A stretch of DNA of 61,896 nucleotides from an uncultured Hyphomicrobiales bacterium (GTDB taxonomy: Bacteria > Pseudomonadota > Alphaproteobacteria > Rhizobiales > Xanthobacteraceae), in assembly GCA_903839845.1 (NCBI GenBank), contig CAIMEA010000081.1:1-61896 (forward strand), read 5' to 3'. Made by a program: the position numbers and the translations under genes. Shown here piece by piece: positions 1 to 61,896 of this stretch. The number at the start of each line of letters is the position of its first letter. Position 1 is the first letter of the stretch. The notes beneath the pieces are model-generated. The model was not told the DNA's origin. It saw nothing but the letters and a program-made list of their open reading frames with translations, and ran no database searches.

Positions 1-205
1 CAAAAGCCCCAATTTTGGCCGCGCACGTTAACACTGACGCGTGTATTTGGGCCACTTTGCATCATTCTGCATTGACTACCCCCCTGATACCTATAAGAAT
101 TTGTTAACCAGCCTCGCCGGTGGCTTTCGCAGCAATAAGAACAAAAACGGGGTCGTTCAAGGCCTTGGGGGCGCGCGGTCATACTACGCAGCTTTGACGG
201 ATGGG
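1..205. other. Upstream region of the FecR-type gene, no gene seen
   Basis: No convincing coding sequence lies here. A possible sigma-70-like promoter for the following gene is TTGACT at 72-77 with AAGAAT at 95-100 (17-bp spacer), which is only a moderate match. An open reading frame running through this stretch in another frame is low-complexity and arginine-rich and is not believable as a protein. Confidence 0.4.
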
Positions 206-3200
206 ATGGCGAACATTTTTCGTTCGGTGACTCGAATGCGTCGGCGGCGACGCCTTCGGCATCGGGTCCAGCCCCAACGTCGATCGCCATTGACAATGGG
301 TCGGACGGACCCAGCGCGACCATCCCCGACAGCCATTTGCTATTCACCGCACAATTCAGCCGCGCCGGCGCCGACCTGCTCCTGACCGGCGAAGACGGCA
401 AAGCCTTTGTCGTCCATGACTATTTCTCCGCCGATATCCGTGCCCGGCTGCTCTCGGCCGAAGGCGCCGCGTTGTCGCCCGATGTGGTCGCCGCGCTGGC
501 CGGTCCGCTGACGCCGGGGCAATACGCCCAGGCCGGCGCCGCGCAACCGGCGGCCCAGGCGGTCGGCCGCGTCGTCCAGGCGAGCGGTGACGCGACCATC
601 GTCCGCAATGGCGTCGCCATGGCGGCGCAAACCGGCGAAGCCATCCTCAAGGGCGATGTGCTGCAAACCGTGACCGGCACGTTCGGCGTCACTTTCAACG
701 ACGGCAGCACGCTCAATCTGACCGCCAATTCGCGCCTCGTCGTCAACGAATTCGTCTACGACCCGAAGGGCTCGGCGAACTCGCAGCTGCTCGATCTGGT
801 GCAGGGCTCGCTAACCTTTATATCCGGCGAGGTCGCGCACAATGGCGACATGAAGATCGGCACGCCGGTCGCCACCATGGCGATTCGCGGCACCGTCGGC
901 GGCGTCACCACCGCCAATGACGGCACGGTCAATTTCTATGTGTCGCAGAGCGCCACCGGCGCCGTCGTGCTCGACAGAAGCGGCACCATCATTGCCAACG
1001 TGGTGCAAGACGGTCCGCTGATCATCGTCCGGCCGGTCGGGCCATTGCAGGTGCTGGCCGAGGAAGTGCAGAAGTCGCCGGCCCAGTTGGCGACCGAACT
1101 CTCGGCGCTGCAGCAGATCGTCAGCATCCAGGCGGTCGGCCAGCAGATCATCCAGCAATTTTTCCAGCAGGATCCCAACGCGACGCCCAATCCGAATCCG
1201 CAATCGACCGACAAGGTGCATACGCAGATTCAGATCGAGCTTCAAACCAGCCCGACGCCGTTAAACGATCCCAGTCACACCGGCGACAACGCCGCGCCGC
1301 AGCAGATCACGGCCACCGTCACCGTCATCACGCCGCCGACAGTGCCCGGCACGCCGCCGACGGTCGAGCACGATCCCATTGTCGTGACGATTCCGGCCAA
1401 TCTCGCGCCGATCAATTTTGGACCGCTGACAGCGACGGCCACCGCAGGGCAGGCGCTAACCTTTACCGGGCAGTCCGCGATTTCCGTGTTCGATGCCGAT
1501 ACGGCCAATTTGACGGTGACGCTAAGCGCCCAACACGGCGTGCTGACGCTAAGCGGCACGGCCGGGCTGACATTCGCCGCCGGCGACGGCGACAGCGATG
1601 CAACGATGACCTTCTCGGGCACGCAGGCCGACATCAACGCCGCGCTCGACGGCATGAAGTTTACGCCGGACGCGCAATACACCGGCGCGGCGAATGTGAC
1701 GGTGACGACCAGCGACGGCAATTCGACCGCGGCGGAAACTATTGCGATCGATGTCGACAACTTCGTTCACTGGAACAGTACGTCGGGCGGCGATTGGTTC
1801 GACAACGCATCGAATTGGACCAGCCAGCACATTCCGGGGACCACCCAGAGCCTGGATAACGTCTCAATCACGCTGCCGACAGGCCAGATCGTCACGCTCG
1901 GTGGTATCGGTTCTATCAGTTCTATCGGCGATCTCGCCGTCGGGCCGGGGGTGACGCTCGATGTCGGGCGGGGGATGACGCTCGACGTCAATACCTTAAA
2001 TGAGGGGGCCCCTCCGCAATTGTATGTCTTCGGCCAGACCGACAATGACGGATCGATCAAGGCGTCCAACGGCATCATCGATTTCCAGGGCGATGTGGTC
2101 AACAATTCCGCTATCGAGGCGTCCGATAACGGTTACATCAATTTCGAAGGCGCCGTCACCGGCGCGGGTACATTGACCGCGCGAAATTACGGCGCCTTGT
2201 TTTTTTTCGGGGCCGTCGCTGGCGCGGTCCTGCTCGACGGTGGCAATGTGGAATTTGCCGCCACCAGCGACGCCAGCGACGCTACGGTGGCGTTCGGTGC
2301 TTTTGGCGGCGCTTTGACGCTCGACGATGCCGCGACATTTGGCGGCACTATTACCGGGTTTCGACCGGGCAGCCTGATCGATTTCGGCGTTTTCGGCGAC
2401 ACCGTCATGGCGGACGCGCACGTCTCTTATAATTCAGAGAGTGGCGAGGTTTTATTCTCCTATTCAGTGGGCGAAGACGCACAGCCGATCATCGATATAG
2501 GCGTCGTTTATTCAAACGACGATTACCACCTTACGGACGCCGATTTCGCGCTGCTTCCCGACAGCACCGGCGGCTTTAGTCTCGCCTTCAACGACTTCTG
2601 GATCGGCGGCGACGGTGCGGCGGTTGGCAGCCCGGACAACTGGAGCCTGGGCTATGTTCCCGACCAGAACACGGCCGTGACCTATAACGACAGCGAAACG
2701 CCGGCCTATCTCGATCTTGGCGAGGGCGCCTTTCAAATAGCCGGTCTCATTCTCGGCACCGGTGTCGAAGTCACCATCGTCAATGGAATCCTCGGTATCG
2801 GCGCGCTCGATAATTCCGGCATGCTGACAATCGACGGCGGCGAAACATCGACGCAGGTCGGTCTTGATCTTCCCGCGATCAACCATGCCGACGGCAGCAT
2901 CGTCGTTAACGGTTCTGGTGCGGCGCTCGGCATTTACGGCGGCTTTGACAATTTCGGCACCTTCGAGGCCAATAACGGTGCCATGGTCTATGCCTACAGC
3001 GACATCACAAACGAAGCCAGCGGCACCTTCAACGTGCTCAATGGTGCTTCATTCACCCTGACTGGCACCTTCACCAATTACGGCACTGCACTGGTCGACC
3101 CGGCGACCTTTACCGTGATCGGCGACGTCCACAATACCGGTACGATCGAGGCCGGGCCCGACGGCGTCTTCCATGCCACGGGATACGTCGAGGGCTCTGG

Positions 3201-4767
3201 CCAGTTTCTGATCTGCCGCGGCTCGATGGAGTTTGGCGGTGCAGTCTATAGCGACGTCAAAGTAACCTTTGCCAGTTCGAACCCCGATAAATTGATTCTC
3301 GATGATTCGAGCGCGTTCGCCGGCACGCTGTTTGGCTTCGGCGCCGGCGACCAGATCATTGTTAATGACGGCATCTCCGTAAGCGATTTCCAGGTTTGCA
3401 TCACCGAAGGCGTCGCCGTTCTGCACTATACGGAGAACGGTAACGTCGTTTCGCTGGCCCTGTCCGGCGATTATTCGAGCAACAACTTCGCCGTCAGCTA
3501 CAGCGGCGGCGGCATCGACATCGCCTACAACCAGCCGCCGACGATCGCCGCGCCGGCCACGCCGGTGACAGACGAAGATACGCCGTTGACTTTTGGGGGC
3601 GAAGCCAAGATCGCCGTGGTTGATCCTGACACCGGCGAGTTGACGATCACTTTGTCGGCGGACCACGGCGCCATCAGTTTGAACCAGCTGGCCGGGCTTC
3701 ACTTCTCAAACGGCGATGGCACCGCCGATACAAGTATGACTTTCAGCGGCTCGACCGGCGCGATCAATCAGGCGCTCGATGGACTGAAATTCACGCCGGA
3801 CGCGAATTACGATGGTAACGCCGCGGCCATCACGGTCGCGGCCAGCGACGGCGTTGGCGCGCCCATAGAGCATACCATCGACATCACGATCAATTCGGTC
3901 AATGACGCGCCGGAATTGACCGGAACGTTGACGGCGGACATCAGCATTGGCGGCTCGCATACTTTGACGACGGCGGAGCTCAACTTTGCCGATCCCGATG
4001 ACATTGCTTCCGGCGTGATTTTCTCGGTGTCGAATCTCGATCATGGATCGGTCTATGTCGACGGGTCTGTTTCGACCAGTTTCACGGGGCAGCAACTCGC
4101 GGGCGGGCAGGTCTCATTCCTACAGGACGGTTCAGGCGGCGCGGACGCCGGCTTTTCGGTTTCCGTCGAGGATGGAAATGAGGATCATTCGACGCCGGTT
4201 GCCGACGCATTCCATTTCGTGGTTGGGCCGACTCGGGACTTTGAAGCTGGCCTGCAAGGCTGGTCCGTCGTAGGGGCCGTCAATACAACCACAGCCGAGC
4301 ATTTCGACGGTGCCTCGTCCGCGAATCTTGCCAGCGCTGTTTCGCAGACGGTGGCGACTTCCCAGATTGAGAGCTTTGTTGGCATCGATTCCGGCACACT
4401 GGCCGGTCTGAACAATAATAACAATAACGAAACGCCGGTTGCCGGCTCAGCCATGAAAGCGACGTTCTATTTGAATGGAGGCGATACCTTTTCATTCGAT
4501 TGGAAGTTTCAGACCCACGATTATTTGCCCTATAACGATTTTGCGTTCTTCTCCGTGACCAGCGGTGGAGCAACTGAGTTGGCCGATGTTGCGTCGCTTG
4601 GAAATACGAACGGCCACGTGTCTGCGACCGGTTGGCATGAGACAAGTTTCACCGCGCAAGACTCGGGACAGTACACCTTCGGGTTTGGCGTGATCGACGT
4701 GCGCGACAGCAACGTTCAGTCGAATTTGTTTATCGATCACGTTCATATTGCCACGGGCACTGCCTGA
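206..4767 (+). CDS. FecR-domain giant secreted protein with cadherin-like repeats (apparent frameshift near start)
   Basis: Probable type I secretion substrate or surface adhesin of about 1,520 residues. After a short N-terminal segment comes a FecR-type domain (imperfect SGDATIVRNG, GDVLQTV and GTPVATMAIRGTVGG motifs). Two cadherin/VCBS-like repeats share the pattern DxDT...LT(V/I)TLSA..HG...ALDG(M/L)KFTPDA (nt about 1,390-1,750 and 3,540-3,900). Between them is a long region of Asn/Gly-rich beta-repeat character, and a third repeat and a C-terminal beta-sandwich-like domain follow. The reading frame remains open upstream of the first in-frame start-like codon (TTG 337), with protein-like sequence and no ATG/GTG. 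ATG 206 reads MANIF and then needs a one-base shift at the T5 run (216-220) to continue as SFGDSNA into the main frame. An exporter and adaptor follow on the same strand. The family is clear; the ligand is unknown. Confidence 0.75.
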
Positions 4768-4905
4768 CTTTTTCAAGGCGGCGCTGGGAGCGGTCGCGTC
4801 GCAAGAATATCTTAATATTGATCGCGCCTGATGTGTGAAGAAGTGGCTCGTGGACGTTAAACGTTCTATCTTGCGACTCTACAAGTCTCCGGAGAGTGTG
4901 GAAGG

Positions 4906-6663
4906 ATGTCGATTACTCAGAGGCCGGCGATAGCGCGGCCCCTTTCCGAACTCTCGGCGGCGCTTGCCGCCTGCCGTGGCGCCTTTGTCGGCACCGCGCT
5001 GCTCAGCGGCATGAGCAACATTCTGATGCTGTCCGGCGCCATGTTCATGCTGGAAGTATATGATCGCGTGCTGCCGAGCCGCTCGACGCCGACGCTTGTC
5101 GGCCTGACGATTCTGGTTGCCGGTCTGTTCGCGGCGTTGGGCCTGATCGACGCCATCCGCGGCCGCATATTGGGCCGTATCGGCGGCGCGCTGGACGAGG
5201 CGCTCAGCGGCCGGGTCTATGACACCATGGTGCGCCTGCCGCTGCGGGCGGGAAACCGCGGCGACGGCAACCAGCCTTTGCGCGATCTCGACAGCATCCG
5301 CTCCTATCTCTCGGGCCTGGGTCCCGTCGCGCTGTTCGATCTGCCATGGATCCCGCTTTATCTGGCGATCTGCTTCATCTTCCATCCGTTGATCGGCCTG
5401 ACGGCGCTCGGCGGCGCGGTCGTGCTGATCGCCCTGACCTTGCTGACCGAGTCCTTGACCAAGGCGCCGTCCAAGGCCGCCCTGGAATCAGCGGTCGCGC
5501 GCAACAGCCTGGCCGAGGCCAGCCGGCGCAATGCCGAGGCGCTCATCGCCATGGGCATGTTCGGCCGCATGGCGGAACGCTGGGGCAAGGTCAACCGCGA
5601 TTACATGAGCAGCCAGCAGCGCACCAGCGACGTCGGCGGCGGCCTCAGCGCCATCTCCAAGGTGCTGCGCATGATGCTGCAATCCGGCGTGCTCGCGGTC
5701 GGCGCCTACCTCGTTATCAATCAGCAGGCCACCGCCGGCATTATCATCGCCGGATCGATCCTCAGCGCACGCGCGCTGGCGCCGGTCGATCTGGCAATCG
5801 CAAATTGGAAAGGATTCGTTGCCGCGCGGCAAAGCTGGCAGCGCTTGAGCAAACTTTTGGAGGCGATGCCTGCCCAAGCGCCGCCGATGGCCTTGCATCC
5901 ACCTTCGCATCGCCTGGTGATCGAGAGCGTCAGCGCGGCGCCGCCCGGCGCCAACAAGGTCATGCTGCACGATGTCGCCTTCAAGCTAGAGGCCGGGCAG
6001 GGCCTCGGCATTATCGGCCCGAGCGGCTCCGGCAAGTCGTCGCTGGTGCGATTGCTGGTCGGCGTCTGGCAGCCGCTGCGCGGCAAGGTCCGGCTCGACG
6101 GCGCCGCGCTCGATCAATGGTCGCCGGACGTGCTTGGCCGCCACATCGGCTATCTGCCGCAAGACGTCGAACTGCTGACCGGCACGGTGGCGCAGAACAT
6201 CGCGCGCTTCGAATCCGAACCCGACCACGACGCGGTGATTGCCGCCGCCAGGGCCGTCGACGTTCATGACATGATCGTCGGCCTGCCGCAGGGCTACGAC
6301 ACGCCGGTCGGCGAATATGGCACGTCTTTGTCGGCCGGGCAGGCGCAGCGGGTGGCGCTGGCACGCGCGGTCTATCGCGATCCGTTTCTCGTCGTGCTTG
6401 ACGAGCCGAATTCGCATCTCGACTCGGACGGCGACGCCGCGTTGACGCGTGCCATCCTCGGCGTGCGCGAGCGCCGCGGCATCGTCATCGTTGTCGCGCA
6501 TCGTCCGAGCGCCATTGCCGGCGTCGATCAGATACTGGTGATGAAGGAGGGACGGACGCAAGCCTTCGGCCCGAAGGATGAAGTCCTGAGCAAAGTCCTG
6601 CAACGGCCGGCGGTGCCGCAGCCGCTGAAAATCGTGCCGGAAAGCGGGAGCGCCGGGGTATGA
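4906..6663 (+). CDS. Type I secretion ABC ATPase/permease (PrsD-like)
   Basis: Inner-membrane ABC exporter of a type I secretion system, 585 aa, the usual size for the PrsD/AprD/HlyB group without a peptidase domain. The N-terminal half carries membrane segments. The ATPase domain has Walker A GPSGSGKSS at about residue 371-379, the signature LSAGQ at about 475, Walker B LVVLDEP at about 495-501 and a following H-loop in VVAHRPSA. ATG 4906 is chosen because GGAGAG lies nine bases upstream. It follows the giant FecR protein by 138 bp and overlaps the adaptor gene by four bases (ATGA), so the three genes most likely form one export unit. Confidence 0.9.
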   Translation: MSITQRPAIARPLSELSAALAACRGAFVGTALLSGMSNILMLSGAMFMLEVYDRVLPSRSTPTLVGLTILVAGLFAALGLIDAIRGRILGRIGGALDEALSGRVYDTMVRLPLRAGNRGDGNQPLRDLDSIRSYLSGLGPVALFDLPWIPLYLAICFIFHPLIGLTALGGAVVLIALTLLTESLTKAPSKAALESAVARNSLAEASRRNAEALIAMGMFGRMAERWGKVNRDYMSSQQRTSDVGGGLSAISKVLRMMLQSGVLAVGAYLVINQQATAGIIIAGSILSARALAPVDLAIANWKGFVAARQSWQRLSKLLEAMPAQAPPMALHPPSHRLVIESVSAAPPGANKVMLHDVAFKLEAGQGLGIIGPSGSGKSSLVRLLVGVWQPLRGKVRLDGAALDQWSPDVLGRHIGYLPQDVELLTGTVAQNIARFESEPDHDAVIAAARAVDVHDMIVGLPQGYDTPVGEYGTSLSAGQAQRVALARAVYRDPFLVVLDEPNSHLDSDGDAALTRAILGVRERRGIVIVVAHRPSAIAGVDQILVMKEGRTQAFGPKDEVLSKVLQRPAVPQPLKIVPESGSAGV

Positions 6664-8024
6664 TCGCGCGCGCGCAGAAATTTGCCGCCGACGGCTGGCA
6701 GACCGCCAAAAGTGAGTTTGCCGCGCGGCCGACCGGATCGCGCGCGTCGATCCGCCGCCATCTTCTTGCCAGTGTCGCCATCCTGCTGCTGCTCGGTGGC
6801 GGCGTCGGCGGCTGGGCGGCGACAATCCAGATTTCCGGCGCGCTGATCGCGCAAGGCTCGGTCGTCGTCGATCAAAACGTTCAGAAGGTGCAGCATCCGG
6901 CCGGCGGCATCGTCGGCGAACTGCGCGTGCACGATGGCGACCATGTCAAGGCGGGCGACATTCTGGTGCGGCTCGACGAAACCGTGATGCGCGCCAATCT
7001 CGCCATCATCACCAAGGGCCTCAACGAACTAACCGCTCGTAAGGCGCGTCTCGAGGCCGAGCGCGATGGCGCCGACGAGATCGCGTTCCCACCCGCGCTT
7101 CTGGCGCGCACCGACGATCCCGACGCCGTTTCGGCGGTGCGCAGCGAGCGCAAACTGTTCGAGTTGCGCCGCACCGAACGCACCGGTCAGAAAGCGCAAT
7201 TGCAGCAGCGCATGGCGCAGTCGAACGAGGAAATCGCCGGCATCGAGGCGCAACAGGCTGCAAAAAGTCAGGAACTTGTCCTGATTGAGCGTGAACTGAA
7301 CGGCGTGCGCGATCTCTATGCCAAGAATCTGGTGCAGTTGACGCGGCTGACCCAGCTTGAGCGGGAAGCAGCGCGGCTGGGCGGCGAGCGGGCCCAACTG
7401 GTTGCATCGGCGGCGCAGGCCAAAGGCAAGATCGCGGAAATCAGTCTGCAGATCATCCAGATCGACCAGAACCTCAGCAGCGAGGTCGCCAAGGAAATGC
7501 GCGATATCGACGGCAAGATCGGCGAATTCGTCGAGCGCAAGGTGACGGCCGAGGATCAGCTTCGCCGTACCGACATTCGCGCGCCGCAGACCGGCGCCGT
7601 CTTCCAGTCGACGGTTCACACCATCGGCGGCGTCATCACCGCCGGCGATCCGATCATGTTGATCGTGCCCGACGCCGACAAGTTGCAGGTCGAAGCCAAG
7701 GTCAATCCGCAGGACATCGATCAATTGCAGATCGGCCAGCTCGCGGTGCTGCGTTTTTCCGCGTTCAACAGCCGCACCACGCCGGAGATCGACGGCAAGG
7801 TGACGCGCGTTTCGGCCGATACCTCGACCGACCAGCGCACCGGTCAATCATATCATACGATCCGCATTGCCCTGCCGCCGGAGAACGTTGCGCTGCTTGG
7901 CGATGTGCGATTGTTGCCGGGCATGCCGGTGGAAGCCTTCGTGCAAACCGGTGAGCGCACGGTCATATCCTATCTGATGAAACCGCTGCGCGATCAGTTC
8001 ATGCGGGCGTTCCGTGAAAGGTGA
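6660..8024 (+). CDS. HlyD-family periplasmic adaptor of type I secretion
   Basis: Membrane fusion protein, 454 aa, linking the ABC exporter to an outer-membrane channel. One membrane segment is visible at about residues 35-57, then a biotinyl-lipoyl-like piece (VVVDQNVQKVQHPAGGIVGE), a long coiled coil rich in Glu/Arg/Leu/Gln (about residues 110-300), and the second lipoyl half (RRTDIRAPQTGAVFQ). The C-terminal beta-barrel part includes the family pattern LRFSAFNSRTTPEIDG. The start overlaps the exporter stop by four bases, which implies translational coupling. No TolC-type outer-membrane gene is present in the window, so the third component must be encoded elsewhere. Confidence 0.9.
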   Translation: MIARAQKFAADGWQTAKSEFAARPTGSRASIRRHLLASVAILLLLGGGVGGWAATIQISGALIAQGSVVVDQNVQKVQHPAGGIVGELRVHDGDHVKAGDILVRLDETVMRANLAIITKGLNELTARKARLEAERDGADEIAFPPALLARTDDPDAVSAVRSERKLFELRRTERTGQKAQLQQRMAQSNEEIAGIEAQQAAKSQELVLIERELNGVRDLYAKNLVQLTRLTQLEREAARLGGERAQLVASAAQAKGKIAEISLQIIQIDQNLSSEVAKEMRDIDGKIGEFVERKVTAEDQLRRTDIRAPQTGAVFQSTVHTIGGVITAGDPIMLIVPDADKLQVEAKVNPQDIDQLQIGQLAVLRFSAFNSRTTPEIDGKVTRVSADTSTDQRTGQSYHTIRIALPPENVALLGDVRLLPGMPVEAFVQTGERTVISYLMKPLRDQFMRAFRER

Positions 8025-8061
8025 CCATCCGTCATGAAACCGGTCCGGACCGCGCGTCATC

Positions 8062-10278
8062 ATGAACAGGATTAAGCGTTTCGCGAAAAGTTTCGGACTT
8101 GGCCGGCTGGTCTGCTTGATCCTGCTAGGTGCGCTGGTCGCGTTGCGCATCGCCAATCCGGCGCCGCTGGAATCGATGCGCGTCCGCACGTTCGATTTCT
8201 ATCAGGTGATGAAGCCGCGCCAGGCGACCGTGCAGCCGGCCGTTATCGTCGACATCGACGAGGCCAGCCTGAAGGCCTATGGCCAATGGCCTTGGCCGCG
8301 TACGCTGCTGGCCGACCTGGTGACCAAGCTGACCCGGCTTGGCAGCGCGGTGATCGCGTTCGACATCATCTTCGCCGAACCGGACCGGATGTCGCCCGCG
8401 GTAGCGGCGGAAAGCTTTCGTAATCTGGACACGGAAACGCGCGCCCAGCTCATGAAATTGCCGAGCAACGATGACGTGCTCGCCGATGCCATGCGCCGCA
8501 CGCGGGTGGTGATCGGCGAATCCGGCTTCCATCTGGCATCGCCGCCATCTGCGACGCGGCCGCCGGGCGTGGGCTTTGCGATGATGGGTCCCGACCCGCG
8601 CCGTTTTCTCATCACGTTTCCCGGCGTGATCAACAACGTTCCGCCGCTCGAGCAGGCCGCGGCCGGACGCGGCATGGTGACCATCCAGTCCGAGCCGGAT
8701 GGCATCGTGCGCCGGGTGCCCATGGTGATGAACGCGCAAGATACGTTGGTGCCGGCCATCAGCCTGGAAATGCTGCGCGTGGCCACCGGCGCCGGCGCCA
8801 TCCGGGTCAAGACCGACGCGGCCGGCGTCAACAGCGTCGCCATTCCGGGGCTTGAACTGCCGACCGACCGCAACGCGCAGCTCTGGGTTCACTACGCGCC
8901 TTACAACCAGAACCGTTACGTGTCGGCCAAGGACGTTCTGGAAGACCGCGTTTCGCCCGGGCGCATCGGCCGCAGGCTGGTGCTGATCGGTACGTCGGCG
9001 GTCGGCTTGCGCGACATCAAGGCGACTCCGATCGATCCGGCGATGTCCGGCGTCGAGGTGCATGCGCAAATCCTCGAAAACATTTTGACCAAGTCGATGC
9101 TGGTTTATCCGAATTACGCCATCGGCGCGGAACTGGCGGCCGCGGTATTGCTCGGGCTGATCATAATCGCTATCGGGCCGATCCTTGGCGCTACAACGAT
9201 GTTGGCGCTGGGCGCTGTTATAACCGTGGGGCTCGCCGCCGGGTCCTGGTATTTCTACACGCAGCAGCTTGTTTTGATCGACGCCACGTTTCCCTTCCTG
9301 GCGACTTTTTTGATCTACCTGACGCTGATTTTCATCAACTATTTTCGCGAACAATTGCAGCGCAAGCGCATCCGCTCCGCGTTCGGCCAATATCTGTCGC
9401 CCTCGCTGGTCGACAAGCTTGCCCATAGTCACGAGACGCTCGTGCTCGGCGGCGAAGATCGAAACATGACCATTATGTTCAGCGACGTGCGCGGCTTCAC
9501 GTCGATTTCCGAACTCTACAAGGACGACCCGCAAGGTCTGACGACCTTGATGAATAATTTTCTTACGCCGATGACCAACGCCATCGTCGAGAAGAACGGC
9601 ACGATCGACAAATATATCGGCGACGCGATCATGGCATTCTGGAGCGCGCCGCTGCACGATCCCGCGCACGAGATCAATGCCTGCGCCGCAGCTTTGGAAA
9701 TGCTGGCGCGCGTCGATTTGCTGAACGAAGAACGGAAAAGGGATGCCGAGGCGTCGGGCCAACGCTTTATTCCGCTGAAGATCGGCGTTGGCCTCAACAG
9801 CGGGCGCTGCGTCGTCGGCAATATGGGCTCCAATCTCCGCTTCAACTATTCGGTGCTGGGCGACTGCGTCAATCTGGCGTCGCGGCTGGAGGGGCAAACC
9901 AAGTCCTATGACGTCCCGATCATCATCGGTTCAAAGACGGCGCAGGCGGCGCGCGGCAAATTCGCGCTGCTGGAACTCGATTACATCACGGTGAAGGGAA
10001 AAACCGAACCGGAAACGATTTATACAATTCTCGGCCGTGAGGACGTCGCACAGAGCGAAGGCTTCCGGCGCATGGAAGCGCTGTTCAACGAGATGCTCGC
10101 TTTATACCGGCGTCAGGATTTTGCCGCCGCCGGCGAAGCGATCGTGCGCTGCCGGGCCGCAGGCGAGGGCTTCAGCCTCAACCGGCTGTTCGATATTTAC
10201 TCCGTGCGCATCGGCGGCTTCCAAAGGGATGCGCCGCCGAGCGACTGGAACGGGGTCTTCGCGCTGGACAGCAAATAA
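8062..10278 (+). CDS. CHASE2-domain class III adenylate/guanylate cyclase
   Basis: Membrane-bound nucleotide cyclase, 738 aa. A first membrane segment near residues 14-30 is followed by a CHASE2 sensor domain (VDIDEASLKAYGQWPWPR, FDIIFAEPDR), about three membrane helices at 355-430, and a C-terminal class III catalytic domain. The metal-binding aspartates are in FSDVRGFT (D475) and DKYIGDAIMAFW (D521). The CHASE2 domain would face the periplasm and sense an unknown ligand, and the output would be cAMP or cGMP; purine specificity is not assigned here. It begins 37 bp after the HlyD gene on the same strand, so it may be co-transcribed with the secretion genes. That tie is an inference from context. 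Confidence 0.9.
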   Translation: MNRIKRFAKSFGLGRLVCLILLGALVALRIANPAPLESMRVRTFDFYQVMKPRQATVQPAVIVDIDEASLKAYGQWPWPRTLLADLVTKLTRLGSAVIAFDIIFAEPDRMSPAVAAESFRNLDTETRAQLMKLPSNDDVLADAMRRTRVVIGESGFHLASPPSATRPPGVGFAMMGPDPRRFLITFPGVINNVPPLEQAAAGRGMVTIQSEPDGIVRRVPMVMNAQDTLVPAISLEMLRVATGAGAIRVKTDAAGVNSVAIPGLELPTDRNAQLWVHYAPYNQNRYVSAKDVLEDRVSPGRIGRRLVLIGTSAVGLRDIKATPIDPAMSGVEVHAQILENILTKSMLVYPNYAIGAELAAAVLLGLIIIAIGPILGATTMLALGAVITVGLAAGSWYFYTQQLVLIDATFPFLATFLIYLTLIFINYFREQLQRKRIRSAFGQYLSPSLVDKLAHSHETLVLGGEDRNMTIMFSDVRGFTSISELYKDDPQGLTTLMNNFLTPMTNAIVEKNGTIDKYIGDAIMAFWSAPLHDPAHEINACAAALEMLARVDLLNEERKRDAEASGQRFIPLKIGVGLNSGRCVVGNMGSNLRFNYSVLGDCVNLASRLEGQTKSYDVPIIIGSKTAQAARGKFALLELDYITVKGKTEPETIYTILGREDVAQSEGFRRMEALFNEMLALYRRQDFAAAGEAIVRCRAAGEGFSLNRLFDIYSVRIGGFQRDAPPSDWNGVFALDSK

Positions 10279-10302
10279 AGCCCGCGTGCGCGCTGTCGGC
10301 TT

Positions 10303-11058
10303 CTATACGCCGAGATAGGCGCCGCCATTGATGTGAATTGTCTGGCCGGTTACGTAGCGCGCCCCGGGACCGCACAGGAAACAGACCATGGCGGCGACGT
10401 CGTCGGGCTTGCCGCGCTCGCCGGTGATGGTGCCGTGGGTGAGATGATGCGCCGGTTTCAGCGACGTTCCGGGCCTGGCGGTATCGATAGCGCCCGGCAC
10501 GACGCAATTGGCGGTGATGTGGTACGGCGCAAGATCATGCGCCAGACCGCGCGTGAAGCCGACCAGGCCGGCCTTGGCGGTCATGACATGGGCGCGGCCG
10601 GCCGAACCGATATGTGCGCTCATGCCGCCGATGTTAAGGATCGTGCCGCCGCCGGCCTTTTTCATTGCCGGAATGCAGGCGGCGACACAATGAAAGGCGG
10701 AATCGAGCGTCGTGCTCATCACTTCGCGCCAGTCGGCGTAAGTCATCTGATCGACCGGCTTTTCGCGGCGCAGTGCGGCATTGTTGACGAGTCTATCGAT
10801 ACGTCCGAACTGCTTCAGCGCTGCGTCCACGATCGCCGCGACGTCGGCCGGGTCGGCGACGTCGCCGAGCGCGGCGATGGCCTTGCCGCCGGCTGCCTCG
10901 ATCGTACGAACGACCTCGTCGGCCTCAGCTTTGTTCGAGCGGGCATTGACCACCACGGAGGCGCCGGCCTGCGCGAGTTGCAAAGCGATGGCGCGGCCGA
11001 TATTGCGGCCGGCGCCGGTGACGATGGCGACTTTTCCGGTGAGACTATTTTCACTCAT
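10303..11058 (-). CDS. SDR-family protein without the catalytic tyrosine
   Basis: Short-chain dehydrogenase/reductase fold, 251 aa. The nucleotide-binding motif TGAGRNIG (residues 14-21) and NNA (92-94) are intact. The active-site Y-x-x-x-K is not: K162 is present, but position 158 is Val (RAHVMTAKAG), and the usual Ser position reads Gly (NIGGMSA). Proteins of this look are often labelled 3-oxoacyl-ACP reductase, but here oxidoreductase chemistry is doubtful. ATG 11058 is chosen because an AGAGG ribosome site lies just upstream; a longer reading frame would extend into a palindromic repeat. It is the last gene of the minus-strand ABC/MmgE cluster and ends 24 bp from the convergent cyclase. 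Confidence 0.8.
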   Translation of the reverse strand: MSENSLTGKVAIVTGAGRNIGRAIALQLAQAGASVVVNARSNKAEADEVVRTIEAAGGKAIAALGDVADPADVAAIVDAALKQFGRIDRLVNNAALRREKPVDQMTYADWREVMSTTLDSAFHCVAACIPAMKKAGGGTILNIGGMSAHIGSAGRAHVMTAKAGLVGFTRGLAHDLAPYHITANCVVPGAIDTARPGTSLKPAHHLTHGTITGERGKPDDVAAMVCFLCGPGARYVTGQTIHINGGAYLGV

Positions 11059-11075
11059 GCTTTGCCTCTTTGCCT

Positions 11076-11164
11076 CGTCATGCCCGGCCTTGTGCCGGGC
11101 ATCCACGTCTTTCTTTATCGCGTCAAGCAAGGCGTGGATGGCCAAGACGAGCCCGGCCATGACG
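11076..11164. repeat. 89-bp nested inverted repeat (dispersed palindromic element)
   Basis: The outer arms are CGTCATGCCCGGC at the left end and GCCCGGCCATGACG at the right end; inner arms GGGCATCCACG and CGTGGATGGC are nested inside. Either strand can be read as a short peptide of the MPGLVPGIH type, which is why open frames run through it. Such elements are dispersed in Bradyrhizobium-like genomes (recalled, not searched). It lies between the MmgE/PrpD and SDR genes, so its RNA hairpin could act as a processing or stability element. No second copy was noticed in the window. Confidence 0.75.
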
Positions 11165-11172
11165 GCATTGGG

Positions 11173-12546
11173 TTATCCGCGTAGCGCCACTAGATCGATC
11201 TTGCTCTGGTACAATGTCGACAGAAGTTTCAACGCGCCGCCGCTGCGCGCAGCATCCCAGCCGCCGTGGCGGGCGTTGAGGGTGAACTTCTCCAAAATAT
11301 CTGCGCGCGTCAGCGGCTCGTCGGCGCCGCCTCGGAAATGCGGCTGCCGGTCTTCGATCACCGTGCCGTCATTGAGGACGCAGCGGATGTGACCGGTAAA
11401 GGCTTTCGGATAAAGATTGTCCGGATCGATGACGTAACGGACCTTGGCGGCAAGCGCCAGCACGTCCGGATCGCGCACCGCCTCGGCCGTAAAATCGCCG
11501 AGGCCGACGCCGCCCTTCACAAAGCCTGTCGCAAGAATGTACGGCGTGGCGAATTTCGCCGCGTAGCCATTCGGCGGGCGTTGCTTGGCGGCGAGCGGCT
11601 CCCACAGCCGGTGCACGGTGCCTTCGGCCACTTCGCAGACAAGCTCCTTGATATCGGCGGTCTTGATGCCGCGCGCCGCCAGCCGTTTGGCGCAGTCGAT
11701 GTAAGGATGCGCCATGGTGCCGCAGGGATAGGGCTTGAAGGCGAGTGTCTTGGTCACCCACTTGGTGCCGAAATCGCCGATGAGCGCATCGTAATCGCCC
11801 TTGGTCGTATGGGCGAAGCCATGGAACAGGCCATGGACGCCTTCAAACACCGTGCGCGGTCCGAAGAACCCGCCGCGCGCCAGCAATGCGGCGCGAATGC
11901 CGGACTGCGCCGCCCAGCCGGGATGCAAACGCTTGGTCCAGGCGCCATCGGTCAGATATTCAATGATGCCGCCGGCAAAGCTGCCGGCAATACCGAGCGC
12001 GTCGACGGTTTGTTTGGCATTGAGCCCAAGCGCGGCGCTGACGCCGGCAGCCGCGCCCATGACGCCGAAGACGGCGGTCGGGTGAAAGCCGGCCTTGTGC
12101 ACCGCTTTCGGCACCACGGTGGAGAGGCGGCACATGGTCTCGGTGCCGATGGCGATGCCGAGCAGGGCGGATTCGCCGTCGCGGCCGTGCCGCTCGCACG
12201 CCGCCAGCACCGCCGGCACGATCACCGCGCCAGCATGGACCGGACCGCCCTCAAACGTATCGTCGAAATCCTCGCCATGCGCGGCCGTACCATTGACGAA
12301 AGCGGCGCTGGCGCTGCTGAAGGTGCGCGCGTGCCCGATCGCGGTGCAGGGTCCTTCGTCGTCGCAACCGACCAGCGCGCTTGCAATGTAGTCTTCGTTG
12401 CGCGCGGTCAGACAGAGGCCGACGACGTCGATCAGCAAATCCTCGCATTTGACGCGGACCGCTGGCGGAAGCGTGTCGGCGCGCAGCGCGACGATGCGCG
12501 CGGCCAATTGCTCGGCGACGGAAGGCGATGCAGGCGTGTCAGGCAT
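11173..12546 (-). CDS. MmgE/PrpD family protein (2-methylcitrate dehydratase-like)
   Basis: 457 aa, matching the all-helical plus lid architecture of the MmgE/PrpD family, which includes 2-methylcitrate dehydratase and cis-aconitate decarboxylase. Family features are visible: NGTAAHGEDFDDTF near residue 83-96, VHAGAVIVPAVLA, GFHPTAVFGVMGAA and KPYPCGTMAHPYID. The substrate cannot be read from the sequence; in this context (downstream of an ABC importer for an anionic or metal-bound solute) a carboxylic acid is plausible. ATG 12546 leaves a 13-bp gap to the upstream permease; a longer frame would overlap the permease. The ribosome site is weak. Confidence 0.85.
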   Translation of the reverse strand: MPDTPASPSVAEQLAARIVALRADTLPPAVRVKCEDLLIDVVGLCLTARNEDYIASALVGCDDEGPCTAIGHARTFSSASAAFVNGTAAHGEDFDDTFEGGPVHAGAVIVPAVLAACERHGRDGESALLGIAIGTETMCRLSTVVPKAVHKAGFHPTAVFGVMGAAAGVSAALGLNAKQTVDALGIAGSFAGGIIEYLTDGAWTKRLHPGWAAQSGIRAALLARGGFFGPRTVFEGVHGLFHGFAHTTKGDYDALIGDFGTKWVTKTLAFKPYPCGTMAHPYIDCAKRLAARGIKTADIKELVCEVAEGTVHRLWEPLAAKQRPPNGYAAKFATPYILATGFVKGGVGLGDFTAEAVRDPDVLALAAKVRYVIDPDNLYPKAFTGHIRCVLNDGTVIEDRQPHFRGGADEPLTRADILEKFTLNARHGGWDAARSGGALKLLSTLYQSKIDLVALRG

Positions 12547-12559
12547 GAATTCTGTTTCT

Positions 12560-14278
12560 TTAAGTGCGGAAACGCACGTTGCCAAAGCCGGGGATGCGGT
12601 TCACCGCGATCACGACGGCAAAGGTGATGATCAGCATGCCGATGCCGATCACCGAAATGGCGCCGAGATCGCCGCTCTCATTCAGATCGTAGATCAGCAC
12701 CGAGATCACTTTGGTCTCGGAAGTGAACAGGATGATCGCCGCCGATAATTCGCGCATGACGCCGACAAAGACGAAGCACCATGTTGCGATGACGCCGGTC
12801 CGCAGCAAAGGCGCGGTGATCTGCCACAGCGAGCGCAGCCGCGTGGCGCCAAGGATACGGCTGGCGTCCTCAAGCTCGGGATGGATAGAGCGGATCGCCG
12901 CGCGCAATTGTTGATAGGCCGATGGCAGCGCGATGGTGACGAAGGCGATCAGCAGAATCCAAAGCGTGCCGTAAAGCACGAAAGGCGGCCGCGTATAACT
13001 GAGGAACAGGCCGACGCCGAGCACGATGCCGGGGATGGCGATCGGCGCGGTGGCGAGGAAACCGAGCAGGCGATGGCCTGGGACCGCCTGGCGCGCGGTG
13101 ACGTAGGCAATCACCAAAGCGATGGCGGTGCCGATGGTGGCGGTCGCGGTGCCGAGGATGACGGTGTTCTTGAGCGCCAAAGACGCCGCCGACAGTTCGA
13201 ACAGCACGAAATAGATGTTGTGCATGGTGGCATTCTTGAAGGTGACGAAGGTCGTCGCCACCGGCGAAAACGTCGCGTTCAAAAGCGCAGCATAGGGCAG
13301 GAACACCGGCAGCATCAGTACCAGCAGGCACAGGATCGACGCCGGCCAGCGCCAGCGATGCAACGGGATCAGACGCGGCGCGCCATATTTGCCGCCGACG
13401 ATCGAATAGCCGCGGCGGCCGAGGATCATGTGTTCGGCGCGCAACAGAAAGACCGTGAGGATCAGCAACGGCAGCGATGCCGCCGCCGCCAGTTCGGGTT
13501 TCGGCGGAAACTGGAACAGGCTCCAGATCTTGGTGGTCATGGTGTGGAAGCCGGCCGGCAGCGCCAGGATCGCCGGCGAACCGAACAAAGTCATCGCTTG
13601 CAGGAACGCGACCAGGGCGCCGGCAAGCAGCGCCGGCAGCACCAGCGGAATGGTGACGCGGCGCGCGGTGTACCAGCGGCCGCCGCCGAGGATAGACGAG
13701 GCGTCTTCCAGTTCGCCGGGCGTGCGGTCGAGCGAGTTGGCGACCAGCACGAAGACGTAAGGAAACGTGTAGCACGAAATAACGAAGATGATGCCTTCAA
13801 GCGAATAGATGTTGAAGATGTGCGAGTCCTGTTCGGCGCCGGTGACGGCTCGATAGATCTTGTTCAACAGGCCGCTGTTCGGCGCAGCCAGCAACTCCCA
13901 GGCGATGGCGCCGAGAAAGGGTGGCGTGACGAAGGAGGCGGTGACCAGCGCGCGGACGAGAGAACTAAATGGCAGATCGGTGCGTGCCACCAGCCAGCCC
14001 ATTGGCGCGGCCACGGCGCAGCAGATGATGGCCGATGAGGTGGCGATGATGAAAGTCGTAATCAGCGGTTCAAGGAAGGTCGACTCGGTGAACAGCCGAT
14101 AGAAATTCGCCAGCGTGATGGCGCCACTTGCGTCCGTAAAGCTGTAGAGGATCAGCCACGACAACGGCAGTACGATGAGGACGCATAATACCGCCGCGAA
14201 GGCATAGAGAACGGGCTTCGAAACATCGACGCCGAATTTGCGCGGCGCCGGTGCGTCCGGAAGGGCGGCTGTCGTCAT
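12560..14278 (-). CDS. ABC transporter permease, fused double domain (ferric/2-AEP type)
   Basis: Integral membrane protein, 572 aa, with two BPD-type permease halves of roughly six helices each, as in FbpB/SfuB/ThiP. Each half ends with an EAA-like loop (EDASSILGGGRWYTARRVTIP and EDASRILGATRLRSLWQITAP) that docks on the ATPase. The start codon overlaps the stop of the binding-protein gene upstream by four bases. Together with the genes at 14275-17526 it forms a complete importer. FbpB-like permeases serve Fe3+, thiamine, phosphonates or other small anions, so the substrate remains open. Confidence 0.9.
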   Translation of the reverse strand: MTTAALPDAPAPRKFGVDVSKPVLYAFAAVLCVLIVLPLSWLILYSFTDASGAITLANFYRLFTESTFLEPLITTFIIATSSAIICCAVAAPMGWLVARTDLPFSSLVRALVTASFVTPPFLGAIAWELLAAPNSGLLNKIYRAVTGAEQDSHIFNIYSLEGIIFVISCYTFPYVFVLVANSLDRTPGELEDASSILGGGRWYTARRVTIPLVLPALLAGALVAFLQAMTLFGSPAILALPAGFHTMTTKIWSLFQFPPKPELAAAASLPLLILTVFLLRAEHMILGRRGYSIVGGKYGAPRLIPLHRWRWPASILCLLVLMLPVFLPYAALLNATFSPVATTFVTFKNATMHNIYFVLFELSAASLALKNTVILGTATATIGTAIALVIAYVTARQAVPGHRLLGFLATAPIAIPGIVLGVGLFLSYTRPPFVLYGTLWILLIAFVTIALPSAYQQLRAAIRSIHPELEDASRILGATRLRSLWQITAPLLRTGVIATWCFVFVGVMRELSAAIILFTSETKVISVLIYDLNESGDLGAISVIGIGMLIITFAVVIAVNRIPGFGNVRFRT

Positions 14279-15333
14279 ACCCTGAATATCTCCGCGTAGC
14301 GCTGCTTGACGGCGTCGCCCTGCGTCAGGATTCCCTCCGGCTCCTCCACCATCAGCTTGATGTCGGAGAGCTTGCGCACGCCCGGCTTTTCGACCGCCTG
14401 AGAGTGCGGCGAATACTGACGGGCGAAATCGATCAATATCTGCTGGCCTTCGCGCGAATGCATCCAGTTGTGGAACAGCTTGCCGGCGTTCGGATTCGGC
14501 GCCGCTTTCATCAATACGCTGGGGCTGGTTGCGAGCGGCGTGCCCTCGGCCGGATAGATGACGTCAACCGGCTTGCCCGCTTCCTTGTCGCGGATGACGA
14601 GATAGCCGGCGCCATCGATCATAATGGCCCGTTCGCCGAGCGCGATTCTCTTTGGTGTGTCCGTTGCGGATTGCACCTGCATGACGTTCTGCTTGGCGAG
14701 CTTTTCGAAATAGTCCCAGCCCATCACCTGCGCGGTTTGATAGGTCGAGTTCATGATGGTGCCGCTGTAGGCCGGGTGCGCCTTCACCATCTTGCCGTTC
14801 CATTTCGGATCGAGCAGATCGGCAAAGCTCTTGGGCGCGTCTTCCATCTTCACCAGATCGGTGTTGATGCCGAAGGGCGAGACCAGCACGCGCGTGACCA
14901 GTTCGAAGCCTTCGGCGTCGTAGAATTTCTTGTCGTAGAATTTGACGACTTCCTCGGGCAGGTATTGCGCGAGCCAGCCGTTGCGCTTCCACAAGATGAC
15001 GTGAGCCTGATCGGAGGTGTTGACGACATCGACGGAGTGGATGTTGCTGGCATATTCCTGGCCGATGCGTTGAAATACGCGCTCGGCGCCGGAACGCTCG
15101 ACGCGCGCCGAAATGCCCGGATATTTCGCCTCGAACGATCGGCCGAGACGCTCGGCGAATTGCAGGTCCATCGCGGTATAGAAGACGACCTTGCCTTCCT
15201 TCTTGGCCGCCTCGATCAGCGCCGGAGTGATCGCCTCCGCCGCGGGTGCGGCGGAGACGCGCACAGCGAAGGCGCCGAAGCTCAGCGCCGCAGCGCCTTT
15301 CAATACGTTGCGTCTCGACGGCTTCTTTGTCAT
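14275..15333 (-). CDS. ABC substrate-binding protein, Tat-exported, copy 2
   Basis: Periplasmic binding protein of the ferric/spermidine cluster, 352 aa. The N terminus has a twin-arginine signal (SRRNVLKG, residues 6-13) and an Ala-rich hydrophobic stretch ending near residue 33. The mature part starts AITPALIEAAKKEGKVVFYT and has the family pattern RVERSGAERVFQRIGQEY. It is clearly paralogous to the next gene upstream, sharing the same blocks in the same order (LDPKWNGKMVKAHPAYSGTIM, LGERAIM, KAAPNPNAGKLF). It lies 4 bp downstream of that gene and overlaps the permease gene, so it is in the operon. Confidence 0.9.
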   Translation of the reverse strand: MTKKPSRRNVLKGAAALSFGAFAVRVSAAPAAEAITPALIEAAKKEGKVVFYTAMDLQFAERLGRSFEAKYPGISARVERSGAERVFQRIGQEYASNIHSVDVVNTSDQAHVILWKRNGWLAQYLPEEVVKFYDKKFYDAEGFELVTRVLVSPFGINTDLVKMEDAPKSFADLLDPKWNGKMVKAHPAYSGTIMNSTYQTAQVMGWDYFEKLAKQNVMQVQSATDTPKRIALGERAIMIDGAGYLVIRDKEAGKPVDVIYPAEGTPLATSPSVLMKAAPNPNAGKLFHNWMHSREGQQILIDFARQYSPHSQAVEKPGVRKLSDIKLMVEEPEGILTQGDAVKQRYAEIFRV

Positions 15334-15337
15334 GACG

Positions 15338-16405
15338 TCAGACCTTGAAGATCTTGCTGTACTTCTGCTTGATCTCGTCGCTCATCGCTTCGACGCCGGC
15401 CGGGTCGTCCTTCATCACCTTGATGTCCTTGAACGGAATGCGGCCGGGCTTGTCCTTGGTCTGCGGGTGAACGGAGCGCAGGCCGCCGACATCGATGATC
15501 AGCTGCTGGCATTCTTGCGAGAAGCTGTAGGCGGTAAACAGCCGCGCCGCGTTCGGATTGGGCGCTGCCTTGAACACCGCCGTCGGCCCGACGATCAGCG
15601 GCGAGCCTTCGGTGGCATAGACCGGCGCGACCGGTCCGCCTTTTTCGCCGATTTCAAAGATGTTGTACTCGTTGCCGTCGGCCATCACCGCGCGTTCGCC
15701 GAGCGCCAGACGCTTCGGCGGATCGGCGGAGGACTGCACCTGCATGATGTTCTGCGCCGCCAGCTTCTCGAAATAACCCCAGCCGAGATCGCGCTGCATC
15801 TGGAACGTCGCGGTCATGATGGTGCCGCTATAGCCCGGATGCGCCTTGACGATCTTGCCCTTCCATTTCGGATCGAGCAGGTCGGCGAAGCTTTTCGGCG
15901 CATCTTCCTTTTTCACAAGATCGGTGTTGTAGGCGATGATCGATACCCAGACGCGGAAGCTGGCGAATTGCCCATCGACGTCCTTGTGCTCGGCCGGATA
16001 GAACCTGGCGACATCTTCGGGGACGAAGGCCTCGAGCATGTTCTGCTTCTTCCAGACGATCGAATGCGCCGCGTCGGAGGAATTGACCACGTCGCAAGCA
16101 TAGATTTTGCTGCCGTATTCCTGTCCGATGCGCTGGAACACGCGCTCGGCGCCGGAACGCTCGACGCGTACCGCGACGCCGGGGTACTTGGCTTCAAAGG
16201 CCTTGGCGACTTTTTCCGCCAGCGGCAGATCGACCGAGGTGTACCAGACGACCTTGCCTTCCTTCTTGGCTGCCGCGATCAGTTCCGGCGTGATGGCGGT
16301 CGCCGGCGGCGCGGCCGACATGACCTTGGTCGAAAACGCGGCGCCCATGGCGAGGGCGCTTGAGCCAATCAGAACGTCGCGGCGTGTCAGATTCGAGAAT
16401 CTCAT
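15338..16405 (-). CDS. ABC substrate-binding protein, Tat-exported, copy 1
   Basis: Periplasmic binding protein, 355 aa, with a twin-arginine signal (TRRDVLIG near residue 7). It is a tandem paralogue of the following gene: AITPELIAAAKKEGKVVWYTSVD, RVERSGAERVFQRIGQEYGS and LDPKWKGKIVKAHPGYSGTIM match block by block. ATG 16405 is chosen because GGAGGAGA lies eight bases upstream; a longer frame would carry a non-signal-like N terminus before the Tat motif. Two binding proteins served by one permease suggest two related ligands or redundancy. The ligand is unknown. Confidence 0.9.
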   Translation of the reverse strand: MRFSNLTRRDVLIGSSALAMGAAFSTKVMSAAPPATAITPELIAAAKKEGKVVWYTSVDLPLAEKVAKAFEAKYPGVAVRVERSGAERVFQRIGQEYGSKIYACDVVNSSDAAHSIVWKKQNMLEAFVPEDVARFYPAEHKDVDGQFASFRVWVSIIAYNTDLVKKEDAPKSFADLLDPKWKGKIVKAHPGYSGTIMTATFQMQRDLGWGYFEKLAAQNIMQVQSSADPPKRLALGERAVMADGNEYNIFEIGEKGGPVAPVYATEGSPLIVGPTAVFKAAPNPNAARLFTAYSFSQECQQLIIDVGGLRSVHPQTKDKPGRIPFKDIKVMKDDPAGVEAMSDEIKQKYSKIFKV

Positions 16406-16464
16406 CGAGGTCTCCTCCACTCGCTGCCCATTATGGGCCTTGTTGTTCGCCCCCGCGAAATCGT

Positions 16465-17526
16465 TCAGCCCGCCAGCGCGCGGCACCGTTCGGCCGGCAG
16501 ATGCAGCCACACGGCGCTGCCGTGCGGGATATTATCGGCCGGAGCGGTGACGGTGCGCAATTGGGTGCCGTCCTTGAGTTCAACCATATAATCCCGACTG
16601 TCGCCGAGAAAGACCTGGCGCACCACGGTGGCGGGCAGGACATTGTCGGCATTCTGTGGCGGCGCGGCGGTCAGCGTAATGCCATGCGGGCGGATCGACA
16701 CCGCGGTCGGCGCGCCGGGCACGACGGGTTCGCCGCTGCATTGCAGGGCGATGCCGGCGAGTTCGATGCGGCCGCCGTCCAGACCTTTGCCCTTGACGAC
16801 ATTGCTGGAGCCGATGAAGCGCGCGACAAATTCGGAACGCGGCCGGTCGTAGATTTCCTCAGGCGATCCGGCCTGTTCGATCTTGCCGCCGTTCATGACA
16901 CAGATGACATCGGCCGTCGTCATTGCTTCCGACTGGTCGTGCGTGACGTAGACGGTGGTGTAGCGATAGGTGTCGTGCAGGCGGCGCACCTCGAAGCGCA
17001 TCTCCTCCCGCAGATTGGCGTCGAGGTTGGACAAAGGCTCATCGAGCAGCAAGGTTTCTGGCTCGACGATCAGTGCGCGCGCCAGCGCCACGCGTTGCTG
17101 CTGGCCGCCGGACAATTCGCCGGGGTAGCGCTCGGCCAGAGCGGCGAGCTTGGTGGTGGCGAGGATGGCGTCGAGCTTTGCACCTATGACGTCGCGCGGC
17201 AATTTGCGGAGCTTGAGGCCGTAAATGATATTCTCGGCCACGGTCATATGCGGCCAGAGCGCATAGCTCTGGAAGATCATCGACATGTTGCGCCGCTCGG
17301 GCGGCACGGTGTTGGCCGGCGAGGAAATCAGCCGGTCGCCAACGCGGATTTCGCCGGCACTTGGGTCGACGAAACCGGCCAGAAGCCGCAGCGTCGTGGT
17401 CTTGCCGCAGCCGGATGGCCCGAGCAGGCAGACGAGCTTGCCGTGCTCGATGGTGAGCGAGATATCGTCGACCACGGCGAGCGAACCGTATCGCTTTGTC
17501 AGATTGCGTAACTCGACCGAAGCCAC
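16465..17526 (-). CDS. ABC importer ATPase (PotA/FbpC type)
   Basis: Cytoplasmic ATPase, 353 aa. Walker A GPSGCGKTT at about residue 36-44, Q-loop MIFQSYALWPHMTV, signature LSGGQQQRVALARAL, Walker B LLLDEPLSNLD and H-loop VTHDQSEA are all intact. A C-terminal TOBE-like domain follows from about residue 245 (SIRPHGITL). It is the first gene of the minus-strand importer operon (ATPase, two binding proteins, permease, MmgE/PrpD, SDR). Its promoter must lie in 17527-17799. Confidence 0.92.
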   Translation of the reverse strand: MASVELRNLTKRYGSLAVVDDISLTIEHGKLVCLLGPSGCGKTTTLRLLAGFVDPSAGEIRVGDRLISSPANTVPPERRNMSMIFQSYALWPHMTVAENIIYGLKLRKLPRDVIGAKLDAILATTKLAALAERYPGELSGGQQQRVALARALIVEPETLLLDEPLSNLDANLREEMRFEVRRLHDTYRYTTVYVTHDQSEAMTTADVICVMNGGKIEQAGSPEEIYDRPRSEFVARFIGSSNVVKGKGLDGGRIELAGIALQCSGEPVVPGAPTAVSIRPHGITLTAAPPQNADNVLPATVVRQVFLGDSRDYMVELKDGTQLRTVTAPADNIPHGSAVWLHLPAERCRALAG

Positions 17527-17799
17527 ACTTCCCCCCTGCGCGCAGCCGCTTTTTGCGACTATTATGATCTGGCGCCCGAACGAAGCCGGTCTGTCGGCGC
17601 ATCATCACAATTCCCGAACTGGTCCGGCTTGTCCATGGGCGGCAGAGCCGGGCGACGCCACGCGTTCGTGTTCTCCGCGTTCCTGCTCGAACCGGTCGAC
17701 CTTCATTTGACGATGTGAAAACAAGAGCTTAGCCCTGCTTGCCAGCAAGGCACTTTGCCAAAACGAGCAGCCGAGGTTCCCGGCGAGGCTTTCTACCAA
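17527..17799. other. Intergenic region carrying the importer-operon promoter, no gene seen
   Basis: 273 bp between two minus-strand genes. It should contain the promoter of the importer operon and any 3' end of the hydrolase gene's transcript. No convincing promoter hexamers, palindrome or small coding sequence with a ribosome site was recognised. Confidence 0.4.
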
Positions 17800-18561
17800 T
17801 CAACCGGCATGTTGATCGATGAACGCTTCCATTCGCGTGGCAAATGCGATGGGCACTTCCTGCATCGGATAGTGCCCGGACCGGTCGATCTTTTCGATCC
17901 CGGCGTGTGGAAACAGGCCGGGAAACACGGCTTTCACCATGGCCTCGCTGACGCCATTGTCGAATTCGCCGTACAGCACCAGCATCGGCGCCTTGACCTT
18001 CGCGGCATCGGCCGACAGGTCGTCCTTGATGAATGAGCGCATATAGTTTTTGAAAGCTTCGGCGCGGGCGGTTTCGCGGGCGCGGCGCAGCATCAAATTC
18101 AGCCAGACTTTAGAAAGCCGATTGCCGACCGAGTCGCCCATGATCGCCAGCGCGGCGTCGTCGCTGGCGCAGGCAGACGAGAAAAAGCCGAATGTCGCGT
18201 CGTCGAAGGGCAGGGCGATGGCCGGGACCGGCGTCACCGCGACAACGGATTTGACCCGGCCGGCGGCATCCATCGCCACTTTCTGCGCGGCCTTGCCGCC
18301 CATCGAGTGGCCGACGACATGGAAATCACGCCAGCCAAGCCGGTCGGCCAAGGCGATCACATCCGCCGCGACTTCGCCGATGGAGTAGGACCCGGCGGCG
18401 TCGCGCGAATTGCCGTAGCCGCGGATGTCGACAAAGGCATAAGTGTGCTTGTCGGTATCGAGCGCATCGAAGATCGGCGTGAATACCCTGTGGTCCCAGA
18501 TCCAACCGTGAACGACAACGACCTTGACCGGGCCATTGCCGACTGCCGTGTGCCAAATCAT
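17800..18561 (-). CDS. Alpha/beta-fold hydrolase
   Basis: 253 aa, a compact alpha/beta hydrolase. The oxyanion HG motif is in VVVHGWIWD (residues 14-23), the nucleophile elbow GHSMGG has Ser86, the acid is the Asp of LVLYGEFD and the base is His of RSGHYPMQE, so the triad is complete. Size and order resemble 3-oxoadipate enol-lactonase (PcaD) and related esterases. A carboxymuconolactone-decarboxylase-like gene lies 106 bp upstream on the same strand, as in PcaD/PcaC pairs. Whether it is a true enol-lactonase cannot be told from sequence alone. Confidence 0.85.
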
Positions 18562-18667
18562 GCTCGCCCCCTAATCCCCGTCTCGACAACCAAATGCTAG
18601 CCGAGCGATTGTTCGGGCGCCATATCCTGTGCCGTAAAGGCGACGAAAGAAACCGCTGTTGCGCCGC

Positions 18668-19054
18668 CTATTTTTTGTCTTCGGCGGCAAAGACCTCGCG
18701 GCAGGCGGCGACGCCGTTGATCGCCGCGGCGACGCCGACATAGGGGACGAGCTGCATCATGATTTCGACCAGCTCTTCTCTCTTGACGCCGCAGCGCAGT
18801 GCGCCGCCAATATGCGTTCGCAATTGCGGCGCGGCGGTACCGAGCGTCGCCAATGCCGCGACGGTGACGATCTGCCGCGTGCGCGAATCGAGCACGGGGC
18901 TTTGATAGATTTCGCCATAGATCGTGTCGAGGACATAGGCCGCCAATCGCGGTGCAATATCTCCCAATGAGCGCTCGACTTGTTCCGGCGCCTGGCCCAG
19001 GATTTCACCAAGTTTTTGCGCGCCTCGCGCGCGGCGCTCGGGATCGGAATGCAT
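18668..19054 (-). CDS. Carboxymuconolactone decarboxylase family protein
   Basis: 128 aa, all-helical CMD/AhpD-like fold, the size of a single-domain PcaC. Visible family blocks are RTRQIVTVAALATLG and QLRTHIGGALRCGVKREELVEIMMQLVPYVG. The Cys of GALRCG is present, but not the CxxC pair of AhpD peroxidases, so a decarboxylase or general CMD role is more likely. ATG 19054 has an AAGGAAA ribosome site just upstream; longer frames run into the intergenic region. It is divergent from the Bug binding protein and upstream of the alpha/beta hydrolase. Confidence 0.85.
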   Translation of the reverse strand: MHSDPERRARGAQKLGEILGQAPEQVERSLGDIAPRLAAYVLDTIYGEIYQSPVLDSRTRQIVTVAALATLGTAAPQLRTHIGGALRCGVKREELVEIMMQLVPYVGVAAAINGVAACREVFAAEDKK

Positions 19055-19138
19055 GCTGGTTTCCTTTCGTCGTCGGCTGCGATAAGAATTGGACGGCACA
19101 AAAGCGATCAAGCTGTAGGGCCGGGGTCGGCAAGCGTC

Positions 19139-19182
19139 AACAAAGCGACAAAGCCTCAACAAAGAGAATTGCGTTAACAAAG
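19139..19182. promoter_or_regulatory. Triplicated AACAAAG direct repeat between divergent genes
   Basis: AACAAAG occurs at 19139-19145, 19158-19164 and 19176-19182 (spacing 19 and 18 bp), with a related GACAAAG at 19147-19153. The array sits in the short divergent space between the CMD gene and the Bug gene. The spacing near two helical turns suggests an operator, but no cognate regulator is adjacent. Confidence 0.35.
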
Positions 19183-19226
19183 CGATATGCGGAAAAACCG
19201 CAACGCGGATCAGCCGGGGGGGGACG

Positions 19227-20207
19227 ATGTACAGCCGATATTCGATGCTTGTCGCGGCGTGCCTAGCCGTTGCGATGAATCTTTTCGCCGGCATGGCGCC
19301 GGTCGCAGCGCAAACCTATCCGTCGCAGCCGATCAAGATCATCATCGGGTTCGGGCCGGGATCGGCCGCCGACATTCTTGCCCGTCTTATCGGCAAGCAC
19401 ATGGAAACCAAACTCGGCCAGCCAGTCGTCGTGGAAAACCGGCCGGGCAACAGCAGCATGATCGGCGCGGAGTTCGTTGCGCGCGCGCCTGCCGACGGCT
19501 ATACGCTTTTCATGGCGACGGTGGCCAATACACTCAACCCGGCGCAGACAAATTCGGCTTTCAATCTCGGCACCGATCTCGCACCGATCTCCCTGCTCGC
19601 CGTGGTCCCCAATGTGCTCGTGGCGCATCCGTCGGTCCCGGCAAACAATTTGCAGGAATTGATTGCCCTGGCGAAAGCTAAGCCGGAAAGCCTGACGTTT
19701 GGCTCGTCCGGCGCGGGCACGGCAAGTCATATGGCGGCCGAACTGTTCAATCAAAAATTGGGCACAAAGATTGTCATCGCGCCCTATCAAGGCGGCAGCA
19801 ACCAGGCGGTCACCGATCTTCTGGCAGGGCGCATTACGCTGATGTTCAACGTCGCCGCTACTTTGGCGCCGCACGTTCAGGCGGGGAGCCTGAAGGCGCT
19901 GGCGGTCGCGCAGCCAAAGCGCGCGACGATCATGCCGAACGTGCCGACGCTCACGGAAGCCGGGACGACAGGCTATGATGCGGGCATCTGGATTGGCCTG
20001 CTGGCGCCGGCCAAGACGCCGCCGGCCATCATTCAAAAACTGGCCGATGCCGCGAATGAAGGTCTCAAATCCGAGCAGGTCCAGACGGCGCTCAAGAGTC
20101 AAGGCACCGATCCGCTCGGCAGCACGCCGAAGGAATTCGCCGACTTCATCAATGCCGACATTGAAAAATGGGTCACGGCGCTGACCGCGGCCGGCTTGCG
20201 GAAGTAG
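19227..20207 (+). CDS. Bug family (TctC-like) substrate-binding protein
   Basis: Periplasmic binding protein of the tripartite tricarboxylate transporter type, 326 aa. It has a Sec signal of about 29 residues (hydrophobic core LVAACLAVAMNLFAG, cleavage near VAAQ-TYP). Family motifs are YPSQPIKIIIGFGPGSAADILAR, VVVENRPGNSSMIGAEFVA and GYTLFMATVAN. No TctA/TctB membrane genes are nearby, as usual for orphan Bug proteins. ATG 19227 is preceded by a G-rich ribosome site. The ligand is probably a carboxylate or small aromatic, which is inference. Confidence 0.9.
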   Translation: MYSRYSMLVAACLAVAMNLFAGMAPVAAQTYPSQPIKIIIGFGPGSAADILARLIGKHMETKLGQPVVVENRPGNSSMIGAEFVARAPADGYTLFMATVANTLNPAQTNSAFNLGTDLAPISLLAVVPNVLVAHPSVPANNLQELIALAKAKPESLTFGSSGAGTASHMAAELFNQKLGTKIVIAPYQGGSNQAVTDLLAGRITLMFNVAATLAPHVQAGSLKALAVAQPKRATIMPNVPTLTEAGTTGYDAGIWIGLLAPAKTPPAIIQKLADAANEGLKSEQVQTALKSQGTDPLGSTPKEFADFINADIEKWVTALTAAGLRK

Positions 20208-20233
20208 GTGGCGCCAGCCGACTAATCTGTAAT

Positions 20234-20863
20234 CTATTTTGTCCCATAGGCGCGGTCGCCCGCATCGCCAAGACCCGGGACAATAAACGCCTGTTCGTTC
20301 AGCCCCTCATCGATGGCGGCGGTCCAGATGCGCACATCCGGGTGGATGCCGCGCAGGCGCTCGATGCCTTCCGGTGCGGCGACCAGGCAGACGACGCGGA
20401 TGTCGCGCGCGCCATGCTCCTTCAAACGGTCGACGGCGGCGACCGCGGTGTTGGCGGTGGCGAGCACCGGCACAATGACGATGACCAGCCGCTCGGCGAT
20501 ATCGGACGGTGCCTTGAAAAAGTATTCGACCGCGGCGAAAGTTTCCGGCTCGCGGTAGAGGCCGATATGTGCGATGCGCGCCGCCGGCACGAGGTCGAGC
20601 ATGCCTTCGGCGAAAGTCAGTCCGGCGCGCAGGATCGGCGCGAAGACCAGCTTCTTGCCGGCGAGGACCGGGGACTTCATGCGCGCCAGCGGCGTCTCGA
20701 TCTCCACCAGTTCCAGAGGCAGATCGCGCGTCACCTCGTAGCAGAGCAGCATGCCGATTTCGCTGAGCAGTTCCCGGAACGATTTGGTCGACAGGTTCTT
20801 GTCGCGGATCAAGGTCAGCTTGTGCTGAACCAAAGGATGATCGACGACGGTGACGCCTTCCAT
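20234..20863 (-). CDS. Uracil phosphoribosyltransferase homologue with degenerate PRPP motif
   Basis: 209 aa, full length and collinear with Upp. The start ([31 protein letters not shown]), the PILRAGL block and the uracil-binding C terminus ([23 protein letters not shown]) are well conserved. The PRPP-binding loop, normally DPMLATGGS, reads VPVLATANT at residues 131-139, so the ribose-binding Asp and the two glycines are lost. It is the last gene of a minus-strand operon with URC1-like and URC4-like genes, where a Upp-type enzyme (Urc6) is expected to make UMP. This copy may have altered chemistry or be a structural subunit; the housekeeping Upp would be elsewhere. Confidence 0.85.
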
Positions 20864-20872
20864 AATTATCTC

Positions 20873-22108
20873 CTAAAAAACCGTGCCGTCGCTGGTGACA
20901 TTTATTAGCGGCGTGCCATCCCGCCGTTTTTCAAGGGCGATGGCGCGGCCGGCCGCCCAGGTGCCGCCCTCGAGAATTTTCGCCAGCGGCAATGTAAGCG
21001 AGTCCATGTTCAATCGCTTGCGCACGGTGGCGGCGAGGCGGTCGAGAAGAGCAACGGTCAATGTGCGCCATTCGACCACGAGTTCGGAGCCGGCATCGTG
21101 CGCAAACGCTGCTTGCGATGGATCGCGCAAGAAGAGAACGCCGGCATCGACGAACAGTCCGCCGTTGCGGTATTCGGCGAGGCCGGTCAGGCCATCAATG
21201 TCAGTGACTGTAATGCCGCCGCGTTGCAGCGGTTCGATGAGCGAATAGGCCAGCCACTGCGACAGTTTGTGCAACGGCACGAGTCCATTCGTGGCGTCGG
21301 ACGTTTTCAGCGACGCATGCCGCCAGCAATCGCCAAGCGGAATACCGCCGAGCGACAGGCGCGACGGCCAGATCGGCCCGAGTTCGTGCAGCAGTTCGGA
21401 CAGGATATCCGGCGCGGCGATCGTCTTGCCGTCATCCAATGCGGCGAGATGGTCGAACAGGCCGCCGGGCCGCGCGCCGTCATTCCGGGCAAACACGCCG
21501 GGACTTTCGGCGATCAGCGTGCCAAGCCGGCGCAGCAACGCGGCGCGGCCGTCGAGACCGATCAGCGGATTGTCCGTTGTCACCTGAAAGCCCTGCGCCA
21601 ACTGGTCGGCGCTAAGATGCGCCAGCACCCCGGCATCGACGCGAAGAGGCTGCGCCGAGTCGGCCGAGAACGCGCCGCGCATGAACATGTCGAGGCTGGC
21701 CAGCGCCAGACCTTCGGAACGGCCGATGCTCTGGCCGCTTTCCCGGTCGGCATAACGCCACTGCGGGCCAGCGCCGGCATCGAGGAAGACGCTGATAATG
21801 GCGAGATCGAATTCGGCGCGCGCACGGGCGGCGGGATCCTTGAACGTCGCTGCCTTGGCAATTGCCGCGAAACGATCATTCCCGTTGACGACAAAATGCC
21901 GCCAGCGCGAGTGAAACGGAATGTCGAGCGACGGATAGTTTTGCCGTGTGACGGCAATCACCCGCTCGGCTGTGGAGTCCATCTGCGAGAGATCGACACG
22001 GAAATTCGGCAGCTTGTCTTCAAGCCCGAGCGCGAGCATGCGCTGCGCGCGCGTGCGAACGGCCTCGGCGCTGAGGAGAGAAAAGGCCGCGGCCGTTTCG
22101 GGATTCAT
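20873..22108 (-). CDS. URC4/urg3 family protein (DUF1688)
   Basis: 411 aa, recognised as the DUF1688/URC4 family by SRWRHF (residues 64-69), GRSEGLALASLDMFMRGAFS, DNPLIGLDGRAALLRRLG and LPLHKLSQWLAYSLIEP-like blocks. In fungi and some bacteria this protein is required for the URC route of uracil breakdown; its reaction is not settled. ATG 22108 (MNPETAAAF) is used because the longer frame only overlaps the URC1 gene out of phase. The gap to URC1 is 25 bp and to the Upp-like gene nine bp, so the three genes form one operon. Confidence 0.85.
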   Translation of the reverse strand: MNPETAAAFSLLSAEAVRTRAQRMLALGLEDKLPNFRVDLSQMDSTAERVIAVTRQNYPSLDIPFHSRWRHFVVNGNDRFAAIAKAATFKDPAARARAEFDLAIISVFLDAGAGPQWRYADRESGQSIGRSEGLALASLDMFMRGAFSADSAQPLRVDAGVLAHLSADQLAQGFQVTTDNPLIGLDGRAALLRRLGTLIAESPGVFARNDGARPGGLFDHLAALDDGKTIAAPDILSELLHELGPIWPSRLSLGGIPLGDCWRHASLKTSDATNGLVPLHKLSQWLAYSLIEPLQRGGITVTDIDGLTGLAEYRNGGLFVDAGVLFLRDPSQAAFAHDAGSELVVEWRTLTVALLDRLAATVRKRLNMDSLTLPLAKILEGGTWAAGRAIALEKRRDGTPLINVTSDGTVF

Positions 22109-22133
22109 GAGGAAGGTCCGCTCACGGGTTCTT

Positions 22134-23390
22134 TCAATATTTGTCGAGGCCGCGGCCGACGGAATCGGCGAGGTCGTCGGGCTTGGGCGGTTCCGGCGAG
22201 TAGTAGCCAGCGGCCTTCTTGGCGGCGATTTCGACATGCGCGTCGGCCGGCACGAGATAGTCGGGAATTGCCACGCGCTCGACGATCTCGACGCCCTGGC
22301 TGACCAGCGCGTTGTATTTCATGTCGCTCATCGAGACGAAGCGGTCGAGCCGCTTGAGGCCGAGCCAGTTGATCACATCGGGCATCAATTGCTGGAAACG
22401 GGCGTCCTGCACACCGGCGACGCACTCGGTGCGCTCAAAATAGGCAGACGCGGCGTCGCCGCCTTCCTGGCGCTTGCGCGCATTGTAAACCAGGAACTTG
22501 GTGACTTCGCCCAACGCGCGGCCTTCCTTGCGGTTGTAGACGATGATGCCGAGGCCGCCTTCCTGCGCGCCGCGTGCGCATTCCTCGATGCCGTGAATGA
22601 GGTAGGGCCGGCAGGTACAGATGTCCGAGCCGAACACATCAGAACCGTTACATTCGTCGTGGACGCGGCAGGTGATCTTGGTCGCCGGGTCGTTGAGTTT
22701 GGCCGGATCGCCGAACATATAGACGGTGATGCCGCCGATCGGCGGCAGAAAAACTTGCAAATCGGGCCGCGTCACCAGTTCGGGAAACATGCCGGCGGTC
22801 TGCTCGAACAGCACGCGGCGCAGGGCATTTTCCGTCGTGTTGAAACGCTCGGCGATGCCAGGCAGATACCAGACCGGATCGACGGCGATCTTGGTGACGC
22901 CGACGCTGCCATTGGCATGCACAATGTCGTTGTCGACCTTGATGCGGCCGGCGCGGATCGCGTCCTGCATTTCATGCAGATCGAGGCGGGCTTTGGTAAT
23001 GGCGATGCTCGGCCGGATATCGATGCCCTCGGCGATTTCGTCCTTGAAACTATCGGCGGCCAAATGGCCCCACGGATCGAGCGAGACGATGCGCTTCGGA
23101 TCGCTCCACTGCGCGAAGGGCCCGATGGTGGCGGCCGGATAGGTATTGGTGAGATCGGGGCGGCGGATTGGATCGAGCGCGCCGGACGATACTGCCAGTG
23201 CGCGGTACAGCGCATAGGAGCCGCCATGCGTGCCGATGACATTGCGGTCGCCGGGCCGCGACACCGTGCCGATGACGGGCCCGCGTTCGCGCGCGGTCGG
23301 TGCGCCCCAATGAATTGGAAAACGCAGTTTGCCGCCAGGCGCCGGGTGCGACGTGAGGCGAATATGATCGGGCCGGTTTGATCGGGTCAT
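22134..23390 (-). CDS. URC1-type GTP cyclohydrolase II-like protein
   Basis: 418 aa, longer than RibA (about 200) with an N-terminal extension of about 200 residues. The GTP cyclohydrolase II core is at residues 241-265: CRVHDEC...VFGSDICTC, giving zinc-type ligands C247, C258 and C260. The N-terminal part has RGPVIGTVSRPGDRN and SLDPWGHLA, characteristic of the URC1 group. URC1 is needed for uracil catabolism through ring opening of a ribosylated pyrimidine, by analogy with the riboflavin enzyme. No riboflavin genes are nearby, which favours URC1 over RibA. It is the first gene of the operon, behind a structured leader. Confidence 0.88.
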   Translation of the reverse strand: MTRSNRPDHIRLTSHPAPGGKLRFPIHWGAPTARERGPVIGTVSRPGDRNVIGTHGGSYALYRALAVSSGALDPIRRPDLTNTYPAATIGPFAQWSDPKRIVSLDPWGHLAADSFKDEIAEGIDIRPSIAITKARLDLHEMQDAIRAGRIKVDNDIVHANGSVGVTKIAVDPVWYLPGIAERFNTTENALRRVLFEQTAGMFPELVTRPDLQVFLPPIGGITVYMFGDPAKLNDPATKITCRVHDECNGSDVFGSDICTCRPYLIHGIEECARGAQEGGLGIIVYNRKEGRALGEVTKFLVYNARKRQEGGDAASAYFERTECVAGVQDARFQQLMPDVINWLGLKRLDRFVSMSDMKYNALVSQGVEIVERVAIPDYLVPADAHVEIAAKKAAGYYSPEPPKPDDLADSVGRGLDKY

Positions 23391-23414
23391 TGTTTTAAAA
23401 CCATAAGCAGAAGC

Positions 23415-23504
23415 AAAAAGGATATGGCCCGCCAGGGAGGACGGGCCAGTACGTTTCAGCGCTTACTCGGTTTTAAAGGCCGGCGTTCGTTAACCCGGCC
23501 CGCG
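23415..23504 (-). promoter_or_regulatory. Putative transcription attenuator in the URC1 operon leader
   Basis: Read on the minus strand, a first hairpin has arms GGCCGG (23500-23495) and CCGGCC (23483-23478). A second has arms TGGCCCG (23448-23442) and CGGGCCA (23431-23425) and is followed by TTTTT at 23419-23415, as in an intrinsic terminator. The first arm of hairpin one (CGGGCC, 23502-23497) can also pair with the first arm of the terminator (GGCCCG), so the two folds exclude each other. The URC1 start codon is about 25 bases further on. It does not look like an FMN riboswitch. An alternative is a plain terminator for the upstream LysR gene. Confidence 0.5.
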
Positions 23505-23536
23505 ATGGGCTGGATGAAGCCGTCCCTTAAAAGAAA

Positions 23537-23564
23537 AGTATAACCCTTAATTTTTCAAGCGCAA
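23537..23564 (-). promoter_or_regulatory. Candidate promoter of the URC1-URC4-Upp-like operon
   Basis: On the minus strand, TTGCGC (23564-23559) and TATACT (23542-23537) are separated by 16 bp. Transcription from here would give a leader of about 140 bases containing the attenuator-like hairpins. The -10 element is a good match, the -35 only fair. Confidence 0.35.
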
Positions 23565-23630
23565 GACCATGCGCATGTTCGTAGGCCATACCATGTTGGC
23601 GGTATCCGCATTGCAGCCAAGTAACGATGC

Positions 23631-24533
23631 CTATGGCAGCATTGCGCGCAGGCGGCGCGTGATGTGCTCGGCGAACACCGCGGTCGCCACCGGCAGGTTG
23701 CGCTCGCGCAATTGGCCGAAGACGAGCTTGGCGCTCGGCACGTCACGGTCGTCGATCTCGCGCGCCACCAATCCCAACCTGTTGCCGTCCTTTAAGGTCC
23801 CGATCTTGATTTGAAACGACAGCAGTCCGGCATGAATGGCCAGCCCGCGCAACATTTCGAATGAATTGGATTCAGCAGCGATATTGAATGTGAGGCCCGT
23901 ACGCGCCGCGACCTGATCGAGCAGTTGCCGTCCGCCGATCGAGCGCTCGGGCAGTGCGACGGGATGCGCCGCGCAATCGCGCAAGCGCAATTTGCGCAGC
24001 TTGGCGAGCGGGTGGTTCTTCGCCATCACCGCGACCAGGCGCTGCTCGATTGTCATCAGCGGCTGAAAGTTAGGCAGGAATGGCGGGCGAAATACCATGA
24101 CCAGGTCGACTTCGAAGGCGGACAGAGCCGCCATCGCATATTCATGATCGACTACTTTAATGTCGAACTCGACTTTCGGATGTGTCTTGCGGAATTCGGC
24201 GACGGCGTTGGGCAGAAAGTCCAGCGCCAGCGCCTGGCTGCAGGCGAGGCGGACCGTGCCGCGGCGCAGACCCTTGAGGTCCTCTATTTGCGATTTCATC
24301 CGCTCGGCTTCGCCGCCTTGCTTGCGCAAATAATTGACGAAGACTTCGCCGGCGGCGGTCAACCGCACGCCGCGCGGCAGGCGTTCGAACAGCAGCGCGC
24401 CCAGTTCTTCTTCGAGATCGGCGATGCGGCGGTTAACCGCCGAGGCGGTGACGTTGAGCTGCTCGGCGGCCTTGCGGATAGAACGGGCGCGCGCGACCGC
24501 GTCGACGTAATCGAGAATGCGCAGATGTTTCAT
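23631..24533 (-). CDS. LysR-family transcriptional regulator
   Basis: 300 aa. An N-terminal winged helix-turn-helix (residues 1-60, with ARSIRKAAEQLNVTASAVNRRIADLEEELG) is followed by a LysR effector domain. It is divergent from the ABC importer operon starting at 24768 and upstream of the URC operon on its own strand, so it could control both. The effector may be a pyrimidine or ureide, inferred from context. No T-N11-A operator was securely identified in 24534-24767. Confidence 0.9.
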   Translation of the reverse strand: MKHLRILDYVDAVARARSIRKAAEQLNVTASAVNRRIADLEEELGALLFERLPRGVRLTAAGEVFVNYLRKQGGEAERMKSQIEDLKGLRRGTVRLACSQALALDFLPNAVAEFRKTHPKVEFDIKVVDHEYAMAALSAFEVDLVMVFRPPFLPNFQPLMTIEQRLVAVMAKNHPLAKLRKLRLRDCAAHPVALPERSIGGRQLLDQVAARTGLTFNIAAESNSFEMLRGLAIHAGLLSFQIKIGTLKDGNRLGLVAREIDDRDVPSAKLVFGQLRERNLPVATAVFAEHITRRLRAMLP

Positions 24534-24767
24534 GCCGCAGTCGCTTTCCGCCAGTGATGCTTTTTCGGCACCAGTCTAGCAAAAAAACAGCGGCAGATGG
24601 CAACGCTCCTCCGGGCTACGCTTTTTCCGGCACCACAATTGCATGGACAGATTCATGGTCGCGCCGAGACGAAATCCCTTCGCCAACGCCGACATCCACT
24701 GCGGACGGACGGCAGGCCGGACCGGTCGACCGCGAAAATGCTTCAGATGCTCAACAGGAGTACGCCA

Positions 24768-25808
24768 ATGACCATTTCTTCCCGTTCCTTGCTGATTGCC
24801 GCCGCGGCCGCGATCAGCATTGCCGGTCCGCTCGCCTCGGCAGCGCCCGCGGCGGCCCAAACCAAGCTCAAAGTCGTGCTGAACTGGAAATACCAGGGTC
24901 CGCAGGGGATGTTCTTCCTCGCCGACGACCGTGGTTATTTCAAAGCCGAAGGTATCGAGGTGCAACTCGACCAGGGCAACGGTTCCGGCGGCGTGCCGGC
25001 GCTGGTCGCCAATGGCACCTATGACGTCGGCTTTGGCGACATGAACGCGCTGATCGAACTCGCGGCCAAGAAGCCGGATGAAGCGCCGGTTGCGGTTTAT
25101 GTCATGTACAATCAGCCTCCTTTCGCCATCGCGGTGAAGGCCGACAGCCCGATCAAGACCGCGAAGGATCTCGAAGGCAAGTCGATCGGCGGTCCGGCTA
25201 ACGACGGCGCGCTCAAGCTGTTCCCGGCGTTCTGCAAAAGCGCCAAGATCGATTGCACCGGCGTCAAGCTCTCGAACATGCAGCCTAACCTGCGCGAGAA
25301 CATGCTGATGCAAGGTCAGGTCGACGGCGTGTTCGGTTACATGAACACGATTCGTTTCTCGGCCAAGCTTGCCAAGATCGAAGAAGACAAGATCCGTTAC
25401 ATCAAATATGCCGACTATGGCATGGATCTCTATTCCAACGTCATCATCGTGCCGAAGAAGATGACCACGGAAAAGCCGGAAGTCATCAAGGGTTTCCTGC
25501 GCGCGCTCAACAAGGGCATGCAGGATTCGATCAAGGATCCCGATGCCTCGGTCGCGGCGGTTGCCAAGCGCGAGCCTCTGATCAACGTGAAGCTTGAGCG
25601 CGAACGTTACGACGCCACCGTTGCCGACGAGATGAACCATCCCGAGATCAAGACCATCGGCCTCGGCGCCGTTGACGAGGCGCGGCTGAAAAAGTCGATC
25701 GGCATTATCGTCGAAGCGTCGTCGCTGCCGCGGACTCCGGCGATCAGCGAGGTCTGGAACGGTTCGTTCCTGCCGCCGGCCGCCGATCTGCCGCATAAGT
25801 CGTTCTAA
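24768..25808 (+). CDS. NMT1/ThiY-type ABC substrate-binding protein, copy 1
   Basis: 346 aa periplasmic binding protein with a Sec signal (residues 1-30, cleavage near AAAQ-TKL). The mature start KLKVVLNWKYQGPQGMFFLADDRGYFKAEGIEV is typical of the NMT1/SsuA/ThiY group that binds sulfonates or hydroxymethylpyrimidine-like rings. DVGFGDMNALIEL and YVMYNQPPFAIAVKADSPI follow. ATG 24768 has AGGAG nine bases upstream. It is a paralogue of the protein at 29810-30844 and the first gene of an eight-gene plus-strand operon. A nitrogen-heterocycle ligand is inferred from the neighbours. Confidence 0.9.
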   Translation: MTISSRSLLIAAAAAISIAGPLASAAPAAAQTKLKVVLNWKYQGPQGMFFLADDRGYFKAEGIEVQLDQGNGSGGVPALVANGTYDVGFGDMNALIELAAKKPDEAPVAVYVMYNQPPFAIAVKADSPIKTAKDLEGKSIGGPANDGALKLFPAFCKSAKIDCTGVKLSNMQPNLRENMLMQGQVDGVFGYMNTIRFSAKLAKIEEDKIRYIKYADYGMDLYSNVIIVPKKMTTEKPEVIKGFLRALNKGMQDSIKDPDASVAAVAKREPLINVKLERERYDATVADEMNHPEIKTIGLGAVDEARLKKSIGIIVEASSLPRTPAISEVWNGSFLPPAADLPHKSF

Positions 25809-25824
25809 GGCGCTCCCGCAAACT

Positions 25825-25856
25825 CGGCCGTTCCTCTCTCGCGGGAGGAACGGCCG
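25825..25856 (+). terminator. Strong hairpin after the first binding-protein gene
   Basis: A perfect 12-bp stem (CGGCCGTTCCTC with GAGGAACGGCCG) has an eight-base loop. No T-run follows, so it is more likely a partial terminator or mRNA-stabilising hairpin that raises binding-protein expression over the rest of the operon. Confidence 0.55.
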
Positions 25857-25883
25857 CCTTCCTGAAATTCGCAAGGTGGCGCG

Positions 25884-26678
25884 ATGGAATTGAAGCTCCA
25901 AGGCAAAGTCGCGATGATCACCGGCCCGGCCAAGGGGATGGGCGCGGCGATCACCACCGCCTTCGCTGCCGAAGGCGCGAAATTGGCCCTTCTTGGCCGC
26001 GATGTCGCGGCAATCGAGCCGGTCGCCGCTGAAGTCAAGAAGATGGGCGCGCAGGCCATTGTCATAGCGTGCGATCTCACCGATCCAGTGCAATGCGACG
26101 TTGCTGCGGCGAAGACGAAGGAAGCCTTCGGCGACCGCATCGACATTCTCGTCAATGTCGCCGGCGGCTCCGGTCCGGTCGGCAAGACCGGCGTCGAGAC
26201 GACGCCGCAGGAATTCGACGAGATCGTCACCCTCAACATGAACGGCTGCTTTCACACCATGCGCAGCGTTCTGCCGACCATGATCGCGCAGCGTTACGGC
26301 AAGGTCGTGAATGTCGGCGGCACTTTCGGCATGCGCGGCCGGGCCGGGCGCATGGCCTATTCGGCGTCGAAATGGGGCCTGCGCGGCATTACCAAGAGCT
26401 TCGCGCTCGAGGTTGGACAGTACAACATCAACGTCAACAACGTCGCGCCAGGCATGGTCGATGGTCCGCGCTTCCGCGACAAGGTTTGCGCCGACATGGC
26501 CAAACGTCTTGGCATCACGCTGGAAGAAGCGATGGAGCGCCACGCAGCCGATTACGCGCTCAAGCGCGTGACCGAGGATGCCGACGTCGCCAATGCCTGC
26601 CTGTTTCTGGCGAGCGATGTCTCGCGTCAATTGACCGGCGTCGACCTGCCGGTCGATGGCGGCTGGGCGATGCTGTGA
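25884..26678 (+). CDS. SDR-family oxidoreductase
   Basis: 264 aa classical short-chain dehydrogenase. The cofactor motif TGPAKGMG is at residues 14-21, NVAGG in place of NNAG, and the active-site YSASK is intact, although the usual Ser position reads Gly (NVGGTFG). The C terminus SDVSRQLTGVDLPVDGGW is normal. It lies between the hairpin after the binding protein and the dihydroorotase-like gene, whose start overlaps or abuts its stop (GTGA), so it is operon-coupled. A role on a pyrimidine breakdown product such as a hydroxy acid or semialdehyde is possible but unproven. Confidence 0.88.
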   Translation: MELKLQGKVAMITGPAKGMGAAITTAFAAEGAKLALLGRDVAAIEPVAAEVKKMGAQAIVIACDLTDPVQCDVAAAKTKEAFGDRIDILVNVAGGSGPVGKTGVETTPQEFDEIVTLNMNGCFHTMRSVLPTMIAQRYGKVVNVGGTFGMRGRAGRMAYSASKWGLRGITKSFALEVGQYNINVNNVAPGMVDGPRFRDKVCADMAKRLGITLEEAMERHAADYALKRVTEDADVANACLFLASDVSRQLTGVDLPVDGGWAML

Positions 26679-26686
26679 GTGACGCG

Positions 26687-28147
26687 ATGAACGCCCTAAC
26701 CGCGACGACGGCTGACCTGGTGATCCGCAACGGCAAGGTTGTGACGCCGGATGCTGTCCTTGATGCCTCGATCGCCATCAAGGATGGCAAGATCCTCGCC
26801 ATTGGCACCGACAGCGCGATGCCACCGGCGAGCGAAGTTTTCGACGCGACCGGCATGCATATCCTGCCCGGCGCCATCGACGACCATGTGCATTTCCGCG
26901 ATCCCGGCTATCCGCACAAGGAAGACTGGGAAAGCGGCACGGCGGCGGCGGCATTCGGCGGCGTCACCTGCGTGTTCGACATGCCGAACACCATTCCGCC
27001 GACGGCGAATGGCGACATCCTGGCCGCCAAGCACGCCATTGCAGAGGCGAAGGCGCATGTCGACTTTGGCCTTTATGGTCTGCTTGGCGACGAGAACCTC
27101 GCGACCGTCCCCGAACTGCTTGACGGCGGCATCATCGGCTTCAAGCTCTATATGGGCAACACCTTCGGCAAGATCGCCTCGCCCGATACCGGCGCGACGT
27201 TGGAGCTGTTCGAGGTGGCGGCGGCGAGCGGCAAGCGGGTGTCGCTGCATGCCGAGAACAACGACATCATGGAGCGTCGGCAAAAGCGGCTGATGGCCGC
27301 CGGCATTCACGATCAGTTCGCGCATCTGGCGGCGCGGCCGCCGGTGGTCGCGATCGAGGCGGTCAGTCGCGCCGCGATCCTGGCCGAATGGACCGGCGCG
27401 CGCATCCATGTATTGCACATCTCCAGCGCTGACGAGTTGCGGCCTTTGCGCGAGGCCAAGGCGCGCGGCGTCGACATCACCGGCGAGACCTGTCCGCATT
27501 ATCTGATGCTGTCGACCGACGACTACACGCGGGTACCCGGCATCATCGCGGTCAATCCGCCGGTGCGCGAGAGCCGCAATCAGGAGCCGATCTGGCAGGC
27601 GCTGCTTGACGGCGCAATCGATGTCATCGCCACCGACCACGCGCCGCATGCGCCGGAAGAAAAAACCCGCAACGACATCTGGACCGTCGATTGCGGCTTT
27701 CCCGGCGTCGAGACGCAGATGCCGCTGATGCTGACCGAGGTGAATGCCGGGCGCATGACCATTTCGGATTATGTGCGCATGAGCGCCTATAACCCGGCGC
27801 GCATCTGGGGACTTTACCCGAGGAAAGGCGCATTGCTGCCGGGTTCCGACGCCGACATTGCGATTGTCGATCTCGGCCGCGCGCACACGATCCGTGATGC
27901 CGACATTCAATCGCGGTCGAAAATATCGCCCTGGGACGGCCGCAAGGTGAAGGGCTTACCCGTCCACACGATCGTGCGCGGCCGCTTCGTCATGAAAGAC
28001 CGTAAGTTGATGGACACCAAAGGCTGGGGCCGCTCGGTGCACACGATCCAGCAGATGCCGGCGCCGCAAATCCGCAACGCCGAACACACGATGCAGGCGA
28101 TCACCACTCAACGCCAAGCTTCAACATCTGCCGGGCGAAGGGAATAG
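26687..28147 (+). CDS. Dihydroorotase/hydantoinase-like cyclic amidohydrolase
   Basis: 486 aa, of the dihydropyrimidinase/allantoinase/dihydroorotase superfamily that hydrolyses cyclic amides. Metal ligands are visible: HVH in DDHVHFRD (H67, H69), Lys153 in GFKLYMGNT as the likely carboxylated lysine, His in SLHAEN, His in HVLHISS and Asp in ATDHAPH. The FDMPNTIPPT segment is nearer to type I dihydroorotase and allantoinase than to dihydropyrimidinase. The start is ATG 26687; GTG 26675, overlapping the SDR stop as GTGA, is an alternative. Its ring substrate is probably a reduced pyrimidine, hydantoin or related ureide, by context. Confidence 0.88.
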   Translation: MNALTATTADLVIRNGKVVTPDAVLDASIAIKDGKILAIGTDSAMPPASEVFDATGMHILPGAIDDHVHFRDPGYPHKEDWESGTAAAAFGGVTCVFDMPNTIPPTANGDILAAKHAIAEAKAHVDFGLYGLLGDENLATVPELLDGGIIGFKLYMGNTFGKIASPDTGATLELFEVAAASGKRVSLHAENNDIMERRQKRLMAAGIHDQFAHLAARPPVVAIEAVSRAAILAEWTGARIHVLHISSADELRPLREAKARGVDITGETCPHYLMLSTDDYTRVPGIIAVNPPVRESRNQEPIWQALLDGAIDVIATDHAPHAPEEKTRNDIWTVDCGFPGVETQMPLMLTEVNAGRMTISDYVRMSAYNPARIWGLYPRKGALLPGSDADIAIVDLGRAHTIRDADIQSRSKISPWDGRKVKGLPVHTIVRGRFVMKDRKLMDTKGWGRSVHTIQQMPAPQIRNAEHTMQAITTQRQASTSAGRRE

Positions 28148-28152
28148 ATGGC

Positions 28153-28986
28153 ATGACGACTATGACCGAACTGCCGAGGACGGAAGACACCTTCATCGAA
28201 CTGGAGAACGTTACGCTCACTTACGGGCGTGGCGACAAGCAGGTGACCGCGCTCGGCCTGACAAACTTGCGCGTCAACCAGGGCGACTTCGTCGCGCTGG
28301 TCGGGCCGTCCGGCTGCGGCAAGTCGACGATCCTCAAGCTGGTTACCGGGCTAATCAAGGCGTCGGAAGGCTACGTCTATGTCGCCGGCCGCGAGGTCGG
28401 CGCGACGCCGATCCGCGTCGGCATGGCGTTCCAGAACCCGACCATGCTGCCGTGGCTCACGGTGCGCGACAACGTCATGATGCCGCTGAAGATCGTGCCG
28501 CCGTTCCGCCAGGAATACGGCGCCAAGAAAAAGACCGAATTTCGCGACCGCGCCGACTCGCTGCTGAAGGAAGTCGGCCTCGCCAATTTCGGCGACAAGC
28601 ATCCCTGGCAATTGTCCGGCGGCATGCTGCAACGGGCCTCGCTGTGCCGTGCATTGATCCACGAACCGCAATTGCTGCTGCTCGACGAGCCGTTCGGCGC
28701 GCTCGATCAGTTCACGCGCGAGGAATTGTGGGCGGTCATGCAGGAATTGTGGATGAAACTGAAGCCGACGGTCCTGCTCGTCACCCACGATCTCAAGGAA
28801 GCGGGCTATCTCGCTACCCGCATCTGCGTCATGCGGACACGGCCGGGCCAGATCGTCGACGATGCCGCCGTGCCGTTTCCGCGGCCGCGCACCATCGACA
28901 TGTCCTACACGCAGACCTTCGTATCAATGACGCAGCGGTTGCGCGAACTGATCGTTTCGCAGCGGCCGGTAAAGGAGACCGTGTAA
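28153..28986 (+). CDS. ABC importer ATPase (SsuB/TauB/ThiZ type)
   Basis: 277 aa. Walker A GPSGCGKST, Q-loop MAFQNPTMLPWLTV, a signature altered to LSGGMLQRASLCRAL (M in place of the usual Q), Walker B LLLDEPFGALDQ and H-loop VTHDLKEA are present. The LSGGMLQR form is common in this subgroup. It is separated from the amidohydrolase gene by five bp and its stop overlaps the permease start (TAATG). It should energise import of the ligand bound by the two NMT1-type proteins. Confidence 0.92.
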   Translation: MTTMTELPRTEDTFIELENVTLTYGRGDKQVTALGLTNLRVNQGDFVALVGPSGCGKSTILKLVTGLIKASEGYVYVAGREVGATPIRVGMAFQNPTMLPWLTVRDNVMMPLKIVPPFRQEYGAKKKTEFRDRADSLLKEVGLANFGDKHPWQLSGGMLQRASLCRALIHEPQLLLLDEPFGALDQFTREELWAVMQELWMKLKPTVLLVTHDLKEAGYLATRICVMRTRPGQIVDDAAVPFPRPRTIDMSYTQTFVSMTQRLRELIVSQRPVKETV

Positions 28987-29759
28987 TGAGCCCGCAAGCC
29001 CGCCGGAAAGTCTGGTCCGCTGTTCTCATTGTCGGCTTCTTCGTGCTGTGGGAGGCGCTGTGCTGGCTGTTCAATGTCAGCGATATCATTGTGCCGAAGC
29101 CGAGCCAGATCATCGTTACCTTGTGGCAGCGCGGACCGGCGCTGTGGCCGCATACATTGCAAACGCTTTACACGACGCTTGTCGGTTTCGGCTTCGGGAT
29201 ATTCATCGGCATCGCGCTCGGCGTGCTGATCGGCTCGTCGCGTTTGGCTTATGACGTTGCTTACCCGCTGCTGGTCGGCTTCGCGTCGATCCCAAAGGTC
29301 GCGGTCGTGCCGATCTTTGTGCTGTGGTTCGGTTCGGGCACCGTGCCGGCGGTGCTGACAGCGATGATCATGTGCATCTTCCCGATCGTCGTTAACGTCG
29401 CAACCGGGCTGGCCACCACCGAGCCCGAGCTTGAAGACGTGATGCGGGCATTGCGCGCCACGAAGCTCGACATTCTCTGGAATGTCGGTCTGCCGCGCAC
29501 CATGCCGTTCTTCTTTGCCTCGTTGAAAGTCGCGGTGACCTTGGCCTTTGTCGGCACCGTCATTTCGGAAACCGTCGCCTCCAACCGGGGCATCGGTAAC
29601 GTCATGATGATCGCATCGTCGAATTTCGACGTGCCTTTGGTGTTCGCCGGTTTGATCATTCTCGCCATCCTCGGCGTCGCGCTCTATGCCGTGTTCTCTT
29701 TAATCGAATCGAGAATCACCGGTTGGGCTCACCGCAAAGACGAATTTGCGATGGGTTGA
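28986..29759 (+). CDS. ABC importer permease (SsuC/TauC type)
   Basis: 257 aa with about six membrane helices. The EAA-like docking loop is near residues 150-175 (EDVMRALRATKLDILWNVGLPRT). ATG 28986 overlaps the last base of the ATPase stop codon, giving tight coupling; a much longer frame exists but only shadows the ATPase gene. One permease gene implies a homodimeric channel shared by the two binding proteins of this operon. Confidence 0.92.
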   Translation: MSPQARRKVWSAVLIVGFFVLWEALCWLFNVSDIIVPKPSQIIVTLWQRGPALWPHTLQTLYTTLVGFGFGIFIGIALGVLIGSSRLAYDVAYPLLVGFASIPKVAVVPIFVLWFGSGTVPAVLTAMIMCIFPIVVNVATGLATTEPELEDVMRALRATKLDILWNVGLPRTMPFFFASLKVAVTLAFVGTVISETVASNRGIGNVMMIASSNFDVPLVFAGLIILAILGVALYAVFSLIESRITGWAHRKDEFAMG

Positions 29760-29809
29760 CCGCGCGCTTCCGACATGCCGGCTAACCAGAGCTTCAACAG
29801 GAGTGTTTC

Positions 29810-30844
29810 ATGTCCTTCGTTCGCAAGAGTTTGCTGATTGCCGTGGCGCTGTGCTGCGCCATTTCCGGCGCCAGCGCGCAAGAGAAAACCAAGATCCGTT
29901 TTACCCTCGACTGGAAGTACCAGGGTCTGCACGCCTACATATTTTGGGCAAAGGACAAGGGTTACTTCGATGCCGAAGGTCTCGACGTCACCATCGACCA
30001 GGGCACAGGCTCGGCGGCGACGGTGTCGCGCATCGCGTCCGGTAGCTATGACGCCGGCTTCGGCGACATGAACGCGATCATTCAGTTCGCCGGCACCAAG
30101 CCGGGCGAGCAGCCGGTGATGGTCTACATGATCTACAACACGCCGCCGTTCGCCTTGATCACCAAGGCTGACAGCCCGATCAAGACGCTGAAAGACCTCG
30201 AAGGCAAGAAAATGGGTACGCCGGCCGGAGGCGCGGCCGGTGTCCTGTTCGCGGCGCTGGCGGCGCAGAACGGCGTGGACCCGGCGAAAGTGCCGGTCGT
30301 CAACATGGCGCCGAATCTCCAGGAGCAGATGCTGGTCAAGGGCGACGTCGATTTCTCGGCGATCTTCACCGTCACGAGCTACGCCAATCTCATCGGCATG
30401 AAGCTCGATCCGATGAAAGACTTCCGCTGGTTCTACTTCTCGGACTACGGCATCGATCTCTATTCCAACGGTATTATGGTGTCGAAGCAGTTGCGCGCCG
30501 AGAAGCCGAAGGCGGTGGCCGGATTGGTCAAGGCGTTGAACCGGGCGATGATCGAAGTCGCGGCCAAGCCGTCGGCCGGCGTCAAGGAGATGATGAAAGT
30601 CGAGCCGCTGATGAACGAGGATATCGAGACCCAGCGTCTGGTCTATGCGCTCAAGACCCACTTCGTCTCGAAGGAAACCGACGCCAACGGTCTCGGTGAC
30701 GTATCCGACGCGCGCATGGAGAAGGGCATCAAACTGCTGGTCGATACCTACAAGCTGCCGAACACGCCGGCGGCGAAGGACGTGTTCGACCGCTCCTTCT
30801 TGCCGCCGAAGGCGGAGCGGATGCTCAAGCTCGGCGCGATGTAA
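29810..30844 (+). CDS. NMT1/ThiY-type ABC substrate-binding protein, copy 2
   Basis: 344 aa with a Sec signal (residues 1-25, cleavage near SAQ-EKT). The mature start KIRFTLDWKYQGLHAYIFWAKDKGYFDAEGLDV matches copy 1 at 24768. DAGFGDMNAIIQF, YMIYNTPPFALITKADSPIKT and DYGIDLYSNGIMV are collinear with it. The AGGAG ribosome site is eight bases upstream of ATG. Sequence differences between the copies suggest related but not identical ligands. It lies between the permease and a cytosine-deaminase-like gene. Confidence 0.9.
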   Translation: MSFVRKSLLIAVALCCAISGASAQEKTKIRFTLDWKYQGLHAYIFWAKDKGYFDAEGLDVTIDQGTGSAATVSRIASGSYDAGFGDMNAIIQFAGTKPGEQPVMVYMIYNTPPFALITKADSPIKTLKDLEGKKMGTPAGGAAGVLFAALAAQNGVDPAKVPVVNMAPNLQEQMLVKGDVDFSAIFTVTSYANLIGMKLDPMKDFRWFYFSDYGIDLYSNGIMVSKQLRAEKPKAVAGLVKALNRAMIEVAAKPSAGVKEMMKVEPLMNEDIETQRLVYALKTHFVSKETDANGLGDVSDARMEKGIKLLVDTYKLPNTPAAKDVFDRSFLPPKAERMLKLGAM

Positions 30845-30852
30845 CCGGCTTC

Positions 30853-32304
30853 ATGAGCGAGCGAACCATCAATGCGTCCTGGGTGCTGTCTGGCGCCCAG
30901 GCAGCGGCCTTGGCGAACCAGTCGATGGCGATCGACGGCGGCAAGATCGCGTCGATAGAGCGGGGCCCAGGTGAGATCAATGGTGACGGCGCGCTGGTTA
31001 TGCCGGCGCTTGCCAACGCCCACGATCACGCCCGTGTCGCGCGGCTGAGCCAGGTCGGCAGCTACGACGTGCCGCTCGAGGCCTGGCTGCCCTATCTGAC
31101 GCTTATTCCCGCGGTCGACCCTTATCTGGCCAGCGCGGTGTCGTTCGGCCGCACGGCGCGGGGTGGCGTCGGCGCGGTCATGGCGCACTACACGCGCGTT
31201 CAGGGCCTAACCGATTTTCCGACCGAAGCGAAGGTCGTGGCGAAAGCGGCCCGCGATGTCGGCATTCGCATGGCATTGGCGGTCCACTGCCGTGATCTCA
31301 ATCCGCTGGTCTACGATCCACATGAGGCGCTGCTGGCGGAGCTGTCGCCGGCCGCTTGCGAATGCGTGGCGCGGCGCTTCCTGCGCAAGCCGTTGTCGCC
31401 GGCCGATCAGGTGGCGATGGTCGAGACGGTGGCCGCCGAGGTCGAAGGCGACGGCGTCACCGTGCAATACGGGCCGGCTGGCGTACAGTGGTGTACCGAC
31501 GCGATGCTGCGGCTTATTGGCGAAGCCTCTGCGCGGACGGGCAGGCGGGTGCACATGCATCTGCTGGAGACGAAGTACCAGCGCGCCTGGGCCGACCGTA
31601 CATTCCCGCAAGGTATCGTGCATTATCTTGACGAGATCGGGTTGCTGAACGAACGAATGTCGTTCGCGCATTGCATCTATCTGCGCCCGGACGAAATGGA
31701 GTTGCTCGCCGAACGCGGCGCGACCATCGTCGTCAACACCAGTTCGAACCTGATCGTCAGTTCCGGCATCGCGCCGGTTGCCGAATTCGTCAAGCGCGGT
31801 TGCCGCGTCGCCATGGGCCTCGACGGGCTCGCCTTCGACGAGGACGAGGACGCGCTGCGCGAGATGCGGCTCGCCTACGCGCTGCACAAGGCGTCCGGTT
31901 TCGATATACGCCTGGCGCGCGACGAACTGATGCGCTTCGCCACAAGCAACGGCCGCTTCGCCATCACCGGCGAGGCGGATGCCGGCATCGTGTCGGGCGC
32001 TGCCGCGGATTTTCTGCTGCTGGACTGGAAAGCCTTGTCGGCCGAGTTGATCGAACCGGAGGTCCCGCCGCTTGACGTCCTGCTCGCCAAGGCGCGGCAG
32101 CAGCACATCAAGGGCCTGTTTGTCGGCGGCCGCGAGGTGGTGCGCGACGGCAAGGTGACGGGCGTCGACCTGCCAATGCTGGAGGCCGAATTGCTGGAAA
32201 CGATGCGCGCGGCCTATCCGAGCACGGCGGACGTGCGCGCCGCCATGCCGGAGCTGAAATCCGCGCTGCGCAAGCATTATACCGGCGCGTTCTATTGTGG
32301 GTGA
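30853..32304 (+). CDS. Amidohydrolase-superfamily aminohydrolase (TRZ/ATZ, cytosine-deaminase-like)
   Basis: 483 aa, mononuclear-metal amidohydrolase. Ligands are visible as HDH in NAHDHARV, His in VHMHLLE, His in SFAHCIY and Asp in MGLDGLAF. This group deaminates or dechlorinates s-triazines, cytosine, guanine and related rings, so an aminopyrimidine or triazine is a likely substrate. It begins eight bp after the binding-protein gene with only a weak ribosome site. The ring-opening amidohydrolase follows with a six-base spacing, so the pair probably acts in sequence: remove an amino group, then open the ring. Confidence 0.87.
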   Translation: MSERTINASWVLSGAQAAALANQSMAIDGGKIASIERGPGEINGDGALVMPALANAHDHARVARLSQVGSYDVPLEAWLPYLTLIPAVDPYLASAVSFGRTARGGVGAVMAHYTRVQGLTDFPTEAKVVAKAARDVGIRMALAVHCRDLNPLVYDPHEALLAELSPAACECVARRFLRKPLSPADQVAMVETVAAEVEGDGVTVQYGPAGVQWCTDAMLRLIGEASARTGRRVHMHLLETKYQRAWADRTFPQGIVHYLDEIGLLNERMSFAHCIYLRPDEMELLAERGATIVVNTSSNLIVSSGIAPVAEFVKRGCRVAMGLDGLAFDEDEDALREMRLAYALHKASGFDIRLARDELMRFATSNGRFAITGEADAGIVSGAAADFLLLDWKALSAELIEPEVPPLDVLLAKARQQHIKGLFVGGREVVRDGKVTGVDLPMLEAELLETMRAAYPSTADVRAAMPELKSALRKHYTGAFYCG

Positions 32305-32310
32305 GATGTG

Positions 32311-33408
32311 ATGCGTGTCGCCAAAGTTCATCGTATCGCTGCCCGGTCGCCGGATGACGTCAGCGGCATCGAGGCCGCGATAGCCGCCGGACACATCGGC
32401 CCCGGCGGAGTGATCGCCGTGTTTGGCAAGACCGAGGGCAACGGGCTGGTCAATGATTTCAGCCGCGGTCTGGCGACGACAAGCCTGAGTGCGCTGTTTC
32501 GCCGTCATTTGCCGGCGGAAGACGCCGATCGCATCTGCCTGGTGATGTCGGGCGGCACCGAGGGCGGGATGGCGCCGCATTGGGTCGTGTTCGAGCGTGC
32601 CGAAGGCGGGAATGGTGCGTCGCCGGCGCTCGCCATCGGCCGCGCGCATACAGCGGCGCTGCCGTTCGAGCAGCTCGGCCGGATCGGGCAGGTGCAGCAG
32701 GTTGCCGCCGGCGTGCGCGAGGCCATGAACGATGCGGGGTTGACCGATGCCGGCGATGTCCACTTCGTCCAGATCAAGTGTCCGCTACTGACGGCCCAGC
32801 GCATTGCCGACGCGGATGGGCGCGGCGCCAAAGTCGCCACGCGCGACACGTTAAAATCGATGGGCCTGTCGCGGGCGGCGAGCGCGCTCGGCGTCGCCGT
32901 GGCGCTTGGTGAAATCGACGCGGGCTCGATCGGCGAATCCGAGATCGGCGTCAACTGGGATCTGTGGTCCGGCCACGCCAGCACATCGGCGGGCATCGAA
33001 CTGACCAATCATGAGATTGTCGTGCTCGGCATGTCGGCGCAATGGTCCGGGCCGCTCGCCATCGATCATGCGGTCATGGCCGACGGGATCGATATCGAGC
33101 CGGTGCGCGCCGCGTTGTCGCGCCTTGGACTATCCTCGCCAGGGCAGATCAGTGCCGCCGACCGGCAGCGGCTCGTCGCCGTGCTCGCCAAGGCCGAAGC
33201 CAGCCATGACGGGCGCCTGCGCGGTAACCGCCATACCATGCTGGACGACAGCGATATTTCATCGACGCGGCATGCCCGCGCTTTTGTCTGCGGCGCGTTG
33301 GCCGGCCTCGTCGGACACGCCGAAATATATGTGTCCGGCGGCGCCGAGCACCAGGGGCCGGACGGCGGCGGGCCGGTGGCACTGATTGTAACGCGCGACG
33401 AACGTTAG
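32311..33408 (+). CDS. Ring-opening amidohydrolase (barbiturase/cyanuric acid hydrolase family)
   Basis: 365 aa, the length of AtzD/TrzD and barbiturase. The three-fold internal repeat with Ser-Lys pairs can be read: FGKTEGNG with SGGTEGGM; IKCPLL with SRAASALG; LAKAEASHDG and RGNRHTM with SGGAEHQGPDGGGP. These enzymes open barbiturate or cyanurate rings. I cannot tell which from sequence alone; uracil-related neighbours favour a pyrimidine such as barbiturate. GTG 32308 is an alternative start; ATG 32311 is preferred. Its stop overlaps the convergent formamidase-like gene by four bases. Confidence 0.9.
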   Translation: MRVAKVHRIAARSPDDVSGIEAAIAAGHIGPGGVIAVFGKTEGNGLVNDFSRGLATTSLSALFRRHLPAEDADRICLVMSGGTEGGMAPHWVVFERAEGGNGASPALAIGRAHTAALPFEQLGRIGQVQQVAAGVREAMNDAGLTDAGDVHFVQIKCPLLTAQRIADADGRGAKVATRDTLKSMGLSRAASALGVAVALGEIDAGSIGESEIGVNWDLWSGHASTSAGIELTNHEIVVLGMSAQWSGPLAIDHAVMADGIDIEPVRAALSRLGLSSPGQISAADRQRLVAVLAKAEASHDGRLRGNRHTMLDDSDISSTRHARAFVCGALAGLVGHAEIYVSGGAEHQGPDGGGPVALIVTRDER

Positions 33409-34355
33409 CGAAGTCCCAAGGCCGATTTCGCCAGCATCGCATGCGCGCCCTTATGAACGTTGACGAGCTGCGTCACATGAACGTCGGCGGCGACGCTGCA
33501 TAATGTATAGGCGTCGACGGCGGCCAGTCCACCAAGACGTTCGATCAGCCGCACCATGTTGCGCACCGCCGATTGGGCCGCGACATCAAGATCGGGGTCG
33601 AACGCCATCGCGATAATATGCGTCGGTGTCTCCGCCCAGGGACCGGCAATGCCGGTGCCCTTGACGACTGTGAGACGAAAGGTGCCGCGCAACCCCGTCT
33701 CGACAGCGGTCAGGCAGACTTCGCCGTCGCCCTGCGCCGCGTGTCCATCGCCGGCCGACAGCAACGCGCCTTCGTTGAACACCGGCAGATGCAGCCGCGC
33801 GCCGGCGCCGAGATGCCTGCAGTCGATATTGCCGCCCCAGGCGCGCGGGATCACCGACGTCTGCGGCCCGTCGCCCGGCGGCGGCGCCACGCCGACGATG
33901 CCAAAAAACGGCGCGGCGGGAAGTTCAAGCCCCCACGGCATCTTTATGACCCGGCGCTCCCGGTCGATGCCGATATGCATGCGGCGCTCGTTGGGAAAGT
34001 CGTCGGGCAGGGTGCCTTTGCCGGCGCGGATCAGGTTCCAGCCCCAATCGAAAGCCAGATCCACGGCCAGAATATCGACGATCAATTCGTCGCCCGGCAT
34101 CGCGCCGTTGACGGCAATCGGCCCGGTCATGAAATGCGGCCCGTGACCGGTCGCAACATGGTCGAGCACATTGCGATGCGCGGCGGAAACGGTGAAGCCC
34201 GAACCGGCTGCGGGCAAATCGGCCACGTCTCCCGACAAAGACGTTATCTCGACCGTGTCGCCGGAATTAACCGTCAAAACCGGTGGAAAGGCGGCATCGA
34301 AAGTGCCGCGATGCACGGTCCCGGCGTCCGCCGACAAGAGATGGTGAGCGCCCAT
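33405..34355 (-). CDS. Acetamidase/formamidase family protein
   Basis: 316 aa of the FmdA/AmdA family, which hydrolyses formamide, acetamide and similar small amides. Typical blocks are VNSGDTVEITSLSG, GHGPHFMTGPIAVNGAMPGDELIVDIL, GVAPPPGDGPQTSVIPRAWGGNIDCRHLGAGARLHLPV and DGHAAQGDGEVCLTAVE. It is convergent with the ring-opening amidohydrolase, the stop codons overlapping (TTAG). It could release ammonia from a small amide produced by ring opening, but its opposite strand means separate control. Confidence 0.9.
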   Translation of the reverse strand: MGAHHLLSADAGTVHRGTFDAAFPPVLTVNSGDTVEITSLSGDVADLPAAGSGFTVSAAHRNVLDHVATGHGPHFMTGPIAVNGAMPGDELIVDILAVDLAFDWGWNLIRAGKGTLPDDFPNERRMHIGIDRERRVIKMPWGLELPAAPFFGIVGVAPPPGDGPQTSVIPRAWGGNIDCRHLGAGARLHLPVFNEGALLSAGDGHAAQGDGEVCLTAVETGLRGTFRLTVVKGTGIAGPWAETPTHIIAMAFDPDLDVAAQSAVRNMVRLIERLGGLAAVDAYTLCSVAADVHVTQLVNVHKGAHAMLAKSALGLR

Positions 34356-34474
34356 GCGGCGGTGTCCCTTTCAAAGCGCAGCAATCCTATGGGCCATCGG
34401 ATCGCTGCGCCAGTGATGACGACCGCCGCCGCCAGATCACGGACAATCCACTCACAGATAAATTGGCGGCTAAT

Positions 34475-34669
34475 TCATCGTGCCGAACAAGACCGTCGGT
34501 AGCGTTCGATCTCAATTTTTACTTCTCGCATCCGCCACTCCGGGACTTGGCGAGCGGCCCGTGCGCTGACCAGCCTGTTGAGGGTCCGCGTCCAGTACGC
34601 CAACAGCGCGCGCAGGCTTCGCACCTGAAACGGAAGGTCGGTAAGATGTTCCAATACAAGGGCAGTCAT
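34475..34669 (-). CDS. Small basic protein, N terminus like the 51-aa protein upstream
   Basis: 64 aa, not recognised. It begins MTALVLEHL and is then Arg-rich. The first nine residues parallel MVALLVEHL of the protein at 35045-35200, and both genes sit behind related leaders. The ribosome site is weak. Coding status is plausible because of the conserved start context, but no function can be given. Confidence 0.45.
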   Translation of the reverse strand: MTALVLEHLTDLPFQVRSLRALLAYWTRTLNRLVSARAARQVPEWRMREVKIEIERYRRSCSAR

Positions 34670-34790
34670 AGCAGGGTCTTCTGGTGTTTGCCGCAAGCCA
34701 TATTGGCTTGCCTGCCGTGATGTGGGTTGCGGCCTATATGAAATCGATTGGGAAAGTGGTGTCGGCATGTAGGCACGGCATAAAGACGGC
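34670..34790 (-). promoter_or_regulatory. Duplicated leader A, candidate structured RNA
   Basis: Minus-strand leader of the 64-aa gene. It shares ordered blocks with leader B (35201-35320): CTTTATG, TTCCCAATCGA (34754-34744) and CCCACAT (34726-34720), at similar distances from the start codon. Downstream of CCCACAT is a hairpin GCAAGCC/GGCTTGC with a five-base loop (34711-34693). CCCACAT is bracketed by a short CGGC/GCCG pairing. Leader B has different stem bases at the same places. Confidence 0.5.
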
Positions 34791-34796
34791 GGACGA

Positions 34797-35033
34797 TCAG
34801 CGCCAATATGTCGGCAGCCAGGTCGCGACCTTCAGCGCGACGGTCGCGATCAGAGCGGCGCATAAAATAGCGTGGACAATGAGTGGCCCGTAGGCGCGCC
34901 GGATTAGCGCGCGGGCGCGCTTCCAGAAATGGCGGTTTGCTTTCGGGCGCGCGAAGGCGAGATCGGATGCCGTAGCCGGCCGCCCTGCGCTGTCGCGCGA
35001 TTCCGAAATGTCTCTTTGTGAGATGACGGCCAC
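34797..35033 (-). CDS. Small protein with one C-terminal membrane segment
   Basis: 78 aa, not recognised. A charged N-terminal part (ISQRDISESRDSAGR, then HFWKRARALIRR) is followed by one hydrophobic stretch (PLIVHAILCAALIATVALKVATWL). GTG 35033 is chosen because GAGAAG lies about seven bases upstream; a longer frame overlaps the 51-aa gene. The gap to that gene is 11 bp, so the two are probably co-transcribed away from kdp. Confidence 0.4.
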   Translation of the reverse strand: MAVISQRDISESRDSAGRPATASDLAFARPKANRHFWKRARALIRRAYGPLIVHAILCAALIATVALKVATWLPTYWR

Positions 35034-35044
35034 TATCTTCTCTA

Positions 35045-35200
35045 CTAACGGCGAGCCAAGACCAGGCGGGCCTGGCGGCGCCGAATTGCGCGGCGCCGCG
35101 GCGCGGCCTGCGACCCGCCGAGATGCCAAAGGCCAATCAGTGAGCCGATCAGCAGGGCCAGAATGACGAGCTTGAGATGTTCAACCAGCAGGGCGACCAT
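35045..35200 (-). CDS. Small membrane protein beside the kdp operon
   Basis: 51 aa, not recognised. One membrane helix (KLVILALLIGSLIGLWHL, about residues 10-27) is followed by a strongly basic tail rich in Arg. ATG 35200 has AAGGAG at good spacing. It is divergent from kdp and preceded by leader B. Tiny single-helix proteins near ion pumps often modulate them, but that is only a guess here. Confidence 0.55.
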   Translation of the reverse strand: MVALLVEHLKLVILALLIGSLIGLWHLGGSQAAPRRRAIRRRQARLVLARR

Positions 35201-35320
35201 GGCGGCCACTCCTTTTTCGCAGAGGCTTGTTGCCTCCATGCCGGCAATGTGGGCGATGCCGCATAGGAATTCGATTGGGAAGTAAGGGTTTCCGCATAAG
35301 CGCGCCATAAAGGGCGGCCA
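35201..35320 (-). promoter_or_regulatory. Duplicated leader B, candidate structured RNA
   Basis: Minus-strand leader of the 51-aa gene. It matches leader A in ordered blocks: CTTTATG, TTCCCAATCGA (35281-35271) and CCCACAT (35253-35247). The following hairpin has arms GAGGC/GCCTC (35236-35222), different from the arms of leader A but at the same position. CCCACAT is bracketed by GCCG/CGGC flanks in a swapped order relative to leader A. Confidence 0.5.
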
Positions 35321-35353
35321 GACTGCCCACCGCGCGGCGCGGCCGGCGATCTT

Positions 35354-35370
35354 TATATCTCCTTGATATA
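35354..35370. promoter_or_regulatory. Inverted repeat TATATC-N5-GATATA in the kdp upstream region
   Basis: A perfect six-base inverted repeat with a five-base spacer (TCCTT) lies between the divergent small membrane gene and the kdp operon. It could be a KdpE operator or another regulator site. No strong promoter hexamers were identified with confidence around it. Confidence 0.35.
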
Positions 35371-35454
35371 GCGCAACTGCATTCCGCATCGCTTCCTTAC
35401 GGTGCAAAGCCTACGTGCAAGCTCGCTCCGGAATTCATTTGAAGGGCGCAGACA

Positions 35455-35538
35455 ATGCTCGATCTCATCGTACTGGCACTTGGAATTGGCTTGTTCGCGC
35501 TGTCGATCGGCTACGCCTACGCCTGCGACCGGCTCTGA
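35455..35538 (+). CDS. 27-residue membrane peptide at the head of the kdp operon
   Basis: 27 aa, one hydrophobic helix ending in a short polar tail (sequence begins MLDLIVLALGIG and ends YACDRL). ATG 35455 has GAAGGG upstream at good spacing. KdpF starts 12 bp after its stop. Similar short peptides ahead of kdpF are known to me from other proteobacterial kdp operons, usually unannotated. By size and place it may be an accessory subunit of the Kdp complex. Confidence 0.65.
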   Translation: MLDLIVLALGIGLFALSIGYAYACDRL

Positions 35539-35550
35539 AGGGGAAGACCC

Positions 35551-35640
35551 ATGACCTTCGATTACACAATCGCGGCGATCGTCGCGGCGGGACTGCTGTT
35601 CTACCTCACTTACGCTTTGGTGCGGCCGGAGAAGTTTTAA
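35551..35640 (+). CDS. kdpF: KdpF small subunit of the K+ pump
   Basis: 29 aa with one membrane helix: [14 protein letters not shown] followed by [15 protein letters not shown]. The C-terminal YALxRPExF is the hallmark of KdpF, which stabilises the KdpABC complex in the inner membrane. ATG 35551 is preceded by GGGGAAGA. It lies 40 bp upstream of kdpA. Confidence 0.9.
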
Positions 35641-35680
35641 GCCCGCGGGGCAAAGTTTCGCGCAAGCAAAGAGGCGTGTC

Positions 35681-37384
35681 ATGACCGTTATTGGCTGGAT
35701 TCAAATTCTGCTGTTCTGCGCGATCATCGTCGCGCTGACGCCCCTCGTCGGCGGGTATATGACGCGCGTCTTTGCCGGCGAGCGAACATGGCTCTCGGCC
35801 GTGTTGCGACCCGTCGAGGCGGCGATCTATTGGGCCGGCGGCGTCGACGAGAAGCGCGAACAGCATTGGCTGACCTATACCGTCGCCATGCTGCTGTTCC
35901 ATGTCGGCGGTTTTCTCATTCTCTATGTCCTCCTGCGCGTGCAGGCCGCGTTGCCCTTTAATCCGGCCGAGCAATCCAACGTCGCGCCCGATCTCGCCTT
36001 CAACACGGCAATCAGCTTCATCACCAACACCAACTGGCAGAACTACGGCGGCGAGGGGACCATGTCCTACCTCACGCAGATGCTCGGCCTGACGCACCAG
36101 AACTTCCTGTCGGCGGCAACCGGCATTGTCCTCGCCGTAGCGCTGATCCGCGGCTTCGCCCGCGCCTCGGCCAAGACGGTCGGCAACTTCTGGGTCGATA
36201 TCACGCGCTGCACGCTCTATATCCTGCTGCCGATCTGCGTGGTCTATACGATCTTCCTGGTCTGGCAGGGCATTCCGCAGACGCTTCAGCCTTACGTCGA
36301 TGCGGCCACGCTGGAAGGCGCCAAGCAGACCATCGCGGTCGGCCCGGTGGCCTCGCAGGTCGCCATCAAGATGCTCGGTACTAATGGCGGCGGCTTCTTC
36401 AACGCCAATGCCGCGCATCCGTTCGAGAACCCGACCGCACTGTCGAACTTCGTCCAGATGATCTCAATCTTCGTCCTTGGCGCGGCGCTAACTAACGTGT
36501 TCGGTCGTATGGTCGGCAACCAGCGCCAGGGCTGGGCGATCCTGTCGGTGATGGGTATCCTGTTTGTCGCCGGCGTTGCTTTTTGCTACTGGGCGGAAGC
36601 CAACGGAACGGCCACGCTTGATGCGCTGGGCCTGACCGGCGGCAACATGGAAGGCAAGGAAGTCCGCTTCGGCATTGTCGCTTCGGCGCTGTTTGCCGTT
36701 GTCACCACGGCGGCGTCGTGCGGCGCCGTCAACGCCATGCATGACTCGTTCTCCGCGCTCGGCGGCATGATCCCGCTGATCAACATCCAGCTCGGCGAAA
36801 TCGTCATCGGCGGCGTCGGCTCCGGACTTTACGGCATGCTGCTGTTCGTCGTCGTGACGATCTTTATCGCCGGCCTGATGGTCGGCCGCACGCCGGAATA
36901 TGTCGGCAAGAAGATCGAGGCCAAGGAAGTCAAGATGGCCATGCTCGCCATCCTGGCCATGCCGTTGATGATGTTGGGCTGGACCGCGGTCGCCGCGGTC
37001 AATCCGCAGGCATTGCCGCAGCTCGGCAATTCGGGCCCGCACGGCTTCTCGGAGATGCTTTATCTCTACGTATCGAGCACCGGCAATAACGGCTCGGCCT
37101 TCGGCGGCATCACCGCCAACACGATGTTCTTCAACATCACCGGCGCGATCGCGATGTTCGTCGGCCGCTTCTTCATGATCATCCCGGCCATGGCGATCGC
37201 CGGTTCGCTGGTCGAGAAGAAGAGCATTGCCGCCTCGCTTGGCACATTCCCGACCACCGGCGAGTTGTTTGTCGGCCTTACTGTCGGCGTCATCCTGGTC
37301 GTCGGCGGTCTCACATTCTTCCCTGTGCTGGCACTCGGGCCGATCGTCGAGCATCTCGCGATGCTTGCCGGCACCGTGTTCTGA
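35681..37384 (+). CDS. kdpA: KdpA, K+-translocating subunit
   Basis: 567 aa polytopic inner-membrane protein related to the SKT/Trk channels, normal length (E. coli 557). It binds and conducts K+ for the KdpFABC ATPase. Filter-type and conserved segments are visible: [59 protein letters not shown] and [12 protein letters not shown]. Start ATG 35681 is well placed after the kdpF stop. It is the second structural gene of an intact kdpFABCDE operon, induced under K+ limitation through KdpDE in known systems. Confidence 0.97.
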
Positions 37385-37407
37385 GCGGATCGATTGGAGT
37401 CAATGCC

Positions 37408-39480
<2,073 letters not shown>

Positions 39481-39491
39481 GGAGAGACATT

Positions 39492-40094
39492 ATGCTCAAG
39501 GAAATTCGCCCCGCCATCGTCGTCCTCGTCCTGCTGACGCTCATCACGGGTTTGGCCTATCCTTTGGCCATGACCGGCATCGCCGGCGCGATCTTTCCGA
39601 ACCAGGCGCAAGGCAGCCTGATCGAGAAGGACGGCAAGGTGATCGGCTCGGCGCTGATCGGCCAGTCGTTCACCAGCGACAAGTACTTCCACGGCCGGCC
39701 ATCGGCGACCAATGCGCCCGATCCGAAGGACGCCACCAAGACGGTTGATGCCCCTTACAATGCCGCCAATTCGATGGGCTCCAATCTCGGTCCGACCAGC
39801 AAGGCGCTGGCTGACCGGATCAAGGGCGACGTGGAAAGCCTGAAGAAGGAAAACGCGGCCGCCGCGATCCCGGTCGATCTGGTGACCACGTCGGGCAGCG
39901 GCCTCGACCCCGACATTTCCCCGGAAGCGGCGCGCTTCCAGGTGCCGCGGGTCGCCAAGGCGCGCGGCCTGCCTGAAACCAGCGTGCGTTCGCTGGTCGA
40001 GGGCCAGGTCGAGGGCCGCACTTTGGGCCTGCTCGGCGAGCCCCGGGTGAATGTACTCAGGCTCAACCTCGCACTCGATGCGATGAAGTCGTAG
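39492..40094 (+). CDS. kdpC: KdpC, accessory subunit of the K+ pump
   Basis: 200 aa, one N-terminal membrane helix (residues 6-27) and a soluble periplasmic domain with typical blocks [66 protein letters not shown] and [21 protein letters not shown] 39492 is preceded by GGAGAGA; an upstream TTG in frame has no ribosome site. It stabilises the KdpAB complex and raises ATP affinity in characterised systems. Confidence 0.97.
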
Positions 40095-40116
40095 AATGCC
40101 CGACTAAAGGAGCGGC

Positions 40117-42786
40117 ATGGCCTTCGACCCCGCGCAACGCGCTTCGCCCGACGCCCTTCTTGCGCTCGCCCGCAAGGAAGGGCGCGGCCATTTGAAGATC
40201 TTTCTTGGCGCGGCGCCCGGCGTCGGCAAGACCTACGCCATGCTGGCGTCCGCCCAGAGCGAAAAGGCCGGCGGCCGGGACGTTGTTGCCGGACTGATCG
40301 AAACGCATGGCCGCCGCGAGACCGAACGCCAGTTAGAGGGCTTCGACGTCCTGCCGCGCCAGCCGATTGTCTATCGCAACCAGATCATGAAGGAGTTCGA
40401 TCTGGACGCGGCGCTCCAACGCCGGCCGGGGCTGCTACTGGTCGATGAATATGCCCACACCAACGTGCCGGGCAGCCGCCATCCCAAGCGCTGGCAGGAC
40501 ATCGACGAACTGCTCGCCGCCGGCATCGATGTCTGGACCACGCTCAACATCCAGCATCTGGAAAGCCTCAACGACGTTATCCTGAAGATCACCAAGGTCC
40601 GCGTGCGCGAGACCGTGCCGGACACGGTGTTCGACAAAGCCGATGAAATCATCCTGGTCGATTTTCCGCCCGACGAATTGCTCAAGCGTCTGGCGGAAGG
40701 CAAGGTCTATGTTCAGGACACCGCGGCGCGGGCGGTCGAAAGCTTTTTCAAGCCGCAGAACCTGACCGCGTTGCGCGAACTGGCGCTGCGCCGCGCCGCC
40801 GAACGGATCGACACCGACCTGGTGTCGCGCATGCAGGCGCACGCCATCGAAGGGCCGTGGGCGGCCGGCGAGCGTATTCTTGCCTGCATCGGGCCGGACT
40901 CCAACTCGCCCGCCGTGGTGCGCGCCGCCAAGCGCTTGGCCGATCTTATGGACGCGCCCTGGCTGGCCGTCACGGTCGAACGGCCGGGTAGCCATGTCGG
41001 CGACACCGCGCGGGCGCGGATCGACGAGGCCATGAAGCTGGCGCAGACGCTGGGCGGTGAAACCCAGACGCTGACGGGCAGCGATCTGCCGGAGGAAGTG
41101 CTGCGCTTCGCCAAATTCGAGAACGTGACGCAGATCGTCATCGGCCGCTCGCAGAGCGGCTTCTTCAGCGAACTGCTCGGCCGCTCCTTGCCGCGTGAGT
41201 TGTCGCGCCGCGCGCAGGACATCGCCATTCATCTGGTGACGCGGCAGTCGGAAGCGGCGCCGCCGCCGTTGCGCCGTCGTGCCGGATTCGCGCTTGCGCC
41301 GCTGCCGTTCTTTTATGCAACACTGGCGATTGCCGCCGCCGTCGCTATCGGCAAATTGCTGACCGCTTTGACGCCGATCCCCAATCTGTCGATGCTGTTT
41401 CTGGTCGCCGTTGTGCTGATGGCGGTGAATTATGGAATCGCGCCGGCGATTTATGCATCGGTCTTGTCCTTCTTCACCTTCAATTTCTTTTTCATTCCGC
41501 CGATCTACACTTTCACCATCGCCGAGCCCTATGAGCTGCTGGCGTTGGTGGTGTTTCTGATCGTGGCCGTGATCACCGCGGCGCTCGGCGGCCGCGTGCG
41601 CGAACAGGCGACGGTCGCCGCCGGCCGCATGCGCGCGACGCGCCGGCTTTATGAATTTACGCGCCGTCTGTCCGGGCTGGCGTCATTCGACGCGGTCGCC
41701 GAAGGCGCGGCGAGCGAGATCCATGCCAGTCTCGGCCGTGCCGTCGTCGTTCTGCTGGAAAGCAACGGCGAATTGGTCATGACCGCCGCATGGCCGCCGG
41801 AGGATGCGCTCGATGCCGCGCCGATGATGGCGGCCCACTGGGCGCTCACACATGGCGAACCGGCCGGCGCCGACACTGGCACCTTGCCGATCGTGCCGTG
41901 GTATTTCGTGCCGTTGCGCATCGGCGACAAGACGCTCGGCGTTATCGGCGTCGCCAGGCCGGATGGCGCGGCCGCGCTCGATTCGGAGGCGCGCGCTTTG
42001 CTCGATGCCTTGTCTGAGCAGGCCGCGGCGGCGCTGGACCGAGCCTCGATGGCGCGTGACATGGTCAGCGCCAAAACCGCGACCGAGACCGAGCGCGTGC
42101 GCAACACGCTGCTGGCATCGATCTCGCACGATTTCCGCACGCCGTTGTCGTCGATCCTGGGGGCTGCCACCAGTTTGATCGACTATGGCGACAAGTTGGA
42201 CGCCGCCGCCAAAACCGACATGTTGCGGCAGATCAAGCAGGAAACCGAGGGCCTCGACGAGATGGTGCGCAACTTGCTCGCGATTACGCGCATTGATTCG
42301 GGCGCGCTCGAACTGCGACGCGACTGGATCGATCTGCGCGAGATCGTCGATCGTGTCGTCAGCGCCACTCGCCGGCGCGGCGCGGCGCAGACCATTACCG
42401 TCGCGCTGCCGGCCGACCTGCCGCTGGTGCGCGCCGATGCCACTTTGGTCGAGCAGGCCATCGGCAATGTGATCGGCAACGCCATCGCGCACACGCCGCC
42501 GCAGACCAAAGTGCAGGTCGACGCAGTGATCGGTGGCGACACGGTGGCCTTAAGGTTCACCGACGACGGGCCGGGCATTCCGGCGCAGGCGCTGCCGCGG
42601 GTGTTCGAGAAATTCGTCAAGGCCGATACCTTGGCCGATGGCGGGCAGGGCACCGGATTGGGGCTGGCCATTGCCAAGGGCATCATGGAGGCGCATGGCG
42701 GTTCGGTTGCCGCCGAAAGTCCGCATGCGGCGGGGGCCGGCACGCGTATCGTTTTGACATTTCCCCGCCAGGACATTCCGGCATGA
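40117..42786 (+). CDS. kdpD: KdpD sensor histidine kinase
   Basis: 889 aa, normal length. The N-terminal KdpD domain has a Walker A GAAPGVGKT at residues 31-39, followed by a USP-like region, four membrane helices (about 400-500), a GAF-like part, and the HisKA domain with SHDFRTP (phospho-acceptor His671). The C-terminal HATPase has N (NVIGNAIAHTPP), DDGPGIP and GTGLGLAIAKG boxes. It senses K+ limitation and phosphorylates KdpE. The gene overlaps kdpE by four bases (ATGA). Confidence 0.97.
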   Translation: MAFDPAQRASPDALLALARKEGRGHLKIFLGAAPGVGKTYAMLASAQSEKAGGRDVVAGLIETHGRRETERQLEGFDVLPRQPIVYRNQIMKEFDLDAALQRRPGLLLVDEYAHTNVPGSRHPKRWQDIDELLAAGIDVWTTLNIQHLESLNDVILKITKVRVRETVPDTVFDKADEIILVDFPPDELLKRLAEGKVYVQDTAARAVESFFKPQNLTALRELALRRAAERIDTDLVSRMQAHAIEGPWAAGERILACIGPDSNSPAVVRAAKRLADLMDAPWLAVTVERPGSHVGDTARARIDEAMKLAQTLGGETQTLTGSDLPEEVLRFAKFENVTQIVIGRSQSGFFSELLGRSLPRELSRRAQDIAIHLVTRQSEAAPPPLRRRAGFALAPLPFFYATLAIAAAVAIGKLLTALTPIPNLSMLFLVAVVLMAVNYGIAPAIYASVLSFFTFNFFFIPPIYTFTIAEPYELLALVVFLIVAVITAALGGRVREQATVAAGRMRATRRLYEFTRRLSGLASFDAVAEGAASEIHASLGRAVVVLLESNGELVMTAAWPPEDALDAAPMMAAHWALTHGEPAGADTGTLPIVPWYFVPLRIGDKTLGVIGVARPDGAAALDSEARALLDALSEQAAAALDRASMARDMVSAKTATETERVRNTLLASISHDFRTPLSSILGAATSLIDYGDKLDAAAKTDMLRQIKQETEGLDEMVRNLLAITRIDSGALELRRDWIDLREIVDRVVSATRRRGAAQTITVALPADLPLVRADATLVEQAIGNVIGNAIAHTPPQTKVQVDAVIGGDTVALRFTDDGPGIPAQALPRVFEKFVKADTLADGGQGTGLGLAIAKGIMEAHGGSVAAESPHAAGAGTRIVLTFPRQDIPA

Positions 42787-43472
42787 GCAACAAGACACAG
42801 GTTCTGGTCGTCGATGACGAGGCCGCCATCCTGCGCTTTCTTAAGCCCGCGCTGGAAGCCAACAATTACGAGATGACGAGCGCCGGCACGGTGGCGGACG
42901 CGACCAAGCGCATCGCCGCCGAGTCGCCCGATATCGTGCTGCTCGATCTCGGTCTGCCCGATGGCGACGGCAAGGAGGTCATCAAGCGCGCGCGCGAATG
43001 GTCAGACGTGCCGATCATCGTGCTGTCGGCGCGTGAGCGCGAGACCGAAAAGATCGAGTCCCTCGACCTCGGCGCCGACGATTATATCAACAAGCCGTTC
43101 AATGTCGGTGAACTGCTGGCGCGCATGCGCGCCGCATTGCGCCACCGGATGCAGCGCAAAGCGGAAGTGCCGGTGCTGCGCGTCGGCAATATCGAGGTCG
43201 ACGCGGTGCGCCGCCGCGCCAACCGCGCCGGCGCGGAACTGAAGCTGACACCTAAGGAATTCGAACTGCTGTCGTTCCTTTCCAGGCATGCCGGCCGCGT
43301 GCTGACGCATCGGCAGATTCTGACCGCGGTCTGGGGCCCGGCGCACACCGAGGATACTCAGTATCTGCGGGTCTATGTCGGCCAGTTGCGGCAGAAAATC
43401 GAAGAGCACGCCGACGACCCGCGCATTATTCTGACTGAGCCGGGGATCGGCTATCGGATCGCCGATAGCTAA
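42783..43472 (+). CDS. kdpE: KdpE response regulator
   Basis: 229 aa OmpR-family regulator. The receiver domain has the acidic pair (VVDDE), phospho-acceptor Asp55 (IVLLDLGLPDGDG), and the conserved Lys of NKPF. The C-terminal winged helix has LTPKEFELLSFLSRHAGRVLTHRQIL and YLRVYVGQLRQKIE. It activates the kdp operon when phosphorylated by KdpD. It ends 18 bp from the convergent minus-strand pseudogene. Confidence 0.97.
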   Translation: MSNKTQVLVVDDEAAILRFLKPALEANNYEMTSAGTVADATKRIAAESPDIVLLDLGLPDGDGKEVIKRAREWSDVPIIVLSARERETEKIESLDLGADDYINKPFNVGELLARMRAALRHRMQRKAEVPVLRVGNIEVDAVRRRANRAGAELKLTPKEFELLSFLSRHAGRVLTHRQILTAVWGPAHTEDTQYLRVYVGQLRQKIEEHADDPRIILTEPGIGYRIADS

Positions 43473-43489
43473 CCCTTGGGCCGGATTCT

Positions 43490-43824
43490 TCAGACCAACA
43501 GTGTATTCACAATTGCCAAGTAGTCGTTCGCGCTGGGCGCATAGGGGCTGGTCCGGTTGAAGTGGCTGCGCGCCATGCCGTCGGCGAGTTCGTCGAGCGA
43601 CGACGCCCGGTCGCGGCTGCGAGACGGTCGGCTTTTTCTGCCGCATGCGGCGCGACCAGCGCGATGGTATGCGGCAGAGCGATTGCGACAATCAGCCCGT
43701 GATGCAAACCCTGGTCGCCGCATATGATGGAAACCGCGTGGGCCGGTCCGAGGCCCTTGTGGATGGCCGCGCGGCCGGCACGGCGGAACGAAATGTCGAT
43801 TTTGGTTCGCAAATTCATGGTCAT
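43490..43824 (-). pseudogene. Small gene of unknown family with a single-base frameshift
   Basis: ATG 43824 has an excellent ribosome site (GGAGGAAT). The first frame reads a coherent protein to about residue 68 (MNLRTKIDISFRRAGRAAIHKG, GLGPAHAVSIICGDQGLHHG, TIALVAPHAAEKADRLA). A different frame then continues coherently (RDRASSLDELADGMARSHFN, then APSANDYLAIVNTLLV) to a stop at 43490. One base appears missing near 43613-43625. Joined, the product would be about 111 aa. I do not recognise the family. It follows the NTF2-like gene on the same strand. Either a genuine lesion or a sequencing error explains it. Confidence 0.65.
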
Positions 43825-43913
43825 ATTCCTCCAGTGGTGCGCTCTCGCCGGCGCGATGTCGTCGCTGGCGCATTAGCGCGCTGGCATGGATCGTCATAAG
43901 AACGAAGCGGTGC

Positions 43914-44549
43914 TTACGGTTGGACGCTTGGCTCCTGCGCCAGCCAGCGGGCGCCGTCTTGATAAAGTTGCCGCTCGGCGGCGCTGTTCGGGTCGATCAG
44001 TCCTTTGGTCACGGACGCGCCGCCAAGCGTTTGAACGTAAGCGATGTGCCGGTAGCCTTCGGCGAAGCCGGCGAGACGGCGCGCATCGATCGTGGGCGGA
44101 TTGGCCGGATCGACGGCATCGATGCGGTCCTTGTCATAGACCGGGATGCGCTTCTGGATGCGCCAGGCGGCATCATGTTTGACGAAGAAATCGAAAAAGC
44201 GGCCATAGCAGGTCACATCAACCAAGGCGTTTTCGACCCGCGCGCGCAGTTGCAGCATGACCCGCGTGTCGGCGGTCGCACGCTCGCCGTTGACCTCGAC
44301 GCTCGACGTGCCAATAAAATGCAACGCCCGCGCCGCGCCGCCGAAACTGGCTTGCGAACGGTCGACGAATTCGTCGGCGCTGCCTTCAAACCATGTGGTT
44401 TGGATCGTCGCCGCCGGCGCGAACAAAGCGCGCAACCGGTCAAACCGGCCTGTGTCGCGGAACAAAGCCCAGTCGGCGACGACCGATCTGATGGCCTCGC
44501 GGTCCAAGGTCTGCGCGGCCGGAAAAGCGTCGGCTGCGGGGCCGCTCAC
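43914..44549 (-). CDS. SnoaL/NTF2-like protein, copy 1
   Basis: 211 aa in the nuclear-transport-factor-2-like cone fold (SnoaL_4 type). It has LDREAIRSVVADWALFRDTGRFDRLRALFAP near the N terminus and TTWFEGSADEFVD, a motif shared with the protein at 53374-53997 (TTWFEGTAAEFVD). Family members are often small lyases, isomerases or dioxygenase beta-like subunits; no reaction can be assigned. GTG 44549 overlaps the GST stop (GTGA), indicating coupling. The longer frame upstream merely shadows the GST gene. Confidence 0.8.
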   Translation of the reverse strand: MSGPAADAFPAAQTLDREAIRSVVADWALFRDTGRFDRLRALFAPAATIQTTWFEGSADEFVDRSQASFGGAARALHFIGTSSVEVNGERATADTRVMLQLRARVENALVDVTCYGRFFDFFVKHDAAWRIQKRIPVYDKDRIDAVDPANPPTIDARRLAGFAEGYRHIAYVQTLGGASVTKGLIDPNSAAERQLYQDGARWLAQEPSVQP

Positions 44550-45379
44550 GCCGGCACCGGCTGAAACTGAGCCTGCAACGACGCGACCTGACCGACCAGA
44601 TCCTGTAATTCGCCGCGAATCTTGGGGCCGTGTTTGGCCATCTCCTCGACCTCCTGCGGCTTCATCGGCGCGACGAGGCCGGCAATATAGCTCGGCAGTT
44701 GCTGGGTACGCTGCCACCATGCGCGCACCGCCGGCAGGTCCGCGATCCAGACGTCGAGCAGGCCGAGATAATAGAGCCGTGCGACATAGGGCATCATGTT
44801 GATGTCGGCGAGCGACAGGGCCTCGCCGAGTAGCCACGGGCCGCGGCCGGTCAAAGCCTTCTCCATGGATTTGAAGGCTTTGTAATAATTGGCGACCGCG
44901 TACAGCACAAAAGGCGACTGCGTGCCCAGCTCATAGGTCGATTTGAAGCGATCGCGGCGACGCGGATCGCCGATATTGCGGAACCGCACCTCGCGTTCTT
45001 CCGGCGTCGAATTTTTCAGTCGTTCGCGGAACATGGCCGAGAAGCTGATCTCGCTGATGCCTTCGTGCAGCCCTTCGTCGACCATCTTGCTCCACAGCCG
45101 CATCTGGGTCCGCAGAAAGGGGTCCGGCGGGATGAGCCGGGGCGTCGGATAGACATCGTCCAGATATTCGCAAATCAAAGTCGATTCGATGATCGCCTTG
45201 CCGTCATGGATCATCGCCGGAACGACGCCCTTGGGATTGATCTTCAGATAGTCGGACGCGTATTGCTCGTTACGGAAGAGATTAACTTCGACCGCCTCCC
45301 ACTCGAGGCCCTTCTCGCTCATGGTGATGCGGGCCTTCTGGCAGCATACCGAATTGCCGAATTGGTAGAAGGTGATCAT
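44546..45379 (-). CDS. Glutathione S-transferase, LigF/beta-etherase-like
   Basis: 277 aa, cytosolic GST with a thioredoxin-like N-terminal domain (SVCCQKARIT) and the cis-Pro/ES motif in NPKGVVPAMIHDGKAIIESTLICEYLDDVYP. That block and PPDPFLRTQMRLWSKMVDE resemble, from memory, LigF-type beta-etherases that cut lignin aryl-ether bonds; other GST families share parts of it. A helical C-terminal domain follows (SLADINMMPYVARLYYLGLL). It is between the FAD monooxygenase and the NTF2-like gene in one operon. The beta-etherase role is a hypothesis. Confidence 0.8.
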   Translation of the reverse strand: MITFYQFGNSVCCQKARITMSEKGLEWEAVEVNLFRNEQYASDYLKINPKGVVPAMIHDGKAIIESTLICEYLDDVYPTPRLIPPDPFLRTQMRLWSKMVDEGLHEGISEISFSAMFRERLKNSTPEEREVRFRNIGDPRRRDRFKSTYELGTQSPFVLYAVANYYKAFKSMEKALTGRGPWLLGEALSLADINMMPYVARLYYLGLLDVWIADLPAVRAWWQRTQQLPSYIAGLVAPMKPQEVEEMAKHGPKIRGELQDLVGQVASLQAQFQPVPA

Positions 45380-45425
45380 AAGCGGCTCTCATTTAAACGT
45401 TTGTCGGACGATGCTTTGGGCAAGG

Positions 45426-47117
45426 CTACACTGAATTTTGCAGTTCTGCTTCTTTCGCGCGGGGACTGCCACTCGCGGATTGTCTGGGTTCCGTATTGGG
45501 CGCGCCGGTTACGGTCGCGATCAATTTGTCCGCGTCGGCGGGCAGGGCATCGCCCCGCCAAGCGACGTGCTGATCGGGCCTGATAAGCGTGAAACGGGCT
45601 TCATAGCGGCCGCGCAGGCGATCGTCGGACAGTGTCAGGAATTTCACCGGGACGCCGAGCGCCTTTGCTTTGGCCAGGAATGCATCGGCATCCGACGCAT
45701 TGCCGTCGGCCATCAGCAGCGTAAAGCCTTCGCCGAAGTGATCGTAGAGCGACGAGCCATCGGCCAGCCAGAGATGTGGGGCCAGGCAGCCGGGATGCGC
45801 CGAGGGGAGGTAAAGCATGAAGTGATCTTTTGGCGGCGCGCTGCCGTCGTCCACCACAATCGGCGAGTCCTCATAACGCATGCCGAGGACGACGCCCAAT
45901 GTTCTAAATTCACGAACCTTGGTGGCGAGAATGATCTCGGATACTTCCCGGCGGGTGGCGTCACCGACCGCGCCGGGCTCTTCAAGCGCTGGCTGGACCA
46001 GCTGGTTCGATGTCGATTCAAAATTGGTGACCGCCTCGGCGATGGTGCGGACATGCACCTTGCGGCGCTCCTGCTCATAGGACGCGAGCAGTTCGCTGCC
46101 GCCCCAACCGCCGAGACAAGCGGCCATTTTCCAGCCGAGATCGACAGCGTCGCCGATGCCCATATTCATGCCAAAGCCGCCAAACGGCGGATGCAGGTGA
46201 CAGGCGTCGCCGGCAAGGAATATCCGGCCTTTCGCGTAACGGTCGGCGACCAGACGGTGGGCGACCCAAGGGTCGGTGCCGATAACCTCGATGTCCAGAT
46301 CGCTCAGCCCGGTGCCGCGGCGGATCAACTCGGCCGGGTCGATGGTGGCAGGGTCCACATCGCCGGCCAGTTTGGTCGCCATGAAGAACCACAGTCCACT
46401 CTCGTCCATGGGGCCGAGCAGCGACGGGACGTCGCTATTGACCATCCAGTACATCAGGGCCGGTTCGTGGATATTGCGGGCGGCGAGATCGGGTGCGCGG
46501 AAAATGACGCTGTAGTTTTGCGAATAGGAGCCCATGCCGGTCATGGTGGCGCCGATCGCGTCGCGGACCGCGCTGCGCGCGCCGTCGGCACCGATCAAAT
46601 AGGAAGCGATCTGTTCATAGGTTTTGCCGCTATCCAGGTCGCGAATTGTCACGGCGACTTGGTTGCCGTTGTCGGTCACGGACACAAATTCAGTTTTGAA
46701 GCGGATCGTGACGCCGGGAAGTGACTGGGCATAGCGTCGCAGGACGTCCTCAAGAATATATTGCGGCACCCATTGCGCTTCCTCGGAGTAGAGGTTGTTG
46801 CGAACCTTGCTCGCATTCATCGCATTTTCAAAACGGGCGAGGAGCGGTCCGTTCATCCGCGTCGCGAATACAACGGTCGCCGGCCGGTCCGGCGATATCG
46901 GCGAGGCGTCGCGCAGCGCATCGGCAAGACCCCAGCGGCGCAGGTGCTCGCGCGTGCGCACATTCGTCGTTTTTGCGCGCGGACTATAGCCGACGCGGTC
47001 ATTGCGTTCGATGACCAGGCACCGGACGCGACGACGGCCGAGTTCGATCGCCGCGGACAGGCCGACCGGGCCGGCCCCGACGATGATCACATCGAATTCA
47101 TTCTCGTCGGTGCGCAT
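45426..47117 (-). CDS. FAD-dependent aromatic monooxygenase (MhpA/PHBH-like)
   Basis: 563 aa class A flavoprotein hydroxylase. The Rossmann motif GAGPVGLSAAIELGRRRV is at residues 14-31, the DG motif is in YLIGADGARSAVR, and GDACHLHPPFGGFGMNMGIGDAVDLGWKM is the second FAD motif. A thioredoxin-like C-terminal part is typical of MhpA and phenol hydroxylases. It likely hydroxylates a phenolic ring before extradiol cleavage by the VOC enzyme encoded immediately upstream (42-bp gap). It is followed by the GST gene after 46 bp. Confidence 0.88.
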   Translation of the reverse strand: MRTDENEFDVIIVGAGPVGLSAAIELGRRRVRCLVIERNDRVGYSPRAKTTNVRTREHLRRWGLADALRDASPISPDRPATVVFATRMNGPLLARFENAMNASKVRNNLYSEEAQWVPQYILEDVLRRYAQSLPGVTIRFKTEFVSVTDNGNQVAVTIRDLDSGKTYEQIASYLIGADGARSAVRDAIGATMTGMGSYSQNYSVIFRAPDLAARNIHEPALMYWMVNSDVPSLLGPMDESGLWFFMATKLAGDVDPATIDPAELIRRGTGLSDLDIEVIGTDPWVAHRLVADRYAKGRIFLAGDACHLHPPFGGFGMNMGIGDAVDLGWKMAACLGGWGGSELLASYEQERRKVHVRTIAEAVTNFESTSNQLVQPALEEPGAVGDATRREVSEIILATKVREFRTLGVVLGMRYEDSPIVVDDGSAPPKDHFMLYLPSAHPGCLAPHLWLADGSSLYDHFGEGFTLLMADGNASDADAFLAKAKALGVPVKFLTLSDDRLRGRYEARFTLIRPDQHVAWRGDALPADADKLIATVTGAPNTEPRQSASGSPRAKEAELQNSV

Positions 47118-47159
47118 AAATCGGCCTTACTATAAGCGAGCGAACAGCCGGCCGCCGGC

Positions 47160-47738
47160 TCAGACCGGCAGGCCGATATTGGGGATCGTCGCCGGCAGAT
47201 AGGCGCCCGCGCGAATTTCTTTTTGCAGGTCCTTGAAATCGGTGCCGCCGTTGAAGGCATCGAACACGCGCGCCGGATCGAAAAACGTGCCGATCGGATT
47301 GGCGGCGAAATCGGGCGAGGTGCGCATGAACTCGGTCGACTTCTTCCAATCGGAAAAATTGTCGCTTTGCAGCTCGATATAATTGCCTTCCGGATCCTTG
47401 TAGTACAACGAGATGGTCAAGCCGTGATCGAGGCAGAAGGCCGGCTCGACATTCGCCTTGCGCATACGGTCGAAGGACGACATCAGGTCGCCGAAGCTTT
47501 CATATTCGAATGCGAAATGGTGCACGCCGTTATGGCCGGTCTTGTCCGGGTCGTCGGCGAGTTTGGGAACCGTCAGGAACGCGACGCGGTGATTGGCGGC
47601 ATCGTTGGTCGTCCATGCGGCGCCGGCGTCGCGAAACTGGACCTGGGCGCCTATGACAAGCCCATACCACGCGATCATCTCGTCGAGACGGGTCGTCTTG
47701 ATCGTCACATGATGCAGTGATGGCTTGATTGTCGTCAT
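47160..47738 (-). CDS. VOC-family extradiol dioxygenase-like protein
   Basis: 192 aa vicinal-oxygen-chelate fold. Likely metal ligands are His in LHHVTIKT (residue 9-10), His in GVHHFAFEY and Glu in GNYIELQSDNF, as in small extradiol dioxygenases. ATG 47738 has a GGGAGGT ribosome site. It is the first gene of the minus-strand operon and carries the shared LysR-type motif pair upstream (47831-47848). Ring cleavage of a catechol produced by the monooxygenase downstream is the likely role. Confidence 0.85.
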   Translation of the reverse strand: MTTIKPSLHHVTIKTTRLDEMIAWYGLVIGAQVQFRDAGAAWTTNDAANHRVAFLTVPKLADDPDKTGHNGVHHFAFEYESFGDLMSSFDRMRKANVEPAFCLDHGLTISLYYKDPEGNYIELQSDNFSDWKKSTEFMRTSPDFAANPIGTFFDPARVFDAFNGGTDFKDLQKEIRAGAYLPATIPNIGLPV

Positions 47739-47830
47739 GGTTACCTCCCGGGGTGGATTGCACCGCTTTTTATGGTGGCAATTCCATTGCGCATTTAGAG
47801 TTGCGCCGGAAGATGGCAGAACACAATGAT

Positions 47831-47848
47831 TGATACCGGATTGATATC
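47831..47848. promoter_or_regulatory. Motif pair TGATACCGG and ATTGATATC upstream of the VOC operon
   Basis: TGATACCGG at 47831-47839 is followed by ATTGATATC at 47840-47848. The same two words occur in the divergent region between the LysR gene and the TRAP operon (48910-48918 and 48939-48947). They are candidate LysR binding half-sites linking the two operons. Confidence 0.35.
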
Positions 47849-47939
47849 GCCCGGGCGGAGCTCATCCGCGGCCGAAAGCGGCGATTTTCCGTTGAAAATT
47901 CAGCCTTTCAGAATGGTTATCAGGGCCGGCTGAACGGCC

Positions 47940-48896
47940 TTAAGGCGAGCGGGCCGTGCCGCGGCGTCCCTTGGCCCGTTGTTTCCTGGCTTTGGTCGGG
48001 ATTGCCGCTTGCGGGATATGGCGGCGTACCAGATCAACCAGAAAATCCGCCGCCGGAGTCAAAGGCAGGCCGCCGCGCTTGATCAGGACAATCGGCGGCG
48101 GCGGCGGCAATTCGCCAATATCGATGGTTTCAAAGGCGCCGACGGTGAAGGGAAAATCCACCCATTGTTTGGGGACCATGGCCAGAACGTCGCTGTTGGC
48201 CAGCGAGATCATCAATGTCAGCGCCGACTGACTGCGCAACGCCAGGCGCGGCATCGGCAGCTTGTGGCTGCTGAACAAATCGTTGAGTTCGCGCGCGGCG
48301 CTATAAGTGACCGACGTCGTCATCCAGTCTGAATTGGCGAGTTCGCGCAGCGATTTTGCGCCGGCCAGCGGATGGCCTTTGCGGCAAAAAATTTTGCGTT
48401 CATTTTCAAACAGCAATTCCGATATCAACTCGGGCGCCATTTTTTGTTCCGGCGGCGGACCGACATAGAAATCGATGCTGCCGTCCTTGAGACGGGACTC
48501 GACCGTCGGATAAAGGCCCTCGATCAGCAGCAGTTCGACATTCGGATAGCGCTTGCGGAACGGCCGCAGAATATGAGGCGCGATCGCCAGATGCGGGACG
48601 ATGGACATGGCGGCGGCGATGTTGCCGCCGGTGCCGCCGCCAAGCTGGTCGATCTCCTCGCGGGCGCGGCGAACTTCAGTCATCACGTTGGAGGCGCGGC
48701 GGACGAAGGCCAGGCCCATGGGTGTCAGCACCATGCCGCGGGCGCGCCGCTCAAAGAGTTGAACGCCCAGTTCGTGCTCAAGCTCTTGCACGCTGCGCGA
48801 CAGAGCAGGCTGGGCAAGGCCGAGATCGCGCGCTGCGGCGCGCAGACTGCCACGCTCGGCGATCGCGACCATGTTGCGCAACTGATTGAGTTTCAT
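47940..48896 (-). CDS. LysR-family regulator of the aromatic island
   Basis: 318 aa. Its N-terminal helix-turn-helix (MKLNQLRNMVAIAERGSLRAAARDLGLAQPALSRSVQELEHEL) is followed by a LysR effector domain. ATG 48896 is the start that puts the DNA-binding domain at the N terminus; a longer frame is an upstream artefact. It sits between the minus-strand catabolic operon and the divergent TRAP operon, with matching motif pairs in both control regions. Its effector is presumably the aromatic ligand or a derivative. Confidence 0.9.
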   Translation of the reverse strand: MKLNQLRNMVAIAERGSLRAAARDLGLAQPALSRSVQELEHELGVQLFERRARGMVLTPMGLAFVRRASNVMTEVRRAREEIDQLGGGTGGNIAAAMSIVPHLAIAPHILRPFRKRYPNVELLLIEGLYPTVESRLKDGSIDFYVGPPPEQKMAPELISELLFENERKIFCRKGHPLAGAKSLRELANSDWMTTSVTYSAARELNDLFSSHKLPMPRLALRSQSALTLMISLANSDVLAMVPKQWVDFPFTVGAFETIDIGELPPPPPIVLIKRGGLPLTPAADFLVDLVRRHIPQAAIPTKARKQRAKGRRGTARSP

Positions 48897-48909
48897 GCGG
48901 TCGTCCTGC

Positions 48910-48947
48910 TGATACCGGCAGCTTATCACTAGAACCATATTGATATC
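48910..48947. promoter_or_regulatory. Motif pair between LysR and TRAP operons
   Basis: TGATACCGG at 48910-48918 and ATTGATATC at 48939-48947, followed by a TATCGATA palindrome. Both words are repeated in the control region of the VOC operon at 47831-47848. Confidence 0.35.
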
Positions 48948-49107
48948 TATCGATAATCGACCTGGCTTGTTAGCAACATCAGGACGTTCGCGGAAAGCGA
49001 TCCAAAAAGCGACGCGATTGCGCCAACAGCAACGCGACAAGGCCGGCCACCGTGCCGGTTTTATAAAAAAGCGGCCTCAACCAGCCGCGCAAGGGGAGAA
49101 TGCAATC

Positions 49108-50127
49108 ATGAACCTGCTCAAAAAGCTGGCCGTTGTTTCGTGCGCGTCCATCGCGGCAATTGGCCTTATTTCTATAAAGCCGGCGTCGGGCCAAGTGGTC
49201 GAACTGAAAGCCTCGCTGTTCACCATTGCCGGAAACCCCTTCAACAAGGCCATGGACATTTGGGCCGAGGACCTGAAGAAAAAGTCTGGCGGCCGCCTTG
49301 TTCTCAAAATATTTCCGGCGAGTCAGATGGGTCCGGCGCCCCGGCAGTTCGATCTGGCGCGTACCGGCGTCGCCGACATCGCGCTGATCCTGCACGGGCT
49401 GACGCCGGGCCGGTTCCCGCTCACTGAACTGTCGCATGTTCCGGGCGTTCTGCCGTCGAGCTATGTGGGCTCGCTGGCGATGAGCGAAATCGCTCCGGAA
49501 TTCCTCGCCGCCGAGTATCCCGGCGTCAAGATCATCAACATCGTGACGCTGCGGACCGAGATCATCTCCCGCACGGAAATCAGGTCCGCCAAGGATTTGG
49601 CGGGCAAGCGCATTCGCGCCGCCGGTTCGGTCCAATCGGACGTCCTGAAGACGCTTGGCGCGGTGCCGACCTTGGTCCAGCCCGGCGATATGAACGATGC
49701 GCTCAGCAAAGGCATGGTCGATGGCATCAGCACCGCCTATAGCGGCATTGACAGCTATAAACTGGACGATGCCGGCAAATTCGTCGCCGAAGGCGACATG
49801 GGCAGCGTCACTTTCGCGGTTGTCATGAACACAGGCGCCTACGACGCGCTGGCCCCCGACCTCCGGAAATTGATCGATGAGACCAGTGGCGTGGCCAGCG
49901 CCCGGAATTTCGGCAAGGTTGATGACGAAGATGAAACCGCGCTGCGTGGCGTGCTGATCAAGCGCGGCGTCAGCATCAATCAACTAATCGACGACGGCTC
50001 GCTCAATTCTGCCAGCAAGGCGATCCTCGATCAGGCGCTCAAGAACGCCGCGGCGAAGGGAATGGATAGTCAGAAATTCCTCGACCGCTTGAAAGTGGCC
50101 TTGGCCAAATACGCCGCGGAAAAGTAA
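49108..50127 (+). CDS. TRAP transporter substrate-binding protein (DctP family)
   Basis: 339 aa periplasmic binding protein with a Sec signal of about 29 residues (cleavage near ASGQ-VVE). DctP-type features are PFNKAMDIWAEDLKKKSGGRLVLKIFPASQMG, LARTGVADIALI, TEIRSAKDLAGKRIRAAGSV and GMVDGISTAYSG. An Arg in the KRIRA region would bind a carboxylate in characterised members. ATG 49108 has AAGGGGAG upstream. The small and large permeases follow, so the importer is complete; an aromatic or aliphatic carboxylate is the likely ligand. Confidence 0.9.
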   Translation: MNLLKKLAVVSCASIAAIGLISIKPASGQVVELKASLFTIAGNPFNKAMDIWAEDLKKKSGGRLVLKIFPASQMGPAPRQFDLARTGVADIALILHGLTPGRFPLTELSHVPGVLPSSYVGSLAMSEIAPEFLAAEYPGVKIINIVTLRTEIISRTEIRSAKDLAGKRIRAAGSVQSDVLKTLGAVPTLVQPGDMNDALSKGMVDGISTAYSGIDSYKLDDAGKFVAEGDMGSVTFAVVMNTGAYDALAPDLRKLIDETSGVASARNFGKVDDEDETALRGVLIKRGVSINQLIDDGSLNSASKAILDQALKNAAAKGMDSQKFLDRLKVALAKYAAEK

Positions 50128-50200
50128 CGCCGGCGTCGGCGTTTCCGCCCGTGAGTGTATGCCGGATCATGAATCCGGCTCCCCTCTTCTGTGAACGTCT

Positions 50201-50695
50201 ATGAAGGATGTCGACATGCTGCGGCGGCTGATAAATTCGCTATCCGATATCGCCGCGTTGGCGATTGCCGGCATGATACTTCTGACCATTGCCGATGTGC
50301 TGATGAAGAACGTGTTTCATCGGCCGATCGCCGGTGTGTTCGAGATAGTGGAGTTGTTGCTGGTCGTCGCGGTATTCTTCGGGCTGCCGGAAGTATTCCG
50401 GACCGGCGCGAATATCTGTGTCGATGTCGTCGATCATATGGTTGGAGCGGCCGCGCGTAATATTTTGCATTTGATCGGGGCCGTCGTATCGCTCGGATTT
50501 CTACTGCTGCTCGGTTGGGCCATGATTGCTCCTGCGTGGGACACAATCGCCTATCCGCAAAACACGCAGGAAGCCGGGATTCCGGTTTTCGCCTATTGGA
50601 TACCGATCCTTGCCGGAACGGCGCTGACGATAATCGCGACGGTGGTCGTCTGTTGGTCGCTTCTGCGCCGCTCGGCACTTAAGGAAAATATGTGA
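50201..50695 (+). CDS. TRAP transporter small permease (DctQ)
   Basis: 164 aa with four membrane helices, the size of DctQ. Typical features are ADVLMKNVFHRPIAGVFEIVELLLV and a TGANICVDVVDH segment. ATG 50201 is used; ATG 50216 with AAGGATG upstream is an alternative. Its stop overlaps the DctM start by one base. Confidence 0.88.
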   Translation: MKDVDMLRRLINSLSDIAALAIAGMILLTIADVLMKNVFHRPIAGVFEIVELLLVVAVFFGLPEVFRTGANICVDVVDHMVGAAARNILHLIGAVVSLGFLLLLGWAMIAPAWDTIAYPQNTQEAGIPVFAYWIPILAGTALTIIATVVVCWSLLRRSALKENM

Positions 50696-51999
50696 TGGGA
50701 AGCGGCATGATCGGGCTGGCCGGGATGGCCGGGCTGTTGGTCCTCATTTTATTGCGCGTCCCGGTCGGGATTGCGATGGGGCTGGTCGGATTTTTCGGTT
50801 ACGCAGCGATCGACGGTTGGGGGAAGGCGCTGAGCGTACTCGGCCAGGCGCCCTTCGATGTGGCAAGCGGCTATACGCTGACCGTCGTTCCTCTGTTCAT
50901 CGTCATGGGCGATCTCGCACTGCGCGCCGGCATGTCGGCGAAACTCTACGATGCGTCGCGGTCTCTTTTTTTCGGCGTACGCGGCGCACAGGCCTATGCG
51001 ACGATCGGCGCTTGCGCCGGTTTCGGCGCCATTTGCGGCTCATCGCTGGCAACCGCCGCGACGATGACGCGCATCGCCGTGCCGCAAATGCGCCATGCCG
51101 GCTACGACGACCGCCTTTCGACCGGGTCGGTCGCCGCCGGCGGTTCGCTCGGCATTCTGATTCCGCCGTCGATTCCCTTCGTCGTCTATGCGTTGACCAC
51201 GCAGGAATCTGTGCCGCGATTGTTCGCGGCGGGCCTGATACCGGGCCTCCTGCTCACCGTTCTCTATATGACGGTGGCGTGGGCCGTTATCGCGGCGCGC
51301 CCGGAATGGGCTCCGAAACAGGAGCCGCAGCATTACGGCGCGCGGCTGCGCGAGATCGCTTCGGTGTGGGACGTCGCATTGCTGTTCGCGGTGACGATCG
51401 GCGGCCTCTATGCGGGCTGGTTCACCCCGACCGAAGCGGCCGCGGTCGGCGCTTTCGGCGCGCTTGTGTTGGGCGCGGTAAGTGGGGGCTTAAGCTGGGT
51501 CGGCACGCTGGAAAGCTTTCGCGCCGCGATCACGACCACCTGCATGTTGTTCGTGATCGTGATTTGCGCAGTGATTTTCTCCTATTTTGTCGTGCAGGCG
51601 CAACTGCCGGTCCTGCTGGTCGGCTGGGCGCAGTCGCTCAATCTTAACCCGATCGGTCTGATCTGCATCCTGATCGCGTTTTATATCCTGCTCGGCTGCT
51701 TCATGGACGGCCTCGGCATGATCCTGATCACGGTACCGGTGTTCCTGCCGCTGGTGGTGGCTAGCGGCTACGACCCGATCTGGTTCGGCGTGATGCTGGT
51801 CGTTTTGATCGAGCTCGGTCTCATTCACCCGCCGGTCGGAATGAACATTTTCATTATCCAGGCGCAGGTCCCCGATGTGCCGGTGCTGAAAATTTACCAG
51901 GGCATTGTGCCGTTTCTGGCCGCGCCATTTGTGCTCCTGGTGTTGCTGGTGGCGTTTCCGCAGATAGCGCTCTGGCTGCCGGGTTATCTTTTCAAGTAA
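50695..51999 (+). CDS. TRAP transporter large permease (DctM)
   Basis: 434 aa, about twelve membrane helices. DctM motifs GSSLATAATMTRIAVPQMRHAGYD, GTGVAAGGSLGILIPPSIPFV-like text (VAAGGSLGILIPPSIP) and GWFTPTEAAAVGAFGALV are visible. ATG 50695 overlaps the DctQ stop (TGATG), and AAGGAAA precedes it. It completes the DctPQM transporter, which is a secondary importer driven by an ion gradient. Confidence 0.93.
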   Translation: MGSGMIGLAGMAGLLVLILLRVPVGIAMGLVGFFGYAAIDGWGKALSVLGQAPFDVASGYTLTVVPLFIVMGDLALRAGMSAKLYDASRSLFFGVRGAQAYATIGACAGFGAICGSSLATAATMTRIAVPQMRHAGYDDRLSTGSVAAGGSLGILIPPSIPFVVYALTTQESVPRLFAAGLIPGLLLTVLYMTVAWAVIAARPEWAPKQEPQHYGARLREIASVWDVALLFAVTIGGLYAGWFTPTEAAAVGAFGALVLGAVSGGLSWVGTLESFRAAITTTCMLFVIVICAVIFSYFVVQAQLPVLLVGWAQSLNLNPIGLICILIAFYILLGCFMDGLGMILITVPVFLPLVVASGYDPIWFGVMLVVLIELGLIHPPVGMNIFIIQAQVPDVPVLKIYQGIVPFLAAPFVLLVLLVAFPQIALWLPGYLFK

Positions 52000-52014
52000 G
52001 GTGGGCGAGGCTGT

Positions 52015-52044
52015 GCCGCCGCCAGCCTTGCCGCCGCCAGCCTT
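52015..52044. repeat. Two tandem copies of a 15-bp unit
   Basis: The unit GCCGCCGCCAGCCTT is repeated exactly twice between the DctM stop and the amidohydrolase gene. It is probably a slippage product and could vary between strains. Confidence 0.7.
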
Positions 52045-52106
52045 GCCGTCGGCGAAAGCAAATGCACGTGAACAAATCCCGGCGCGAACCGGTGGAGAAA
52101 CAGCCA

Positions 52107-53102
52107 ATGCTGATCGATATCTATACGCACATTTTTCCGCAGAACTTCTTCGACTATCTGCTCAATGATTCGAAGAGCCTCGGCGGTCTTGCGGCGCGGA
52201 TGAAATCCGTGAAAGCCGTTGTCGATCTCGATGCGCGGTTTCGCGAAATGGACCGCCACGGCGACTATCGGCAAATCATCAGTCTGCCGCATCCGGCGCT
52301 GGAAGAAATAGCGGACGCAAGCAATGCCGCCCGGCTGGCGTCCATGGTGAATGACGGATTGGCCGACCTGTGCGCAAAACATCCGGACCGCTTTCCGGCC
52401 TTTGTCGCAACCGTGTCGTTGCTGGATGTCGAATCCGCCGTTGCCGAGGCTGATCGGGCGGTCACGCAACTGGGCGCGAAGGGCATTCAGATTTATACCA
52501 ATATCGTCGGCCGGCCGTTGGACGATCCGGGCTACGAGCCGATTTTCGCCGTGATGGCGAAGCATGGTCTGCCGATCTGGCTACACCCGGCGCGCACGGC
52601 GGCCATGGCGGATTACGCGACGGAAAAAAATTCGCGCTTTGAGATGTGGTGGTGTTTCGGCTGGCCCTATGAAACCTCAGTGGCGATGGCGCGCCTGGTC
52701 TTTTCCGGTCTGTTCGATCGCTATCCGCAATTGAAGATCATCACCCACCATCTTGGCGGAATGATCCCGACCTTCGACGGCCGCATCGGCCCCGGCATGC
52801 AATTTCTCGGCAGCCGGACTTTGGCCGAAGACCACAGCAAGGTGCTGAGTTCGCTCAAGAAGCCGCATCTGGACTATTTCAAGATGTTCTATGGCGATAC
52901 CGCGATGTTCGGCGGCACATCGGGGCTTCATTCCGGCATGGCGTTTTTTGGTGCCGATCACGTCGTGTTTGCGACCGATGCGCCGTTCGCGCCGATTGCC
53001 GAAACGATCAAGGCGCTGGATCATCTGCAGCTGAGCAATGAGGACCGACGCAAGATATGCGTCGGCAATGCCGAGCGGCTGTTAGGCATGACGCTGTCAT
53101 GA
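52107..53102 (+). CDS. ACMSD-type amidohydrolase with Tyr in the first metal-ligand position
   Basis: 331 aa, in the aminocarboxymuconate-semialdehyde decarboxylase/LigW group of TIM-barrel amidohydrolases. Normally the N terminus has an HxH metal motif; here it is IDIYTHIFP (Tyr6, His8). The other ligands are present: His in IWLHPAR, His in KIITHHLGG and Asp in FATDAPF. It would act as a decarboxylase or hydrolase on an aromatic or ring-opened acid. ATG 52107 has GGTGGAG upstream; the ATG at 52062 lacks a good site. It follows the TRAP operon. Confidence 0.85.
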   Translation: MLIDIYTHIFPQNFFDYLLNDSKSLGGLAARMKSVKAVVDLDARFREMDRHGDYRQIISLPHPALEEIADASNAARLASMVNDGLADLCAKHPDRFPAFVATVSLLDVESAVAEADRAVTQLGAKGIQIYTNIVGRPLDDPGYEPIFAVMAKHGLPIWLHPARTAAMADYATEKNSRFEMWWCFGWPYETSVAMARLVFSGLFDRYPQLKIITHHLGGMIPTFDGRIGPGMQFLGSRTLAEDHSKVLSSLKKPHLDYFKMFYGDTAMFGGTSGLHSGMAFFGADHVVFATDAPFAPIAETIKALDHLQLSNEDRRKICVGNAERLLGMTLS

Positions 53103-53128
53103 GATAGTCGGCGCTCCGGCCTGTCGGC

Positions 53129-53155
53129 CAAGTCGCCAGCATCGTTGGCGATTTG
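53129..53155 (+). terminator. Ten-base-pair hairpin after the amidohydrolase gene
   Basis: Arms CAAGTCGCCA and TGGCGATTTG pair over ten positions (one G-T) with a seven-base loop. No clear T-run follows, so termination is likely but not certain. Confidence 0.35.
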
Positions 53156-53175
53156 CCGGTCTTGTGGGTCACAAG

Positions 53176-53199
53176 CGGAGGGGCGCGTGCGCGCCTCCG
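53176..53199 (+). terminator. GC-rich hairpin with a two-base bulge
   Basis: CGGAGG-GG-CGCG pairs with CGCGCCTCCG over a two-base loop. It lies after the preceding hairpin and before the next gene; no T-run follows. It may be a second terminator or an attenuator. Confidence 0.3.
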
Positions 53200-53373
53200 T
53201 CAATGTCTCTCCCCATCAGGATTGCCATCGCCGAACGCGCAGTGTGCACGGCTGCGCGGATTGACCGGCTTATGCTTAACATGTTAAACAAAAGCCGGAG
53301 ACAGGGGCGTCGCGGCGTTTGCAGCGGTGGCTCTCTATAAAATAAAATCCGACGGAATTGCCGGGAGAAGATA

Positions 53374-53997
53374 ATGCAGGACGGACGGCTTGAGCGGCTG
53401 CTCGATCGCACCGAGATATTCGACCTCGTGAGGCTAGAGCGGCATTATCGCGACGTGAAAAACTGGGACGGTTTGTTGGGCAGTTTTCTGTCCGGCGCGA
53501 TCGTTCGCACGACATGGTTTGAGGGCACGGCGGCCGAGTTCGTTGATGCCTCGCGCAAGAAAATGAGCCGGACGGGCGCGATCATCAGTTCGCCGAAGCA
53601 CTGGATCATGCCGACCGTGCTTCAGCTCAACGGCGATCGGGCGCTCATTGAAAGCCAGGCGACGATTTTCGACCGCCTGACGTTCGATAATGTCGAGTTC
53701 GACTCTTTTCAGTATTGCCGATTTGTCTCCCGCGTGCAGCGCACGGCGGCGGGCTGGCGGCTGGGGTCTTTCGAGGGGATCTATCAGCGCGATCATATCA
53801 GGGCGGTCAATCCCGCGGAAACGCTTCCCGTCGATTGGGATCTCATCAAGACCTTGCGGCCGTCCTACAAATTCCTGGCCTATACCCAATTGCGTCGCGG
53901 CTATGCGGTTAGTCCCGAGTTGCTCGGCGAAGATCGCCCCGACCTGCTCGAAGCCTTCTATGCCGGCGAGAAACGTTGGCTCGAAACCGGGAAATAG
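53374..53997 (+). CDS. SnoaL/NTF2-like protein, copy 2
   Basis: 207 aa, cone fold of the NTF2 superfamily. It resembles the protein at 43914-44549: both have a helical start, TTWFEGxAxEFVD near residue 46, a beta-sheet end with DxIxAVxPA and a final Arg-Trp-Leu segment. GGGAGAAG precedes ATG 53374. It is 12 bp upstream of the MarR-type regulator. A shared unknown step in the two halves of the island is suggested by the paralogy. Confidence 0.8.
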   Translation: MQDGRLERLLDRTEIFDLVRLERHYRDVKNWDGLLGSFLSGAIVRTTWFEGTAAEFVDASRKKMSRTGAIISSPKHWIMPTVLQLNGDRALIESQATIFDRLTFDNVEFDSFQYCRFVSRVQRTAAGWRLGSFEGIYQRDHIRAVNPAETLPVDWDLIKTLRPSYKFLAYTQLRRGYAVSPELLGEDRPDLLEAFYAGEKRWLETGK

Positions 53998-54009
53998 CAG
54001 GCAGATCTG

Positions 54010-54570
54010 GTGCGAAAAGATTCCACATCAAATAACGGTTCATCGCGGCCGGAATCCACGCCCAAACAGCTGCGCAGTTTCGAGCGGTCGTTGCCGATGG
54101 CTTTGCTGCGGGCGCGCGAGGCCGTCATGCGGGAGTTCAGGGCGGCGCTGCGGCGGCACGGCCTGACCGAACAGCAATGGCGGGTGTTGCGGGCGCTGAC
54201 GGCGAGGGATGAGATGGAGATTCTGGCGCTGGCGGACGTCACGTTTCTGTTGCCGCCTTCGCTGTCGCGCATCTTGCGAGACCTGGAAGAGCGCAAGCTG
54301 ATCCGGCGCCGCGTTATTCCTGAGGATTTGCGGCGAGCGCTTGTGTCGATTGCGCCGCGAGGCATTGCGATGATTGAGACAGTGGGGTCGCAATCCGAAA
54401 AAACCTATAGCGAGATCACGCGGCGCTTTGGAGCCGATAGATTGCGTGCGTTGCACGAACTTCTGGCGTCGCTTGAACATTCGTTGTCGGAACCGAAGCC
54501 CGCAGCTTCACCGAAAAAGCGCGCGCTCCACGCGCGGACACGCGCGCCTGATTTGAGGCAGCGATCATGA
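54010..54570 (+). CDS. MarR-family regulator, HpaR-like
   Basis: 186 aa winged-helix regulator. The core EFRAALRRHGLTEQQWRVLRALTARDEMEILALADVTFLLPPSLSRILRDLEERKLIRRR is close in style to HpaR, the regulator of homoprotocatechuate degradation, and it sits directly before HpaE-like and HpaD-like genes. GTG 54010 is the start. The stop overlaps the aldehyde dehydrogenase start (ATGA). The call to HpaR is by similarity of pattern and context. Confidence 0.82.
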   Translation: MRKDSTSNNGSSRPESTPKQLRSFERSLPMALLRAREAVMREFRAALRRHGLTEQQWRVLRALTARDEMEILALADVTFLLPPSLSRILRDLEERKLIRRRVIPEDLRRALVSIAPRGIAMIETVGSQSEKTYSEITRRFGADRLRALHELLASLEHSLSEPKPAASPKKRALHARTRAPDLRQRS

Positions 54571-56084
54571 GCAGTTTTCAAGATAATCAACGAAAGGCCG
54601 CTTCGTTCCTGGAGCGCTTCGCGCGCGATGGTGTCAAAAACCAGATCGCGGGGGAGGCGGTCGATGCCGCTTCGGGCGAGACGTTTGAAACCGTGTCGCC
54701 CATCGACCTCCAGCCGCTCGCCAGAGTCGCGCGCGGCAAGGCCGAGGATATCGATCGCGCCGCCAAGGCGGCCAAGGCGGCGTTCCCGCCCTGGGCGGCG
54801 ATGGGCGGCGACAAGCGCAAGGCGCTCCTGCACAAGATCGCCGATGCGATCGTTGCGCGCGCCGAGGAAATCGCGCTGGTCGAATGCATGGATACCGGCC
54901 AGGCCTATCGCTTCATGTCGAAGGCCGCGCTGCGCGGCGCTGAGAATTTCCGCTTCTTTGCTGACCAGGCGCCGCAGGCGCGGGATGGGCGGGCGCTGCG
55001 GGCGCCGGATCAATTGAACTTCACGATGCGGACGCCGATTGGTCCCGTCGGCATCATCACGCCGTGGAATACGCCTTTCATGCTGTCGACATGGAAGATC
55101 GCGCCGGCGCTGGCAGCGGGATGCACGGTGGTCCACAAGCCGGCCGAGCTGTCGCCGCTGACCGCCCGGCTGCTGGTTGAAATCGCCGAGGAGGCCGGAC
55201 TGCCCAAGGGCGTCTGGAACCTGGTCAACGGCTTGGGTGAGGAGGCCGGCAAGGCGCTGACCGAGCATCCGGCGATCAAGGCCATCGGCTTTGTCGGCGA
55301 AAGTAGCACCGGTTCCCTAATCATGGCGCAGGGCGCCAAAACGCTGAAGCGGCTGCATTTCGAACTCGGCGGCAAGAATCCGGTTGTTGTCTTTGCCGAC
55401 GCGGATCTGGAGCGCGCCGCCGAGGCCGCCGTATTCATGATCTATTCGCTCAACGGCGAGCGCTGCACGTCGTCGTCGCGGCTTTTGGTCGAAGAGGGCA
55501 TCTACGATGCCTTCACCAAAAAGGTCGCCGAGAAGGCCGCGCGCATCAAAATCGGCCATCCGCTCGATCCGGACACTGTGGTTGGTCCGTTGATTCATCC
55601 GGTGCATGAACAGAAGGTGCTGACCTATTTCGACGTTGGCCGCGCCGAAGGGGCGACGATCGCAACCGGCGGCCGAAAGGCCGATATCCCCGGTGACGGC
55701 TGCTATGTCCAACCGACATTGTTCACCGGCGCCAACCAATCGATGCGCATCGCGCGCGAGGAAATCTTCGGGCCGGTGCTGACCGCCATTCCGTTCAAGG
55801 ACGAAGCCGAGGCGTTGAAAATCGCCAATGACGTTGAATACGGCTTGACCGCCTATGTCTGGACATCCGACGTCACCCGTGCCTTGCGCTTCACGGAGAA
55901 TGTGGAGGCCGGCATGATCTGGGTAAATTCGGAAAATATACGTCATCTGCCGGCGCCATTTGGCGGCGTCAAGAATTCGGGCATCGGCCGCGATGGCGGC
56001 GATTGGTCCTTCGATTTCTACATGGAAACCAAGAATATCGCGATCGCGACAGCACCGCACAAGATTCCGAAATTAGGCGGCTAA
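54567..56084 (+). CDS. Aldehyde dehydrogenase, HpaE-like
   Basis: 505 aa NAD-dependent aldehyde dehydrogenase with catalytic Cys300 (NGERCTSSSR) and general-base Glu266 (HFELGGKNP). The block NGERCTSSSRLLVEE and overall length suit 5-carboxymethyl-2-hydroxymuconate-semialdehyde dehydrogenase (HpaE). It oxidises the ring-fission product of an extradiol cleavage. It overlaps the regulator upstream and is 30 bp from the HpaD-like gene. The exact substrate may differ, because other Hpa genes are missing. Confidence 0.88.
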   Translation: MSSFQDNQRKAASFLERFARDGVKNQIAGEAVDAASGETFETVSPIDLQPLARVARGKAEDIDRAAKAAKAAFPPWAAMGGDKRKALLHKIADAIVARAEEIALVECMDTGQAYRFMSKAALRGAENFRFFADQAPQARDGRALRAPDQLNFTMRTPIGPVGIITPWNTPFMLSTWKIAPALAAGCTVVHKPAELSPLTARLLVEIAEEAGLPKGVWNLVNGLGEEAGKALTEHPAIKAIGFVGESSTGSLIMAQGAKTLKRLHFELGGKNPVVVFADADLERAAEAAVFMIYSLNGERCTSSSRLLVEEGIYDAFTKKVAEKAARIKIGHPLDPDTVVGPLIHPVHEQKVLTYFDVGRAEGATIATGGRKADIPGDGCYVQPTLFTGANQSMRIAREEIFGPVLTAIPFKDEAEALKIANDVEYGLTAYVWTSDVTRALRFTENVEAGMIWVNSENIRHLPAPFGGVKNSGIGRDGGDWSFDFYMETKNIAIATAPHKIPKLGG

Positions 56085-56114
56085 AACCAAGGTTACTCAT
56101 CGGAGACAGCAGTC

Positions 56115-57095
56115 ATGCCCGTTCCCGCGCCCAATCTCTATCCGCCGTTTAATATCGTCCGCTTGAGTCACGTCGAACTGGTGGTGACAAACCTCGCCAA
56201 AAGCCGCGGCTTTTACGTCGATACGCTCGGCTTGCAGGTCACGTACGAAGACAAAGCAGAGATCCATCTGCGCGCGCTCGAGGAGCGCGGCCACCACTGC
56301 ATAATTCTGCGCCAGGGCAAGGAGGCGCGGGCGGGTCATCTCGGCTTCAAGCTTTTCAGCGAAGACGACCTCGATAAAGCCGAGCAGTTTTTTGGTGAGA
56401 AGAAACTTCCTGTCGAATGGGTTGAACGTCCGTTCCAGTCGCGAACTTTGCGCACCTGCGACGTGCAGGGCGTGCCGCTCGAATTCTACGCCCATATGGA
56501 CCGTTTGCCGCCGATTCATCAAAAATATGCGCTCTATAAAGGCGTCAAGCCGTTACGCATCGATCATTTCAATTGTTTTTCGCCGGACGTCGACGAAGCG
56601 GTCGCCTTCTACAACGAGATTGGCTTTCGTGTCACCGAATACACGGAAGACGAAGTGTCCCATCGCCTCTGGGCGGCCTGGACGCATCGCAAGGGCGGCG
56701 TGCACGATATCGCCTTCACCAATGGGCGCGGCCCGAGACTGCATCATGTCGCTTTCTGGGTGCCGCATCCGATTGCCATCATTGATCTTCTCGATCTGAT
56801 GTCGACGACCGGTTACCTCGGCAATATCGAACGGGGGCCGGGACGGCACGGCATTTCCAACGCCTTCTTTCTGTACCTGCGCGATGCCGATGGTCATCGC
56901 ATCGAAATCTATTGCTCGGATTACCAGACGGTCGATCCGGACCTGGAGCCGATCAAATGGGATCTCAAGGATCCGCAGCGCCAGACCTTGTGGGGCGCGC
57001 CGGCGCCGAGGTCGTGGTTCGAGGAAGGCAGCCTTTTCCAGGGGCTTGAGGTCAAAGAACCGACACTTGCCGGTCAGCCGATTGTCGCGCCATGA
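56115..57095 (+). CDS. Extradiol dioxygenase, HpaD-like (homoprotocatechuate 2,3-dioxygenase family)
   Basis: 326 aa, two-domain VOC extradiol dioxygenase. Metal ligands are His151 (RIDHFNCF), His210/211 (RLHHVAF) and Glu264 (HRIEIYCSDY). It fits the BfHPCD-type homoprotocatechuate dioxygenase by length and C-terminal text. The enzyme would cleave a catechol next to a hydroxyl. It lies between the aldehyde dehydrogenase and PcaB-like genes on the same strand. Confidence 0.88.
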   Translation: MPVPAPNLYPPFNIVRLSHVELVVTNLAKSRGFYVDTLGLQVTYEDKAEIHLRALEERGHHCIILRQGKEARAGHLGFKLFSEDDLDKAEQFFGEKKLPVEWVERPFQSRTLRTCDVQGVPLEFYAHMDRLPPIHQKYALYKGVKPLRIDHFNCFSPDVDEAVAFYNEIGFRVTEYTEDEVSHRLWAAWTHRKGGVHDIAFTNGRGPRLHHVAFWVPHPIAIIDLLDLMSTTGYLGNIERGPGRHGISNAFFLYLRDADGHRIEIYCSDYQTVDPDLEPIKWDLKDPQRQTLWGAPAPRSWFEEGSLFQGLEVKEPTLAGQPIVAP

Positions 57096-57160
57096 GTGAA
57101 TGCAAATATGCGTGACGCTGCGCAGCGATCGCGCGTTGAATGAATTTAGAGGAGGTTTCA

Positions 57161-58507
57161 GTGGGCAGTACGGTTTTCGATTCCGCGCTTTTTCGCGACA
57201 TGTTCGGCACAGCGGAGATGCGCGCCATCTTCGGCGACGAGGCGCTGGTCGCTTGCTATATCGAGGCCGAAGTGGCGCTCGCGCACGCGCAGGCGCGCAT
57301 GGGCGTGATCCCGAAGGAGGCCGCCATTGCCATCGACGCAGCGTCGAAGGGCATTAAACTGGATTTCGACAAGTTGAAGCAGGAGACGGATATTGTCGGC
57401 TATCCGATCCTGCCGCTGGTGCATCAATTGGCCGCCGCCGCGGGCGAGGCCGGGCGTTATGTTCACTGGGGCGCCACCACCCAGGACATCATGGATACAG
57501 CCAATGTGCTTCAGGTGCGTTCGGCGCTGACGATCGTCGAGCGCGATCTCAAGGAGCTCCGCGATATTCTGGTGACGATGGCAAAACGCTATCGCGATAC
57601 GCCGATGGCGGGCCGCACCCATCTCCAGCAGGCCTTGCCGATCACCTTCGGTTACAAGGCCGCGGTATGGCTGTCGTCGATCGATCGCCATATCGAGCGC
57701 GTCGCGCAGGTCAAGCCGCGCGTTCTGGTCGGCGAATTCGCCGGCGCCGCCGGCACTTTGGCCTCAGTCGGCGAGCGCGGGCTGGAAATGCAGCAACTGT
57801 TTTGCGAGGAACTCGGGCTTGGCCAGCCGGCCATTACCTGGCACGTCGCCCGCGACGGGCTGGCGGAGGCGGTCACCTTGCTCGGCCTAATCACCGGGAC
57901 GCTCGGCAAAATCGCCACCGATGTGATGATGATGTCGGCGACCGAGTTTGGCGAAGTGTCGGAGCCTTTCGTGCACGGCCGCGGCGCATCGTCGACCATG
58001 CCGCAGAAACGCAATCCGATCTCCAGCGAATTGATGCTCGCGGCGGCTAAAGCCGTGCGCCAGCATGTTGCCACCATGCTTGACGCCATGATCCATGACT
58101 TCGAGCGCGCCACCGGTCCGTGGCATCTCGAATGGGCCTCGCTGCCGGAAAGTTTCCTGTTGGCTGGCGCTTCGCTGGCCAATGCGAAATTCATGCTGGC
58201 CGGTCTTGTGGTGCACGAAAAGCGGATGCGGCAAAATCTCGGCCTCACGCGCGGCCTAATCGTGGCGGAAGCCGTGATGATGGCGGCGGCGCCGAAGCTC
58301 GGCCGTCAGCATGCGCATGACGTCGTCTATGCCGCCTGCCGCAAGGCGATCGAGGGCGATGGCGATCTGGCTGATATCCTCAGTGGCGTCCCCGAAATCG
58401 TGGCGGCGCTCGGCGGCGTCGAAGCGATCCGGCATCATTGCGACCCGGCCAATTATCTCGGTCTCTCGGGCAAGATGGTGGATCGCGCCATCGCCGCCGG
58501 AGGTTGA
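57161..58507 (+). CDS. PcaB/adenylosuccinate-lyase family lyase
   Basis: 448 aa fumarase/aspartase superfamily member. The signature SSTMPQKRNP is at residues 277-286; the N-terminal DMFGTAEMRAIFGDEALVACYIEAEVALA and the WGATTQDIMDTA block are typical of 3-carboxy-cis,cis-muconate cycloisomerase and adenylosuccinate lyase. GTG 57161 is chosen because GAGGAGG lies five bases upstream; ATG 57140 lacks one. Given the context, a cycloisomerase or lyase acting on a ring-fission product is likely. Confidence 0.87.
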   Translation: MGSTVFDSALFRDMFGTAEMRAIFGDEALVACYIEAEVALAHAQARMGVIPKEAAIAIDAASKGIKLDFDKLKQETDIVGYPILPLVHQLAAAAGEAGRYVHWGATTQDIMDTANVLQVRSALTIVERDLKELRDILVTMAKRYRDTPMAGRTHLQQALPITFGYKAAVWLSSIDRHIERVAQVKPRVLVGEFAGAAGTLASVGERGLEMQQLFCEELGLGQPAITWHVARDGLAEAVTLLGLITGTLGKIATDVMMMSATEFGEVSEPFVHGRGASSTMPQKRNPISSELMLAAAKAVRQHVATMLDAMIHDFERATGPWHLEWASLPESFLLAGASLANAKFMLAGLVVHEKRMRQNLGLTRGLIVAEAVMMAAAPKLGRQHAHDVVYAACRKAIEGDGDLADILSGVPEIVAALGGVEAIRHHCDPANYLGLSGKMVDRAIAAGG

Positions 58508-58641
58508 TGGCCTGTACCGGAAGCAAAGCCCACCGCGGTTCCTCCGCTGCGGTCATATTTCGCGCCTTGTGGCGCTGGCGCTCGGGCTAAAAAGTCCTTT
58601 ATTCTACCGTTCAGGAGCGAATGCGTCATCGGAGGAAGATC

Positions 58642-59490
58642 ATGGGGGCAGGCACAGTTGATAACAACTCCCGGTCTGCGTTGCTCGAGGTCCGACACGA
58701 GCAATCCTTTAATCCAATCCCCGGGCGGCACAGCCACGATTTTCACCAAATAGCTGTTTGCCTGTCCGGCGATACCGACTTGAATTGGTGGAACGAGGGA
58801 GTTGGCGCTCGGAGGGTCCGCGCGAGACATCGCAATATTCTGATCAATCCCGCCAACGCGTTTCATTCCACCGATTGGACGGGGTCGCTGGACCGGCTCA
58901 TGATCAATCTGCATTGCGACGTGACCAAGCGCGTGGCAGCGGAACTCGATATGAGCGATGATTTCAGGATCTGCCCGATGGCCAATGGTCGCGATGACGC
59001 GGTTTGGCATTTGTCGTTTATGCTGTTTCAGGAACTCGACAGCGACCCGCTGAGGTCCCCGCTATACGCAGAGTCGATCGCGAACCTTCTGGCCGTTCGT
59101 TTGCTGAAGCGCTTTACGGAAGGCGCTGGATCCGCCGCGACATTGCCGGCGTCGCCTTTTTCCGCCAGACAAATGGCCATCATTGATGAGTATATTTCTT
59201 CAAATCTTGAAGCCGACATTACCGTCGCCACCCTCGCGGCGCTTTTAAATCTCGGCCAGCTTCAGTTTTCGCGGCGCCTGAAGGCAGGGACGGGGATGTC
59301 GCCGTATCAATACGTCACAAATCGTCGGATCAGCCGCTCATGCGAATTGTTGGACGCAAACCGGCAGTCGATCGCGGACATCGGACTTGAAGTCGGATTT
59401 GACGGGCAAAGCCATTTTTCAGCGCGATTCAAACAGATTGTCGGCATGACGCCGCGTGAGTACCGGAATATGAAAAAGGGAAACAGTTAG
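58642..59490 (+). CDS. AraC-family transcriptional regulator
   Basis: 282 aa. An N-terminal cupin-like effector domain (GRHSHDFHQIAVCLSGD) is followed by two helix-turn-helix units (TVATLAALLNLGQLQFSRRLKAGTG and SIADIGLEVGFDGQSHFSARFKQIVGMTPREYRNM). ATG 58642 has GGAGGAAG upstream; an ATG at 58621 has none. It separates the Hpa-like genes from the oxidoreductase and Bug genes, and may regulate the latter. Confidence 0.9.
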   Translation: MGAGTVDNNSRSALLEVRHEQSFNPIPGRHSHDFHQIAVCLSGDTDLNWWNEGVGARRVRARHRNILINPANAFHSTDWTGSLDRLMINLHCDVTKRVAAELDMSDDFRICPMANGRDDAVWHLSFMLFQELDSDPLRSPLYAESIANLLAVRLLKRFTEGAGSAATLPASPFSARQMAIIDEYISSNLEADITVATLAALLNLGQLQFSRRLKAGTGMSPYQYVTNRRISRSCELLDANRQSIADIGLEVGFDGQSHFSARFKQIVGMTPREYRNMKKGNS

Positions 59491-59791
59491 ATTACGGTCT
59501 GGCCGAAGCGAGAGTTTATGGCCGGGTTCCGCTCCAAAGATCGTTTATACGCGCACTTACGGCGTTTTAGATGCGAGTGGCGCAATGTGTTGCCCACGCT
59601 CGCCCGCGGTACGCTGTGCCCGGTTCCCATTTTCCGCCTGGCGCGCGATGATCGGAATCCGACAATTTTTTACACGTTGATAGACTGCGAAGCGCAGTTG
59701 CGATTGATTATCGAAAAGAAAATTGATCGTTCGGCCGGCCGCGTTCTTCGCAATGCGGCGCGCTCGAACGAATTCATCTAGGGAAGAAAAA
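59491..59791. other. Intergenic region, no gene supported
   Basis: About 300 bp between the AraC and oxidoreductase genes. An 87-codon open frame (59518-59781) lacks a ribosome site and protein-like features. No clear promoter or palindrome was recognised; the promoter of the oxidoreductase gene should be here. Confidence 0.5.
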
Positions 59792-61411
59792 ATGGCCGTT
59801 GTCGCCGACGTCGTCGTCGCAGGTGCGGGGCACAACAGCCTCATTACGGCCGCTTACCTGGCCATGTCCGGCCGGAGCGTCGTCATGGTCGATGGCCGGC
59901 CGGTGGCTGGCGGTGGCGCCGTGACGGAGGAAGTTCTCCTGCCCGGTTACAGGATCGATACGTGCTCGACCGGGCATACGCTGCTGTTGGGAAACCCTGT
60001 CATCGCCGCCGATGAGCTTGGCCTGGTATCCGAGCAAGGGCTGACCTACCTCGATCCCGATCCCGTCGCGCACCTGAGCTTCCCCGACGGGGAGCACTTC
60101 ACGATGTGGCTGGACGTCGAGCGCACGACCGCGGAATTTGCCCGCTTCTCGCAAGATGATGCGAAATCTTACCGCCGCATGCTCAAGGAGTGGGAGACGG
60201 TCCGGCATGCCTTCGCACAAGCGACCTTCAATCCGGTTGGCGTCGGCCCATCGCTTGACGAGCTGCTGCGCCAAACGCCGAATGGAAACGTCTGGCTGAG
60301 GCGCAAGGCTCTTAGCGCTTGGGATGTCGTCAAACACGAGTTCAAAAATCGTCACGTGCGCGCCTTTGTCATGTGGCTCGCTTTTCAGACTCTTGTGTCG
60401 CTCGATCAGCCTGGCTCGGGATCGTTGGCCTATTCGCTCCTGGCCGGCCGGCAGAAGCGCAGCTGGAGCATTCCGCGCGGCGGGTCCGGTCAATTGACGG
60501 AAGCCTTGGTCCGGAAAATCGAGTCGCACGGCGGAAAGATTGTGACCGGAAAGAGCGTCCGGCAGCTCATCATCAAAGATGGCCGCTGCGGCGGCTTCAT
60601 CACCGACGATGGCGAACAGTACATCGGCCGCGAAGCGGTCGTGTCGACGATCCACATCAAGCATCTCATTGAAATGGCGCCAAAGGAACTTTGGGACGAG
60701 GGATTCCGATACGGTGTCGAGACGTTCGACGTCGGTATTCCCGCGTTCGCCGTTTACCTTTGCACGACAGAGCCGCCGCGCTTCAAGACGGCAACCGGCA
60801 CCGAGACTGCCGTATCGGCGGGCATGACGGGGTGGGCGGAAGATATCGTTCGGCTGACTAGGCAGATTCGCGACGGCGAGGGGGTGGCCGATGCACCCTG
60901 GCTCCTGGTAGCGACGCCAACGCTTGCCGATCCGACCAGGGCGCCTGCGGGTCATCACACGGTCAAGTTAATCGTTCCCTGCAGCGTGCGTGCTCCGTCG
61001 GCGACAGGCGTCTGGGACGACGTGAAGGAATCGTTCGCGCAAATGCTGCTGGAAAAGGTCCGCATTGTCGCGCCGAACCTGACGCCGGACGTCATCAAGG
61101 CGATGCTGATCCGGTCCCCCGCCGACATTGAGGCGGCCAACCCGCACATGATCAACGGGACCTTCCACGGCGGCGATCGCGGCTTTGCCTTCAGCGGCAG
61201 CCTTCGCCCGGCGCCGGGTTGGGCGCAGCACCGAATGCCGATTCCCGGCCTTTATCAGACCGGCGGAACGACCCACCCGGGCGGCTCGATAACCGGCGCG
61301 CCCGGCCGTAACGCCGCGAGCATCATCCTCAAGGATCTCGGTACGTCGATCGAAGAGGTAGTAGCAGCACACAAGGCGACGGCGGAGAGCCGCCGGCCGC
61401 AAAAAGTGTGA
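59792..61411 (+). CDS. Phytoene-desaturase-like FAD/NAD-binding oxidoreductase
   Basis: 539 aa. The FAD dinucleotide-binding motif GAGHNSLITAAYLAMSGRSVVMVD is near the N terminus, and the C-terminal FAD segment is PIPGLYQTGGTTHPGGSITGAPGRNAA, as in the phytoene desaturase/CrtI-like group of unknown catabolic roles. ATG 59792 has a GGGAAGAA ribosome site; the longer frame upstream has none. No carotenoid genes are nearby, so a different substrate is likely. It is followed by a Bug binding protein. Confidence 0.85.
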   Translation: MAVVADVVVAGAGHNSLITAAYLAMSGRSVVMVDGRPVAGGGAVTEEVLLPGYRIDTCSTGHTLLLGNPVIAADELGLVSEQGLTYLDPDPVAHLSFPDGEHFTMWLDVERTTAEFARFSQDDAKSYRRMLKEWETVRHAFAQATFNPVGVGPSLDELLRQTPNGNVWLRRKALSAWDVVKHEFKNRHVRAFVMWLAFQTLVSLDQPGSGSLAYSLLAGRQKRSWSIPRGGSGQLTEALVRKIESHGGKIVTGKSVRQLIIKDGRCGGFITDDGEQYIGREAVVSTIHIKHLIEMAPKELWDEGFRYGVETFDVGIPAFAVYLCTTEPPRFKTATGTETAVSAGMTGWAEDIVRLTRQIRDGEGVADAPWLLVATPTLADPTRAPAGHHTVKLIVPCSVRAPSATGVWDDVKESFAQMLLEKVRIVAPNLTPDVIKAMLIRSPADIEAANPHMINGTFHGGDRGFAFSGSLRPAPGWAQHRMPIPGLYQTGGTTHPGGSITGAPGRNAASIILKDLGTSIEEVVAAHKATAESRRPQKV

Positions 61412-61476
61412 CGTCACGGACAATAAGATGGCCGGCCAAGTCTATGAGTGAAGCTTCGAAAGCGGAGAACCATAAT

Positions 61477-61896
61477 ATGAAGACCCGTCAATTCGTAGCG
61501 GCCGTGCTGATCGGCTTTTTATCGGTCTGTCCGTTCGCGCTGGCACAATCCGATGCCGTCCAGGGTTACCCCAATCAAATCGTCAAGATGACGACATCAT
61601 TCGCGGCCGGCAGCGTCACCGACGTACTCGCCCGCGTCATCGCGAATAGTTTGCAGGAGAATTGGAAGCAAACGGTCATCGTCGAAAATCGCCCCGGCAT
61701 TCCGGGGATCATCAGCGTCGCAAGAGGCAAACCGGACGGCTACACACTGTTGGTGACGTCCAATGGTCTGGTTATTGCGGATGTCATCAACAAAAATACA
61801 GGATTTAATCCAATCAAGGACTTCGCCGGTGTGATCAAAGCTGCGTATGTGCCGCTCGTCCTTGTGGCGCCGATGACGCTTCAAGCCAACAATTTG
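61477..61896 (+). CDS. Bug family (TctC-like) substrate-binding protein, 3' end missing
   Basis: The first 140 codons are present; the gene runs off the window. A Sec signal of about 23 residues (MKTRQFVAAVLIGFLSV..., cleavage near ALA-QSD) is followed by YPNQIVKMTTSFAAGSVTDVLARVIAN, VIVENRPGIPG and GYTLLVTSNG, the standard Bug motifs. The ATG follows AGCGGAG at good distance. It is paralogous to the Bug gene at 19227-20207 and probably co-transcribed with the oxidoreductase. Confidence 0.85.
   Translation, partial: MKTRQFVAAVLIGFLSVCPFALAQSDAVQGYPNQIVKMTTSFAAGSVTDVLARVIANSLQENWKQTVIVENRPGIPGIISVARGKPDGYTLLVTSNGLVIADVINKNTGFNPIKDFAGVIKAAYVPLVLVAPMTLQANNL

Follow-up and report, generated by a model that had tools for sequence, protein, structure and literature searches.

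Two probable KdpE-type promoter copies with a 5′UTR hairpin precede small ORFs divergent from a kdpFABCDE locus

The window, by which we mean the whole 61,896-nucleotide stretch of DNA analysed, carries a kdp locus on its plus strand, with both kdpD and kdpE present (40117-43472). KdpA, KdpD and KdpE were identified by family search; three further genes, named by position, are presumably kdpF, kdpB and kdpC. Ahead of kdpF (35551-35640) lies a 27-aa ORF, MLDLIVLALGIGLFALSIGYAYACDRL, at 35455-35538 (+), and a similar ORF is found at 23 of the 27 order-level loci upstream of kdp that were fetched with the model R2 described below. On the minus strand, divergent from kdpFABCDE, are three small ORFs (B, 2 and A) and two leaders, B and A. 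The earlier note on this DNA had drawn attention to the leaders; their divergence from kdp and the 78-aa ORF between them (35033-34797) are points that it did not contain. The features are as follows.

34475-34669, minus strand: ORF A, 64 aa, with the start MTALVLEHL; contains VSARAARQVPEW
34693-34711, minus strand: hairpin A, GCAAGCCA / ATA / TGGCTTGC, from stem search and compensatory changes
34720-34726, minus strand: CCCACAT of leader A, from block alignment
34734-34754, minus strand: predicted core of promoter A, TTCCCAATCGATTTCATATAG, with a putative -10-like ATATAG
34768-34784, minus strand: putative KdpE box of promoter A, TTTATG (34784-34779) and a weaker CCTACA (34773-34768), 5 bp apart
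34797-35033, minus strand: ORF 2, 78 aa, with a GTG start and a hydrophobic C-terminal stretch; ends just before promoter A
35045-35200, minus strand: ORF B, 51 aa, starting MVALLVEHLK, then a hydrophobic stretch and a basic C-terminus; AAGGAG upstream
35220-35238, minus strand: hairpin B, TGGAGGC / AACAA / GCCTCTG, from stem search and compensatory changes
35247-35253, minus strand: CCCACAT of leader B, about at the predicted transcript start
35261-35281, minus strand: predicted core of promoter B, TTCCCAATCGAATTCCTATGC, with a putative -10-like CTATGC (35266-35261)
35295-35311, minus strand: putative KdpE box of promoter B, half-sites TTTATG (35311-35306) and CTTATG (35300-35295), 5 bp apart; site definition from PMC3264566
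35347-35412, plus strand: the kdp operon's own promoter, divergent from B, half-sites TTTATA (35352-35357) and TTGATA (35363-35368)
35455-43472, plus strand: 27-aa ORF, kdpF, kdpA, kdpB, kdpC, kdpD and kdpE
42783-43472, plus strand: kdpE, from family search

Leaders A and B share three blocks, which align on the minus strand without gaps and with identical spacing: CTTTATG (34785-34779 in A, 35312-35306 in B), TTCCCAATCGA (34754-34744 and 35281-35271) and CCCACAT (34726-34720 and 35253-35247). This confirms what the earlier note had said of the shared blocks, and its description of hairpins of different sequence at the same position (both at offset 16) and of proteins starting MTALVLEHL (ORF A, 34669-34475) and MVALLVEHL (ORF B, 35200-35045) also proved correct. 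The blocks are conserved and the intervening stretches have diverged. Because TTCCCAATCGA alone has four copies in the 4.04-Mb genome, it is the composite pattern, not the single block, that counts. The composite TTCCCAATCGA-N-TTC-N-TAT-N9-CCCACAT occurs exactly twice in the window, at the two leaders, and it has no match in 100 dinucleotide shuffles even when up to three mismatches are allowed. The -10/-35 assignment in both leaders was made by eye, and no good -35 was seen on that inspection. A sigma-54 site or a plain sigma-70 -35 at the core was also considered by eye and was unconvincing.

The small ORFs have no Pfam or NCBIfam family: searches with ORFs A, B and 2 and two relatives gave only sub-threshold, implausible matches, as did a Pfam search with one further 80-aa neighbour ORF. 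Across the genus, the relatives of ORFs A and B begin alike, roughly M-x-A-L-x-x-E-(H/N/R)-L, and are of different types beyond that point. Such shared N-termini with divergent bodies would follow from a joint duplication of promoter, UTR and first codons. Counts at codon positions 1/2/3 are 239/169/358 for A and 203/162/256 for B, a position-3 excess that is only moderate, so that ORFs A and B are likely protein-coding and this is not proved.

Homologues of the leaders, the absence of which elsewhere the earlier note would have counted against its claim, do occur in the genus. With up to three mismatches, seven of 150 genomes carry the composite pattern; one of the seven is the window's own genome, and all belong to a single genus. 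Five of the seven loci opened adjoin a KdpA-like ORF. A sequence-only model of nine leaders, A and B among them, which we call R1, matches 20 of the 43 genomes of the genus (E ≤ 0.1) and 73 of the 248 genomes of the family (E ≤ 0.01), where two or three would be expected by chance. The matches in other genera mostly lie within positions 7-99 of the model's 117, most ending at 60-99 and a few reaching 102-109; the hairpin occupies about 90-110 in these coordinates. The kdp promoter of the window is itself an R1 match (35345-35418 on the plus strand, E 0.077). Among the 56 R1 loci that were fetched and examined (L014-L069), 11 immediately precede kdpF/kdpA in the same orientation, and 10 of these 11 belong to other genera. 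KdpA was found in 178 of the 248 genomes, and its presence follows that of the leader (66/73 leader-positive vs 112/175 leader-negative genomes, P 1e-5), an association that is partly circular since kdp promoters count as matches. The K+ pump, which the earlier note had pointed to as the neighbour, is relevant, and the blocks match the kdp promoters of other genera.

These promoters were compared in about 750 bp around the kdpA start of 32 genomes (3 from the window's own genus and 29 from other genera, one each), taken from the KdpA search regardless of R1 matches. The repeat TTTATR-N5-TTTATR scores at least 10 of 12 in 25 of the 32 regions, vs 1.1% of shuffles. A gap of 5 is best, with 11 regions scoring at least 11 vs 2, 0, 0 and 1 for gaps of 3, 4, 6 and 7; gaps of 3 and 7 are also above shuffled means (16 and 11 regions at 10 or more). 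About 12-13 nt past the repeat, most regions have a TTCC/TCC..TCG-type block and then a TTATG/CTATG core, as in the leaders. This layout, from the TTTAT(A/G)-N5 repeat to the TATG core, precedes kdpFABC in most genera of the family examined.

We built a second model, R2, from 27 kdp promoters of 27 other genera, with none from the window's own genus. The three own-genus regions were left out, as were two that scored below 9 for the repeat (L074, score 8; L075, score 7, truncated by a contig end). Because TTTATR-N5-TTTATR, the pattern by which each training box was found, had been derived from the leaders and from the E. coli site, R2 is not wholly independent in its box; in its core, which played no part in the selection, it is independent. 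With filters off, the three best matches in the window are leader B (5.2e-8), leader A (1.8e-6) and its own kdp promoter (2e-5), followed by one at 0.42. The same three lead in the 4-Mb genome (3.2e-6, 1.1e-4 and 0.0014), where only one further site, at two contig ends and ahead of an ORF of about 80 aa with a hydrophobic stretch, falls at E ≤ 0.1 (0.009). Leaders A and B therefore share the architecture of the lineage's kdp promoters. At E ≤ 0.001, 72 of the 297 genomes searched across the order have an R2 match. Of the 30 order-level loci fetched (one of them, from G066, was in the training set), 27 are directly upstream of kdpF/kdpA, and at the remaining three KdpD is matched on the other strand, no more than 500 bases away. 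Within the genus, kdp lies directly behind 9 of 23 R2 loci; seven leader loci were kept out of these 23. R2 thus acts as a model of kdp promoters, which the leaders satisfy.

The repeat can also be set beside the published KdpE site of E. coli, for which PMC3264566 gives half-sites TTTATA-N5-TTTACA within a footprint from -72 to -50. That paper reports that each half-site starts with two T that do not vary among the genera it compared, and that changing two bases in TTTA abolishes KdpE binding. The first half-site, TTTATG in both A and B, fits this rule; the second (CTTATG in B, CCTACA in A) departs from it. The departure is common to kdp promoters themselves, since among 30 of the lineage 14 have a second half-site that begins with C, vs 15 that begin with TT, CCTATA being the commonest form. 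The predicted box position in the leaders is about -60 to -43, counting from a start placed by the -10-like CTATGC.

Taken together, it is very probable that a KdpE-activated promoter with a short 5′UTR is present twice here, as leaders A and B, serving a divergent small-protein cluster that is predicted to be induced together with the Kdp pump. For the promoter, this reading rests on the architecture shared with kdp promoters, the likeness to the published site and the genome-wide specificity of R2; for the UTR, it rests on the hairpin covariation described below. Under low K+ or a fall in turgor, KdpD would phosphorylate KdpE, which would bind the direct repeat (TTTATG-N5-CTTATG in B) about 45-60 bp upstream of the start and activate RNA polymerase at the conserved TTCCCAATCGAATTCCTATGC core. 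We infer that KdpE would act likewise on the kdpFABC promoter and, facing the other way, on promoter B (for ORF B and ORF 2) and promoter A (for ORF A). Promoter, UTR and first codons would have been duplicated together and joined to different ORF bodies, hence the alike N-termini of ORFs A and B.

The degree of confidence in KdpE itself is lowered by the second half-site, by how the training boxes had been found and by the existence of KdpE-like paralogues, all of which raise the probability that another regulator is involved. An OmpR/PhoB-family protein sharing the direct repeat might bind these promoters, alone or besides KdpE, though we regard this as unlikely. In five genomes with promoter matches (G040, G010, G164, G017 and G056), the best KdpE-like protein reaches only 40-49% identity with KdpE of the window. 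In G040 (96% complete), KdpA and KdpD were not found despite a match of E 5.5e-11, and the best KdpE-like protein is 43% identical. Neither were they found in G164 (100% complete), G056 (99%), G017 (94%) and G010 (82%), where the match is weaker or the assembly less complete; those of G056 and G017 are weak matches. In G018 and G035, there is no clear KdpD and no close KdpE, and kdp pieces lie at contig ends. Several of the exceptions are weak matches or incomplete assemblies. Orthology cannot be read reliably from identity: G215 has a 51% KdpE-like protein and KdpD together on one small contig. In G016, G039 and G041, the true, close KdpE (82-86%) is accompanied by another KdpE-like response regulator (48-51%), a point in favour of a regulator other than KdpE; in the G039 assembly, KdpA and KdpD were not found and KdpE is present (86%). 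However, in the window's own genome three of the four sites that match the kdp model at E ≤ 0.1 are at the kdp locus, and the loci fetched across the order are mostly ahead of kdp, both of which favour KdpE. As a separate observation, G040 has a strong leader-type promoter (L104:1276-1357) before a secreted-looking ORF of up to 109 aa.

Downstream of the promoter blocks, the best stem falls at offset 15-18 after CCCACAT in 13 of 14 leaders from nine genomes of one genus, with arms as different as TGGAGGC/GCCTCTG, CGGAAG/CTTCCG, GGCGGC/GCCGCC and GCAAGCCA/TGGCTTGC. Ten of the 14 leaders have a stem score at P < 0.05 against shuffles, vs 4 of 30 kdp promoters at the same place; leader B (P 0.11) is one of the four that do not. 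In an alignment of 13 rows (L038, with a shifted stem, is in the 14-leader tests and out of this alignment), 94.5% of cells are paired, a value that none of 500 shuffles reached and that compares with at most 50.5% for slid versions. Three of the seven stem pairs have changed on both sides, a count reached by 78 of 500 shuffles, and the number of pair types is not unusual (reached by 165 of 500). The leader of G041 (L021/L006), which precedes an unrelated ORF and is in R1, breaks some stem pairs and was left out of the hairpin tests. Folding energy is weak evidence (mean z -1.26 for the 14 leaders, 9 of them below -1, leader B at +0.27), so the case for the hairpin rests on position and compensatory change. 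The consensus fold of nine leaders pairs only columns 90-96 with 104-110 and leaves the blocks (columns 15-80) unpaired. The hairpin is best read as a real 5′UTR element of the small-ORF messages, separate from the promoter blocks; as the rows are related, all coming from one genus, the covariation is support, not proof. It would be an accessory RNA element, most likely affecting mRNA stability or ribosome access.

The earlier note had gone further and proposed a structured regulatory RNA, in which the blocks would be conserved loops and the hairpin a riboswitch-like switching stem sensing K+, Mg2+ or osmotic state. Part of this holds, in that the stems vary in sequence and still pair, at the same position in nearly all leaders. 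However, the blocks are not loops of that structure: their place is at the predicted transcript start or upstream of it, in a region with no consensus structure, and they recur, similarly spaced, in kdp promoters outside the genus, few of which have a significant stem. R1 matches in other genera also mostly stop before or at the hairpin. A single stem of 6-9 bp with no conserved loop letters is also unlike a riboswitch. The earlier note knew of no described family, and this agrees with the Rfam covariance models, which gave no match in the whole window at the gathering threshold and none in 34400-35700 at E up to 10. We dropped the riboswitch reading, which now seems highly improbable, on account of the same blocks in kdp promoters that mostly have no hairpin. 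That A and B are merely a recent neutral duplication with functionless blocks and stems has next to no probability: the two are paralogous down to their first ORF codons, yet the blocks are kept while the stretches between have diverged, the stems are not equally conserved (equal conservation being the sign of mere duplication named in the earlier note) and change with pairing kept by compensatory changes, and homologues that precede related ORFs in nine genomes of the genus, the window's included, already contradict it.

KdpE-type promoters before small ORFs are found beyond the two leaders. In genus g25 of the order sample, four R2 matches occur in each of 4 of the 8 genomes. Three of these genomes were opened (L174, L175 and L176), and in each of them three divergent promoters of the kdp type lie no more than about 4 kb from that of kdp itself. 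They precede an ORF of about 155 aa and one of 84-91 aa with a FIGRN..G.WVAQEQNG motif; in two of the three, an ORF of about 62 aa with a hydrophobic stretch also lies behind such a promoter. The window's own genome holds a further kdp-type promoter (L102:24-93, on contig C8, with the same sequence at the end of contig C142) before an ORF of about 80 aa, which has a hydrophobic stretch and the motif DC..I...ARLACYDA...QPAKGA. Relatives of this ORF follow such promoters in G002, G010, G024, G027, G029, G030 and G031. The further promoters in the window's genome and in g25 suggest a wider, undescribed KdpE small-protein regulon. Among the literature matches listed, titles and opening parts of abstracts contain no description of such a regulon in Alphaproteobacteria, a scope that leaves most subscription literature outside. 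It is tempting to generalize, and we do so tentatively, as a speculation with clearly less than even chances: a family-wide KdpE regulon may comprise small, mostly membrane proteins, encoded behind divergent arrays of kdp-type promoters beside kdpFABC and elsewhere, whose expression the hairpin would tune in the window's own genus, and the proteins might modulate the K+ pump, KdpD or the membrane under K+ limitation.

How small membrane proteins tune transporters is a current question. With the reading as KdpE-type promoters, a puzzling “leader RNA” becomes a model of promoter control under K+ limitation in this order that can be tested, and it predicts co-regulation with the Kdp pump for several groups of small proteins that have no Pfam or NCBIfam family where searched. 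As one DNA element would define the regulon, these small proteins should be easy to pick out. The mechanism itself, a response-regulator promoter, is ordinary. What is modestly new is that the promoter is duplicated and would drive small proteins of no known family with a conserved 5′UTR hairpin.

Compared with known systems, the leaders resemble the riboswitches and structured leaders of Rfam in having a 5′UTR stem with compensatory changes ahead of small ORFs; they differ in matching no Rfam family and in having their blocks outside the stem and in common with kdp promoters. ORFs B and 2 resemble KdpF-type small membrane peptides: they are short, contain hydrophobic stretches, lie at the kdp locus and would come under the same control. 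In contrast to these, all three small ORFs (A, B and 2) point away from kdp and belong to no Pfam or NCBIfam family. The E. coli kdpFABC promoter likewise has two 6-bp direct repeats 5 bp apart upstream of the core, with kdpDE in the locus. Here, however, the second half-site often starts with C, the predicted box sits closer to the start, by about 10 bp, than the footprint in E. coli, the core is a lineage-specific TTCC..ATCG..TATG, and copies A and B would drive small ORFs, not the pump.
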